DNA from: Auricularia sp. M13
Taxonomy: Eukaryota > Basidiomycota > Agaricomycetes > Auriculariales > Auriculariaceae
Assembly: GCA_037042915.1 (NCBI GenBank)
Contig: CM073193.1
Location: 8,928,001-8,992,000, forward strand
Direction: 5' to 3'
DNA: 64,000 nucleotides
Positions 1 to 64,000 of the stretch are shown here, one piece after another. Within the stretch, counting starts at the first letter, position 1. The number at the start of each line of letters is the position of its first letter. Below the pieces are notes generated by a model. That model had not been told where the DNA came from. It did not search any database and worked only from the letters and a program-made list of their open reading frames with translations. Made by a program: the position numbers and the translations under genes.

Positions 1-3000
1 TCATGGTGAGATAGAGGCTCACAAGACTATTTCGGACTGGAGATCGCGATCGCAGATCGTTCGCAACTGCAGAACTCAGTTGACAATGTTACTGTATTGT
101 GCATCCTCACGGATCAACCATTCGTCAGAGCGTCAGAATGCCGAGAACGCTTTTGTGCGTATAATGTGTTCCTCGCATCCAAATGCGTAGAAAACGAGCT
201 CTCAGGAGAACATATGTAACTCTCAATCAAAAGGTCCCTGTTACTGACGCAGGATGTAGAGCTGAATTCATACGCAGTATACTTGTTGTGCGCCCTCAGT
301 TTCCGTCAGCTTCGCAAACCAGCTTCAGTGTGAACAGCGGACGTCCGATCTCAGAAGCGCGGAACTTTCGGCCACTCTGACAGTCGAGATAAGCATCTTG
401 CGCCACAGGTACAGACGGAGGTGCGTTCCTGCCGCAGTGCCCTCTATGAGCGTCTAGGTTGCGTCGGCCTCCCGTTAATTGCTGATGCCCTGAACGCTTC
501 CGAGTCGTTCTGCTCCGAGTCCTGGTCTAGACAATGAGCGCAAACGCTACGCCGCCTCCAGGGGACCTAATACCCCGGAGGCCGCAAGATGCACCGTGTC
601 TCACAAAGGATCGTGAATCGTGATATGTCCACCCTGTCAATGCGATATGTCCCAGACTCGAGAACTCGGCTCGGACCTTGACAGCTGCCCCCTGAATTCG
701 CACGGCAGACGACGGTATGTGGATCAAAAGGCGCCCGTAGGGCTAAGAATGAGGAATAACAGCGCGAATGGCGCTTCAGAGTGCAGACACAAGAGTACAC
801 CGCCCGAACGAGTCGACGCAGCAATTTGCATTCGCCGATCATCGTGAGAACGGGACGCGACACCGCGTCGGTTAGATGTACGTCAGAGCCAATCTGACAG
901 CTGAGCGTCCGGGGCCTGGCCGTGAGACTGCAGCCGGGTCTCGAATGTTTGATTCGGAAAACGTCACTTCTGTAAAAACGGATCTGCTCTGGAGCACGGT
1001 ATCTGTGCTTTGGCATGCTTTGGCATACTTTGGTGCTTCGCCGCTCCGCAGCACTCTCAGAGCACTAAAGCCCGAAAGCCTTGGAGTTACTTCTGTGCTT
1101 TCATGCTTTCGTACTCTGCAGGTCTTTGGCACTCACACATGTACAATTCAGAGGATGAATGCAGGAGCAACTGCCGAAGATCCCGACAACTGATGCCCAC
1201 TTACCTCGGGTCCAGGGATTGGCATGAGTGAGTTTCGAGTGTTCAAGCTACCGCCCTGCAAGTGAAACCCTGTAAGAACTTTGTCTGCTGTTACTAACTT
1301 GCGTACAAGTAGCTGAACCACATTAATGAGCTGATTATTATGGAATACATGTGGGTTCTCAATTATTCATGGAAGCTCATTTTACAATCTCAAGTCATGA
1401 GCCCAGAACTGTTGAATGCTCATCTCAAGTGTGGCGGTGAGCAGTGAGCACACACAATTGCGGAGTCCGGGCGCAATTTTGAAGTTCCGACCGAACCATT
1501 TTTGCTCCAAGTCCCGTTTGCCCTGCCCCGACTCGCGCTGCATCGTTGCCAGCCTGGCCCTACCACTTACCTCTGTGCAAACTCCCCGGCCTGGAGTAAA
1601 GCCAGCGTTAACGAAGGCAGCTGGGTGTCTAGGACCGCGGCTGGCCCCCGCGTGCTTGGACACCCAGCTGCCTCGTCTCTTCGTGGGCTCTCCATCATTC
1701 CCTTCTGCCCGGCGACCCGTCGGCCTAGCTCTTGCGTATTATGTATGTGTATTCTGTCCCTATCTGCGTACCAGAGCATGGTCGCTCACGTTTTTCTTTT
1801 CCTATCGTGTACAGTCGGGACGCCCGCAAATTACATCGTTCGCCCTTCGTTCACTCCACGTGCAACCCACTGATATCATGTCACTCGTGCTGGTTTGATT
1901 TGTGTAACGGCGTGTAGCATAGGATACGGTACGCGGCGCGTCCACACTCTCGCCCGGCTCGTTTACCACCGTCATTTGCTCATTCGCGTTCCAGATGCCA
2001 ATTCCCGGCATCGCGCACAAGCAACCTTGCCTCTCACGGCACTCGGTGCGCATTGTCCACTCGAGTGCAGCAATGGTGCGCGGTCTGGTTCGCCGGCGTA
2101 GTGGAGGGGCTCACGACCGGACGAGGTGCATTGGGAGATACAGCGATAGCCTTTTGTACATTTATCCCTGTTCCTATGTATCTAACCGCAGGCAATATCA
2201 CTTTTTTTTCTCCATCATTTTGTCCCGCAGACGGAAATTCTATTTAATTTCAATAATAGTAAGCAAAGCAGGTGCTGCGTCGCTCTAGGGTTCTCCACAG
2301 CAGTCCCAGAGCACTCTGAGAGCAACGGGGTTGCTCTGGAGGTGCTCCAGAGCAGGGAACGTCGCTACGGCGCTTTCCGGCTCCAGAGCACGAGGAGCGC
2401 TCCAGAGCAAGGTCAATTTTTACAGAAGCATGTAACGACAAACTGGAGGTTAGCTCGTTTGAGAGCAGCCTGAAGGGTAAGGAGCTTGACCGCACTGGAC
2501 CATGCATGCGATTTGCACGCCGAAGCTGAAAACATCGGCAGTGCGTATGAATCACCGCTGCACGCACCACGAACGGCTCCGTCTCCGCAAAATCTGCAGG
2601 TCACAACAGATTCCATATGCACGAGTTAGGTGTGGCGCTTCCATACGAGATCTAGGTCCCGCAGGCACGACTGTAGAGAATCGTAATCTGAAGCGGTTCT
2701 GGGGTGAATGTAAACAGCATGGAGGGACGCAATCTCCGTCGTCGGTGCGGGTTACGATGGCTTTCTCGGTAGCACGCTGACAACAGCCGGAGCCGGAAGG
2801 TGCAACCTGCGACAGCTATGCCCCAGCTTGGACGGAATACGTCCCTCCCTTCATTCAGAAGCAGGCAGTGCCAACGCGCGCGGAGAGACGCAAGCACCGA
2901 TGTGCGCTAGCTTTCCCGGTCCCGGGCTCGACTGCGAGTGAAAACAAACATGCAGTGATAGCTGGGCTTGCCTTCTTTGGGGAATGGATTCCGGCTTCGC

Positions 3001-3933
3001 TGTGTTGCCTCAGCTTCGCATCGTGCCACGGAAGGGCAACAGTTTGCAAAGGGGCAGCTCGGAAACGCCACAGGAAGCACGGTACCAGTAGCAAGAGGGT
3101 GCAAGAAGGCGGGAATGAGCTCAACACATCGTGCTGCGAGCCTCGCTGCTGGGAGAGCACCGGAGAAGAAGCTCGCAGAGGACCAAACAAGGACTAGGAG
3201 GGCAGGACGCAGGAGCACCGAGAAGTCTGAGTCTAGAAGCAGCATGTATGTGCAGGAAGGCCGGAAATTGCTCACAAGTCGGCGTGTCGCTCGGCCGGAC
3301 GAGCGACGAGAACAAAGGACACGAGAAGGACCGGCACGCAATAACTATGCAATCTGAGCTCGGATGTTAGCCAAGCAGACCCAAGGGAGCGCAGAGCGCG
3401 CAGAACAGAATGCAGGGTGCGCACGCTGCACGCTGCATGCAGCATGCACACTGCGATGCCATGATACGGCACAGCGCATAGCCTAGGGCACGGAGCTCTT
3501 CGATCAGACGACCTCAAGCATGCAGGTAACGAGCGGCGGCGGCGATGCAAGCGGTACCGAACGTGCGCGCGCGCGCACAGCTCCACATGCTGGCACACAA
3601 AAGCACTGCACGGGCCAATGGAGTCGGACTAAACCCAACATCGACACAATCGACACCGCCGCCGGCTCGGCGTTAAGTTGAAGGGCAGTCGCCGTCGTAG
3701 ATATCGTTGTGACCGCGAGGAGAGGACGTCGCGCAGGAACGTCTGAAATGAGCGGACGAGAGAAACATTCGGAATCCCGAAAGCCGACTCCGGCCTTGCG
3801 TTCATCTCCAGCCGACTTCCGAAAGAGTGCGCGACACTGGTATTGGAATCGCGCATGTGTCAGAGTGGACGAATGTTGATAACGCTACAGTATTAGAAAG
3901 TAACAAACCGATGGTCCAAATGCGTCCGACATG
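1..3933. other. gene-poor stretch, no recognisable gene
   Basis: I find no reading frame here with recognisable protein character or a plausible exon chain; the open frames are short and overlap on both strands. Two patches repeat the word CTCCAGAGCA and its reverse complement (around 1035-1065 and 2295-2410), and purine-rich, loosely repeated DNA lies at 3060-3340. These look like decayed repeats, but I cannot name a family. Confidence 0.5.
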
Positions 3934-4037
3934 CTACATACAACGCGGAATGCGTGCGGCGAGAACAAAACGAGCTCTAGGGATCGTTAACACAGCAATA
4001 TGATATGGTAAGCTCGAGACAGAAAATACAGACAGGC

Positions 4038-5755
4038 TCACAGCTGGACAACGCGACAGACCCTGGGGTCTCTGAGCGTCGTCCACACCACACGACCGTC
4101 CTCCCACCAGCTCAGCGCGCCGCGCGGCAGGCCGACGCCCTCTTCGAGCCGCGACTCGGCGACGAGGTACGGCAGCGTGGTCTCGACTTTGCAGTCGAAT
4201 ATGGTAGGCTCGTCCACCACGCTGGGCGTATCGACCAGCCGCTGCCGCGACTTTGCGCCGTCGGGGAACAGCACAGAGCGGCGCGGGGTGGCGGACGCGG
4301 CGGCGCGGCACGCGGCAGGCAGGAAGGTGAGCAGCGAGGTATCGCAGAGCGTCTCGTCCTCGTCGCTCGCGTGCACCGCGCGGCACCCGCGGATGGCCTG
4401 CGCCTCGCCGGGCACGCAGCGCGCGCCCCGCGGGCCCCAGCGCTCCCAGGGCACGATCTCGTCGTCCGGCTGCTGCTGCAGCAGCGTCGAGCGCAGCGCG
4501 TAGAACGTCCACGCCGAGTCGCGCACGCCCTCCGCGTGGTGCGTCAGCACGACGAGCGTCAGCGCCAGCGCGCTCTCCGCGCCGTCCGCGCCGGTCAGGA
4601 ACGGGTAGCGCGCGTCGAGCCGGTGCGCCGGCGCGAGCTCGTCCGCGTCGTCCGTCGTCAGGCTGACCTCCGCGATGAACGGCTCCTTGGCGAGCCGCGG
4701 GAACGCGTACCGCCCGAGATTCCACACGCGCCCCACGTCGTCGAACCGCCGCACGTGCAGCACCACCTGCCGATCCGCGTGCACCGTCCAGCAGAACGCG
4801 CGCTCGGTCAGCAGCAGCCAGTTGTGCGCGCTGGGCGGCGCCGCGAGCGGGCAGACGAGCAGCGGCGTGCCGCGCAGCCAATCGAAGACGACGCAGATGC
4901 GGCCTTGTTGGAGGGTTATGGCAAGCGAGCGCCCGCACAGGCCCATGCTCTCCCAGTTTACGCCGGTCACGGGTCCTGCGGAGGCCGGCCATGGCAACTC
5001 TGCGTGTGCTGCCAACGGGTGCGGGCCAAAGGTGTCTGCGTCCAGGAGCGATACTTTGGGGATGGTCGTGCTGCAACGCAGGGTCAGAACCGCGAAAGGG
5101 AATCTAGAAGGCGGACGTACCCATCCGGCAGTCGCTCCTTGACGCCGAGCACGATGAGCATGTTGAGCCCCTGCAGCGCGATGGTGCTATAATGCCTCGC
5201 AGCGCTCCCATCATCCCCATCTCCGTCCGACGCGAGAGACATCTCCTTCCAGTCAAGCTTAACGTCCCCTTGCGCCTTCGAGTCCTCAGCAGCGGGCAGC
5301 TTGGCGATCCGTATCGCGGAGTCCTCGACGCTGTGGTCGACGAGCCACCCGCCGGCGGGGAAGCATGTGTACTCCTCCGGGCTACCAGGGCAGATAATGT
5401 GGTAAGGTTCCTTGGGCAGCTTGAGCTCGTTCCAGCACTTCTTGTACCGTGCGAGCGCCGCGATACGCGCTGACAGCGGGAGTGCCGGGTACAGCGCGTC
5501 CTCGCTCAGGCCTTCGATGCAGAGCTCGATCTGATATTGCAGGCGCGTGGAGGAGGTGATGAGGTGGTGGAAGCGCTTGCAGACCTGCGGGTGGCAAGCC
5601 AGATGAGTTGGACAACGAAAGAAAGGAGACATGGAAAAGGGACGTACGGCGGAGGCGCGGACGATGCTGGCGCCGTCTAGGTGGGTTAATATGAGCTCTA
5701 CGAGCTCGGTCGCGAGCATGTCGAAGGAGCGCTTGCTGTGCGATATGCTGACCAT
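4038..5755 (-). CDS. F-box domain protein (534 aa, 3 exons)
   Basis: Likely substrate-recognition subunit of an SCF ubiquitin ligase. Suggested join on the minus strand: 5755-5648, 5584-5121, 5070-4038, with introns of 63 and 50 nt that both start GTACGTCC. Phases fit and give 534 aa. The N-terminus (residues 1-55) has F-box character: LATELVELILTHLDGASIVRASA continues across intron 1 into VCKRFHHLI. The remaining 470 residues are a large beta-rich region with no motif I can name, as is usual for fungal F-box proteins, so the substrate is unknown. It is the only F-box gene in the window that looks complete without reservation. The start is the first ATG before the F-box helix. Confidence 0.82.
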
Positions 5756-5825
5756 AGTCAGTGCGCCTCGTTGGTGGACAAAGGGGGAGTGGAACCCGGC
5801 CTTAGCCGCTCGTTGACAATTGACC

Positions 5826-5910
5826 CCGCGTGAGTCCGGCTCCGGAAAATCCTGGTACGAAAACAGTGCCGCGTGAGTCCGGCTCCGGAAAATCCTGTAC
5901 GAAAACAGTG
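5826..5910. repeat. tandem duplication, unit about 42 bp, two copies
   Basis: Two head-to-tail copies (5826-5868 and 5869-5910) begin CCGCGTGAGTCCGGCTCCGG and differ by one inserted base. They sit just upstream of the F-box gene start at 5755, so they may lie in its promoter. Confidence 0.85.
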
Positions 5911-7245
5911 TAAGGACACCACCTTGGCGGGAAAACGTTGACGAAAAAATAGGAACTCATGTTGGTACCACTGTGTATATTTGGACTTGTTGAATCTTTG
6001 TTAGTGGACTCGAGTAGATATGCCATGCGGCAGCAGGTCTAGGAGTAGCAGCAGAGCAGAGCACTCATGTGAACCTGCGTGGCGAGCGGAAGAGCAGAGG
6101 TATAATGTGGATGCGACGGGCCCGACAGCGTTGTCACCCTAGTGAGGTCAGCTCACATGGCCGTTGGCAGAGGGTGTAGATGCGTCAAGTTGCCCGGCGT
6201 CGTCGCTACGAATCACCAATGATTCAAAAGAAAGCAGCTTCGTCTGGCGCAGTGTCGTCAAAATCAGTGCCCGCAGAGACATTGTCGACAGTGCACAATT
6301 GCAACGAGTCTGGCGGTTTGGTGCATCCACAGGCAGCCTTGACATATTATCGTCGAGAAACCGCAGCAAATAAAGAGTCAAGATCGGGGCACTGGACGTC
6401 CGAATGCTGAGATGCGACATGGAGCCGGAAGGAGACATTGGCGTCCAGACGGAGGCGTGGAACCGGAAAAGAGCTTGGGCGCGGCGCGAGAACGAGAAAA
6501 ATTGGGACAGTACACGCAGAGATGGGCAGAGACGCAGGACATGATCATGCCTTCAAGAGCTGAATACGACGGGCTAATCGCGCGCACTTGCCGCAGTAGC
6601 AGCTCTCGTAGCATCGACGCTATAATGTCGAGCGCCGCCAATGCGCACAATACGTGCAGGATAACGTCACCGCAGTATGTATAGCACGTTGGATGCTGAG
6701 GGTTTGAGCTGAGCGACGGCCGGCATGGCTTGCAAGAGCCCTAGCTGAATGGCGCTCAAGCGGCTACCGTGACCGAGCTCGCCAGGCCTCAACGGTCAAT
6801 AGTACAGAGGCCAGAAGAAGGCCATGCTCGTCGAGCTGCTTGGGGCGGTGGGCCGTGCAACATGAGCAAAGACAAGGGACGCGTAGCGGACTTTGCGCGA
6901 CCGCGTTCTGTCCACGTGATGTTACGTCATCAACACCATTCACGAATAAGTCCGCGGTTGCGTTTCGCGCACACTGTATGATATTCTGGAACAGCAGGGA
7001 AGCTAATCGTGACTCATTTATTACACATCGCAGCGCCCTACATCGCCATGCAGCGGGACGGGAGTGCGCAGGATGGCCGACGGAGCAGCGAATTGGCTTA
7101 TCTAATCAGATACGGAGGCGGACCCGAGGGGCCGATCGATGGCATCATCGTTCCTAATCGCCCTTCGTCTGACAAACACGCAACTTTAAAGCCAGCTACG
7201 CCTTCTTCTCTCCAATCCATCCAGCGCATACACCGTACAACAACC
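5911..7245. other. intergenic, nothing recognised
   Basis: No exon chain or known protein is visible. The stretch separates the divergent F-box gene and thioredoxin gene and presumably holds both promoters. Confidence 0.5.
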
Positions 7246-7851
7246 ATGGGCGTCGAAGAAGTCAAGGGCCTCGACCGTTTCCGCGAAATCGTGCGTCCCT
7301 GCCCGGATTCGAATGCGCGCCCTCACCGTCTTGGGCAGATTGGGCGCGACGAGTACTCCGTGTTCGACTTCTGGGCAGAGTGGTGTGGCCCGTGCCGCAT
7401 CATGGCGCCCATCTACGAGAAGCTTGCCAGCGAGCACGGCCAGCACGTCAAGTTCTACAAGGTCGACAACGACGCCGAGGAGGTGCGTGCCTGGCCCGCG
7501 ACCCTCCCAGACTGGAACTGACGGGCCTGGACACTTGGCAGGACATTGTCAACGAGCTGGGCATCCGTGGGGTGCGTCCTGGCCGCATACAATAGTCTTA
7601 TCGCCCCAGATCTAATGGCGCAACAGCTGCCGTCGTTCCTGCTGTTCAAGAAGGGCGAGCAGGTCGGCTCCGTGCTCGGCGCCCGCCCGCCCTTGCTGCA
7701 GGTGCGCTCCATATACCCTGCAGCTCAACATCATCTTATGCTCGATTAGCAACTCATAGCGAAGGCTGCGGAAGACGCTGCCGCGGCCGGCGGTAAGCCC
7801 GCTGACGCAGCGCCCGCAGCGCCCGCCGGTGCTCCGACGGGAGAGCCATGA
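7246..7851 (+). CDS. thioredoxin (131 aa, 5 exons)
   Basis: Cytosolic disulfide reductase. Suggested join 7246-7290, 7339-7482, 7542-7571, 7627-7701, 7750-7851; all four introns are 48-59 nt and phase 0. The product has the thioredoxin active site WCGPCR in the context [16 protein letters not shown] (about residues 20-35). The cis-proline is kept in [14 protein letters not shown] after exon 3. Length up to the last strand fits the family (about 105 aa). A 25-residue Ala/Pro-rich tail follows ([18 protein letters not shown]...), an extension seen in some fungal thioredoxins whose function is not evident. No targeting peptide is seen. Confidence 0.93.
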
Positions 7852-8601
7852 CTAGAACCGCGGTTATAATCACAATCGTGTAGTTCTACTACTTACTTCT
7901 TGTGCTCTTGTATACTTGCATTGCCTTTTGATTTCCTTCTGTTCTTGAACTTTGTGGTCCGACTTGTCCGATCGCGTCATCTGCCGCCGCGCTCCTCTCG
8001 CCCTAACGCCGCGGATGTAGATGCTGACGCCGGCGGTGCTCGTGACCATCGCCGTGAGCTTAACTTACCTCTGAACTTCGTGCCATTCTCATTTGGTCCT
8101 CTCTTCGTCACGTGCACAATCCATGTTGTCAGCACGCGACGAAGCCAGGCTCCGCTCGTCGAGTCGGCGGAGCTTGAAATCGCGTCACGGCAGCTTGCTT
8201 CCCACCGCGTTAGATTGATGTCGCATCATTGACGCATACAGACCGGCAACAGAAATCCGCGATCTATACTTCGCAGCTTTGTCTTGTGATAGGCCCCGTA
8301 TTTGCGGCTTGCGTCGTCCTCGACGTGAAGAATCTGAATGCTCAAGTCTGGATTGGAGCACAGACGCCCCATACTCCGTGTCTATATTCGCCTCGGCTAC
8401 GCTGGCCACCCTCCAAGTCCCACGTGCATCTACCATGGATCTCGCGCGTCCTCCGTCCAGATTCGCAAGCGAATACGAACAGGCTGAGGCAGTGTAATTG
8501 TAAATCGCCCCCCTATGGAGGGATCGCCATGCTGCTCCTGCCAGTGCTGCGGCTTCCATTGATCAGCATGCTCGACGGCGCAGTCACTGAGTCTCAGTCA
8601 G
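7852..8601. other. intergenic between thioredoxin and protease
   Basis: No recognisable gene. The first part is the T-rich 3' flank of the thioredoxin gene; the rest is the upstream region of the protease. Confidence 0.5.
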
Positions 8602-8631
8602 TATTTATAATGATCTGCCATATGGCAGATC
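8602..8631 (+). promoter_or_regulatory. TATA-like box plus perfect 20-bp palindrome
   Basis: TATTTATAA (8602-8610) is followed directly by a perfect palindrome, GATCTGCCATATGGCAGATC (8612-8631). It lies about 75-105 bp upstream of the protease ATG at 8706, a normal place for core-promoter elements. A palindrome of this length could bind a dimeric regulator; this is inference. Confidence 0.5.
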
Positions 8632-8705
8632 CCCCAAGCAGGCTCGTATCTTCCTCTTTTCCCTTTTCCCTTTCCCCGCCCGCCCACTCGCTCGCTCGCT
8701 CGACG

Positions 8706-11700
8706 ATGCGCGCGCAGCTCTTCGTCCGCGTTGCGCTGCTTGCTGGCGCGTTTGCGTTGGATGCGAAGGATATCGTCAGGTGCGTATTGGTGTCGGACCT
8801 CGCGATCCACGCGCTGCATTGCGCTCTGACATGTGATCAGGAATACGCAGGGATTCATCCCGGGCGGATACATCGTCGAGCTGTCCGCGCCCCCGCCCGC
8901 GGCCGGCTTGAAGCGCTCCGTCGACGTCAGCGTGCACGCCTTTCGCTCTGCTTCGCGCTCACCCACGCTCTCTGTTATCTAGCCCCACGCAGAATTCCTG
9001 AGCGCGCTCGACAAGCGCGCCGGCGGCAAGTTCGTCACGCGCCAGAAGTACGACTCGCCCGTCTTCACTGGCATCGCCGTCCAGCTGCATGTGCGCTTCC
9101 CTCTCTCTCTCCCTCCCCTCCTCCGTTTCCCGCTGACTGAGAGACTCGATAATGTTACTTACTAGACGCCCGAGGTATGCGGATTTAAGACTTTCTTCCG
9201 TGGAACGACGGGAACTGATTGATTACGGCTGCAATGGCAGGATCTCGTCGACCTCGCGTCGATCCCTAATGTCGTCGCCGTCCGCCCCATCGTCCTTCAT
9301 TCTGCACCGAAGTACGCACGCTGATTTGCTCAGTTCCTGTATAGATGATCGCTGATGCGTTTGCACTGTGTATGAAGGCCCGTGCAAGTGCATGTTGTGG
9401 CGGGCCCCGACGACCCCGCGCTGTTTCCCGACGGGCAGAGCACGCATGTCATGACTGTATGCTGTCCCAATCTTCTTTCTCTCCCGCTACATCTTCACTC
9501 ACAAAGCGCCGGTGCATTCTAGGGGGTCGATAAGGCGCACGCACAAGGGTTCACTGGCAAGGGCGTCAAAATCGGCATGTGCGTCTGCGAGTCTCATACT
9601 CAGCTTTGTCATTGTCAAGCCCAACACTCCCACCCTGCAGCATCGACACCGGCATCGACTACACGCACCCGAACCTCGGCGGCGGCTTCGGGCCCGGGTT
9701 CAAAGTCGCCGGCGGGTACGATCTCGTCGGCGACGCGTACGACGGCGGCAACACGCCGGTACCGGACGACGACCCGTTTGACTCGTGCACGGACACCACG
9801 GACTCGGAGCACGGCCACGGCACGCACGTCGCGGGCATCATCGGCGCCGCGCGCGGCAACGAGTACAACATCTCCGGCGTCGCGCCCGACGCCGCGCTGT
9901 ACGGCTACCGCGTCTTCGGCTGCGCGATACACGGCTCGGTGAGCGAGGATGTGCTCGCCGCGGCGGTCGTGCGTGCGTTTGAGGACGGCATGGATGTGAT
10001 TACTATTAGCATTGGGATTGCGAGTGGGTGGGCGAGCACGACTACTGCTGTTGTTGCGAGCCGGGTGGGGGAGCTGGGGCGGGTTATTACTGTCGCCGCG
10101 GGAAATTCGGGCGATGGGGGTGCGCTGTTCCTTTCGGCGCCGGGCACGGGGAAGGAGGTTATCGCTGTGGGTTCGGTCGAAAAGTGAGCTGGCTGCCTGC
10201 TCACAGTGGATTTGAATTGACCGAGAATTGCACTTCTCCGCCTCCAGCACTGTGATTACACGGCAGACCATCGTCCCCAGCGTGCCTCATGATCCTATCG
10301 TACGTATGGTCTGTCTCAGAGGCGGAGGATACGCAAGCTGATGTCGTCTCTTCACCAACAACTCAGGCGTACACCTTGGTCAGCTGGCCCCTTACCGGCG
10401 GCACCATCACCCCAGGACAACCGCAGCACCTCCCGGAGACGCCGTTCCCCGTCTGGTCGCCGACCACAGATCCCGGTACGCCGCTTGCTGCTGCTGCTGG
10501 GAGGTCTCCCCCGCTTAGTTCTCGATATTATAGACTCGCCCGACGCGGCCTGCCAGCCTCTCGGGGACGACGTCCCGGACCTGGCTTCTTACGCAGTCGT
10601 CCTGCGCAGCACGACTGCTCCGAACTGCAGCTCGGTATGCAGTCTGTGTTTCCAACCTGCTTTACGCGTGCTGATACCCCACGTAGATTGACCAATACGA
10701 CAATCTCGTAGCAAAGGTACGACATTTATGAGATCGCACACAGGTTGCTCTGACCTTGAGGTCTCAGGGAGCCAAGCTCGTCTTGCTCTACGAGTAAGTT
10801 CTCACCGGCCGCGTCTCGTTCCAGAGCGGAGCTGACTGCATTCCGGCAGTTCGGACGAAACTATTCTCTTCGGCTTCTTCACGGCTGTGAAGTTGGTCCA
10901 TCATGAGGACGGAGCTTTCGTAAGTTGTGTTCACTGTACAGTGTACCCTCCCGCGGTTCATTGACGCCATGCAGCTTGTGTCAGAATTCGCCAAAGGCAC
11001 AAACATCACGGTCACCTTCCCGCAGCACAACGGCGAGATCGAAGAGCCCAACCCCGAGACTGGCGGTCTCGTATCATACTATTCGTCGTTTGGCCCGACG
11101 AACGAGGTGTACTTCAAGCCGGTCGTCAGCGCGCCTGGAGGTACGCACGCCCAACACTTGCGCTGCGCTCGGGCACTGCAGCTCATGTTTTCCAGGCAAT
11201 ATTACGAGCACGTGGCCTGTTAGTATGGGTAGCTTTGCGATTCTCTCTGGGACCAGCATGGCGACTCCCTTCGTATGTTCCGAATTCATTTTGCGTCGCT
11301 CTGTTATTGATGCACAAGAGGTCAGGTTGCTGGCAGTGCAGCGCTCGTTCTTCAAGCCAAGGGCAAGTCCGCTTCGAGGAACGTGCGCAGCATCCTAGAG
11401 ACCTCTTCTACCGGACTCCCCTCGTCGAAGGCGAAGGGCGCGCTTCCTCAAACTCTGGCTCAGCAAGGCGCCGGACTAGTGAACCTGTTCAATGCGCTGA
11501 ACGTGCGCACCGAGGTCTCACCGGGAGAGCTGCTTCTTAACGACACGGCCCACTGGAAGAGCGCGTACGTGTAGTTTCCGTTGCCAGAACGTCTGCTGAA
11601 CGTTGAATGTATGCAGGCATACAATTGTGATCAAGAACACGGGCAAGGCTAAGCAGACTTACAAGCTGAGCCACGAAGCAGCTGCCACGGCGGTGTCTCT

Positions 11701-12688
11701 TGTCAAGGTCTGCATCCTCTCTTCTTCGCTGGCTGATTCCATACGTTGACACTGCTCACTCTTAGGGCGACAATAGTTATAATGTCTACCCCGTACCACT
11801 GATTGATGCCCCAGTCTCCGTACGTCTGAGCAAGACAAGCGTGACCATTGCACCAGGTGCCTCGGCGACAGTTTCAGTCATGATTTCCCCGCCGAAGAAC
11901 GTCGACCCAAAGACTCTGCCGGTTGTGTCTGGCTGGATTCATGTCGCCGGATCTCTTGGCGACGCGCTCAAGGTGTCTTACATGGGCATCGCGGGCTCGC
12001 TGCGCGACGCGCAGGTCATCAGCACCGGTAACGACCTGATTGTCATCAAGGACGGTGGGCTCCCCGCCTTGATCCCGCTCGACAATGGCGAGGCGCGCGC
12101 ACAGAGAGGTCCGCGCAACTACACGCTCGCTCAGCCGCCCATCTTTGGTTTCAGGTACCGCAGAACTTTCGCTTAGCATCTGCATGTTCAAAGTGGTTGA
12201 CATGCGCGTCTTTTAGTCTTGCACAGGGCACGCGCCGTGTCGTCCTCGACCTCGTCAGCGCCGACACAAAAGTCAAATCCAACATCCCCAACCCCTTAGA
12301 TTCAGCTCCCGCTACTCCCGTCTCAAAGCGGACATGGTCGTGGTGGTGGCCGGGGCTCTTCAAGCCCGTGCACGGGGGTCATTCCTCCTACGCTGACGTA
12401 CCCATCCTTGGTCCTCTTGAAGCAGCGGAGTATGTCGCGCGGAGTGGCTATTCCAACCAGGCGGTACGTCTGTATCCGAGGCATGCATCGAGGCTAGCTG
12501 AATATTTCTGGTAGCCGCTGCCATACTTCATATTCGACTTCCCGACGGTCTTCGCCAACGGGACGGCCGTGCCGCTGGGCCAGTATAGGCTCCTGCTCCG
12601 CGCGCTGAGGATCACGGGCGACCCGAACAACGAGGCTGATTACGATGTTTACGTTAGCGAGCAGGTCGGCTTCGTCGACAAGCTGTAG
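8706..12688 (+). CDS. secreted subtilisin-like serine protease, S8 with PA insert (931 aa, 21 exons)
   Basis: Extracellular endopeptidase of the long fungal subtilisin type (Vpr/C5a-peptidase-like). Suggested join 8706-8779, 8841-8925, 8983-9090, 9166-9174, 9241-9311, 9378-9456, 9523-9578, 9641-10183, 10248-10299, 10367-10475, 10534-10634, 10687-10716, 10768-10793, 10850-10919, 10975-11140, 11196-11272, 11326-11564, 11617-11707, 11766-12154, 12217-12463, 12515-12688. Order: signal peptide (about 1-18), I9-like propeptide (30-110), catalytic domain with Asp163 (DTG), His223 (HGTHVAG) and Ser547 (SGTSMATP), a protease-associated insert between His and Ser (PLGDDVPDLASYAVVL), then a Fn3-like C-terminal part. 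Exon 4 is only 9 nt (TPE). The triad is intact, so the enzyme is probably active. A role in nutrition is inferred from the family. Confidence 0.9.
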
Positions 12689-13042
12689 GCGGCATGGAGA
12701 TAGACTCTTCGGACGTTGATATTTGATTCGGACTTGCTTTCTCGGACATGCGCCATCTAAATTGTCGGATAGCACATTCCTTTGTACATGCATCACATCG
12801 TAATTCATTCGTTTATACTTGCCTTAGAGTGAGTTATCAATCTTTCCTTACCGACCGTGTCTATGGAATCGTTCAAACAGTTGGATGTGTGTAGGCAGAT
12901 GCATATCAATTCAAGGTTCATGCAGCCAGCTGGCAATTAATATTGATACAGATACAGATACAAATACAGATAGACGAGGACTGTTCATACTCCACAAAGA
13001 TGACGGGACGGATTATACGATTACACGACCATTTCGACCAGG
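12689..13042. other. convergent intergenic spacer with GATACA microsatellite
   Basis: 3' flanks of two converging genes. A short array of GATACA/AATACA units lies at about 12945-12975. No gene seen. Confidence 0.55.
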
Positions 13043-14109
13043 TCAAGGCTGCACCGGCGGTGGCAACCGTGCCTTGACATACTGAGATAAGAGCTTCAAG
13101 TACGCCTCACGTTCTGCTATCTTGTGGTTAAGCGGATCCTCGAAGCGTGCGCGCTCGGCGCGTCCAAGCTCGTACTTGACGTCCCGAGCGAGCTCGCGCA
13201 TCTGCTCGGGGCCGAGATTGTCAACGTCCAGATCGCGCACCCCGCGACGCAAGCGGTTCTGCATTGCGGCCGCGAACGCCGGACCCGACATGGGCGGGAC
13301 TGGGTCGATAGGAGACGGCGGGCCAGACCACTGCATCGACACCTTCGTGTTGAGCACACGAGGAATGGCATTGTACGCCTCCGCGTCGCCGTACGTGTAC
13401 TGGAACCCCTTACGATGGCGTGGAAGGCGCGGCACGTTCGTCGGGTACACCGGGTGCTGTGGGCGCAACTTCTTCGCTGGCGAGCGCGGGGACGGCAACG
13501 ATGGCGACTTTGGTGACTTCGGAGACGTGGTCGCAGAGGGCGCTGAGACGTCGAATGCCAGCGTGCGCGGCTTGCGGCGGCGCGGGATGACCAAAGGCTG
13601 CGACGCGCCGCTCGAACCCTGGGCCTGATTTGCTGCAAGGCGCGCTCTGCGCTCTGCCTTGGCCAACGCAGCGTAGTCCGGCTCGTTGCCCATACTTTTG
13701 TCGTCCGGCTTGAGTCTCGCAGGCAGGCTGTTGCTGCGCTTCCTGGAGCGCGAGCGGTTGACGGGCGAGTCGAATGCCTTGGAGTCATCCGCAAAGCGCA
13801 CGGCCTTGGGCTGCGTGAGCCCAGCGCCCTGATCGCAGCTCTTCTTGAGGATGCCGCGGCGCGCCGGCTTGGGCGGCGGCGCGGCGTCCATCGGAGGCGT
13901 TACAAAGGAGCGGAAGACCGACAGCTTGAGGAGCTTCGACATAACTCCCTCAGGGTTCTGCGACGGCGTGATGCGCATTTTGGGGCGACCCTGCAAGGAG
14001 AGCCATGAGCAGATGAACGAGGGAAAGGGGGTTATACAAATGAGCATACCGGCTGAGTCTCGAGAATGATCGCAATGGTGGGAAGCGTGAGGCTGTCAAC
14101 GGCAGTCAT
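13043..14109 (-). CDS. unknown basic, low-complexity protein (335 aa, 2 exons)
   Basis: I do not recognise this protein. Suggested join 14109-14050 and 13990-13043 (59-nt intron, GTATGC...TTGCAG); the first exon encodes MTAVDSLTLPTIAIILETQP. The middle is disordered and rich in Arg, Ser and Pro, with RRGILKK followed by KAVRFADD, a basic-then-[RK]VxF-like pattern resembling protein phosphatase 1 docking motifs (inference). Long KSPKSPSLPSPRSP runs offer proline-directed phosphosites. The C-terminus (about 265-330) is a predicted helix with RAERARFEDPLNHKIAEREAYLKLL. No signal peptide or membrane segment is seen. Codon use and frame length support a real gene. Confidence 0.72.
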
Positions 14110-15075
14110 GTCGACGTTCGAAGTGCTGTGAGTGTGTTGGTGGATGTGGTGCTGAGAGCAAAAAGGTGCAAACGGCGCAGGCTTTTATGGCCATGACGCA
14201 TTTCCAAACCGACCGCCGCGTCCCGCCGGCGAGCGCGATCGGTTGGCGCGGGAACTGCGCGGAGCGGCCCATCCCTGAAGCAGCCCGAACCCAAATGAAA
14301 CCTCCAATAGGGGAACCCAGTGATGCGGATTCGAGTCGTATACGGATACGATGCACGAGTACCCACGACGTTTTAAGAGAGCGGTGGATCCACTTTTCTG
14401 CGAACAATTTCTTCGAGGATCAGAGCCTGCGAAGGAGACTAAGTATCCACTCACATGACCGAGAGTCAACATCTTAGGATGGCTATCATCCGTCGTGGCG
14501 GCGGCGTATCTAGAGTAGTCGCTAGATCGAGCGTGCATTGTTCAGCGCCCACCATGCGGTCAGAGGTATTGCAGCGAAGAGGACGAGTACCGAGAGCTTC
14601 GACGCCCGCATGCGTAGCAGCGATTGCTTTGAAGAGAGTAAAGAGAGCCCCCCCAAGCCTTCGAAGAAAACATCTCTATACGTGCACGCCTCGGATAGCG
14701 AAAGAGCAATGCAGACGAACAGAGTGCGGAATGGGCGTCGTTGCCGAAGATGATATCAGCCCCTCGGACGGAGCGCAGTAGGGGCTTATTTGAAGACAGT
14801 CAGTTCAGAGAATCTGTTATGCCTTCCGGTGTCAGTGGGTAACATGCAGTACAAAACAGGCTATTAGACTCGGCGGTACTTGGATGACGCGGGAATGGGA
14901 TACGTTGACAGCTACGTGCCTCAGGGGCTGTTGTTACGGAGTGGCGCCTTCACCATGTCAAAAACGAGCTCAATCGGAAGGGCAACTGCGTCTGTTCAGT
15001 ACCGGAAGACAGTGAAAGCAGGATGAAAGCGAGCAGGGGACATTTGAAATCCCGACTCCGACTCGCCTCGGGCCT
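14110..15075. other. intergenic, nothing recognised
   Basis: Promoter side of the unknown gene at 13043-14109, then about 700 bp with no plausible exon chain or repeat that I can name. Confidence 0.5.
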
Positions 15076-15083
15076 GTTCCACG

Positions 15084-15419
15084 CAGGGGGGCCGCATGAT
15101 AAGGATTGTGAATATCGGGTGGGGGTGGGTGGGTCGTGGGAAGATGCGCGCGCTAATCAGACCCATTCAGTTTTTTTGGATGTCTTTTGCGTACTGAGGC
15201 CGCCGTTCCCTCCCAAAGCCCCGGATTTTTTACCAGTGAGCCGTGAACGGCAGACCGCAACGTTCTGGCAAAAAATATGGGTCAAAAAAGCTCGATTCTC
15301 ACTCGTCGAATATTTTGTGACGATTGTTTGGGTCCCGACTCAATTGAGTTGCCATCAATCTTCCCACGACCCACCCACCCCCACCCGATATTGACTATTC
15401 TTATCATGCGGCCCCCCTG
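15084..15419. mobile_element. hAT-like MITE, 336 bp, with 8-bp target duplication
   Basis: The ends are long terminal inverted repeats of about 60 bp starting CAGGGGGGCCGCATGATAAG and continuing through a G-rich GGGTGGGGGTGGGTGGGTCG stretch; the two arms differ at only a few positions. Identical 8-bp flanks GTTCCACG lie at 15076-15083 and 15420-15427. CAGGG-type ends with an 8-bp duplication are the hallmark of the hAT superfamily. No coding capacity, so it is a non-autonomous copy that must have been moved by a transposase elsewhere. The near-identical arms and exact duplication suggest a fairly recent insertion. Confidence 0.88.
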
Positions 15420-15427
15420 GTTCCACG

Positions 15428-16220
15428 CCACTTGAAGCTGCTGGAAGAAGTTTAACAGGTCCACAAACCGAGCCGGAGGTCACCGATAGGAAGGGTGCGG
15501 TACAGCGGGCCTGAGCGTGGCGCCCGCGTCGCTCCAAGTACAGCAAGCGCAATGAGGACGCGTTGGACCGCACGGGGCAACAACGATGACGACGACGGTC
15601 GAGGTCGAAGATCTGTGCGCGCTCTGTCGGACCGCAGAGCCGTGCATTCCGCGGATTATGCCCATAAATGGCCAACTTTCCGCGGATAATGCCCATAGAA
15701 GGAAGGTGCAGCGAATGTTTCGTATCAAATAGTTTTCTATTGCGGATTCCGGCATCGAACGCTAAGACCTACTACCAAGGTAGCAGGAATACTATGGGAT
15801 TATTGCAAGGTTGAGAGCTCGAGCGGAGGTGCTTGTCACGATCGGATGGGAACAAGTTTCTAACGGCGTGTTCAGCACATTCAGCGTAAGTCAGGGAATC
15901 GCTGATCAAAATAATCAGCTGATAGGACGATACACCCTAGTGAGTGACATTCCATTAAGATGCCTGTCGAAAGGCCTGCTACTCTGGATTTCTATTTTTA
16001 CGTGGTTCGTGAACATCTGTCAGTTGTGCCAATGGAGGCGCCGATCGCGATGCAGCCGGGCAAAGCAGTGTAAAGAATGACAACAATGCGAAGAACTGGT
16101 CTGTCGATCGAGAAACGGCATCGATGAGTTGGGCCTGAACACTCCGCCGGAATCTGCGACGCTCTTTGACGGATGTTCTGAACAAACATCTGACCTGACC
16201 TAGAAGTGACTTGCGCAGGG
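15428..16220. other. intergenic, nothing recognised
   Basis: No gene seen. A short direct repeat (GCGGATTATGCCCATA, 15652-15667, with a near copy about 30 bp later) is the only structure noticed. Confidence 0.45.
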
Positions 16221-16227
16221 TATAAAA
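16221..16227 (+). promoter_or_regulatory. TATA box of the CVNH lectin gene
   Basis: TATAAAA lies 51 bp upstream of the ATG at 16278, in the position expected for a fungal core promoter. Confidence 0.6.
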
Positions 16228-16277
16228 CGAGTCGACAACACGAGACACCGGCCTTGGCCAGCCGCGCCTCAACGCCA

Positions 16278-16811
16278 ATGCGCCTCACGAACTCGTTCTA
16301 TGCCCTTACATCCGCCGTCGTCTTCATGATCACGACTAGAGGCGTCTCCGCCGTCCTGGGCCCCCTGGATAGCGGATTCGGCCTGACCTGCAGGGACATC
16401 CACCTCATCGGCTCAGGCGGCAACCTGGACATCGCCGCGACGTGCACGAACGAGGGGGGAGGGGACAACGGGGTGCAGATACTTTCGCTTAACAGCTGCC
16501 TCGTCAACTCCAACGGCGCTCTTGGTTGTCAGGAGGGGTGCGGCATTCCTTAATACTGCAAGCTCTATTTTGCATTGATTATACTGTACATTTTACTTAC
16601 GCAGCGGCCGCGGCTTGAACACGTGCTTCGACTGCAACCTCAGCGGGACCATGCTGACTTGCACCTGCTTCCGCGCCAATGGCGGCACGGATACCACCAG
16701 CATTGATCTTAGTGAGTGTCTTCACCATCGTGCTAGAAGACCAGAGCGTGACGCGGACCGCAATTTCAAGACAGCTGCATTGGAAATCAGGACGGGATCC
16801 TTCACTGCTAA
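16278..16811 (+). CDS. secreted CVNH (cyanovirin-N homology) lectin (135 aa, 3 exons)
   Basis: Small predicted carbohydrate-binding protein. Suggested join 16278-16537, 16605-16711, 16771-16811, with introns of 67 and 59 nt. Residues 1-25 form a signal peptide (MRLTNSFYALTSAVVFMITT...). The mature part is one CVNH domain made of two matching halves. Half one has TCRDIHLIGSGGNLDIAATC then LNSCLVNSNGALGC; half two has FDCNLSGTMLTCTC then IDLNSCIGNQDGILHC. This internal repeat and the Cys spacing are diagnostic of the family, and the third exon restores the last strand exactly. Fungal CVNH proteins bind high-mannose glycans. Secretion and eight Cys in the mature part suggest an extracellular, disulfide-stabilised lectin; the target is unknown. 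Confidence 0.88.
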
Positions 16812-17189
16812 GCGTACCCTCGACAGACCAAGACGTTTTGAATTGCGAGCCGGCTTCCTGTGCCCTGTGGCCATGGGGTTGAGTGTACAACGAGCGAGCT
16901 GCAGATGTCTGTCTCGGAGAAACCATACCAGTATGGGTCAGAACAGCGCAAGTAGCATCAGAAGTGAAGCTAACCACGACAAGGACCGATTGCTGCAATA
17001 TCCCACGGGCGCACAAGAAGATGGCGCCACATGCATTATCTCTGTGTGCGGACCTCGTGAAAGCCATGTAGTCAAGCTCAAGAGCAAGACAGAGAGGTAG
17101 CCAAAGCGGATCGTCCTTGTTGGCATCAGACAGGTCGTTGTCGCCGCAGCAGATACAGTATACCCGATGTTTCTCGTATGACTTCGGGA
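16812..17189. other. intergenic, nothing recognised
   Basis: 3' flank of the lectin gene; no further exon or gene seen. Confidence 0.45.
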
Positions 17190-17405
17190 AATAGGCAGAA
17201 AGAGACCCGGAGAACGTGGCGTAACACGTCTTGCGGTGCGCTAATTCGCATGAGCACTCGGTGCTTATCTAGATCATCTGGAACGACGAGCGCGTCGTAG
17301 AGCATCGGCGTGACTTCTGCGCGCGCGAGACTGCCATGGGTAGAGCCTGCACGAGCTGCACGTCGCAAGATGTCGTAGACCAGTTCAAGCGGAAGGCGAG
17401 AAAAG
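17190..17405 (-). pseudogene. F-box-type gene fragment
   Basis: Minus-strand translation gives FSRLPLELVYDILRRAARAG followed by AEVTPMLYDALVVPDDLDKHRVLM. This matches the start of the F-box-type protein at 23604-24482 (SRLPLELVYAVLRHAARDAA ... AEVAPIVYHTLVVSQRLDKYRALM) with a deletion between the two parts. The frame is lost after about 80 codons and no downstream half is found. It is a truncated relic of that gene family, not a working gene. Confidence 0.7.
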
Positions 17406-18904
17406 TGTAGGACAAAGCTGAAGCGAGCTCATGTTCAAGAGTGCGCGACTGCCAGGCTCCCTTCCAGCCGGTGCGAGACTACGGTCGTGCAGGAGACAAT
17501 CGGTGCGACTGTGCGACGTTGTACGCGAGACTAGAGAGAGACGGGGCCATCGTCCATGCCGCTGGCGTAGATGAGTACGAGATCCGGGAGCTGCGAGAAC
17601 TTCAAGCAGGCCTAGGGGGGCTCAGATCCAGCTGAGACGAGCTCACAATGCCACTGAGGAGAATACAGCCTGAGGCGCGATGCGGGAAACGAGGGTCGGC
17701 GACAATTTAAAGAAAAGTCTCCGAGTCGATGGATAAGGGAAGAGCGTGCGCTCGAAGTCGGCTCAGCTGTTCGCGCGCGCCGGGAATGGTTGGCGCGCGC
17801 CGGGGATGGTCATCCGCGTCGAGGGGCCGTCGTCTGGCACACGCCGGATTCGCGGCAACAGAAACACATGTCGAGTTCGCGCTATTCGGGAATATGTATT
17901 GCGAGGTTGAGTGGACGTGCTGGCGAGGGGGATGCACCTGCTGCCAGTGGCGTTCTACTGCACATCATGATGAAGCTCCTCAGTGTGAGAGACTTGCTAC
18001 TGTAAGTTCGGGATTAGTCGAGCCAGCATAACGAATTTTCGGAAGGGGAGCTGACCGTTTCAGCCGTGGCGTGTTCGGAGGGCGGGGGAGAAGTGCAGAT
18101 TTCCGGTCGACCTTCACGAATCAAGATACTTACAGTGCGCCAGTGGCAGCTGATGACAAAGCGACGCATTCGATGATTGTATAGTAGCTGAGCCGGGCCG
18201 ATATGTGCCGGCCAGCCACGAGAGGTTTCGGTTGGATAGGATATTGGGTATCAACGAGAGCCAGACGTATATGAGTGCCGGTCGCATCCAGTAAGCTGCC
18301 AGTGTGCCCGCAATTCACGTCAAGAGCGGGTGTCGACGGTGGCATCCAGCACAAGCAGTTGAGATACATCAGCAAGATAGGCGTACTAGGCAGAGATCAG
18401 GTCTTTGAGTACCCGCGGCTGTCAGAGAAGTCTCTCAAACCGTGTGATAGTCATTGTAGAGCGACGAGGAGGACATCAAGAATCGACGGCGCTGCAGCTT
18501 GATGATGAACCCCTTTGGCGGTGGTGAAGTCAGCTAGGGGAGTGCACAAAGTACAGGAGGTTCGAGAATTGTCGGTAGGTAGGTAGGTAGGTAGATGGGC
18601 TCTGCGCACACAGAGGGAGATGAAACTGATGATGAGGTGCTCAGGTCATCGCGTTCCTGTCGATATTTCACTGTGAGCACGCGCGCAGTCGACCATGACG
18701 CAGCTACCGCGCGGCATACACGCTGAGCGTGACGGCGCCGAATATCCCAGATTATTGAGAAGAGACTAATCGCGATGGGGGATGATGCAGATGGATGGTT
18801 GGGTCGAAGCCAGGGTGATTTCATCCGAGCGCGGCCGAGCTCCGCATCTCAATCATCTCGACCGTCCAACTCCAAGCTCCAAGTCGACCGTCGCCTGGCC
18901 GGGG
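17406..18904. other. intergenic with GGTA microsatellite
   Basis: No gene recognised. The one clear structure is a GGTA tetranucleotide run at 18574-18594. The last few hundred bases are the upstream region of the coiled-coil gene; its reading frame is open further 5' to 18782, but those codons lack coding character. Confidence 0.5.
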
Positions 18905-20404
18905 ATGGCGTCGCCGATAGTCGTCAAGGCCAAGATCTCCAGCAGCGCCAAGCCAAAGCCCGCCGGCTCCGTCGTCAACGGCGGCGGCGGCGGCGGCGGC
19001 AGTGGCAGCGGGACGACGACGCCGCGGGTCGTCGTCCGGGCGCCGCACGTCGACACCCAGCTGCGCTCGCCGCGCATGGGCGCCAGCGCGCCCTCGACGC
19101 CCGTCGTCCGCGTCACCGCGAAGCTCTCCGGCGCCGCGCGCGCCGCCGCCGGCACAAGCTCCAAGCCGTCGTCCGTCGTGGGAGTCGGCGTGCGCCAGCG
19201 CACGGCCAGCACGTCCAAGCCGCCGGAGCACACGGTCCACCGGCCGCGCACGGGCTCGGTGTACAGCCTGAACGCGTTCGCGGCGCAACAGCGGCCGCAG
19301 AGCCCCGTGCGCAGCGTCGTGCGGCCCGTGCAACAACAGCACTATCAGACCTTGTCGCCGCACACGCCGCACTCGCCGCCCGCCAGCGTGCTCAGCATCC
19401 ACTCCGCCAGCACCGGCACCGGCAGCCTCGCCTCGGCCAGCACAAGTACCAGTACGAGCACAAGCTCGCCGGTGTCGCCGCGCCAGCGGCCGCAGGTGCT
19501 CGCGCGCGTCCGGGTGCCCCCCGCGCGCGATGTCAGTCGGGAGCGCGAGCGCGAACGGTCAAGGTCGCGCTCGGCGTCGCCGCTCAGTGCTATCAGCTCG
19601 TCCAGCTCGTCGAGCTCGCGGAGTGGGGGGTCCAGCCTGGACGCCGCTATGGAGGCCAAGGTCAATCGGAAGGTTAGTACCTTCCTCGAGTTCTTCTCTA
19701 ATGCCTGCGCATCAACCGCTCTCGTTGCCCACCGTCGCTGCCGCGGTCTCCGCCTCTGCCTGTCCGCCCGGAGGCGCTGCGCGTCATTGTGCCCAGGGCC
19801 GAATGAGCTTCCATGTGGCGCAGACGCCCGTCGGGCTTATCGCGCCTCTCCGCTTTCCGTCTCATTCCCTGCTAACTCCTCTCCCCCCTCCCCGCAGATA
19901 GCAGACCTGGAAATCACAAACGCATCCCTGCTAACGATCAACGCGTCCCTCGAGGCGCTCAAGTCGAAGCAGCAGAAAGAGATCTGGGACCTGCGCCGCA
20001 AGCTGCGCGAGACGCGGCTGGCCTTACCACCGCCGGTCTTCGCGTCCCTGAAGGATAAGGACAAGGATAAAGCCAAGAGTGGCGGGGAGGAGGAGGAGGA
20101 CGAGGCGGAGGAAGACGGCGAGCCCGAGCCGGACCCCGTGTTCGACCGACTGAGCGCGATGCTGGGCGCGATGCTCGCGGCGGCGCAAGAGGCGCTCGCC
20201 GCGCCCGCCAAGACGGTGCGCGTGCTGAGCGAGCAGGAGGTGAAGATGTGGGAGGGGCGGCGGTCCGGCGGCGTGGATGGAGAGGATAGGGAGGGGGATG
20301 AAGAGGAGCAGGAGCAGGAGGAGGAACGCGAGGTGACGATCCTCCTGGACGGACCGCCCGACGGGGAAGAGGGTGTGGTGGACGCGCCGCCGCCGCCGGG
20401 TTAG
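18905..20404 (+). CDS. Ser/Thr/Pro-rich protein with coiled coil (424 aa, 2 exons)
   Basis: No family recognised. Suggested join 18905-19672 and 19898-20404; the 225-nt intron is long for this locus and ends in a C-rich tract plus CCCGCAG. Residues 1-250 are disordered, rich in Ser, Pro and Arg, with a poly-Gly stretch near residue 25-33 and an STSTSTSTSS run. Exon 2 opens with a heptad-type coiled coil (ADLEITNASLLTINASLEAL ... LRRKLRETRLAL), then an acidic tract (GGEEEEDEAEEDGEPEP) and an Ala-rich helix. The layout resembles cytoskeletal or polarity scaffold proteins, but that is only a shape match. An upstream in-frame ATG at 18782 exists; 18905 (MASPIVVKAKISS) fits coding character better. 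Confidence 0.7.
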   Translation: MASPIVVKAKISSSAKPKPAGSVVNGGGGGGGSGSGTTTPRVVVRAPHVDTQLRSPRMGASAPSTPVVRVTAKLSGAARAAAGTSSKPSSVVGVGVRQRTASTSKPPEHTVHRPRTGSVYSLNAFAAQQRPQSPVRSVVRPVQQQHYQTLSPHTPHSPPASVLSIHSASTGTGSLASASTSTSTSTSSPVSPRQRPQVLARVRVPPARDVSRERERERSRSRSASPLSAISSSSSSSSRSGGSSLDAAMEAKVNRKVSTFLEFFSNACASTALVAHRRCRGLRLCLSARRRCASLCPGPNELPCGADARRAYRASPLSVSFPANSSPPSPQIADLEITNASLLTINASLEALKSKQQKEIWDLRRKLRETRLALPPPVFASLKDKDKDKAKSGGEEEEDEAEEDGEPEPDPVFDRLSAMLGAMLAAAQEALAAPAKTVRVLSEQEVKMWEGRRSGGVDGEDREGDEEEQEQEEEREVTILLDGPPDGEEGVVDAPPPPG

Positions 20405-21085
20405 AAGAGTGTTTGCTTCTCGACCTCCACTTGCCTACTCTATCGTTATGCTTGCGATTGCTGCTCTCATGTTACACTTGTGTCGCCTGCCGTCCCCGTC
20501 CACTTCAGCCTCTCACGCTCTCTCCTCCTCTCCTACTCTCTTACTTTTGCCGCTGGTTAGGTCGGTCTACCATGATGTCTAGTTTATCTCCCTCTCTTCT
20601 CCTCTCCTCTGTGTCGCCTCCACTCATCTCACGCTCATGATTCAACGGTCTCGTTGCACCTCATATTTTCTCTCTCAAGCCCGCTCCATCCCCATTAGTT
20701 GATATCGGTATCTCAGCACACTCTCGCGTCTTGTGGAGTATAAGTATTTGGTTTCGCTGGCTTGGGCTACAGTAGCTCGTTTCAAAGTTGTGTCGTCGCT
20801 GAACAGCGATGGTGACTTCGACCCGAGCTCAGTGCCTGTTTATCAAAACTTAAGTAGACAGGGTGAGGCTGAGATCATAGATGCGACTCGGAGCATACAG
20901 TATTAGAATTACATGTGTCCTGCATGGCGGCGGCGCGATGTTGTCGACTCTTGGAGGACTGTCTGATCACGCACTGGCATATCAGCAAGACGGCAAGTCT
21001 ATGACTCGGGCGGACCTGCGAGACTCAGGTAAGGAGTGCTCCGAGTAAGGATAGTCGAGGAAAATAATGCGCTAGCCGCGATTGA
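20405..21085. other. intergenic, pyrimidine-rich 3' flank
   Basis: CT-rich DNA follows the coiled-coil gene (about 20410-20690). No gene recognised before the F-box gene on the other strand. Confidence 0.5.
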
Positions 21086-22320
21086 TCATGATGACAGGAT
21101 GCGCGCGTCGACGAACGCGGCCCACGTTTTGTCGTCAGACGACACACTGCGCACACCGTCGACGACACGCGCGTTCTCCCATATGGCCCAGAACTCGTCC
21201 TGCGCAGGAGGGGACCCCGTAATATTCGTATCGTCCGCCAGTTCCAGCGGGAACACCAGTTGTCGACTGCGCGCGCCTGTCTGCGTAGTGATGGAGACCA
21301 TTTCCTCGGGTGAAACCGCAAGGCGAACGGGAGACGACTCTGGAGCACGCAGTATGCCAAAGCCGCGCGCGGGAAACTCGAGGTAGCGCAGGACGAGGCT
21401 TCTCCGGCCTGCGCTGGAGAACGCAGCAAGCAGCCAGTCCTCGTCGGCCCGCCGGATCCCCTCCACGCGGCAGACTCGAACGGAGGCCAACGCATCACGC
21501 ACTTCCTCGATACTTGTAGCTTGATACGGATCTGGGGGGAAGTCGGCGAGTTTGACGTGCAGGAGCGTGAGCGCCGGAGACGCCTTGAGCGCGAGGACGA
21601 CGTCGCGCATGCGGCGCGTGTGCAGGCCCAGCGACAGCAGCGCAGGAAGGTACAGATATGAACCGCTCGGCCACAAGACCGGACTCGACGCCCGCATGTC
21701 CAGAACCGCAAGACGTGGCAGATCGATTTCTTTGGCGACGAAGTCGGATTGCCGCGCCCCGAGGTCATGCTGAACTGAAGTGTTCAACCCCGGAGCGTCG
21801 GACAGACTGAACGTGCGCAGCGCAGGCAGGCACGAGAAGTGGAGGAAGATGTGTGCCACGGGACGCACATTCGGCGCCACAACGGATATATGGGCAATTC
21901 GGCCGCCCGCGCGTTGCAGCGTCACCGCGAGCGAGGTGAGTGTGAGGGCATCGCAGGCGAACGGGACGATGTGGAGAGTCAGATGCAGCGCGAGATCGCC
22001 GCTGCGCCCGAGGACAGCGCCTATGAGTCGCTCGTTGGATGCATTCGGGGGATATGGGCTATCTATCCAGCCGCTTTCATGCCTGACGGCGAGCGGACGG
22101 TCGCGGCAGCACTCCGGGCAGGCGCAGAAGTGGGCATGCCGCGTTGTGTAGTAGTCCAGGCGCGTCCAGAGCGACGGCGTGCACAAAGCCAAGGCGCGCC
22201 ACTTGCCGCAGACTTGCGCGACGGAGACGCGGTCGCGCAGAGACAGGTACCACCAGATGTCGCACCAGAGCTCGTTCGGGAGGTCCCGGAGTGATAATGT
22301 CGGGATAGAAGGCGGCGGAT
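21086..22320 (-). CDS. F-box protein with LRR-like tail; 5' end unresolved
   Basis: Probable SCF adaptor. An F-box is clear in the frame running from about 22320 downward: LRDLPNELWCDIWWYLSLRD, then VSVAQVCGKWRALALCTPSLW. About 340 residues follow with leucine-rich spacing (LPALRTFSLSDAP, LPRLAVLDMRA, LPALLSLGLHTRRMRDVVLA) and the frame ends at 21086 in AAFVDARILSS. No in-frame ATG precedes the F-box within the open frame, so the first exon lies further upstream or has been lost. The protein is a close paralogue of the split gene at 35191-38850; comparing the two confirms which frame is coding. Whether this copy is expressed cannot be told. Confidence 0.7.
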
Positions 22321-23603
22321 CGGCAGGTAAGCCATCTTGGAGTCTGGCATCGTGCCTTGGTGCAGTTTCCGATCTAAGTGAACCGAAGTAAGCAATCGTT
22401 ACTTCCCCCCCACGAGATCGTCATCCTCACCCCGTTGCACGAGTACGTTCATGCTCATTAGCCGCGTTGACAGATCCTTCGTGTGAGTGCGGGGTAGTGT
22501 GCCCCCGGAGAACTGAAGCAGGCGCGCTGTTCATTGTGGCGGGGATCTGAGTGGAGTCAGAGCGTCTGCGGAGTGTGAATGCACTGCACGCGTGTTGTTC
22601 GACAACGGATACAGAGTGGTGCCGAACTGAACTTAAACATTGCTTTCGCTACAGAGAACGTGCTCCAAGTGAGATCGTTCGTTGTCAGTAGTAAATGGCA
22701 AGTTCAGTGTATGGCAGATGCTCAGTTGATAGCCGCAGACCCCATTGAGAAATGAGAATGGATACCGCAGCCCTTGACTGGACTAACCATTCACCATGTA
22801 CCTGCACCCCTTGCCCACCACAATCGCATGCAAATTCAGACCATCCACCCACTTGATCATGATGTGCCGATCCGCCCGCTTCTGCTGCTACTGCAGGTTC
22901 CTGCAGTGAGAGCACATCGTACGGAGAAAGTCACAGCGGCCCATCATCGACCAACTTGACAAGGGCCCAAACGAGTCCAATATGTTACAGACAAGCCGGA
23001 CAACGACTCGGACCGGACGGATATGTGGGTCGAGCCTGAGCCTGCGCTGCTTCGCAGAATGGACGAGCAGACTGAGCACTGGCTGACAACACCTCCAGTG
23101 ATGTTGCAGGTAGCTTCGGATTTATCGTCTATTTATCCCGGACATGAGCATCGTGAGAAGTAGCACTTTACCACTGGCAGAGTCAGGGGATATCGTAAGT
23201 CAGCCGCTCGGTGCAGTTCTATTCCGTGAGCAGCAGCACGAGAGTCGTTGACGAGCGAAGCAGGGCCATCACGCTCATGGATGCAAACACTATCGAGGCG
23301 ACATGCACCGGATAGTTCCGTTGACCAGTTATCAGGCGTACCGTTGAACGCCACACGAACGCATAGAGAGGCCCGAATTGGTACGGCGCGGGTCCGTCAC
23401 CCACATGCCTGTTGCAAGCTGGACGCGCGAAGAGCATTTGTATATGCCGCGCAGGAGCGTCTCAACCTCTTGTTGTGCAAGGCATCCTCGGCGCCGCATG
23501 GATCGCAAAACGAAAAAATCTGATCAGTTGGTAAGTACAAGTAAGTACCACTTGTTCAGTTTGCTGGCCGACGACTCACACCGACAGCATCGACCTTCAA
23601 CCT
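22321..23603. other. intergenic, nothing recognised
   Basis: Should contain the missing first exon and promoter of the F-box gene at 21086-22320, but no convincing exon with an ATG was found. No repeats noticed. Confidence 0.45.
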
Positions 23604-24482
23604 TCAAGGCCACACCGCTCTTCCGCGATCCCAGATAACGTCCCCGCGCAACGCATCGCGCTCGAACGTCTCGCGATGGCGGAACCACGTGGGCGGCTGC
23701 ACGCGGTCGTCCGCGCACAGAAACACGCGGCGGTCCGCCAGCTCGCGCAGGCGCGCGCGCACGTCGGGCAGCAGCGGGAGATACGCGCCGGCGAGCTCGA
23801 CGACGACGTGCCGGACGCAGGGGTGCGCCAGGACGGCCGTGAGGGCCGACAGCAGCGCAGCGGGATCGAACGTCTGCCGGTGGGGCGGCGCCGTGTCGTA
23901 CTCTGCGAGCCGGATCGCGAGGTGCGTGAGCGCGGGCAGCGCGAGCGCCGCCGCGAAGCACGGCGCGGCGGCGTCGCCCGTGTCGTCCGGCCAGAACGCC
24001 AGCAGATGCGTCACGCGCGCCAGCACGCCCGCGCGCAGCCCGGCGATGCTCCCGACGGGCGCAAACTCGACGTGGATCTCGCGCGCCGCGAACCCCTCCC
24101 CGCGCGCGAGCATCTCGACGAGCGGCATGGGCGCGTGGACGACACGCAGCCGCATCCCGGGCCCGCCCAGCGCGGCCGCGAACAGCCGGACGTCGTGGTC
24201 GTCGAGCCAGCGGTAGATGTGCAGCTGGCGCACGTGGCGCAGCACCGGCGCCGCGCTGCGCATCAGCGCGCGGTACTTGTCCAGCCGTTGCGAGACGACG
24301 AGCGTGTGGTAGACGATGGGCGCGACCTCCGCGTGCGCGGCACGCGAGACCAGGGAGAGCGACGTCGCCGTCCTCCACGCCACTGCCGCGTCGCGCGCGG
24401 CATGTCGCAGAACAGCGTACACGAGTTCCAGAGGAAGCCGCGAGAAGCACGACTCGGAGAACCCAGATTCGGTCGCGCTCAT
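23604..24482 (-). CDS. F-box-type protein (292 aa, single exon)
   Basis: Predicted F-box-like protein encoded without introns. Start chosen at MSATESGFSESC (24482), where protein character begins. Residues 12-55 resemble an F-box: FSRLPLELVYAVLRHAARDA, then ATSLSLVSRAAHAEVAPIVYH, where the SLVSRAAHA segment matches the usual SLVCR helix. The rest has LRR-like stretches (LRHVRQLHIYRW; LPALTHLAIRLAEYD) and ends at RGRAVWP. The open frame has strong third-position G/C. A truncated relative lies at 17190-17405. The product probably recruits a ubiquitination substrate, identity unknown. Confidence 0.72.
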   Translation of the reverse strand: MSATESGFSESCFSRLPLELVYAVLRHAARDAAVAWRTATSLSLVSRAAHAEVAPIVYHTLVVSQRLDKYRALMRSAAPVLRHVRQLHIYRWLDDHDVRLFAAALGGPGMRLRVVHAPMPLVEMLARGEGFAAREIHVEFAPVGSIAGLRAGVLARVTHLLAFWPDDTGDAAAPCFAAALALPALTHLAIRLAEYDTAPPHRQTFDPAALLSALTAVLAHPCVRHVVVELAGAYLPLLPDVRARLRELADRRVFLCADDRVQPPTWFRHRETFERDALRGDVIWDRGRAVWP

Positions 24483-25079
24483 GCCAGGCAAGCTGCAGCA
24501 AAGAACCTGCAGAAAGCTGGAATGACAACAAGGGCAGCGGCAAGACAAGCCTCGATGAAGGGTGGGTCGGGAAGAACACGAGGACCGGGAGTTTGCGAGT
24601 TGCGCACTCCATCACGCTACAATTCAAGTAAGTACCTTAGACGACGCAGCCTCGCCAGACACGGCATACTTGCAGTGTGAAAAGGCATCCCATTCAGAAT
24701 AACCGTTCAACTCGCAGTGCAAACGGGTACGTAGAGTAGAAAATGAACAAAACAAATTCATAAAACTAACGGGTCACTAAAAAGTCCGTATCGAGTTCAA
24801 GTTCGTGGGGGGCGGGCGGGCGGGCACGGGAGTCAAGGCAATGCAATAGGGGGGTGCGAGCGTCGAGTCGGAAATAAGTAGCAATGCTTGGTTGTTGGAG
24901 GGGTGAGTGCGTGCAGATGTAGATGCAAAAAGACAAAAAAAAAATGGGAGGGCCGAATCGAATCAAAGCGAGGGTGAGCGGATCTGAAGCATGCAGGGGG
25001 GTCGTCTGTCCATCGTCAAATCCAAGGTGCAGGTGTGGGAGGGGGGAAAAGGGCAGGGCCAAGGTTTTTCAATGGCAGT
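24483..25079. other. intergenic, nothing recognised
   Basis: Upstream region of the F-box-type gene and 3' flank of the deacetylase gene. No gene seen. Confidence 0.5.
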
Positions 25080-26943
25080 TTACCACGCGGCGCCGAGCAG
25101 GGCGGCGAATACCGCGGTGCCCACGAGCGCGCCGGCAGCCGAGAGCACGGCCGCGCCGTTGAACGGCGTGTACGGGTCGCGCGTCTCCTCCGCGCCGTCC
25201 GCGTCGTCCGTGCCCGTCCCGCCAGACGTCAGGTTCGACCCGTTCGGCTGCGCATCAAAAAGTCAGCGGATGATTTTCATGACACGAACGGATGAATGGC
25301 GATGGCGGATTGCAACCGCGAAGCGCGACACTCACCCCAATCGGGCGCGTGACGTCGTCGAACTTGCACGAGTCCGCGCCGCACAGGCATTTTCCCGCGA
25401 TCGGGTCCCAGAACGGCGTGCTGCAGTTGGCAGGCACTGTCGACGCGTCCGTGTCAGTGCCAGGTGCGTACGGACACACAGGGAGACGTACATCTGAAGC
25501 GGGCCTCCTTGCCGTCCGTGTCCTGGGCGGGTACGGGGTTGGCGAGCGACGGCTGCTCGACGGGGCAGCCATACTGTAGCGGTGTCAGCATGGTCCGACG
25601 AGAGGGTGCACCACTTACGCAAGTAGCCCAAGGGAAGTCGCTAAACGTGCAGTGGTCGAGCAGGCCGGCCTCGTTAGCGGGTATGCCGTTGCACACCTGG
25701 CCGTCGACCTTGGGCTGCGGGCACTGGAATTCCTTGAGCGAGTTGAGCTGGCTGGCCGGCACGGGGTTGCGGCTCCACGCGATGAGCTGGGAGTTCGTCA
25801 CGAGCCAGACGTCCTGCTGTTGCTGGGCCCAGTCGAGGAAGTCGTTGATGGCCTTGACGATCTTGGGCTGCGGCGCCTGGCCGGGGACGTTGCTCGCGAA
25901 GTGGATAGGGTGCGTGTAGATGCCGAATGGTTGCCTGTTCGCGTTCTTGTAGTGGTCCGTGAACGTGTTCTGCATCCAGGTGACGACCTTGGTCACGTCG
26001 CCGTCGGCCGCCGCGTCAAGCCAGGGGTCCATGAGATGCGGGCTTGCGGCGCCCTTCTCGTCGAAGAGGGCGTACATGGGCACCTCCCACAGCCCTGGGA
26101 TGGCGGGCCCGGAGGACCCGCAGTTGAGCGTGAGACAGTCGTTCGCGAGGCCGTGGTCGAGGGTGTACGGCCAGAAGGCGTCGGTGTGCGGGTCGGTCAC
26201 GGGGACGGAGGAGGTCGAGGAGGAGTCGTAGAGGAACTCGGCGGCCTTGATGCGCTGCAGCATGGCGTTCGTGTAGTTGAGGAAGGGCGCGCGGAAGCCG
26301 GAGATGGCGCTGAGCGGGAGGCCGGCGAAGGCGTTGAGCGCGCGCAGGTTCCCGACGATCTCGACGGTCGGGGCATCGCCGACGTGTGTCATTCTGGCAG
26401 TGGGAGGATTGGAGTCAGACTCAGCCTCAGCGACAGGCGGGAGGGGTGGCGGTGCGGGGCCCGGATCAGGTCCTGCCGCGCCGCTTCTTAGGAGCACTCA
26501 CGTGTGGTCTGCGATCTCGTTGCCGGCGACGTACCAGTCGGTGACGAGGCTCATGTTGGTGTACTGGATCGAGTTGAAGTAGGTCATGGGCACCGGGCAG
26601 CCGTTCGGGTTCTTGCGCCCCTTCAGCACGCTGTTCACGGCGTCAATCGTGTACGTCTACGGCGTTGTTGTTAGTGGCAGCGGCGACAGCGACAGCGACA
26701 GCAACGGCAAACCTGGATGGCGTCGTCCGCGGTGAAGAGCACAAACTGCGGCACCTGGTCCTTGCTCAGGCCGCCGGGCGGGCTCGTCGAGGCGCACGCG
26801 CAGTTGGGCAGCTTGCACTGCGTCGGGTCGCACGAGTAGTGCATGGCGTCCGCGCTCGTCGTCGGCCCCGTGATCACGCCCTCCTGCGCAGCGACGAGAC
26901 CGGTGACCGCGGCGAGCGTGAGCGGTATTAAGGAGTTCATCAT
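25080..26943 (-). CDS. chitin/polysaccharide deacetylase, CE4, GPI-type (503 aa, 6 exons)
   Basis: Cell-surface enzyme predicted to remove acetyl groups from chitin or a related glycan in the wall. Suggested minus-strand join 26943-26713, 26656-26502, 26393-25619, 25573-25492, 25436-25336, 25247-25080. Signal peptide at residues 1-20 (MMNSLIPLTLAAVTGLVAA). Catalytic domain signs: FVLFTADDAIQ (motif 1; TADD where TFDD is usual), NEIADHTMTHVG (zinc-binding HxxxH), GFRAPFL (motif 3) and FGIYTHPIHF (late His motif). A Cys-rich segment follows (CSTPFWDPIAGKCLCGADSC). The end is a Ser/Thr/Gly-rich linker and a hydrophobic tail (AAVLSAAGTAVFAALLGAAW), the pattern of a GPI anchor signal. The HTMTH motif is split by an intron but restored exactly. 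Confidence 0.9.
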
Positions 26944-28453
26944 ACGGGGAGGAGGAAGAAGAGGTTGAAGCTCCGCACGCCCTCTTCCGCTTCCCAACCT
27001 CCTCTTCTCGATCATCCCATCGCCCACCTCCGGCCGACCCTCATCCAGCCATGCTCTATCCAGCCAGTCGGCCGCAAGCTGTCCATGTCAGCCAGCGTCT
27101 CCTGGGCGTCAGACACCCCGGATGAACTTTTAACTCGAGGTCCGGTCGAGACCGTTCCTGCGCTGCTCGTCCTGTCTCTCGCGGTCCCTGCACGCCGACC
27201 CTGGACGATCCCAGGATTCATGCACTGAGCCCGGTGGCTCATTCAGATGTCGAACAATCCACCCTAGCCTGTTTGTCTCGCACCTTCTACAGGCTCCGAC
27301 CCTTCCACATCGGGCATCTCCCGGACGTCTGAACTTCGGCCCTCAGCTCCCGAGCTCATACTGGTTCCGCATGCAGCTGCCTGGCGCTGAACTTCGAAGA
27401 CATGGCTCTCACATAGACGAACCGTCCAGCGCTACTGCAGTGCCGGCGGTGATGCGTCGCTACGCATCGCTCTGCTGTGATCGGCTCAATTGGCTTGATC
27501 TTCTATGTTTCGGCTGGGTTACTATTTACAAGGTTGCTAGAGTTCTGTCGTCTACCAATTACACCGCAATCTTTCAGTGCGACGGTCGGGAGGTCTCAGC
27601 CGGTTTCTTGACTCCATCTTTATGGTTTTGTCAACATCCTAAGGCCAAGCAGGCTAAGTGTGCCACACTCTAAGCAGTCTTCAGTGTTTCGCCTCCGGCG
27701 CTTTGCAGTGTGCACCTTTCTAGTGACAGCTACTTATGCGCCCTCGCTGCTGTTCTAGGTACTACTGTGCTACGGACTAGTAGCGCTACCAGGCCATTCG
27801 TCTCCGTTTTGCAAAGACCGCGCGCTGCCACTCAAGAGCGCCCACGCCGCTCCGAGTCGCGAGCCCGTGATGCTCAGTGCAAACCTAAACCAACGCTGGA
27901 GCTTTACACCATGTCTCCCGCTATGTTGACTCGGATCTGGGATGGAACAAACTTCGGGTCTCGCAGTCGCATTGTTTCCGCCCCTTGGCAATTCAAGCAC
28001 TCGTTTCTTTAGTTCACCCATCCGCAGTTCTGTCCCGCGCAGACTCGTACCTTGGGAACAACGACGGTGTCCTGGCCTGCCTGGTCAGGGGGCGTGCAGT
28101 AGAAGATGCTCAGGCTGTAACTTACAGTACTTAAATTTGCATGCACACTCAGGCTGTAGTCCCGGCTGTCAGACACTCCATTCGCGCTGAACGTTTAATT
28201 CCTCACGTGGGTCTGAGCAGAAAAGCGTACAGTATCAGATGCGACTCAAGACTGGTCATCCTCGGAGCTTCGACGCTGGACTCGGACCTGTGCGGCTTTG
28301 CAGAACACTATACAGTATCTCCCAGATGCCTCTGATTGAACGACTCGGAAGCGCCTCTCTCGCGGACAACATCCAAGATCTGAGCAACTTGAAGACAACA
28401 GCTACTGTAGCCGTACTGTACACTACAGTACAACATGCGCAGGCAGCGTCCCG
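26944..28453. other. intergenic, nothing recognised
   Basis: About 1.5 kb of mixed composition. No exon chain, repeat or known protein found on either strand. The left part must carry the deacetylase promoter. Confidence 0.5.
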
Positions 28454-30030
28454 TCATGTAGATTCAGCCGCCTGAGGACCAGGTTGCAGTTCGTCCACAG
28501 CTACATCGACGTCCAGCACGACTTTTGCGGGCGGCTCCGGATGTCGATTTTTCTTGAAGGCCATGACGCTCGTCGCGTTCGGGTCGTCCGACCTATGTGT
28601 ATCCAGATCAACAACATTCGAATAACAGAAAATGCATGGAGAGAAGGAAAGGGGTCCGCACACTTTGGTGGCAGCGAGGATGTATCCGCCGGTGCCGCTC
28701 ATGCTCATCAGCGGGTGCGTGCGCCCGGGCAGCGCCTGGTGCTGCCGCATCCACGGCGCGTGCACGCTCGGGCCCAGCCAGTTGGGGTCGGCGCGCAGTG
28801 CGGCTTGTGCGGCGGTTAGCGGCTGCGAACGGCGGTGAGCATGCTGAAGGGTGAATGGGGAAGGGCGGGAGGGGAAAGGATAATGACCTCCGGGTAGGCG
28901 GAATGCACAACGACCTGCGCGCTCAGACGGAGGTACGGCGCAAGCGCGCGGATGATGCTGAGCGGCTCGTAGGCGCATGCTATCAGCAATCTAAATAACA
29001 ATAACGCGGCGGTCAGGACTCAGAGAGGGTGGGCACAGGTGGAGACGGGGGACGCACGCGTCGAACCCGCCGCGGAAGAACTCGTCGCGCACGTCCTGCA
29101 GCGCCTGGGCGGCGGCGGCGCGCTTCGACAGGCGCTGGCGCTGGCGCTCCGTCCGCATCTCCTCGGGCGCGGGCGGGTAGTACGGCTGGAAGGCGCTATC
29201 GGTCATCGCCCAGTTGATGCTGGCGACGCAGGCGGCGACGGCGGCGGGGTCGTAGTTGAAGAAGGTCAGCGCGGTGTAGGACGGCGGCGACTCGATGTCG
29301 GTGATGGTGAGGATGCGGCCCGTGCCTTGCTTGCGGCGGCATGTCAGCACTGGTACTTGTACTGGTACTGGTCCTCGGAGAAGACGTGCGCACCTCCCAG
29401 CCGCTCCATGGCGCCCGCAACGAGCAGGCCGGCGACGTCGTCCACGACGAGCACCCTGCGGCCCGGGGCGAGATTTGACAGCGCCAATACGTGGGCCAGG
29501 GCGTCCGGTCTGAGATCGCGCAGGCGCTGGTTGTCCTTGTTGAAGAGAAAGGCGGCGACGGCGTGCAGGGTGGGCTCGAGGACGGTGAAGCGCTTTGTGT
29601 ACTTGGCCTCTTTGCGCTTGCGGTACTTGTCCTTGGAGAACGCGGTCTTGAGCCCAAAGGCGGTGTGCTGCTCGATCTGCTTCTGGATGATGGCCTCGGG
29701 GCGGGCGCCGGCGGCCTTGAGCGCCTCGATGTCGGTGTGCGTGAGCGGCTGGGCGCCGGGGTCGTCGACGATGAGCTCGTTCGTCTCCGGCGTCGCGTCG
29801 ACGTCGCCCAGGTCCTCGAGCTTCGCCGGCGGGATGACGCGCAGCTCGGCGGGCGACACGATCTCGTACGAGAGCCCGTGCGGGTGCCCGTACAGCAGCG
29901 CCGCCTTGAACGACCCGTACCGCGCGAGCTGCACCGTGCCCTTGCCCTCCAGCTTCGCGCTGCGTATCTCGCCCGAGGGCAGCTGCAGCAGCACCGTGTG
30001 CCCGCTGGCTATCGTCGAAGGGCTCGACAT
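28454..30030 (-). CDS. TRM6: tRNA m1A58 methyltransferase non-catalytic subunit TRM6/GCD10 (435 aa, 5 exons)
   Basis: Binding partner of TRM61 in the nuclear complex that methylates A58 of tRNAs, needed for initiator tRNA stability. Suggested join 30030-29394, 29325-29058, 28990-28888, 28822-28662, 28592-28454. The N-terminus (MSSPSTIASGHTVLLQLPSG) starts the beta-barrel domain. Family-specific stretches: IIQKQIEQHTAFGLKTAFSK then KYRKRKEAKYTKRFTVLEPT; GRILTITDIESPPS; LIACAYEPLSIIRALAPYL; and RQHQALPGRTHPLMSMSGTG followed by GYILAATKV near the end. The SAM-binding residues of TRM61 are not expected here. The start is 55 bp from the ATG-like start of the divergent HNH copy, so the promoter is very compact. 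Intron 1 contains a short CAGTAC tandem repeat. Confidence 0.93.
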
Positions 30031-30044
30031 GAAGGAAGGCAAGA

Positions 30045-30070
30045 TGCAAAACGCGGTCCGAAACTCCGAC
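30045..30070. promoter_or_regulatory. 25-bp sequence shared with 31878-31902
   Basis: A stretch beginning GCAAAACGCGGTCCGAAACT occurs here between the divergent TRM6 and HNH-copy-1 starts, and again, identical over 25 bases, just upstream of the arrestin-like gene. It could be a shared promoter element or a relic of a local duplication. Confidence 0.45.
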
Positions 30071-30085
30071 CTCCGACTCGCATCC

Positions 30086-31291
30086 ATGGAGTCCTGCCAC
30101 CGAACCCTTTCGGTGCAAATCAGCTACTCGCGACCGCATTCGCGGACTGTCAGGCACTCGAAAAAGTCCCCGTTACGACGACAACTCCGTTATCCACTCT
30201 TATTTCCGCGCGTTTACTGGGCCATCTCCTCCTGCAACTGCACATGACTCCGGGCTTGGGAGGCGCCAACGATGTTGCCGAGGCCATCGTTGAGGCGGCC
30301 GCGAAGGTACACCCTCTGCAAGAGCTAGCTTGCGAATACTTGAAGTATCTTATCGGCACATGTGAGTCACATTGGTCCGCTCGAGGATCAGCCGTTCATT
30401 AGAATATAGTCAACCGCGCTTCTCCGACTGTCCACGTCTCGCCCAATTTCGAGGAGCATCGTGCCTCGTGGATGCAGATGATGCACAAAGGGAACCTAGA
30501 CCACCGCACATCCAAGAAACATGTGCGTCATTTACTCCTCTGTTGGGGAGTGTAGTTCTCAGTCTTTTTAGGCCTTGCTCCGGGACAATTTTCGCTGCGT
30601 CGTCTTAGGCTCCGTCGACACAGTGTCTGCTATGGCAAAGGTGACATATAGAACGGCAGACGAATATTGGGCGCACTCGGAGGCGGCTCATATCATACCC
30701 GAGTCGTGCAATACGCACATTGGCCCTGGCACAAGGAAGGTGTGTTTTCGAGAATACATTGAGATACAAGTTTACACCTATTACAGGAGCGTCACATGGG
30801 TGGCGTGTGGGAGGTGCTCAGTTGCTTTGCCCAGGATTTGACATTGCCCCCTTCACTCCGAGGCAATAACATCCACCGCCTAGAAAACATCATGACGCTC
30901 CACGTCGACATTCACGAGAACTTCGACTCGCTTTGTCTCTGGCTCAAGCCTGTAGACGTCAGTATTTGTCGCTTCCTTGCTTGCAGCTCCCAGCGCTGAT
31001 CTCCTACGTTTAGCCACCTGTGCCACATCAGTATCGGACCTTCAGCCATCTGTCTGATATGCCCGGGGTGAACCGCATCGTCACGTTCAACCACACCGAC
31101 GCACTCCCCGCTCCCAACCCAAGTACCTTGCACTCCATGCCCTTGTCTGCGAGGTCGCGCACATGTCGGGGGCTGCGGAGTATTTCGACCAGATCTACCG
31201 AGACGTCGGGGACGGTCGTCTCCTGGCATCAGACGGGTCCTCGGCGCATCTGCTTGCCTCCGCACTAAGCCTTGTGGCCCCAGTCCAGTAA
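30086..31291 (+). pseudogene. HNH-nuclease-domain protein, copy 1 (decayed)
   Basis: Same exon layout as the copy at 33489-34787. Recognisable exons: ARLLGHLLLQLHMTPGLGG; ALLRDNFRCVVLGSVD (first half of the HNH motif); SEAAHIIPESCN (second half); VWEVLSCFAQDLTLPPSLRG then NNIHRLENIMTLH; and the C-terminal ALHALVCEVAHMSGAAEYF. The ATG at 30086 is out of frame with NPFGANQL that follows. A second one-base loss lies near 31123, where NPKYLALHAL needs a frame change. The expected splice sites remain, with a normal 48-nt first intron (30362-30409). The gene is therefore probably dead; it lost function after a tandem duplication. Confidence 0.72.
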
Positions 31292-31640
31292 ATTTGCTCT
31301 GTCCCTGAGCTTTCTGTGTTCTGCATGTTTGTGATGTCTCACTATCACTTGCCACATCATGCGCTGTAGAACTTGAAGAGGATAGCACAAGGCCGCGGGT
31401 CCTGCCACAGTCGACCTCCGCGGCCAAGGCCAGCCTGAGCAAGACGTCGAATCAGTGCGCTGCGCTCGCACATACTTATACTCGGAGGCAGGGTTGCGCG
31501 TGAGCTCGGTGTCGTCGGTCTGGGAGGGCCGGCGAACGTGCTGATGTCAATGTGATGTTCGTCGACCGTCGCGCGAGCAGCGCCATATGTGAGCGCAGCG
31601 CGCCTGGGTCGAAGATGCCGAGTCTTGGCCGGGGTGGGAT

Positions 31641-31964
31641 TCAGATAATGATACTGAACGCAGGCCTCCATGGCCAGTACCGAAGGGTTGAGCGCCCCAG
31701 ATGGCGAATACCAAGCTTAAGCGCTGCGTAGACGTCGACACGCCCGCAATTACTGTAAAAGGCGACGTGGGTGAGCGCGCGCGCCGCCTTCCTGCGCGAG
31801 GCCTTGTCCTCCATCCAAGCGAGAAGCTGTTCCGCTGCCGCACAAGCCGATAAGTTCTCGCGCGTAAGTATGTCGCAAGCAAAACGCGGTCCGAAACTCC
31901 GACTCACCCTCTCTTCTTCGACTTGCACGGCCATGGTCGCGTTCTTCGGCGGCGCATCGCTCAA
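31641..31964 (-). pseudogene. possible F-box/LRR-type remnant
   Basis: An open frame on the minus strand has leucine-rich-like text (EQLLAWMEDKASRRKAARAL followed by THVAFYSNCGR) that loosely resembles the middle of the F-box-type protein at 23604-24482. It overlaps the start of the arrestin-like gene on the other strand and has no F-box. It may be only a shadow frame. Confidence 0.2.
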
Positions 31965-33140
31965 GCTGCTGGCGTGCCAGAAACTGGTCGTCTTAAATCC
32001 AGAGCACGGCGGAAATCCGCACCTCTATGGCGACGTCGTGCTCTCGCTCCCCGGGCCGTCGCCCAGAACGGTCGAGGCCGTCGTCGTCCGACACGTCGTC
32101 AAGTACACGCTCACGCTGCCTGGAAGAAAGTTACTCTAGCTGCTCTATTATCCCAGCCGCTAGCTGAATAATCTTTCTAGACTAGAGCAGGGCGTTCTGC
32201 AAACAGCCCAAGTCGACATACCATTGCCAGCGGTCCTGAAAGCGGGAGAGAACGTGTACGATTGATTCCTCTCACAATATCTAGCAACCTGACCCTCGTC
32301 TCAGCTTCTCATGGGCTTTGCCCATCCCCGAAAAGACGCTGCCGCGCGAACGGGCTGCTACAGGCTCCGTCACGCACATACTGCAAGCGGTTGCAGTGGG
32401 CGCCGGTTTCGGGGGTAGCGATCTCCTGGACGAGGTCGAGGTGTACATGGTGCACGGGTACGCTGGGTCGTCACTAGATGGCGCAATCTCACCCCATTCT
32501 TAACTCAAGCAACGACGACGAATACTCCACGCATCTGCATCTCGAAGGCGTGAACGAGCTTGGGGTGCGTCCTCCGACTCGCCGCTTTGCCGCCTAAATG
32601 ATGACTGACTCGGAATGAATGCATGCCCTGGCAGCCATACGCCCTCGACCTCGACTCGCCGCATCTCACCGTCGGCGGCCTCCTCCGCTTTCACCTACGC
32701 CTCGCCGCCGCGCCCTCCGACTCCGCCCTCCACATCCGTAGCATCGCCCTCCACATCGAGCAAACATCCTCCGCGCGGCCCCCCTCAACTCCAGACGCCC
32801 AGCCGGAATCCCTCACGCGCCGCGTGCCGGTGTTCCAGCTGGGCCATGGAACGCCGCGCCAGCCGCCCTCCCGACATGATCGATGGCCGCGACACGCCGA
32901 GCTGCTGATGACCGAGGCCGCGCGCCCCCATGATGAAGCGCTGCTCGCCGTCGTCCCGCCCGGCGCGGACGTGCGCTTCGACTACGTCGCGCGCCTCCCG
33001 GGCCACCGCGCGCTGCGCCCGACGTCCGCCGCCGCGTCGCCCGCGTTCATCCGCATCGCGCACCGCGCCGTCGTCCAGATCCGGCTCGCCTCCGCTCAAG
33101 GGGAGCGGCTGGTGACGTTCAGCCATCCGCTCAGAATATC
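31933..33140 (+). pseudogene. arrestin-like (ART-type) gene, decayed
   Basis: Arrestin-related trafficking adaptors link ubiquitin ligases to membrane cargo. N-terminal arrestin strands are clear: FFGGASLKLLACQKLVVLNP, then LYGDVVLSLPGPSPRTVEAV. A second block (QTAQVDIPLPAVLKAGENVY) runs into a stop, and SHGLCPSPKR/ALPIPEKTLPRERAATGSVT shows that the frame has slipped around 32255-32320. The C-domain is intact over a long open frame (PYALDLDSPHLTVGGLLRFH onward), reached through an intron at about 32566-32632. Several frame changes are needed to read through, so I call it a pseudogene. Alternatively the C-half alone (ATG near 32479, MAQSHPILNSS) could still be expressed. Confidence 0.5.
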
Positions 33141-33488
33141 TTATGTACGCGGTGTTGAACTTTCTTTTGGGCCCAGATTGAAGAGATGTCAGTGCTGCTG
33201 CCGCCTAGACGCCGTGCTCTTGCCCGTGTATAGATCCGACGCGTCTCCATCTGCGGGCGAGGGATGCACATGCACGATGAGCACGGATAGGTTGTGGGAG
33301 ATGCTTGCCCCTTCTCCAACCGCCTTAGCGCGGTCGGAATGCCTGCCGCAGAAACTGCAATAAACAAATTTCCCCATGAAAGGACACGGTGCTCCGCGGC
33401 AAAGCCATGGACTGCCGGGGGCAACAGGCTTAGGCCGCTTAGCGTCGACGGAGTTCGGAAACGGCTTTTGCGTTCGCTCCTGGTGATC

Positions 33489-34787
33489 ATGGATCCAAAG
33501 TACCCGACCCCACTCCCAGTGAATCCATTCCAAGACGACGAGCACCGCACAGCCTATCAGCACTGTCTCGCGCTCGAGACTGAAACTCTAAGCGACAAGT
33601 CCGACTCGACCATACCGACCGTCGTCTGCGCTCGGCTGCTCGGGCATCTCCTGCACCAGCTGCACATCACGCCGGGCTTGGGCGGCGTGGAGTTTTTGGC
33701 CCAGCGCATCAACGACGCGGCCAGCTCTGGAAAGGGCGACGACGCAGTGCGGGCGCTCGCACTCGAGAACATCGGGTGTCTCGTTCAGACATGTGAGTCG
33801 TTCCGAGTCGCACCTGTTCAGGGATTAACTCCATTACGGTCAAGCGCTCGTCCGGCCCTACACCACCAGCTCCAGAGTCGAATCCAGACTCGGAGCACAG
33901 AGTCAAATTGCCACTGGACGTCGACTCGGCGGCGGTCTCGTGGCAGCAATTGATGCAAGAAGGCAAGCTCGACCGCTGCACCGCAAAACATTACGTGCGT
34001 CATCTATCGAAGTACTCCTCCTCGAATGAAAGAGTAATGCTCAATCTGCTTACTGTAGGCGCTACGCCGCGACAATTATCGCTGCGTAATCACGCATTCT
34101 GTCGACCTCACGTCCGTGTTTGACGGCCTTGTCGTCCCCGAGCCAGGCGAATCTGGCGGGCTTATGGAGGCTGCGCACATAGTCCCCGACCTCTCAGAGT
34201 GTAACACAAATGACGACATCAGACCAGGTACAACCAAGGTGTGTGCGAGCAATTCGGGGATCCAGGGTCCAGGCATTCATTCACGCCTGTCACAGCAGCA
34301 TCACACGGGAGACGTGTGGGACGTTCTCAGCCGCTTTGCAGAAGATGCGCAATTGCGCCATTCGCTGAAGGGCAACAATATCCACCGCCTGGACAACATC
34401 ATGACGCTCGATACCAGCGTTAAGGGATGCTTCGACCGTCTCTGGCTTTGGCTGAAGCCCGCACACGTCAGTCATAGCAACAGCAATCGGTCGCATCCCT
34501 CCGCAGATCGCATATACTAATACCACTCAATTTCTCAGCCACCTGTAGCACATCACTACCGCACCTTCGCCATAAGTCCCGCGGTGCCCGGTGCAAACCG
34601 CACAGTCGCGTTCACCCACAACAACGCCAGCCCCGCGCCGAATCCGACGTACCTGGCGCTTCATGCGCTCGCCTGCGAGGTCGCGCACATGTCGGGCGCT
34701 GCGGCATATCTCAACCGGATATGCAGAGACGTCGAGGACGTGCATCTCCTCCGAGTCGCACCAGATGGATCGGAGTCCTCGGCGTAG
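33489..34787 (+). CDS. HNH-nuclease-domain protein, copy 2 (358 aa, 5 exons)
   Basis: Member of an expanded Agaricomycete family with an HNH endonuclease-like domain; its role is unknown. Suggested join 33489-33792, 33822-33994, 34059-34238, 34296-34466, 34539-34787. Motif pieces: ALRRDNYRCVITHSVDLTSV (treble-clef Cys is present), EAAHIVPDLSE (catalytic His), then VWDVLSRFAEDAQLRHSLKG and NNIHRLDNIMTLD (second His/Asn region). The N-terminal 140 residues are shared with copy 1 but otherwise unrecognised. The first intron is doubtful: the acceptor used in copy 1 (TAG) reads CGG here, and the only in-phase substitute leaves a 29-nt intron, very short for this genome. The gene may therefore be mis-spliced. 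All other joins are clean. Confidence 0.65.
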
Positions 34788-35190
34788 CTGCTCGCCTCTG
34801 CGTTAACTTGAAGCTTTGCTGCTCCCATACAGTAGCCCCCGCTGCACATGACTGTGCTTTCTCCACATTTGGAACGATTATCTTCCTTCGTAAAGTCTGC
34901 AAAGGAGACTAGCTTTCTCCTGATGTTCCGAACACTGCAGGATACAGTATGAACAAGGCCTGCAGAGGATAAGTTCGCCACGCGGCTGCCAAAGCGATTC
35001 AAGCTGCATGTCTGATGTCAGTCATCGGCCTGGGTCACGAATACTTCGACCGCGCTCCAGCAATCGGCCACACCCCTTTGGCGGCGGTTACAGTCAGTTG
35101 TTAGGGAGTGCTCGAATTGCAGGAGAGTTGAGGAAGAAATGGAGTCAGAATCGTCCTCTAACAGTAACAGCTTCCCGATAGCCATGATCA
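34788..35190. other. intergenic, nothing recognised
   Basis: 3' flanks of the converging HNH copy 2 and split F-box gene. No gene or repeat seen. Confidence 0.5.
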
Positions 35191-35780
35191 CTATGACAGA
35201 ATGCGCGCGTCGACAAACGCGGCCCACATTTTGTCGTCATATGCCACATAGCGCACATCGTCGACGAGACGCGCGCCCTCCCATATGCCCCAGAACTCGT
35301 CCCGCGCAGGACTACATGTATCATCTGCCAGTGGGAATACCAGTTGTCGGCTGCGCGCGCCGCTATGCACAGTGACGGAGACCATCTCCTCGGCCGAAAC
35401 CGTAAGATGAACGGGAGATGTCTCTGGAGTACGCAAGATGCCAAAGCCGCGCGCGGGGAACTCGAAGTAGCGCAGGACGAGGCTTCTCCGGCCCGCGCTG
35501 GAGAACGCAGCAAGCAGCCAGTCCTCGTCGGCCAGCCGGATGCCCTCCACGCGGCAGATTCGAACGGAGGATAACGGGCGAGGAGGTTTTGCCGCGCGTG
35601 CTGCGCATGTGCCGCGCAGTGGTGCGCAGGCCATATCTCCATGATTATTGCAGCTAAAGCAGATTTTGAAAGATCAATCAGCAGGGAAAACTGAGCCCTC
35701 TCCAGACACCATGTGAGGGAAAGAGTTCCTCAAGTATTGGGAGGAGTATCAAAAAAAATTATGTGGCTGTGGCGCAGCAG

Positions 35781-36735
35781 TGTACAGCCACTTGTGCGGC
35801 ACTGTGCAGCACCCTACCACCACACCAGCCCAGCACCCCAACAACACATTATGGACATATCTCATGGTTTGGATGTGCACCCCCACACCCTCTGACCATG
35901 CTATACTCAATGGTTTCAAGTGGGCAGGTTGCTAGATGCCTGGGCACCAATGCGCGGCATGCGCGGCACTTCTCCTGCTGGGTTTGAAATGTGCGGCACC
36001 CCTTGCTGCTTCAACCACAGCTTCTGTAGTTCTGAAACTTGTCCAGAGCATCATATTAGACTTATATGATCCACATATAGTCAAGAAATAGTGTTCGATT
36101 GTGTTAGTTCATGAGATGTGGTTGAGGGGTAAAACTGCCCCTTTACCACCCAAGCCCAGTGCACACCCAAAACACCATTTAGGCATCCACTATGGACTGG
36201 ACTAGCTGGGACCAAGCTATGGAGCATGTCCAGACTGTTTGTAACACTACAGATGCTGCTGAGGGCACTGGGTGCACATGCGCGGCACGCGCGGCACTTC
36301 TCCTGCTGGGTTTGAAATGCGCGGCACTCTCTCCTGCTCCAACCAGAGCTCCTGTAGTTCTGGAACTTGTTCATTCCATGCTATTACACTACTTTGTTGA
36401 CAATGGTACAGCAGAAAGCCTCTAGGGTACCATGGATAACTCCAAACTGTCGAGGGGCAAAACAGCCACTTTAACACCCGAGTCTGAGGCACACCCAAGA
36501 CACCTTGTTGGCAACAAGATAAGGACTGAAATAGCTGAGATAGTACTATGGACCAAGTCTAGACTGTTTGGAAGACTTTAGGTCTTGTTGTGGGTGCAGG
36601 GTGCACATGTGCAGCACGCGCGGCACTTCTCCCACTGAGTTTGATATGCGTGGCACTCTCCTCAACTCTCCCTAGGGCCTCTCTAGTTCTGAAGCCTGTT
36701 CAGGTCATGCTATTGTGATTAAGGGGGGCTAAGGA
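35781..36735 (+). repeat. left arm of foldback element
   Basis: Inverted copy of 36857-37829. The match runs from GTGTACAGCCAC outward-in to the G-rich turn AAGGGGGGCTAAGGA. Small differences between arms (for example CTAAGGA versus CCAAGGA) show the arms have drifted slightly. Confidence 0.85.
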
Positions 36736-36856
36736 CACCACGAGAAGTGCATGCTATGAGTATTCAGGGGTGGAATACTAGGCACAGACCTGCCCACCAA
36801 CTTGGCTGCCAGTACCAGAGCAGGCCAACTGATTCTGCACTTACTCTCACCATATC

Positions 36857-37829
36857 CTTGGCCCCCCTTAATCACAATAGCATGACCTGAACAGGTTTCA
36901 GAACTAGAGAGGCCCTAGGGAGAGTTGAGGAGAGTGCCACGCATTTCAAACTCAGTGGGAGAAGTGCCGCGCGTGCTGCACATGTGCACCCTGCACCCAC
37001 AACAAGACCTAAAGTCTTCCAAACAGTCTAGACTTGGTCCATAGTACTATCTCAGCTATTTCAGTCCTTATCTTGTTGCCAACAAGGTGTCTTGGGTGTG
37101 CCTCAGACTCGGGTGTTAAAGTGGCTGTTTTGCCCCTCGACAGTTTGGAGTTATCCATGGTACCCTAGAGGCTTTCTGCTGTACCATTGTCAACAAAGTA
37201 GTGTAATAGCATGGAATGAACAAGTTCCAGAACTACAGGAGCTCTGGTTGGAGCAGGAGAGAGTGCCGCGCATTTCAAACCCAGCAGGAGAAGTGCCGCG
37301 CGTGCCGCGCATGTGCACCCAGTGCCCTCAGCAGCATCTGTAGTGTTACAAACAGTCTGGACATGCTCCATAGCTTGGTCCCAGCTAGTCCAGTCCATAG
37401 TGGATGCCTAAATGGTGTTTTGGGTGTGCACTGGGCTTGGGTGGTAAAGGGGCAGTTTTACCCCTCAACCACATCTCATGAACTAACACAATCGAACACT
37501 ATTTCTTGACTATATGTGGATCATATAAGTCTAATATGATGCTCTGGACAAGTTTCAGAACTACAGAAGCTGTGGTTGAAGCAGCAAGGGGTGCCGCACA
37601 TTTCAAACCCAGCAGGAGAAGTGCCGTGCATGCCGCGCATTGGTGCCCAGGCATCTAGCAACCTGCCCACTTGAAACCATTGAGTATAGCATGGTCAGAG
37701 GGTGTGGGGGTGCACATCCAAACCATGAGATATGTCCATAATGTGTTGTTGGGGTGCTGGGCTGGTGTGGTGGTAGGGTGCTGCACAGTGCCGCGCAAGT
37801 GCCGCGCAGTGCCGCGCGTGGCTGTCCAC
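36857..37829 (-). repeat. right arm of foldback element
   Basis: Inverted copy of the left arm, with about 17 bp extra near its outer end, where one more GTGCCGCGCA unit is present. Confidence 0.85.
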
Positions 37830-38956
37830 GGAACTATACATCCCAGTATACTGATAATTTTCCTAACATCTTTCTATTGCCTATTTGGCTTACCCTGCAT
37901 CTGTAACTTGTGGCCCACACTTGACTCTACAATTTGCTCTAGAAATTAACGGAATTGGCTATGTTTCTGTAGAGATATTGTCTGTGCACCACATGCGCGG
38001 CACGCGCGGCAAAACATCCAGGCCCAGGATAACGCGTCGCACACTTCCTCTATACTTGTAGCCTGATACGGATCTGGCGGGAAGTCGGCGAGTTTGATGT
38101 GCAGGAGTGTGAGCGCCGGAGAAGCCCTGAGACCCCTGACAACATCGCGCATGCGGCGTGTGTGCAGGCCCAGCGACAGCAGAGCAGGAAGGTACGGATA
38201 CGGGCCGCTCGGCCACGCTACTGGACTCAACCCCCGCATGTCCAGCACTACAAGACACGGCAGATCGATTTCTTTGGCGACGAAACTGGTATCGAATTGC
38301 GGTAACCCGAAGGTGCGCTCGCCGATTGTGCACCCAGGCGCGTCGTTCAGACTGAACGTGCGCAGAGCGGGCAGGCACGGGAAGTGGAGGAGTAGGCTAG
38401 TCACGGGACGGACATTCGGCGCCACAGCGGATATATGTGCAATGCGGCCGCTCTCGCCTTTCAGGGCCACCGCCAGCGCGGTGAGTGTGAGGCCGTCGCA
38501 AGCGAACGGGGTGAAGTGGAGAGTCAAATGCAGCGCGAGATCGCCGCTCCGCCCGAGGACAGCACCTATGAGGCGCTCGTTGGAAGAATTCGGGGGATAG
38601 GGGCTGTCTATCCAGCCGCTTTCATGCCTGACGTCGAGTGGACGGTCACGACAGCACTCCGGGCAGGCGCAGTGCCGGGAATGCCGCGTCGTGTAGTAGT
38701 CCAGGTGCGTCCAAAGCGACGGCGTGCACAAAGCCAGGGCACGCCACTTTCCGCAGACTTGCGCAGCGGAAGCGCGGTCGCAGAGGTGCAGGTACTTCCA
38801 GACGTCGCACCAGAGCTGGTTCGGAAGGTCCCGGGGTGGTGCAGAGGTGCTAGAAGATGTCCAATGGCCATGTAGGCCGTCCTTCCTCAGCGCAGTTCCC
38901 GATCTGTGGGATAACAGAACTTACCCCGAGTACTGCACCAAAGACGAGATCATCAT

Positions 38957-39956
38957 TCTAACCTCGTTGTACCGTCATCCGCATCAGCAGGAGTGTGCGG
39001 GGCGGAGTGTTCCCTGAAGACTTGAACAGGCACGCAGGAGTCAACGAGCGTCTGCGGAGTATGAATGCACCATACAGAGCCAATACAGAGCGGGACCGAA
39101 CAGAACAAACACCGTGGCTTTGCTGCACTCCGATTGGCGAGAAAACAGTCATGTTTCGATAGCGGACGCTCTCTCGCCTGCGGGATGCAAGCTCAAGCCA
39201 GCGCAGGCGATGTAGAATACAGAGACAAGCACAAGACAGAGGAAGGCAAGAGGGGAGGGATGGAGGGTGTGACAAACGGAAAGCACTTCTAATGTGCTAA
39301 TCAGTAATGCGAGGACGATTCAGAGGTGCTAATCGACGTGTACCTAATGTGCTAATCAGTAATGCGAGGACGAGGTGGGGAATTGGCAAGCAGGCGGATC
39401 GGTTATATACTAGAAACATGAAGCGTAGTGGTCGTGGTCATGAAGCAAGTAGTCACGAAGCGAAGTGGTTGCGAAGCGCGGTGTGTGCGAGCGGAACAAG
39501 GGTACAAAGGGGCGATCTCCGTTGGCAAAGCCCGGTGACTTGTCCAAGTCACGTTCTACAGAGAAATCGCTCCAAGTGAGATCGCTTCTTCAAGTTGAGC
39601 TTCACCTTCCTCTACACGACCTGGAGAGCATGGGATACACAGCACGAATCGCATGTCATTGAATGACCAAGCAACGGCCACGTCCAAGTGGCACAAAATA
39701 AGATTCTACGATGCGTAGAACACTACGTAAGTAGCATACCGAATGCGTTGAGATATACATTGACAGCGAGACCGACAAAAAGAAAACGGAAAGTCAGTAT
39801 GGCCCAATTCTTGGGCAGTCGGCGTAGTCCAGAGAAAGGAACACAAAAATAAAAGAAAGCAATGCACAAAACACCGATTCCCGCCTACTTGGCAAGGACA
39901 TTAGCATACAAGTAGGCAAACAGCAAACAGACGACCACTCACGGCAGCTCACCCCC
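38957..39956. other. intergenic with one 30-bp direct repeat
   Basis: No gene seen. A 30-bp word beginning CTAATGTGCTAATCAGTAAT occurs at 39289-39318 and again at 39344-39373. The rest has no visible structure. Confidence 0.55.
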
Positions 39957-42900
39957 CTATTTACGCGCGTTCGGCCGCCCCGCCTTGATGGTCGGCTTTT
40001 TAGGCGGCGGCACGACAACGGCCTCGCAGACGATATCATCGTCCGACTCCTCCTTCGCCTTGTCCTGGTCCTGTTCCTTCAGCGCTTTCAGCCTGGCCTC
40101 CTCCGCCTCCTCGGCTTTCTTCTCCTGCTTCCAATGCTCAGATAGTTCCTTGATGACACCGTCCAAAGTCTCGCGCTTGTTAGCAAGCTCGTGGTTCTGC
40201 CAGAGCTTGTTCTTGTCGTCGCGTTGCTTCTTCGGCGGCGTCTGCAAGCAAGCCAAGCGAAGCGTCAACGGAAACCATTTGGCAAAAGACGATTGAGAGT
40301 GCGTACCAAGATGGCCCGAGTGTATTTCTCCGGCTCGCTGACGAACGTCTCGGCGAAATGGAGCAGGTAGAGCCCGCAATCGCAATAGTTCGGCTGCGTG
40401 GGCACCTAGAAACACAGTCACGGCCTCAGTCAGCATTGCGGACGACCTGGAACCGGAACCACTCACAGTCGCCTTCTTGCCATCGGGGACGGACGTCTGG
40501 TCTCGCGGGATCTTGCGCTTGTCCTCGGCCTCCGCGGCAAGATACTTCTGCAGGTTCTTGATCGCCTGCGGATGTCGCCCGCCGAGCGAGTCGAACGTGA
40601 AAATATACGGCCTGGCGAGAGTAACTCGAGTCAACCCACCGCACGCTTGTGCAAACGCGAACACGTACTTCTTCATGAAGTCGGCCGCCTCGTCACTTTC
40701 AGTTTCCGCAACGTCCATGGCGACGAGTTCGTCCTCGTCGTCAATCGTCGCCGGCGTCGCCGCACGCGACTCCAGCGGCGGAGGCGGCGGCTGCCCCGAG
40801 CCGAGCGAGATGCTGCGCGCCCTCGTCGCAGGGGCAGGGGCGCGTTTGTCCTTGCCCGCCAGCAGCGGCGCCCCGTCCTCGGAATCGTCCTCGAAGAACG
40901 GCGCGTCCACCTCGACCACCGCGGCCTCATCTCGCTTCTCGCGCTCAAGCAGCGCAGGGTCGATGTGCGCATTCGAGTTCGAGTCCGCGCTGACAGGGTC
41001 CTCCAGGGAGCTCTGCGCAAAACGGTCCGTAACGCTCATCGTGACGCTCATCGCGTCGGCGTCGGCGTCGACGTCCATGGGCACCTGGTCCGACTGCCCT
41101 TGCCCTTCCGTTTGCTCTTGCTCTTGATCGTCGTCCTTGACCTCGACGATCTCGGCGGGCGCAGGGGTGGGCGTCCCGCTCCCGCTAACGGCCGCCTTGC
41201 CTTTCTCTTTCTCCTCCGAGTCGTCGTCTTCCAGCTGTTTCGCCAGGATGCGCGTCGATACGCGGCGCGGCGACGCGGCCTTGGGCGGCGGCGGACGCAG
41301 CACGTACTCCGGCTGGTAGATGATCGCGAGGTACCAATGGATGCTGCACGAGACGAGGTAAGCGACACAAGTGAACGGGCGAGCGAGAGACGCACTGCTC
41401 GTTGATCGGCACGATAATGTACTTCTTCTTGAAGATGTCCACCTTGTTCGTCCACTTGCGCACGCTCTGGTATCCCTCTTCGAAGCTACCACTCCTACAT
41501 CAGCAGACTGCCCGCTCACGGAGAAAATTGCAGAGGGAATGAATGAACGCACTTCTTCTGGTTGAGCTTCTTGTAGAAGAAACTGGAAAAGACATGGACG
41601 TCGTCCGCGACTTCGGGGTTGACGGCCCGCAGTCGCGAGAGCCAATATCTATGTACGATACGCAAAAAGCCGCACTCAGCCACAAGGCACACGCGCGAAA
41701 ACCGAAGCTCACGCACTTGAGTCCGAACTCGATGAGCGTATCGTTGAGGAACTCGCCCGGCTCGAGTCTCCGCAGGTCGCCGAGCGAGATGTTGAGCGCG
41801 CCCGGCCCCCCTCTCGGCCACACAAGAATGCTATAGGCAGGCGGCGGGGCACCAGTCAGTCAGCCGAGGGGACGTGACGATGAGACACGCGGACGCACAT
41901 CTCCTCCAAGTTTTCCTTCTCCTTCTCCTTCTCCTTTTCCTTCTCCCGCGACTTGGGCGGCTTCTTCACGAGCAGCTTGCTGATGTCGTTAATGGGCAGC
42001 AGGCTGTCGAGCGGGTCGTCGCTGTCGTCCGCGTCGGGCGCTTTGTACGTCGACGATGACGACGCCCGTCGCGAGCGCAGCAGGCGCATCGAAGGCCTAC
42101 GCGTCCGGAAGACATGAACAACGCATGCACAAGAGTAAAAAGAAAGGACGTACCCCGCCTCGCCGGAATCGCCGCTCCACCGCGCCGTGCTGTAAAACGA
42201 CTCGGCCGCGACGGCGTCCCTGTCTTTATCCTTGTCCTTGTCCTTTTCCTTGCCCTTTCCTTTAGTGGGCTGCAGATGCCGTCGAATGTCCTCCGTGCCC
42301 ATGCTTGCGCGTTTCTTCTTGGACGACAACGAAGAGGAAGACGGCTGCGGGCGCGGGTCGAGCAGCTGCGCCTGCTGCGTCACGGCGGCCTCGCGGCACG
42401 CCAGCGCGACGAAGTTTTCCAGCGTCGTGGGTCTGTGAGGTGTGGCGGGTCAGCAACTCGACTCGACTCGACGAGACGGGCGGCGTACGTGATTATGCCC
42501 GGCTTCTTCTCCGCGAAGCGAACGATGTGCCCGAGCACCTTCTCCTGCATGGCCTGCGTCCACCCGTTGTCCGGCGCGAAGGGCCCGAAGCGCAGGATGA
42601 TCCAGCCCATCAGCCCGCCGTCCTCTACAGAACAGAGCGTGTGGGTTTACTTAAGCCACGAATTCACGGACAACGGAGGCGCGCGCGGCCAGGGTGCTTA
42701 CCGGCGTCAAAGAGCGGCGAGTTGAAGTCGCGGATGTGCGACTTGACGCGGAAGCGCAGCCCGCCGTGGGTCGGGCAGGTGGTGCTGGTCATCTGCGCGG
42801 CAGCCACAGTGTGAGTTTCGGACAGAGGATGAAAGGCAACGCACCTCGAAGGAGTCGATCTGGTCCTTGCGGAAGATGGAGATGCTCTTCTTGCAGTCGG

Positions 42901-44102
42901 CGTCGGAGAACACCTCGAGCGCCTGCTCGCCGACCACGAGCCATACGTCCGGCACGGGGTCGTCCAGGTCGCTCCCGGCCTCCGCGCCGTCGCACCACCG
43001 CTCCATGCCCAGGCAGAACGCCGAGACGGGGATGGGCGCGAACGGCGCGCTGACGCGCGAGCGCTTGGCGCCCGAGACAGAGGCGGAGCGCGAGGTGGAC
43101 GCGACGGAGCGTGTCTCGCTGACAGGCCCAAAGCGGTCTGTGCGCCTTTTGCGCTTCTCCGCCTCCTCCTGAGGCACGGCGGCGGGCTTGTTCTTGTTGG
43201 ACGCCATGCCCCGGCCGAAGCGCGAGTCGAGCGAGACCTCGCTGGCGTCCCGGCCCAGCATGAGCGAGACCTGCGCGGTCCTGCTCGGCGCGTCGTCGCG
43301 CTGCTGCGCCTGCGGCTGCTTGCCCTTCATCCTGCCGCGCACGGGCATCTTCTTGCCGTTCGCCGCGGGTGCGGAGAAGTCGTGGTCGGGCGGGAGGCGG
43401 CTCTCGAAGCCCGCGATGCGCTGTTTCACGATCCCGTCGGGCATATGATAGCGCGTGGGCGTCGTGTATCGTGTCTTGCGGCGTGGGCTCTTGTCCTTCG
43501 ACACGGGCGTGGTGAAGTCTGTGCCTTTCGGCACATCGATGATCTCGAGGTCGTCGTCGTCGTCGTCGAAGGAGGTGATGGGGTCAGACTCGTCGGCCGT
43601 CCGTTTCTGTTTCTAGTTGTCTCAAATGATTGCTCATGGGCCAAAGTGTGGGCGTACCTTGTCCTTGTCCTTCTGCGGGCTGAACGGCGATACATGTGGG
43701 ACACCCAGCTTGTCATGAAGCGGGTGAGGGCCCTGCTCGTCGTCGATGACGATAACCTCGGTAGACCCGTTGCTCTTGCGCGCATGCGAGACGTCGGGGG
43801 TATGGTTGAGTTTCTGGATCTTCGTAGGGACGGTCTTGAGGGCCCAGTTGGGCACGACGGGGAGCACAGCGCGCTTGCTTGCGGCCGACCTGACATTATT
43901 GTTCGCGGCAGCCCCGTTCAGCTGATTACGCTGCACAATAAGACATCAGCAGTCAAGAATAAAAGATAAATAACTTGTACGAGGCGCGACGCACTGTTCT
44001 GGCTGGCGTCGCAATGGGTGTCGGCGCCGCCGTCCACTGTTTCGGAGGCGGCAGCGGCGGCGGGGCGGTTTCCTCGACATCGTGCTCGCTGTCTGACGCC
44101 AT
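39957..44102 (-). CDS. Ulp/SENP-type SUMO protease, Ulp2-like (1137 aa, 13 exons)
   Basis: Predicted cysteine protease that removes SUMO. Suggested join 44102-43995, 43930-43658, 43612-42845, 42792-42702, 42624-42489, 42432-42154, 42096-41899, 41830-41717, 41648-41553, 41485-41396, 41343-40467, 40405-40307, 40241-39957; every phase fits. Residues 1-600 are charged and disordered, with a PH-like segment near 330-400 (ICMERW.. WLVVGEQALEVFSD), basic NLS-like runs and KEKEKEKEKE. The C48 core starts at about 620 (WPRGGPGALNISLGDLRRLE, PGEFLNDTLIEFGLK). Catalytic residues: His720 (IHWYLAII), Asp near 968 (FTFDSLGG), Gln1014 and Cys1020 (QPNYCDCG). An acidic insert of about 230 residues separates His from Asp, as in Ulp2/SENP6-7 proteins. 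Translation may start further upstream: the frame is open 5' of 44102, but without an ATG. Confidence 0.88.
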
Positions 44103-46282
44103 AGCTGTCGCTTTGCGCTTCTTAAAGTTGTAGAACTGGCTGCGGCGCGTGAGCAGGCCTGGGAAGACGGCGCGGCGGGTGTGGCTGGGACGGACGATGA
44201 GGACGCGTCGCGTCGGTGGCGTGGAGGCAGGCCGTGGATGCTTGCTACTTGCTGTTGCTCAGACCGTGCGAGCATCGGGCGCGCCGGGGCTGGGCGGCGC
44301 GACGAGCGGGACAGCAGGGGACAGCGGCGGTAGCGGACGATGAGGCGGCGGACTTGGACCCGGCCGCGGAGTCTGCAACGCGTGCTCCTTGCCATCCGAC
44401 CACCTCCTCCCAGCCTCTCGCGCGCCGTCAGACCTCGACAGTACTGACAGGGGAAGCTGCCTGATGGTCTGCGCACGCGGTGCCTCAGCCTTCGCTCGTC
44501 GATCATCCCGTTCACTCGAAATGCACTGCACTCAAATCTCAATGCTTTCATACTCTCTGCCAAGGTCGAAATGAGCTTAAATGGCTATACAGAGATCTGG
44601 AACTACTGGACAACTAGGCTTGTTGCTAATGTTGAAATCGACTCTGCCTTGCGTGCAGCTGCAACCGATGACGCTCTCAGATCGCTGCCCGCCCCTGTTA
44701 CCGCTCCCTTCTATCTTGACAACGTGTCTGAATGGCTGCTGTCATTCTCTATGAAGGCATATTTGACTCTGTGGTGGAAATGCTCAGGCTCTATCTTGGT
44801 TGCTCCGTCGTCTCGCCCAAGTCGGGCTGCTCTCCCGAGCAGCTCTCAGCGTGTTGTCCACAGCACAACCAGACGCAGGCCTGGACGCCCCGCAACATTA
44901 AGCCTTTCGAGGCTAGCTGTGCTCCGTTTCTCACGGATTTGGTTCATTCACGCTGTCTACAGTCGTGTTGAACCCGGACACAAAAGTATGTTGCAGCGAA
45001 CTTGGGCACAAGGCTAATAGGTGCACCAAGCCATGCAAACCGGGCCCAGACGACCCGCACAATAGACACGCTGGCTGCTGCCAGCACGGACCCATTGTGC
45101 GCACACACCCTGCAACCAATCCTTATGGATGCTTTTTCGACCTATGAGAAGCCATTTACAGTGACAGAAAAAAATGTTTGTACACCCCGATTTGATCGAC
45201 TTTTGTATGTCCAGTCTCTGTTACAACCCATGCTCGTCCGACCCTTCTCTACCCTTCGGTCCTCTCGCCTCGCCCTTCCTTCGGTTCGAGTATATCCATT
45301 CTTCACTCGATTCCCTTCGCTTCCCTTCGCTTCCATTCGCTTCCTATTCCTTTCGCCTCGCTTCCCTTCAATCCTATCAGTCTCGCCTCGCCTCCGCATC
45401 GCTCCGCTCGACCTGGATCACCTTCTAACACATTCTAGTATCTTTCTAATCATCTTCCGTCACTCCCTTTTGCTTCCTAAGCACTCTGTCATCATTCTGA
45501 CTCACTCCGCTCGATATCGGATCACTCTGACTGCGATCACTGCGCATTCCTGTGTTTCGTACTTCTATTGTTGATCCGACCGGTCTAGCAGTTACCCGAG
45601 TGTCTCCCATGTGATTCTGTGCTTTCCTATTTGTATCCTTGCCTCGCTTTGATGTACTCTAGTTCGAAAACCGAAATAGCAACAGCCTAGTTTCGTCCCA
45701 CCTCACTAGAGCCGCACCACTCAATCCGGCCGCTCTCCTCGCTCGCCTCGCTTTCTATCGGCACCTTCGGCTCACTCTTCCTTCTATGGACGCTCGAGTA
45801 CCACGATTACCTCTCGAGCGCCCCCGTTCGCCTACTACGGGCTCCGGGGGCCATAGGTCATCTGTCGGGCCACCCGTCAAGGTTCCCCATCCGCGCCTGG
45901 CTCCCCGTCTTAGACATCGGTCTATCGGTCGATCCGAGGCGTCCTAGTTGGTTCGGTCACGCGCTTAACAGTCTCACAACTCCATAGCAAGCTATCAAGC
46001 TCGTTCCCAGCAGGCTCTGCAAGACTGACGAGACAAGCAAGTAGATTGCGGAGCCGCTGGCACCACTGATCGTCACGTCACACACGCTTACCCTGACTAA
46101 GCAGGCGCTTCCCTCACCAGGCTTCGGTCGCGATCACGCCGCAGTCAGTGCTTGCTCAGTGGCACCAGCACCTTTGGCCGTGTACATCCTACTCCAGATA
46201 GCAAATTCCTTATTTCTATGTGAGATACAGACATGCTTAAGCAGCCTAGAGCTCTTGGAAGAGACACTCTGATTGTCAGTCA
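44103..46282. other. intergenic, low-complexity; one weak reading frame
   Basis: A frame at 44571-45017 (MSLNGYTEIWNYWTTRLVAN...) has some protein-like text in its first 60 codons but no family match and no clear continuation; I do not call it a gene. 45190-45460 is dominated by TTCGCTTCCC-type pyrimidine repeats. 45460-46280 shows nothing recognisable. Confidence 0.4.
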
Positions 46283-46700
46283 ATGCTAAGCAGGGATTTG
46301 TGTCGGCTGCGCCACTTTCGTCTTTTTTCACCAACTCGTCCACCTGATATGTGTCTATCGCAGCCCCCAGAGCTGCTGCACAGTCAAAAAGTGCTCAAAG
46401 TCTTTGACAAGTGCCCTTGTGCAGCACAAATCCATGCTAGCATGGCCCAGCAGGCCGGCCAGCATGTCATTTTTTCGTCAGGCACCAGCAGCGGGAAGAC
46501 TCTGACTATGTGAATGCCCTTGCTTGTGGACCCGGACCTAAACCTGCTGGTATTCAGTCCCATAAATGACCTGGGTGAACAGAAGGCAAAGGAGCTCAAG
46601 AGTGTTGAGGCCAAGTCAGGTATCAGTGTTGCGGTCCTTACCTCAGACTCATGTTTCGAGGAAGTTGTGCAGGCGAGTAGAGAAACGAGAACCTTACTGT
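46283..46700 (+). pseudogene. RecQ/DEAD-type helicase fragment
   Basis: The translation around 46385-46680 reads KVFDKCPCAAQIHASMAQQA, then VIFSSGTSSGKTLTM (Walker A, motif I), an in-frame TGA, and then DPDLNLLVFSPINDLGEQKA. This is the Q-motif/motif I/motif Ia order of the superfamily 2 helicases that are abundant and often broken in Agaricomycete repeats. No motif II-VI follows, and the frame enters the AATTGGAAC array, so only an N-terminal fragment is left. Confidence 0.6.
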
Positions 46701-46708
46701 GCCCCACA

Positions 46709-47420
46709 CTTCCAATTGGAATTCCAATTGGAAACTGGAATTCCAATTGGAATTCCACTCATTGTAGAGTACCCTGTATCCCCAGTCAAACTGGTACAAA
46801 TTGGATCAGAATTGGAACACAATTGTGACTCTCCAGCTTAGGGAATTGGAACTACTTTTCCAAGATTGGAAACAGGAGGTTTGTGTCCAATTGGAACAGA
46901 ATTGGAACTGGAACTGAACTTTTACCTATAGAGAACTGAACTGAACGATGAATTGGAACCAAATTGGAACCAGAACAGACCTTTTCTCTATGGAGCAGGG
47001 CACATGGAATTGGAACAGAATTGGAACTAGATTACGCCCTGCTCTATAGGAGGTGAATGGAATTGGAACCGAATTGGAACCAGGAACCAGGCCTTGTTCT
47101 ATAGAGCAGGGCATAAGCTAGTTCCAATTCTGTTCCAATTCCATGTGCCCTGCTCCATAGAGAAAAGGTCTGTTCTGGTTCCAATTTGGTTCCAATTCCA
47201 TTCACCTCCTATAGAGCAGGGCGTAAGCTAGTTCCAATTCTGTTCCAATTCCTTGTGCCCTGCTCTGCGGACGGAATTGGAACAGAATTGGAACAGAATT
47301 GGAACTAGGAACAAGGCCTGAACAGAGACAGGAATTGGAATAGAATTGGAACAACTGATAGAAACAAATTTATATAATTCACGGGATTGGAACGGAATTG
47401 GAACAAGGATGCTTTACTCT
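46709..47420. repeat. hairpin-rich AATTGGAAC array
   Basis: About 700 bp built from GGAATTGGAACnGAATTGGAAC units and their complements (GTTCCAATTCTGTTCCAATTC), interspersed with a CTATAGAGCAGGGC box in both orientations. Blocks around 46940-47100 are repeated in inverted orientation at about 47100-47260, so the region can fold into long hairpins. It has no coding sense. It looks like a structured satellite or the body of a small foldback element. Confidence 0.75.
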
Positions 47421-47424
47421 AAAA

Positions 47425-47515
47425 AGCAAGTGCCCAAAGCAGGATTTGAACCAGCAACCTCACTAATGAAAGCCACCAGCCAGGCTCGAGCACTATGCCA
47501 CTGCACCACCTTCGT
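47425..47515 (-). repeat. tRNA-like (tRNA-derived) sequence
   Basis: On the minus strand a near-A-box (TGGCATAGTGCTCGAG) is followed about 35 nt later by a perfect B-box (GGTTCAAATCC) with a T stem carrying one mismatch. The 3' strand of the acceptor (TTTGGGC) finds no partner at the 5' side, so it does not fold as a proper tRNA. A T-run follows. It is probably a tRNA-derived repeat or decayed tRNA gene that may still attract Pol III factors. Confidence 0.45.
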
Positions 47516-47531
47516 CCGCTCGCTGCCCGTT

Positions 47532-47787
47532 TGTAAGCTTCGCTAGATTACTCTCTAGTTAGTGCTTGCAAATAGAGTTTCTTAAACGTTCGGTTTGCGA
47601 CACTCTAGAGTCGTGAGTGGCTCAAGGTCTCCGTGTTCAAGAAAGCTGAGGAGCTCTGCACTCAGAGCTCCTCCTTATATACATGCGGACACAACTGCGG
47701 ACTACGGGCTACGGACTGCGGACTGGGCATGCTTACCAAGAAACTGTGATGGATTGCATATGGGCCTAGGTACATTTGCGCGCTGCA
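47532..47787 (-). repeat. LTR (3' LTR of the element)
   Basis: 256 bp, starting TGTAAGCTTCGCTAG on the plus strand and ending GCGCGCTGCA. I see no difference from the other LTR. A CTTATATACATG motif inside could serve as a TATA box. Confidence 0.93.
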
Positions 47788-47852
47788 TTCGCCCTCCTCG
47801 TGAGCAAAGCTCGCGAAAGAAAGCCAGTAGATAAAGGTTTACATGAACAGGC

Positions 47853-50800
47853 TTAGTCAAAACCATGTGCGAGAGCGTCCGCAGTCATGAATTGAGCAAG
47901 CATGGTGTCAGCGACACCGAGGTCGAGCTGCTCGATGCCCGCTGTCACGCTTCCCGCGTACTCCGAGTTAGCCGGCACGGCAGGAGGTTCGCCGACGGTG
48001 TTGTCCTCCTGAGCGACATGATCATTCTGCACATCCGGAAACATGGTGGGAGTGATACCCACGTGCGCTGGGAAGGCGTCCATCACGGCCGCAGGCTGGT
48101 ACGCGAACACCTCGCGGTCCTCGTGGCGGACCTCGTGTACAGCCTCTTGGCCGGAGGCGCGAGGAGTAGGCGAACGGCGCGACGCGTCATCGCCATGCAC
48201 TGCCGCAGCATCGTGCATCATTCCCAGCGGGTTGGCGTCCTCGCCGGGCTCGTGATGTTCCTCAAAAGGAGTTTCATCCCGCATCTCCGCGTCGGAACCG
48301 TGAAAGAGCGTCCCGGCCCGGGGGTGAGGAGTATCCTCCCGTCTTTGAAAAATGGGGCTGGCTGGACGGAACCCTCGGCCTCGGACGTGGAACGGGTTGC
48401 CGAATTGATCACCTCCCGGACGATAGGAAGGAGGAGAGTTGCGACTCTCGTGATCGTCGCGCTGTAGGTCCTGTCGGTAGGTTCGCATGTTGAATCGAAC
48501 CCGTTCGTTGCTTCGCTCAGCGCGAATTGAATTGCGAGGGCGATGGTTATCTACGAATAGCTCGTGAATAAATGATAATGATCGTCGGTCAGACGAGTGC
48601 GTACCGTCACCCTGACCGATCCGCCTGTTCCAGTTGCGGCGCTGAAATCCTCGCGTCACCGGAGGGAGAGCAGCCCGCTGCAGGGAACGAAGAGCAGACT
48701 GCATCTGCCAGCGATGATCGCGTTGGGTAGTGCTGAGAAGGGATCGAGCGGCGTTGAACATAACCTCGACCGCTTCCAGCGGGACCATGGGTTTTCCGCT
48801 GTTCGGCTCTGCGAACGACCGCTCAGCGCGAGCCTTGCGAGCTAGCAGAATCTGACGATTGTGCTGCTGGAGGGAGCGCGCGAGCACGGGGTCGATGGCA
48901 GTGGGGTTCTCGCGACGGAAGGTGTCGTAGAGCAGCGGCGGCTCCTCCATTGGCAGTGGCGTGTCACCATTGACAGCCTTGTCCATGCGGGTAGCCCAGT
49001 CCGCGCAGCGCTCGAATAACGCCTCTCCCATCGACGAAGGGCGCGTGAAACGGGCGTAGAACGACATAGCGATGTGGTACGAGAGCGCGAGCACGGGCGG
49101 CGGCAGGTGAACTGCGAGAGCAGAATGGGGACTCTCATGGCTCAATGAGGTCCGCCTTTTATGCCCTTCTCGTGGTCGGTTCGATGATGCCTCGTGTTCA
49201 CTGTCTGGATAACTATTCGGATAGTTCCTGTCTGGATAACACCAAAACGGGAATATAAGTGATCCCGCGGCGCGGGCCGGGGGATCTGCTTCCGATTCCG
49301 TTATGCTTCCGAATTTCCTTTTTGGGTTGATTCCCCGAGATTCGCAGAAATCATCGAAAGCTTGTAATTGAGCAACAGTCTCATAGCTTTCTTCTGTTGT
49401 AAACCCGTCTGACCAGTTAACAAAGAACATAGGCTTCTTGTTGGTGTCCCACCGATAGCCTAGGATCTCATTAACGGTCTTTTCGAGCGAGTGTTCTCCA
49501 AGGGCGATTAATTCAGGTAGTTGTCGACTAGGGAATCGTTGATCATCCCTTTCCACGTATTCTCTTAGTAGACTAACATGAAAAGTTGGATGCAGCTTTC
49601 GCTTGACGAGTTCAGGAGGGAGTTCCAACGTATATGCGGCCCCGGGAGTCACTTCTTTGATGATTTTAAAGGGTCCAATATACTTAGGAACCAACTTCCT
49701 AGACTTAGTCTTCGACAGGCGAAGGTTCTTAGTGCTCAGATACACCAATTGGCCCACCTGAAAAGTAGCTTCCCTCCGGTGCTTGTTAGCCTGCTCGGTC
49801 TGTCGTACGCGCGCGCCGATGATAGCATCATGCGCGGAAATCATAGTCTCCTTCAGATCTTCTATGAATCTTTGTACACCTGGGAACTTACTCGACTTAT
49901 CCCAGGTCAGACTGAGAGGCTGTTGCGCAGAATTCAAGTAGAACGGTGAGTATCCCGTCGTGGCCGAGGTGGCACTATTCATAGCAAACTCAATGGCTGG
50001 TAATTTAGCAGCCCATTCATTCTGGGCCTCTGATACGCACTGACGTACCATTTGCCCAAGCGTGCGATTCGCACGCTCAGTCATTCCGTCAGTTTCAGGA
50101 TGATACGCCGTTGACATGCGTAATTGAACGCCGGTTAGCTCATGGAGCTTCTTCCAGAATACGCTGGTAAATAGAGTATCCCGGTCACTTACTATGGCCT
50201 CAGGAAGCCCATGTAGCTTATACACGGTGTTGAACAATAATTCCGCTACATCGGCTGCTTTGTACGTTGTTCGGGCAGGTACCAAATGTACCATAGACGT
50301 CAAATGATCAATAATAGTACATATTCGGTCGAACCAGGCATGTTGGTAATAGGATTTTGGCAAGGGGCCTACAAAGTCAATGCCTATAACCTGCCAGGGT
50401 CGATGCGGCACCGGCAAGGTCTTCAGTAAACCGAAAGGTTTCTGGTTGTCATCCTTGGTAGTTTTACAAGTGTGGCAACTATTAACAAACTCCTTTACAT
50501 CTTTACTCATGTCCTTCCACCAGACTTCTTGTCTTAGAAAGGTCAGTGTCTTGAGCGAGCCAAGGTGAGCAAGAATAGAGTGTGCTTGCTCGATTAGGAT
50601 GACCCGTAATCGCCGGTTCCCGATTAAGATATCCGGGATGCACAATAGATCCCGCCCTCCGGTTTCCGTTCCCATGTAAATAATTTCTTGTCCGTCACTC
50701 CCGACAACGTAGAAGTTTCTAAAGACTTCTGGTTGCGCAAGGATCTTGCGAAAGAATGCGTCATCGCCGTACTTCCCGGCAAGGTCGTGTGGCAGTCGCA

Positions 50801-53771
50801 ACGTGGGCTCGGCGGCCGATATCACGCGGACTAATCCTGACCGTCGGTCAGGCACAAACGATTTAGGCTCGTGCGGAGGATCGTCAGGAGATCCTGCTTC
50901 TTGCACGCGTTCAGATTGAGTCTGAGCGACTACATCCTGCTCGTTGAGCACAATAGACTCGGATTGAAGAGTACGATTGTTGACACCAGCGTGAGTCTCG
51001 GACAACGTGTTCAGGGCATCATCAGAGTGTGATCGTGAAGAAACGGCAGTCCGAACGGCCTCGTGTTCTCTATCAGGTTTATTGCCCAGTGTTCGGCCCG
51101 CCCTCCGGCGGACAATCTCCGGATGCTTACTAGCTCCGCGCCAAATCTCAACCTCGCTTTCTGACGACGACTCGCTGCTGGAGTCCACGAGCTCGCGCAG
51201 GGGAATGCCCTTCAGGGCCTGCTTATTTCGACGGGTGAACCGTACTGGCGACGCGGCCTGGCCTTGCAGGCGGCGTGACCTTCGGGGCGGTGCTTCTCCA
51301 TCACGCGCGTCTTGTTCATCTCGCGGATCTGGCTCTTCTGGCGACTTCACTAGCACGATAGCCATGGCTCGAGCGTCATACGACGCAGGTTGTCTTACGT
51401 TCTGTCCGACATACACTGGTCCTGACAGCACCGCGCTACGAGGATCCTCATCCCCTGACTCGTCCGAGCTTTCCTGGACCATCTCGCTTGGGGCTCGAAC
51501 CGTGCCTACCAGATCTCCTTCGTAAATCCTGGATAGGCTATCAGCTAGTTTATTATCTGGTCCGGGAATATACTCGATTTCAAAGTCAAACTCGCCCAGG
51601 ACGTTGAGCCAGCGCGCCTGCCGTGGCGAAACATCTTTCTGTTTCATGAAGTGAATCAAGGACTTGTGGTCCGTACATATTCTGAACCTGATGCCGTGAA
51701 GCATCGGTCGGAATCGTTTGAGCGACTCAATGATAGCGAGCAACTCGCGTTCATGGGTCGTATAATTTTGCTGGGCGCTGTTGAACTTCCCGCTCCAGAA
51801 GATAACTACTCGAGCGTCTGCTAAGTTCTCGCCCTGGCTGATATAGCCGCTAGCCCCTGTCAACGAGGCATCGGTTACCAAGTTGATGGGTCCAAGCTTC
51901 AGGCTGTAATCTATTGCATGCCGTCTCTTATTTCTATGGTCATGAACTATCTGTTTGACCTCCTCAAATGCCCGCTGATGGGTCTCAGTCCATTTGAATA
52001 CTTTGGTTGAGCCGACTAACTGGGTTAGGATTCCCATCGGTATACGGATACCTTTGCAGTCATGAGCTAGGAATCCGACTGCTCCAATGAAGGACATCAG
52101 CAGTCCCTTACTATTCGGAGTCGGCCAGTTAAGGACTTTGTCGACTTTATGCGGGTCCATCTTGATCCCGTCCTGATCGATCACGTGACCTAAGATCTCG
52201 AGCTCTTCGGCGAAGAGTTGCATCTTGGTAGGATTCAGGAAGAATTTCTCCCTCCTCAGCACCGCTAATATCTTTCTCAGGTGCTCTAGATGCTCTTCGG
52301 CCGTGTCGGAATACACAATTATGTCATCAAGATATACATCCATGAACACGCCGATATAAGGTGCAAAAACGTGATTCATCAGGGTTTGGTATGTCGCAGG
52401 TGCGTTACAGTCACCTATTTGCATTACTAGACTTTCCATTGTGCCATCAGGAGTGTTGAACATCGTCCGCGAGACGTGCTCAGGCTTCACTCTGATTTGT
52501 TCGTACGCATCCTTACCATCTATGAGACTGCGATATTTTCGTTTAACCACGTTTCGCAGTATCTCTTCGATATCTGGAAGTGGTGCAGCCACTTTTATGG
52601 TATTCTCATTTCGTTGGCGGGTGTCAATCACCGTTCGAATGCGTATCTCACCATCCTTAGATTTGGGCTTCGGTAGGATCATTAAGGGACAGCAAGTCCC
52701 TCCAGCTGAGTATCTCCAGCGTCCAGTATTTAGGTAATCTAACTTCTTTTGTACCCATATAGGTCTCAACGCTTCTGGGCAGCGAGAAGGTCGATATGGG
52801 TACGCTTTGTTCACGTCCTTTAGCGGAATTTCATGGTTAATAGCTCTCAGCGGCGGTAATGGCGTCTTCGCAGCCTCAAGAAACAAATCCGCAGCTTCCT
52901 TAAAGATGATATTTCGAAGTTTTGGTATGTCCGGTTCTTTTACTTGTGCTGCATTCGCTCTCGGGGTAATTAATTGAGCCATTTCCCTACCTTCCATTGG
53001 TTTAGACTCATTGCTGCCTATATGCACTCTCGTTGGGTTGAATCCAACCATTACTGAGTGCTGCCATAAGAAGGGAGTGCCGAGAACTACGTCGTAGACG
53101 TCGATGTTCGCTATGTCCCAGGTACGCGTTTCATCTACATTTTGATACTGTAGCCGAGTTTGACATTCAAAATTAATCTTAGAGCGCGAGCCTGAGACTG
53201 CGAGCAATAGGTCTAAGGGGTGCGCCTTGGGTTTCAGCTTAACTTTTAGCTGGTCAGCTAATGTCGTCGACATCATGTCCGTCATGCAGCCAGTATCAAT
53301 GAACGCGGTGCACATATGGTTATTGATCCTAACTTTTACAGAGATAGGCAATGGCAATAAGCGGACTTCGTCCTTAATCCGCGCGGCGCCTCGACGGACA
53401 GCGGAGACTTGTTCAGGCGCTTCGGGCGCCGTCGCTGACGTAGTCGTAGACTTCCACCGGCGCGCCGTGCTCGAATTGGACGCGGTAGTGATACCAGTAC
53501 GAGCCATCTTCGCCATCAATGTGTTCCTCCCAGGCGACGGACTGCACTTCGCCCTCCGAATCAAATTCGGAAGTTTCGTCGTCACTCGGTACACTGACCG
53601 AAGTCTCACTCGACGAATCGCTGACAGGCAGCAGATCGGGCAGACTGTCCGGGGTGTTGCGAACTTGTGATTCCACTCGCGGGCTCGCTGACACCTCGAC
53701 GGACTCATTGTCTTGGCTAGCGTCCGCTTCCGCCTGGCCCTCCAGTGCTTCCACCAACTCGTCAAGATCAA
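47853..53771 (-). mobile_element. pol region of the Ty3/Gypsy element
   Basis: Domains in order along the minus strand: aspartic protease (FIDTGCMTDMMS), reverse transcriptase (with YLDDIIVYS), RNase H (TDASLTGASGYIS), integrase with an HHCC zinc finger (HSILAHLGS ... CHTCK) and a catalytic core (GIDFVGPLPKS, VSDRDTLFTS), and a chromodomain-like stretch (VNEILGYRWDTNKKPMFFVN). About 450 further residues follow the chromodomain, an extension outside the standard set. Annotated as part of a fossil-type element, not as a host gene. Confidence 0.92.
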
Positions 53772-53798
53772 GTCGCAGGGCGCCTTTCCCTGCGTCTC

Positions 53799-56700
53799 CT
53801 ACGGCCCCTCCATTCTCCGTCGTTGGTTCTGGAGTCCGGGACTGCATGAACTCAGTCTTCCAGACCCAGTAGCGATGAACGGTGAGCTCCAACTCGGTGT
53901 TGTGGCACGGCTGACGGTAACACGTCCAGTCCTCTCCACTTTCCCAGTCACGCGACGCGTCATGCCTCTTGTACTACGAAAGTAAGTAAGTAGTTTCGCT
54001 GATAGTTGGAGATGACATACTAATGCTCCGGGCTCGTTAAGTAGCTCGGGCTTACGAATAAGGTCGCGAATGCGAATTCCTGGCGCAAGTTGTGCGGCTG
54101 ACACTTCGTAAGTGATGTTGGTAGCGAGGTCTCTCACCCAGAGGTCCACAGCGTCGGTTTGGATGAGGAACCTCTGGTACCGAGGATGTCCGAGTTCCCA
54201 AGCGTGGATGTAATTATCCGCGGGGACCCAGCATCCGGCTATGTACGACAACGCACAGCGAATCGGAATCCGCGATTCGAACCAGGGCATGGATCGCGTG
54301 CAGAGCTGTACTTGCTCGTCCAGCTGGTGCTCGTCCAAGCCAAGGAACTTCTGAATGATCGACGCGATGTCGATCCCATGTCGAGTGAAGTCGGTACGTT
54401 CGACTGTGTAAATGCAGTTTCGCACGTCGTCGACTACTTTCAGCTCGCCGTGTGGGACGTATAATCCCTGCGAGTAGCAAGGGTAGGCTACCGCAAAGCG
54501 ATCGCTCACGTCCTGCAGGCCGGCGCGAAGCGCGGTGGCAGGCGGGAAGAACTCCAGCAGGGCGACATGAATAGCCCACGCACGACGTTCATCTGTTGTT
54601 GTCGTATAATCGACTTGCATATCGTCGAGGGCAGAGGCGGAGAACGGTGGGAGATAAGAGGCCATTGCGAAAACTGCAGAGGTTCGAATTGCAGAGGTGG
54701 GTACTCGAGCCTTGCTTTTATACTTTGGTGTCTCTGCCTCGTGCTCATGTGACCTCACTGTTCCCGCAGCAACTCTCACGCCGGATCTACGGGCTTCTTG
54801 ACGCAAGGGACACGCGTTAGACATATGCCCAGTTTTATGACAATGGAAACAGAGTCCCTGCGCGCGATGCTCGGCTTCTTGTTGAGCATTCAACTTGGCA
54901 CCCACTTTCAGTTCAGATGAACTCGCTTGACGCGGTCGCGGGTTTGAAAATCGACCAGCGGTTGCAGCGCTTGATTTGACGGTTTCAGTGGTCGAAGTTC
55001 TCGTTACTGCAACGCTTCGCCCACCACGTCGGCTACCTCCGCGGGGACGCCACCGACTGCTCGCAGTAGGTTTTGTGTTTCTGGAAGGTGCGTCTTTGTT
55101 AGATCTAGAGGCAGACGCTCCTTCGCTAACACCACTGCTTCTAAGCAGCTTTTTCTTCATCCTTTCGCGCCTTTCTGCGCGTTGTGCATACACTAAAAGT
55201 GTATTAATATCGTCGTATTCTAGACTCCTTCCCTTTTCAGCCCAGAATAACTGAATGTAGTTGTCAGCTCCTTCCCAGAAAATGCGGCGAATTGCATATT
55301 CGTCCACGTCAGGATACCGAATCGCTAAGTTTTCCAAATCTTTGGCGAAGTCCTTTATTGGGCGTCCACGCTGCTTCGCCTTCATTAACTTAGCTCGTAG
55401 TTCTTCTCTGAAATCGTCAGAGAAGCAAATTTGGTAGAGCTCTTGGAAAATCTCTCTCGTAGTCCAGGGATAACTGCTCAGTGCTACGTGCTTTACATAC
55501 CACGCTTTTGCTGGTCCCGACAATGCTCTACTCATCAGTCGTACTATCCGAGCTTCACTGAGCTGTTTGGACTCGATCCAGTCGTCCCACTCGAATACGA
55601 AGGCTTCATACTTTTCCAAGTCCTCCTCGCCGTCGTAAGTTGGCATCGGTAGCTTGAGATTCCGAATCATACGACGCTGACGTTCTTCCTCAGACTCATC
55701 GTCATCATCTTCCTCATCCGGGTCCGGTGGCTCGATGGGATTACCATCCTCATCATAGGCCGCATCATCATCATCGTCTGGAGGCTCATCTCCTCCACCA
55801 CCTCCTCCACCACTCGCACGTCCTGGTCCGCCAGGACCTCGATTACCTCCTCCACTTCCTGACCCTGCAGGCGTTACTGGACTATAACGTGATCCTTCTC
55901 CGTGCGCCAGAAAGGCAGGTTTTGGAGCTGGAGGTTCCGTATACAATCTTCCCGAAAGAATCCCTCCTGGCGGCTGGGGCGGAGCATTCGTCCCTTTTGG
56001 TACTTTTACATATTGAGCAGTAGGTTGACCAGATACTAATCCTTGTCTCGTGATATCTCCGACTTCAGTGGAGGGAGCGAAGTAACTTCGCCCGAAGCGC
56101 GCCATCTGACTGACCGCCGAAATGGCATTTCCCGCCATCGAACGGTCCCGGATGGCTGTGGGAGTAGCTGAAACTGATGCTACATGGGGAGTCACAGGGG
56201 TTTGAGGCAGAGGGCGCGTCGGTCGCGGTTCGGAAGCTGGTCCCCAAACCGGAATCCCAGGCGATCGCGACGACCCTGGACGTTCACGCGGATCCCGCTC
56301 CTTACCCTTACTCCTTGCTTTCCCTTTCTTCTCTTGAGCCTCGGACAGAGCCTCTCGGGTTCGAGTAGGATTAGTCACCGTCTCGGTTACTGCATACACG
56401 GGGTGAACGGCCATTGTGGTTGTCCGTCGTGGACCCAATTTATTTGAGGTTAACGGTCTACCCCATCCATTGTACCAAGATTGCATCTTCTCATTGAATA
56501 CGGCAATCTTATCTTTGTCCTGGTCTGGAATGCTATCTACGGTCGCAATGCGGTCTTCTGAACTAGCAGAGTCCATGTCTGACTCAGTAACATACTCGGG
56601 CGGCGGTGATACCGCTGTCATAGTTACTTCAGATTCTCCCAGCGAGGATTCTGCCCCTCCAGCAGTTCTCGTTGGAGTATCATACTCACTTGCACTGGCT

Positions 56701-57671
56701 TCACTTTCATAATCTTCAGGTAAAGCAAAGCTCACAGACGGACGAGTATGAGGCGAATGGCCCTCAGGCGAAAACGTCTCTGTTGTAACACTTAACATAG
56801 ATGGTCGCCGTCTCTCGCGTACAGACTCATCCACAGGGCCAGCCGCTGGAGTCGTCGTTGCCAACTCCTTGTGATCCGTACGAGATCGAGGGGTGGTGAA
56901 CGCCTCGACGCCAGATGCGATACTGCGTGTAATCGCGCGCGCGAAGTTCCAGACCCCCGCACCTTCATCGGGGTTGGGTCCAGTTTGGGCGTAGATGTTG
57001 CGACGAACTGGTGGAATGCCCAAAACGGGCGGCTCGAGTTCTTCGATTGAACGAGCAGCGGCTCTGGATGGTGAACTGGCCGCAGGTGCAGAATCAGCTG
57101 ATTCAGCACCCTCCATCCCGCGTGGATGGGTAATCGTAGGCGAGGACACGCGAGCCTCGCCCTCCGACCGAGTATCTGCAGGTCGGGTGAGCACATCAGC
57201 TTCAGCAGGCAGACGAGCCGTCTCCCGCGCCGGTGCGAGCTCTTGCAGCTCCTGTTCCGGGAAATGCAACAACGAGTCCTGCAAAGTACCCGCGTCAGGA
57301 GCTGTTCGTGTTGCTGTTCGAACAAATGGGTTGGGCGTACCACGGCCGAGCGCTGCAGACGCTGTAGGCGGTGGTGAAGATGGCGGCGAGTGCCTAATGG
57401 CTGCGCGCGGCGTCACAGGGACTAGACCCGTGAGCGGGTCGTTATCCGGTGACGATACGACCTCGTCGTCCATCGAGGATAAAGTAGCTGGATAAGAAGC
57501 GGCTTGAGCCGTTCCGTGCGTACCGGAAGCAGGTTGGCCGGCGTTTCGCTGTGCCCGACCTGCAGTTTCCCGCAATCTCCTGGACCGCACGACATCCTCC
57601 CTATCCAATTGAGAGATAATCTCTCGGTTGGCTGTCATTCGCACGGGGTGATCAGTCCCTTGAGAAGACAT
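53799..57671 (-). mobile_element. gag-like region of the Ty3/Gypsy element
   Basis: A long frame with a disordered Ser/Pro/Thr-rich N-terminal half, an acidic linker (PPDPDEEDDDDESEEE), a retrotransposon-gag capsid-like segment (PTYDGEEDLEKYEAFVFEWD onward) and one CCHC zinc knuckle (CFHCHKTGHMSNAC). The N-terminal half is much longer than in typical Ty3/Gypsy gag. Confidence 0.88.
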
Positions 57672-57717
57672 TGCAAGTTAGTAGTAGTTAACACGGAAGA
57701 GATAGGTACTCAAAAAA

Positions 57718-57973
57718 TGTAAGCTTCGCTAGATTACTCTCTAGTTAGTGCTTGCAAATAGAGTTTCTTAAACGTTCGGTTTGCGACACTCTAGAGTCGT
57801 GAGTGGCTCAAGGTCTCCGTGTTCAAGAAAGCTGAGGAGCTCTGCACTCAGAGCTCCTCCTTATATACATGCGGACACAACTGCGGACTACGGGCTACGG
57901 ACTGCGGACTGGGCATGCTTACCAAGAAACTGTGATGGATTGCATATGGGCCTAGGTACATTTGCGCGCTGCA
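57718..57973 (-). repeat. LTR (5' LTR of the element)
   Basis: Second 256-bp LTR, identical by eye to 47532-47787. It is followed on its outer side by the CCGTT target duplication. Confidence 0.93.
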
Positions 57974-57978
57974 CCGTT

Positions 57979-58300
57979 GCCCGCCCGTCCCGCATCGCCC
58001 ACCGCCCGCCCGTCTGCGTTGCCCATTGCCTGCCCGCCGCCGTCTGATGCCCGCTCGCCGCCGTCCGTCCGTTGCCCATTGCCCGCCTGCTCGCTGCCCA
58101 TCTGCGCGCTTGCGTTTCCCGTTGCCCATCCGCCTGCTTGCCGTCGTCCGCCTGCCCGCCTGCCCGCCCGCCCGCGTCCGTCCTTGCCCGCTCGCTGCCC
58201 GTCTGCCCGCTCTCGTTGCCCGCCCGCATCCGCGCTTGCCCACCGCCGTCCGTCGCCTGTCGCCTGCTCGCACCCGTCGTCCGACCTTGCCCTTCGTCGC
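57979..58300. repeat. GCCCGCC-rich low-complexity tract
   Basis: About 320 bp of irregular repeats of TGCCCGCCCG/CCGTCCGTTGCC words. Open on several frames but only because of composition. It is the upstream region of the gene starting at 58307 and was next to the insertion site of the LTR element. Confidence 0.7.
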
Positions 58301-58306
58301 TCAGCC

Positions 58307-60841
58307 ATGCCGCCTCGCCGTCCTTCCACGCGTACCCAGGTTGCCGCTGAGACTGCAGCTGCAGCAGCCTCAGCCCCTCGTCGGGCTACACGTAGCAGGT
58401 AAGGTTTGCTGCTGCTGTTGATGAAGCATCAACTCATTTAATTATGCAGGCCTGAGCCACTCGCATCGGCCTTGGCTCCCGTCTCCCGTCCAAGGAAGTC
58501 AAAGGCTGTGGCACAGCCTGAGCCTGTTCCTGAGCCTGAGCCCGAGCCTGAGCCCGAACCTGAGCACTCTGTGTATGTTTCCGTTGTGATATATAATTGG
58601 TGTGTTCTAAGTCTGCCTTAGTCCCGAACCCAATGAAGTGAAGACAACAAAGTGAGTCTTGCTGGTGATTGTATGTGGAGTTGGGATCTTATTTGTGTGT
58701 GCAGGCGTGCTTCCAAGGCCAAGAAGACTTCAGTCCAGCGCTTGCAAGAGGACTTGGCTGCAACTAGCCCGACTAGACTCGCTGGGTATGTTGCTATGCT
58801 TAGTGTTTGTCCTTGGCCTGATGGTGTTCAGTGTTGCTCGTGTTCTTCATGAGTCAGGGGACAGTGTGGCACCACCTGCGCCGCTTGCTCGCTCTTCATC
58901 CCCACCTCCTGCAGAGGATAGCTATGGTATCGATCTGTCTCCTGTGCGTCCTCGTGGCCGTGTCCCTGTCCATGATGGGCCTGTTGCTCGTGGCCGAAGT
59001 GCTAGTCCACATATGCCTGGGCCCCGTTCTCGTCGCTCTAGTAGGGAGGCTACTCCAGTTGCACCACCTCGACGCTCGTGCAGCACTTCACCAGTCTTGC
59101 GTGCATCTCCCCCCTCTGTGTCTGCCTCAGAACCTGTGCCTGTTCCCACCCCAGAGCCTGCGCCTGTTCCCAACCCAGAGCCTGTGCCTGTCCCTGCCCC
59201 TGGGCCTGCGCCTGTCCCTGCCCCAGGGCCTGTGCCTGCACCTACACCTGTGCCTGCTGCTTCCAGTCGCTCGCACCATAGGCAGGAGCGCACCAAGCCC
59301 ATGCAAGGTGCTTCACGCTCTGCGGGAGGGACCTTTCGTGGCAACAGGGTTGCACAAGGTGCCATGCCTCGAGATATAGCTGGTACGTATCCTTGCCTCT
59401 CACTTGTTCAGGCTCTCACTGCATGTTAGTGACTGAGGATGCTGTCACCGAGGAAGCAACACTTGGTGAGTTGTTGGGTGTTCCTTGTTGCTGTGATTAA
59501 GTTGTGTCTAGGTGTCAAGCTCCTTGTTTATGAGACTACCGTGTGCGACAAGGACCCTGTTGTCGTTCGCTTCAAGGTTGTGCCCAGTCCTCGCGTCTCA
59601 GATATTGTGGCAGGACTCTCGTCGTGTTTGCTTCGTGCTGGTCCTCTGTATGTTCGTGACGAGGAGCACTGGTGTGCGCTGGGTCTTCTCCCTCTGCTCG
59701 TCTCTATGTCAGATCCCTTTGTCTTTTTCGGAGTCCCCACCCAGTGACAACTGCGCTGTTGCCAAGATTGTTCTGGTCTGTCCCTTTTTATGTGCTCATG
59801 TTCTGTATGCTGATATATATTTAGGAACATCCTTCGACTAGCTCTGCCTCGCTTGCGCCTGCTGTTGCACCTCTCCAGTCTCCTGCTTTTGCTGGCACTT
59901 TTCCCAAGAGCAAGTTCGATCGTGGGCATGAGGCTATCAGGGTTGTCCGACAGGCCCTTAACTATGACACCAAGTACGCCTCTCTTTTTGCTGGCAACTG
60001 CCAGGATGTTCTCCATGCCTATCGACGCTACCTTGCGATCAAAGAGGCTGAGATGGACTGGAGCAACCTTGTGACCTCAGGCAAGGCTCCAGCAGGGCTG
60101 GAGAAAATGTCTGTGACGCATTTAATTTCGTGCTTCATGTCCTACTCGACTTGGACCCAGTACGCTCACTTTGATGTTAGTATCCCTTTCTACCCCTTGC
60201 TCTGACTTGATTCTCATGCACCTCTCTTTTAGATTGTCCGTGGTACTCAGAAGAAGCGTCGCAAGAGCGATGTCAACCTCAGTCTCAAAGATTCCGACTT
60301 ACATCGCTATCTGCAGGGTCAGCAGCTAACTCCTGAGCGTCTCGAGCAGATCTGGGGTTCCTATTCTGCCTCATATGAGCTGAAAAGGCTCCCAGAGGCA
60401 ATCAGGAGGTGCCAGCAGGAGATCATTAACTCCAGCTCCCCTGTGTCTGTTGTCCAGCCTCTACGGGATCGCTCCCCTGCTCCACCTGCTCGTCCTCGCT
60501 CTCGCTCTCGTTCTCCAGCATCTGCTTGCCCTCGTTCTCGTACACACTCCCCACTGCCTGGGACTTCGCGTGGTCGTTCATTTACTCGCGATCGCACTCG
60601 CTCTCCTCCTCGCTTTCGGTCTCGCTCACTCTCTTCGCCTCGCAAGATCCGACAACGCCACAGTTCGCCTCCATTGCAATCTCATACGCCAACATCGCGC
60701 CACCAGTCTCGGCATTCCTTGCCTTATTCACGTCATGCATCCTACTCACGACATTCATCGCCTGCGAGATCTTACACGTCTTCGCGGCATCGCGAGCGCT
60801 CACAGGAGGTGGATACCAGGCCAACAAAACGCCGTCGGTAG
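58307..60841 (+). CDS. Pro/Ser/Arg-rich nuclear-type protein next to the CxC gene
   Basis: I do not recognise the family. First exons by splice phase: 58307-58398, 58450-58572, 58622-58651, 58705-58785, 58832-59382; later exons run to a stop at 60839-60841. N-terminus MPPRRPSTRTQVAAETAAAA is basic and Ala-rich; exon 2 has PEPVPEPEPEPEPEPEHSV; exon 5 has PVPTPEPAPVPNPEPVPVPA repeats. A folded-looking segment follows (about 59880-60410): KSKFDRGHEAIRVVRQALNY, then LHAYRRYLAIKEAEMDWSNL and RYLQGQQLTPERLEQIWGSY. The C-terminus is an Arg/Ser domain (RSRSRSPASACPRSRTHS ... RPTKRRR) ending in a likely NLS. It lies 155 bp before the next gene on the same strand, suggesting a linked pair. It may belong to the same mobile unit. 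Confidence 0.65.
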
Positions 60842-60996
60842 GTAGACTAGATCAGTATCTCTCTTATCTATCTTAATTCCTGCAGTAGTTTTGTGATCAC
60901 TTTATCTCACTCTTTTGTCGGTTTATTTATTTGGTAGGTAGACTCGGGGAACCAATCTTATGGACATTATTCACCCGCATTTATCATAGGTTCCTC

Positions 60997-63349
60997 ATGG
61001 GACGAAGGCAGATCACCCTCGGTTCTACTTGGATGGTGCTAGTACTATTACTTGTTCCTGGCACCATCGCCGCCGACGCATCTGCTCCATTCCCTGACAT
61101 CAAGTTCTCGGTGTTCAGCAACTTTGTGCAGAACAACTTCCATGCAGACATCTCGCTGGCTGCAGTGCTAGGTTTTATGTTCACTGTGCTTCGCAATCCC
61201 GATCTACTCTCGCTTCATTACCGCCAAAAGTACAAAGGTACACCTGGCGACACAATCTCAAACATGTCTAGCTGGGGCACGTTTTTGGCCGATGTGATTC
61301 TGCGTCGCTGGGACTCTGCAGGTGTTGACAATCCAGCATCGACTATGCTTGCTGCTCCTGTTACACCTTGGCAACTTTTGCGACTTGACCAGCGGCGTCC
61401 CACCAAGTGTCAACTACTGGGAGTGGCAATCGAGCAGTTTGTGGCTCTCACTGGCCATGTTGCCACTAGCCACCAGCCTATTCCACACTTCGACGAATCT
61501 GCTATTCAACACATCGTTGTTCTTGTACCAGCACGCACAGATTGCCGCACGACAAACTGTGGATTGGCGCTGAAGCGCAATACGCATGGGGCTGATGCGA
61601 CACCCATTACTGTGATCAACGGTACAGACATAGTTCCCAACTCGTTCCTACTTGGGGCTCTTTGCACATTGTGCAAGTTTATCTACTATCCAGATCACTC
61701 GACACATCTGAAGTCTCCAGAGGCGTCCACTCCAGCTGGGGCCAGAAAGCCTCGCATTCGCTACAACAATCTTTCAGCAGCCCACATGAAGATTGGGCGC
61801 AACCTTTGGGTCGACCAGAAGTTTGCATGGACTGTGTTGAATGGTCTCTATTCGTTTGCTTCCACAGCATCATTCACCGAGTTCTGGACAAAGTCGTTTT
61901 GGCCCGAAGGCTCTCTGTCTCGCAGGCAGATCTGGCAATGCTTCGTCCAGATGTCCACGCGGGAGATTGCTCTGACTCTTAACCGCCACTTTGTCACCGA
62001 CGATGGACTGGCCATTACCCAGGTGGTGGAACAGGCTAACAAGCAGTTTAATACCATTGGCAGTGTCCCTGGTGCGAAGGATCATGCGTGTTCAGAATGC
62101 ACGCAACCATATCGAGCTCCAGCTCAGCATCTTGCTGGTGATGCAGCTGCTACTCTTGGAGTTGAACAATCTGCTGCAGGTGCCCCTGCTCTAGAGGGCC
62201 AAGTTGTGGATGCTGCACCAGGAGATGTTCGCCTGCGTCTCTCCAGTACACACTCTGTGACTGCAGATGTGATTGATGGAATTATAATGGGACCGTTGGT
62301 GAGCTCATATTCTGTGTTCTGCTCTCATACTGTGGAAAGAGCTAATTCATGTGCAGCACTGCGCTCTGGAGGATTGCTGTCAGCCACTCCTTGACACATC
62401 TAAAGGTGTATGGTGCAAAACACATCATCAGCGGTTCGCCCACCTCTGCCATGTTAAAGGCTGCTCACTGCCCATTGTTCCTGACACACGAGCCTGTGTT
62501 GGGCATCAGCCAGAGTGGAAACACCATCTGGATCGCTTTGGAAGGCAGTCTGTCATTGGAATGCGTCGTCGAATTCGCCAGGCTGAGCAGGAGACCAACG
62601 ACTGGAATCCATCTTCTCGTTCGCGCGCTCAGCCTCCTGCCCATGATGACAATGGCGAGCCTCTCCTTCCAGAGAGGAAGAACTACTTTGCTCCAGGTCG
62701 TTTCTACTGCCTCGAACTCATGGTCAAACCATGTGGTGTTCCAACAGCCTTTGACTTGTTCGACAAATCAGAGTCGCCCTCCAAGATTATCGACTTCATC
62801 AAGCGCCATCACCCTGGCTCTAGCAAGTCTCAGTACTATATCATCGACAAGGCTTGCATGGTTCTTCGTCGTCTTGTCACTTTGGGCAAATGGGACGAGT
62901 GGAAGAAGACCTCTCGACTTGTAGTTGATTCATATCACTATATCAACCATCGAGTCGCAGATTACCTCTGCCGCAAGTGGTGTAACCCAGCTCCTATGGA
63001 TGGCAGTGCTCCCAACTTGGTCATTTCTTCGACTGACGCCTCTGGACGTGTGCACCACAAGAGGGCCTTCAATACTCAGGTGTGTATTTATATTTATTGC
63101 CCTTGATCAGTCTTTAACTCTTGTCTCAAGGCAGCAGAGCAGCTGAATGCTTGGATATCAGGATACCAGCCCATCTTGAATCGTATGACAGTTTCCAACT
63201 TTAGGTGGTATGTCCTTGTACTACTGTTCCTGCATTATCGCACCGTCGAGGCACGCACATCGGCAAGGGACCAGCCGATGGATGCTGCCGACGAGGACGA
63301 TGGGGAACAGGATGTTGACGCCCTTGACGACGTTGAGACACATGAGTAA
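60997..63349 (+). CDS. CxC5/CxC6 cysteine-cluster protein, KDZ-transposon-associated (747 aa, 3 exons)
   Basis: Suggested join 60997-62298, 62357-63079, 63131-63349. The N-terminal half matches the CxC5-type cluster (TDCRTTNCGLALKRN, ALCTLCKFIYYPDHSTH, and HACSECTQPYRAP). The second exon opens with a CxC6-type zinc cluster: HCALEDCCQPLLDTSKG, VWCKTHHQRFAHLCHVKGC, and ACVGHQPEW. About 220 residues follow with conserved-looking acidic positions (YYIIDKACMVLRRLV, LVVDSYHYINHRVADYLC, AFNTQAAEQLNAWISGY), which may form a nuclease-like or DNA-handling domain (inference). The end is acidic (DEDDGEQDVDALDDVETHE). CxC5 and CxC6 were described as cysteine clusters found with Kyakuja-Dileera-Zisupton transposases in fungi. 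The function is unknown. The frame is intact throughout. Confidence 0.82.
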
Positions 63350-64000
63350 TTTTTGTGATGCAGATTGCACACTTGTATTTATTTTTGGCAGCCTTTTTCT
63401 CAGTCATGTATGAGCGGTACACTATTTAAAAATAAGTAGCTTGTTTCGCTCGATGTTGCCTGCTGCTGATGTGACGTCAAGGTCGTTTACATGTCTACTA
63501 AAACTTCCAGTGGTTGGCTCAGTGAGAGTATAGTGGACCGGCTGTTGCGGTTTGCGGCAATGTTCTTCGTCCACACCACTCCTGTGTTGTTTTAGCGACG
63601 CTCAGTCCTTGCTCGCTGTCCTCCATTCCCACCACTGCTACGCGCTCAAACCCTTGACCTCGGTCCACGCGCTCCCGCAATACCCTTCTGAGTTGCTCGC
63701 CGGACATCGCCCCTCTCTCATCGCCGTGCCAGTGCATCCCAGCACCGTCAGCATGCTCCTGCTGCCGTTCGGGCCGTCGGCTGTTCATGCCTGCTATTGT
63801 TGCGATTCGCGGCGGTGTCCTGCGTCCACACCTCTCCTGCTTCACCATTATCGACGCTCAGTCCACATTCGCCGCCCTCCACTGCCGCACGCCGTGACGA
63901 CCACCTCGGTCCCATACGCTCCAGCAACGCAACTTGGGCTGCACAGCCTCCGTTCTACACTCGCCAACGCCCCCGTCGACTTCCCTGCCACGCCGGCCAG
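63350..64000. other. window end, diverged tandem repeat
   Basis: No gene seen. Two related segments begin near 63538 and 63787 (both contain TTGCGRTTYGCGGC, then CGTCCACACC, then CGACGCTCAGTCC), a unit of roughly 245-250 bp that has diverged. The second copy continues to the window edge. Confidence 0.55.

Follow-up and report, generated by a model that had tools for sequence, protein, structure and literature searches.

The window, a 64,000-nt stretch of DNA from Auricularia sp. M13, carries two genes on the same strand with 155 bp between the stop of gene 1 and the start of gene 2, as the initial annotation had described (Table 1). The CxC5 and CxC6 clusters that it had noted in gene 2 were confirmed, as both profiles (PF18718, PF18721) matched above their gathering cut-offs (44.1 bits against 26.9 for CxC5 and 51.5 bits against 27.5 for CxC6). 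Gene 1 is intron-rich, with an exon structure that is only partly resolved, and encodes a fast-evolving SR-rich accessory protein with an acidic/proline-rich middle and the RS/SR-rich basic C-terminus that had been proposed for it. No Pfam match was obtained in the gene 1 pieces scanned.

Table 1. Positions of the transposon, its genes and the retrotransposon inserted in it, counted from the first nucleotide of the window.
Feature	Position	Strand	Remarks
Transposon, window copy	46687-64994 (window part 46687..64000)	+	Right end past the window end, at C1:8992994; unit common with C7:3269107-3278485; termini re-found by pattern
Left terminus GAGAACCTTACTGTGCCCCA	46687..46706	+	
Ty3-type LTR retrotransposon inserted in the transposon	47532..57973	-	5-bp duplication CCGTT
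LTRs of the Ty3-type retrotransposon	47532-47787 and 57718-57973		Identical to each other
C-rich tandem-repeat remnant	57989..58300	+	
Gene 1	58307..60841	+	ATG at 58307, stop 60839-60841; relatives and C7 copy
Gene 2, CxC5/CxC6 protein, 747 aa, proposed transposase	exons 60997-62298, 62357-63079, 63131-63349	+	
CxC5 cluster, residues 172-301	61510..61899	+	Pfam
CxC6 cluster, residues 425-490, split by intron 1	62269..62524	+	Pfam
D427, proposed first catalytic residue (DG motif, start of CxC6)	62275..62277	+	8/8 relatives
D598, proposed second catalytic residue (D-x2-C)	62846..62848	+	8/8 relatives
E678, proposed third catalytic residue (EQxNxW)	63137..63139	+	8/8 relatives
Right non-coding part of the transposon	63350..64000, runs on to 64994	+	

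The gene pair lies inside a complete DNA transposon with defined ends. A possible transposon had been suspected here and the gene pair placed at 58307..63349; the pair within that interval is real, while the mobile unit is much larger. A second copy in the same genome (C7:3269107-3278485, hereafter the C7 copy) has a full length of 9,379 bp, is approximately 97% identical to the window copy and is flanked by a target-site duplication of 8 bp; a twin of its target site exists in uninterrupted form (empty site). The window copy has no 8-bp duplication, its flanks being AGAGAAAC and GCAGGAGC. It contains a Ty3-type LTR retrotransposon with the domain order protease, RT, RNase H and integrase and a gag-like ORF that gave a match below threshold only; this retrotransposon is absent from the alignment of the C7 copy. 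In the C7 copy, the C-rich tandem-repeat stretch exceeds the remnant in the window by about 1.5 kb. Gene 1 of the window copy is probably not intact, because a one-base length difference relative to the C7 copy near 59.72 kb shifts its frame. Gene 2 differs between the two copies by 17 synonymous and 9 non-synonymous changes and no indel, and on sequence comparison is under purifying selection.

A genome-wide pattern search for the ends of this family returned 54 left and 50 right ends and none for the reversed patterns, so that the terminal repeats expected around the pair do exist in multiple copies. These ends formed 47 pairs, of which 37 are short MITEs of 422-495 bp. Where flanks were read, a perfect 8-bp duplication was seen in 19 of 20 pairs, the window copy being the exception, whereas in a control none of 272 mismatched flanks agreed at 7 bases or more out of 8. 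In three of 17 assumed end pairs both members were right ends and no duplication was seen; one was resolved into two MITEs that both have a perfect duplication of their own, and the other two are by position the ends of separate MITEs. Inverted repeats were also noted at C9:432k and C4:500k, for which no duplication was established. A second full element has the same kind of ends, the duplication CGCTGGGC and a gene 2 that is 53% identical. When the two full elements were compared, matches outside genes 1 and 2 were limited to the tandem repeats, the ends and a stretch of about 150 bp near the right end. Short relatives that share the ends of the family are scattered around the genome in dozens.

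CxC5/CxC6 sequences occur at 17 places in this genome, of which all but five (C1:9269k, C11:2708k, C1:3152k, C3:2966k and C3:140k) were retrieved for closer analysis. As had been considered possible, the two genes occur together within this genome: in group A they recur as a pair, found in the window and at C7:3271k, C7:2754k and C11:1360k, with gene 1 and a gene 2 fragment at C2:1834k. At C7:2754k, gene 1 was missed by protein search and seen only by collinear tblastx. In the divergent group B, two elements carry CxC5/CxC6 genes and have other ends, again with 8-bp duplications; eight ORFs of this group, representing gene 1 and a third gene, gave no Pfam match over the cut-off. Homology between gene 1 of groups A and B was considered and set aside, the evidence (probability 2.7%, E 0.017) being insufficient at a single motif of 24 residues. 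For group C, no gene 1 and no element boundaries were found. No relative was found in the IMG/VR viral contigs.

We aligned gene 2 across eight relatives, omitting C7:3271k and C9:328k, which nearly duplicate the window and C4:500k, respectively, the truncated C11:1360k, and C9:299k, which has CxC5 only. A D-D-E triad (D427, D598 and E678) is kept in all eight rows, with CxC6 located between the first and second proposed catalytic residues; an H-x3-H motif occurs in five rows including the window and is replaced by H-x4-H in the three rows of group C. Two aspartates had been proposed as conserved and possibly catalytic. The one in IIDKACMV is invariant in the eight relatives and is a good catalytic candidate, but the one in VVDSYHY is D in five and N in three, and was rejected as catalytic for that reason. 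A single-sequence model of window exons 2-3 was unusable (pLDDT 39.7), a PDB sequence search with gene 2 returned lectin matches only (E 0.17 to 0.45), and a PDB profile search gave no match to any solved relative.

The arrangement of these residues invites comparison with KDZ transposases, with which Pfam labels the CxC5 and CxC6 clusters as associated. KDZ copies of this genome have the same motif order (D, C, E, D-x2-C, H-x3-H, C, E), and the KDZ-type D-D-E with a YDxxC-type second aspartate has its counterpart in the D, D-x2-C and E that all eight rows contain. An hhalign comparison of gene 2 (alignment A1, 7 of the 8 rows) with a KDZ profile (14 of 15 loci, L039 dropped) gave a weak match with a probability of 10.4% and E 0.003, compared with 1.4% for the best of 50 column shuffles, 0.2% for the reversed profile and 1.1% for the best of 15 pol fragments. 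Pfam scans reported no match of the KDZ profile (PF18758) to the window gene 2 protein and no transposase domain over the cut-off in gene 2; of four C-terminal pieces compared with PF18758, the one from the paralog at C2:5021k reached 13.0 bits (E 0.087), below the cut-off of 26.6. The 8-bp duplications resemble those of KDZ transposons, being reported for Zisupton and a Dileera family, with 7 bp for Kyakuja, in the sections of the source drawn on here (PMC12730594). The present elements differ in that CxC6 would lie between the first and second catalytic residues and in that the second gene is SR-rich; among the ORFs scanned no TET/JBP gene was recognised, in a scan not directed at TET/JBP by name. 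The proposed gene 2 transposase is probably related, at a distance, to the KDZ group. The founding paper on CxC clusters, by Iyer et al. in 2014, may already class CxC5/CxC6 proteins among divergent KDZ members.

Other groups fit less well. Plavaka and the CMCT clade are described, in the same sections (PMC12730594), as having C-x2-C before the H motif between the second D and E, and duplications of 2-5 bp, whereas the window protein has one Cys only between D598 and H628 and the duplications here are 8 bp. An 8-bp duplication taken alone would fit hAT, but no hAT family appeared in Pfam scans run with E limits of 1 and 10. The Harbinger-type Nuwa, which according to those sections encodes a transposase and a second protein with a Myb/SANT domain (PMC12730594), has the two-protein layout in common with our pair; however, the duplications here are 8-bp rather than 3-bp, and the second protein is rich in SR, its scanned pieces giving no match in Pfam.

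We regard it as very likely, on sequence grounds, that the two genes are those of a DNA transposon with an 8-bp stagger, in which gene 2 encodes a DDE transposase and gene 1 an accessory protein. The CxC5/CxC6 protein would then most likely be the transposase itself, and not, as the initial annotation had it, a companion whose transposase is missing. In the mechanism that we propose, the element would insert with an 8-bp stagger, the zinc clusters of gene 2 would bind the element ends, and D427, D598 and E678 would cleave these ends and link them to the target DNA. The gene 1 product may be a nuclear accessory factor that binds nucleic acid or the transposase through its basic, SR-rich tail, and the machinery would act in trans on the short MITEs, in which nothing but the ends is retained.

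Alternatively, the CxC5/CxC6 protein may be a DNA-binding passenger or accessory, with a standard KDZ or other 8-bp transposase moving the elements in trans. The genome is rich in KDZ matches (at least 149), the Pfam association of the clusters with KDZ transposases would suit this explanation, and the short non-autonomous elements indicate that trans mobilisation does happen. We nevertheless consider it improbable. Among the 149 KDZ matches listed, from the best 150 of 163 candidates scored, none starts within 19,005 bp of any of the 17 CxC5/CxC6 places, in agreement with the earlier remark that no KDZ transposase is present at the pair; the CxC5/CxC6 gene is moreover carried by two element groups with different ends, and its triad is invariant in a gene under purifying selection. 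That selection would also fit a domesticated two-gene chromatin or defence module, but the repeated copies, target-site duplications, MITEs and damaged copies form the pattern of a mobile element, leaving domestication very doubtful and the chromatin-handling role once suggested for the pair without support.

A further comparison is offered by the MSH4 insert of a sporeless Pleurotus ostreatus, described in the sections drawn on here as a multi-copy 6,792-bp unit with a 739-aa CxC5/CxC6 ORF (PMC7641404). It shares with our element a C-rich microsatellite cluster and the lack of an adjoining KDZ gene; ends, duplications and a second gene do not figure in those sections. Its authors, in the one detailed study of a CxC5/CxC6 unit that we met, found no adjoining transposase there, turned to Copia and proposed its involvement, CxC5/CxC6 regions often being near Copia elements (PMC7641404). 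By analogy, our pair could be a unit of the host, or one linked to retrotransposons, that LTR retrotransposons have spread, and an LTR element does lie inside the window copy. However, that element is Ty3-type with its own 5-bp duplication and is not in the C7 copy alignment, and the DNA transposon has ends and 8-bp duplications of its own; this explanation is largely refuted here, and we give it almost no weight.

A bolder proposal, which we put forward as speculative and rather unlikely as a whole, is that CxC5/CxC6 proteins form their own eukaryotic DDE transposase superfamily, distinct from KDZ. Its members would have a zinc cluster within the catalytic domain and would depend on an obligatory SR-rich partner tying transposition to nuclear RNA or splicing bodies; they would move whole elements and MITEs here, and an element of the same kind would have caused the sporeless oyster mushroom mutation. 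Our literature search, which included parts of two papers, met no description of such elements. The anatomy seen here would make the CxC5/CxC6 protein the transposase of a family of its own, which has defined ends and 8-bp duplications, a second gene and numerous MITEs. Such a reading would give genome annotators a rule, would allow the origin of the oyster mushroom insertion to be tested directly, and would open the role of the SR-rich protein in transposition to experiment.

Gene 2, which encodes a CxC5/CxC6 protein of 747 aa after splicing of two short introns, lies 155 bp from gene 1, which encodes an SR-rich protein, in the genome of Auricularia sp. M13 (14 contigs, 52.1 Mb; the window is C1:8928001-8992000). 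The KDZ, Plavaka and CxC genes of the assembly point to a mushroom-type fungus. The initial annotation had described both this same-strand arrangement and the two cysteine clusters correctly, each cluster scoring above the Pfam cut-off. RS/SR dipeptides are dense in the gene 1 tail, and a Pfam scan of two pieces of gene 1 gave no match. The start of gene 2 (window 60997-61080) is hydrophobic and signal-peptide-like (STWMVLVLLLVPGTIAA), which is odd in a nuclear transposase, and is seen too at C7:2754k and C2:1834k.

Coordinates of genes, domains and elements (C1, C2, etc., contigs)
Feature	Position	Length	Remarks
Gene 1	window 58307-60841		same strand as gene 2
Gene 2	window 60997-63349		same strand as gene 1
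CxC5	gene 2 residues 172-301		above Pfam cut-off
CxC6	gene 2 residues 425-490		above Pfam cut-off
Ty3-type retrotransposon	within window copy	10.4 kb	identical LTRs, 5-bp duplication
C7 element	C7:3269107-3278485	9,379 bp	GCCGGCGG on each flank
Second full element	C7:2749015-2759741		window-kind ends, perfect duplication CGCTGGGC
C2 element	C2:1834607-1839954	5,348 bp	duplication GGGTAACA; gene 1, then gene 2 reduced to an N-terminal piece
Group B loci	C11:1131k, C11:1302k, C2:5021k		

By DNA search, the window unit has a nearly full-length counterpart on C7 (98% identity), and alignment of both places delimited the common unit as window 46687 to 64994, past the window end. Near the C7 copy lies an inverted copy of the flanking repeat in which this target is uninterrupted and GCCGGCGG occurs once, as would be expected of the pre-insertion state. 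The window copy has no duplication (AGAGAAAC versus GCAGGAGC) and is therefore probably rearranged; because its gene 1 differs in length from the C7 copy by one base near 59.72 kb, that gene is probably out of frame. A 3.6-kb palindrome with 99% identical arms (C7:3278486-3282084) adjoins the C7 copy in tandemly repeated flanking DNA. Just inside the left end, at window 46950-47265, inverted and direct repeats overlap that could be binding sites; part of this region recurs in a 7.2-kb relative.

The terminal repeats that the initial annotation had suggested looking for do occur in multiple copies. Searching for the left end (GAGAACCTTACTGTGCCCCA) and the right end (read inward, CTGTAAGTCACTGTGCCCCA) yielded 54 and 50 occurrences, respectively, and backward-read patterns yielded none of either genome-wide. 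Within 20 kb these form 47 pairs, 37 of 422-495 bp (MITEs) and 10 longer, leaving 7 left and 3 right ends without a partner. Among the 20 pairs whose flanks were inspected, perfect 8-bp duplications bordered all 10 of the short pairs sampled, and perfect duplications 9 of the 10 longer pairs, the exception being the window copy. When left and right flanks were mismatched, none of 272 comparisons showed agreement at 7 or more of the 8 bases. The family has defined ends, inserts with an 8-bp stagger and includes MITEs with common ends. A 7.2-kb element with window-type ends (C11:2280588-2287817; duplication GCCCGTGA) has neither gene inside, and its blastn matches comprise only ends, repeats and a ~250-bp piece.

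The two genes, whose joint conservation had been raised as a question, co-occur within this genome: an SR-tailed gene 1 lies upstream of gene 2 in the window and at C7:3271k, C7:2754k and C11:1360k. Pairing of the genes is a feature of group A, to which the window copy belongs. The link to the latter two loci consists of collinear tblastx segments, partly in low-complexity sequence. A gene 1 protein search of the genome returned C1, C7:3273k, C2:1836k and one match at E 0.45, missing C7:2754k; tblastn at E 0.01 found no gene 1 in 9 neighbourhoods. Gene 1 of the C2 element has a tblastn E of 4.7e-19. Gene 2 of the second full element shares only 53% identity with window gene 2 (695 aligned positions). 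Outside the two genes, the two full elements match each other in tandem repeats, at their ends and over ~150 bp close to the right end. Gene 1 is fast-evolving.

More divergent loci fall into groups B and C. The two C11 loci of group B show 22-37% identity to gene 2 by segment. A same-strand upstream gene with a charged tail is present in all three group B places, its relation to gene 1 resting on a 24-residue motif (E 0.017). Two elements of this group, 10,590 and 11,654 bp long, have common ends (CAGTAGTAAGCTCGG; GAGTTGTATACCC) unlike the window type and perfect 8-bp duplications (GACCGGCC and CTTGGGAC). Downstream of the proposed group B transposase gene is a conserved minus-strand region (oriented 11023-13752 in L024/L025, C11:1122001-1140300), present also in L026/L027, in which five ORF pieces gave no Pfam match above a cut-off. 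At the group C loci on C9, C10 and C4 we found no SR-rich gene and no element boundaries. In one stretch (L012/L013, C9:423001-441400), two ~700-bp segments (oriented 6273-6972 and 12494-13193) flank the CxC5/CxC6 gene, with identical inverted repeats of 29-30 nt (TACAGTTGGGGACAGTC...) at their boundaries.

Gene 2 of the window differs from that of the C7 copy by 17 synonymous and 9 non-synonymous changes, with no indel, a strong departure from neutrality (P 7e-6 to 2e-4, by assumed transition bias); gene 2 is under selection. Across eight aligned C-terminal regions (29-74% identity to the window protein for the six others in a seven-row subset), D427 (of a DG motif at the CxC6 start), D598 (of D-x2-C) and E678 (of EQxNxW) are invariant, as are a second, later D-x2-C and C-x-P. 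The His pair is H-x3-H in five rows and H-x4-H in three. Of the two Asp motifs initially considered possibly catalytic, IIDKACMV (D598) keeps its Asp in all eight, whereas VVDSYHY has D in five and N in three. Gene 2 very likely encodes the transposase of the window-type element. Its product would bind the element ends, then cut and insert via D427, D598 and E678, with gene 1 assisting.

PMC7641404 describes a sporeless Pleurotus ostreatus in which MSH4 is interrupted by an insert of 6,792 bp carrying a CxC5/CxC6 ORF of 739 aa, proposes Copia involvement, and counts 44 CxC5/CxC6 copies in one genome and nearly 60 in another. The oyster mushroom insert may be tied to the window-type elements, which we regard as a lead. 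The same study found KDZ genes accompanied by CxC2, never by CxC5/CxC6. According to PMC12730594, Zisupton and a Dileera family make 8-bp duplications and Kyakuja 7-bp ones; its main text contains no word starting CxC. In our genome, as initially noted, KDZ transposases are absent beside gene 2: among the matches listed, none starts within 19 kb of the 17 CxC5/CxC6 places. KDZ copies of this genome have the motif order D (DGN or DAN), C, E, YDxxC, FHxxxH, C, E. An hhalign comparison placed D-x2-C and the His pair of gene 2 in register with KDZ, weakly (probability 10.4%, E 0.003, against at most 1.4% in 50 column shuffles, 0.2% with the reversed profile and at most 1.1% among 15 retrotransposon pol fragments), and one of four C-terminal pieces matched the KDZ profile at E 0.087, under the cut-off. 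We lean slightly toward a relationship between gene 2 and KDZ. The window-family element would work like KDZ-type transposons, and may represent a distant KDZ branch.
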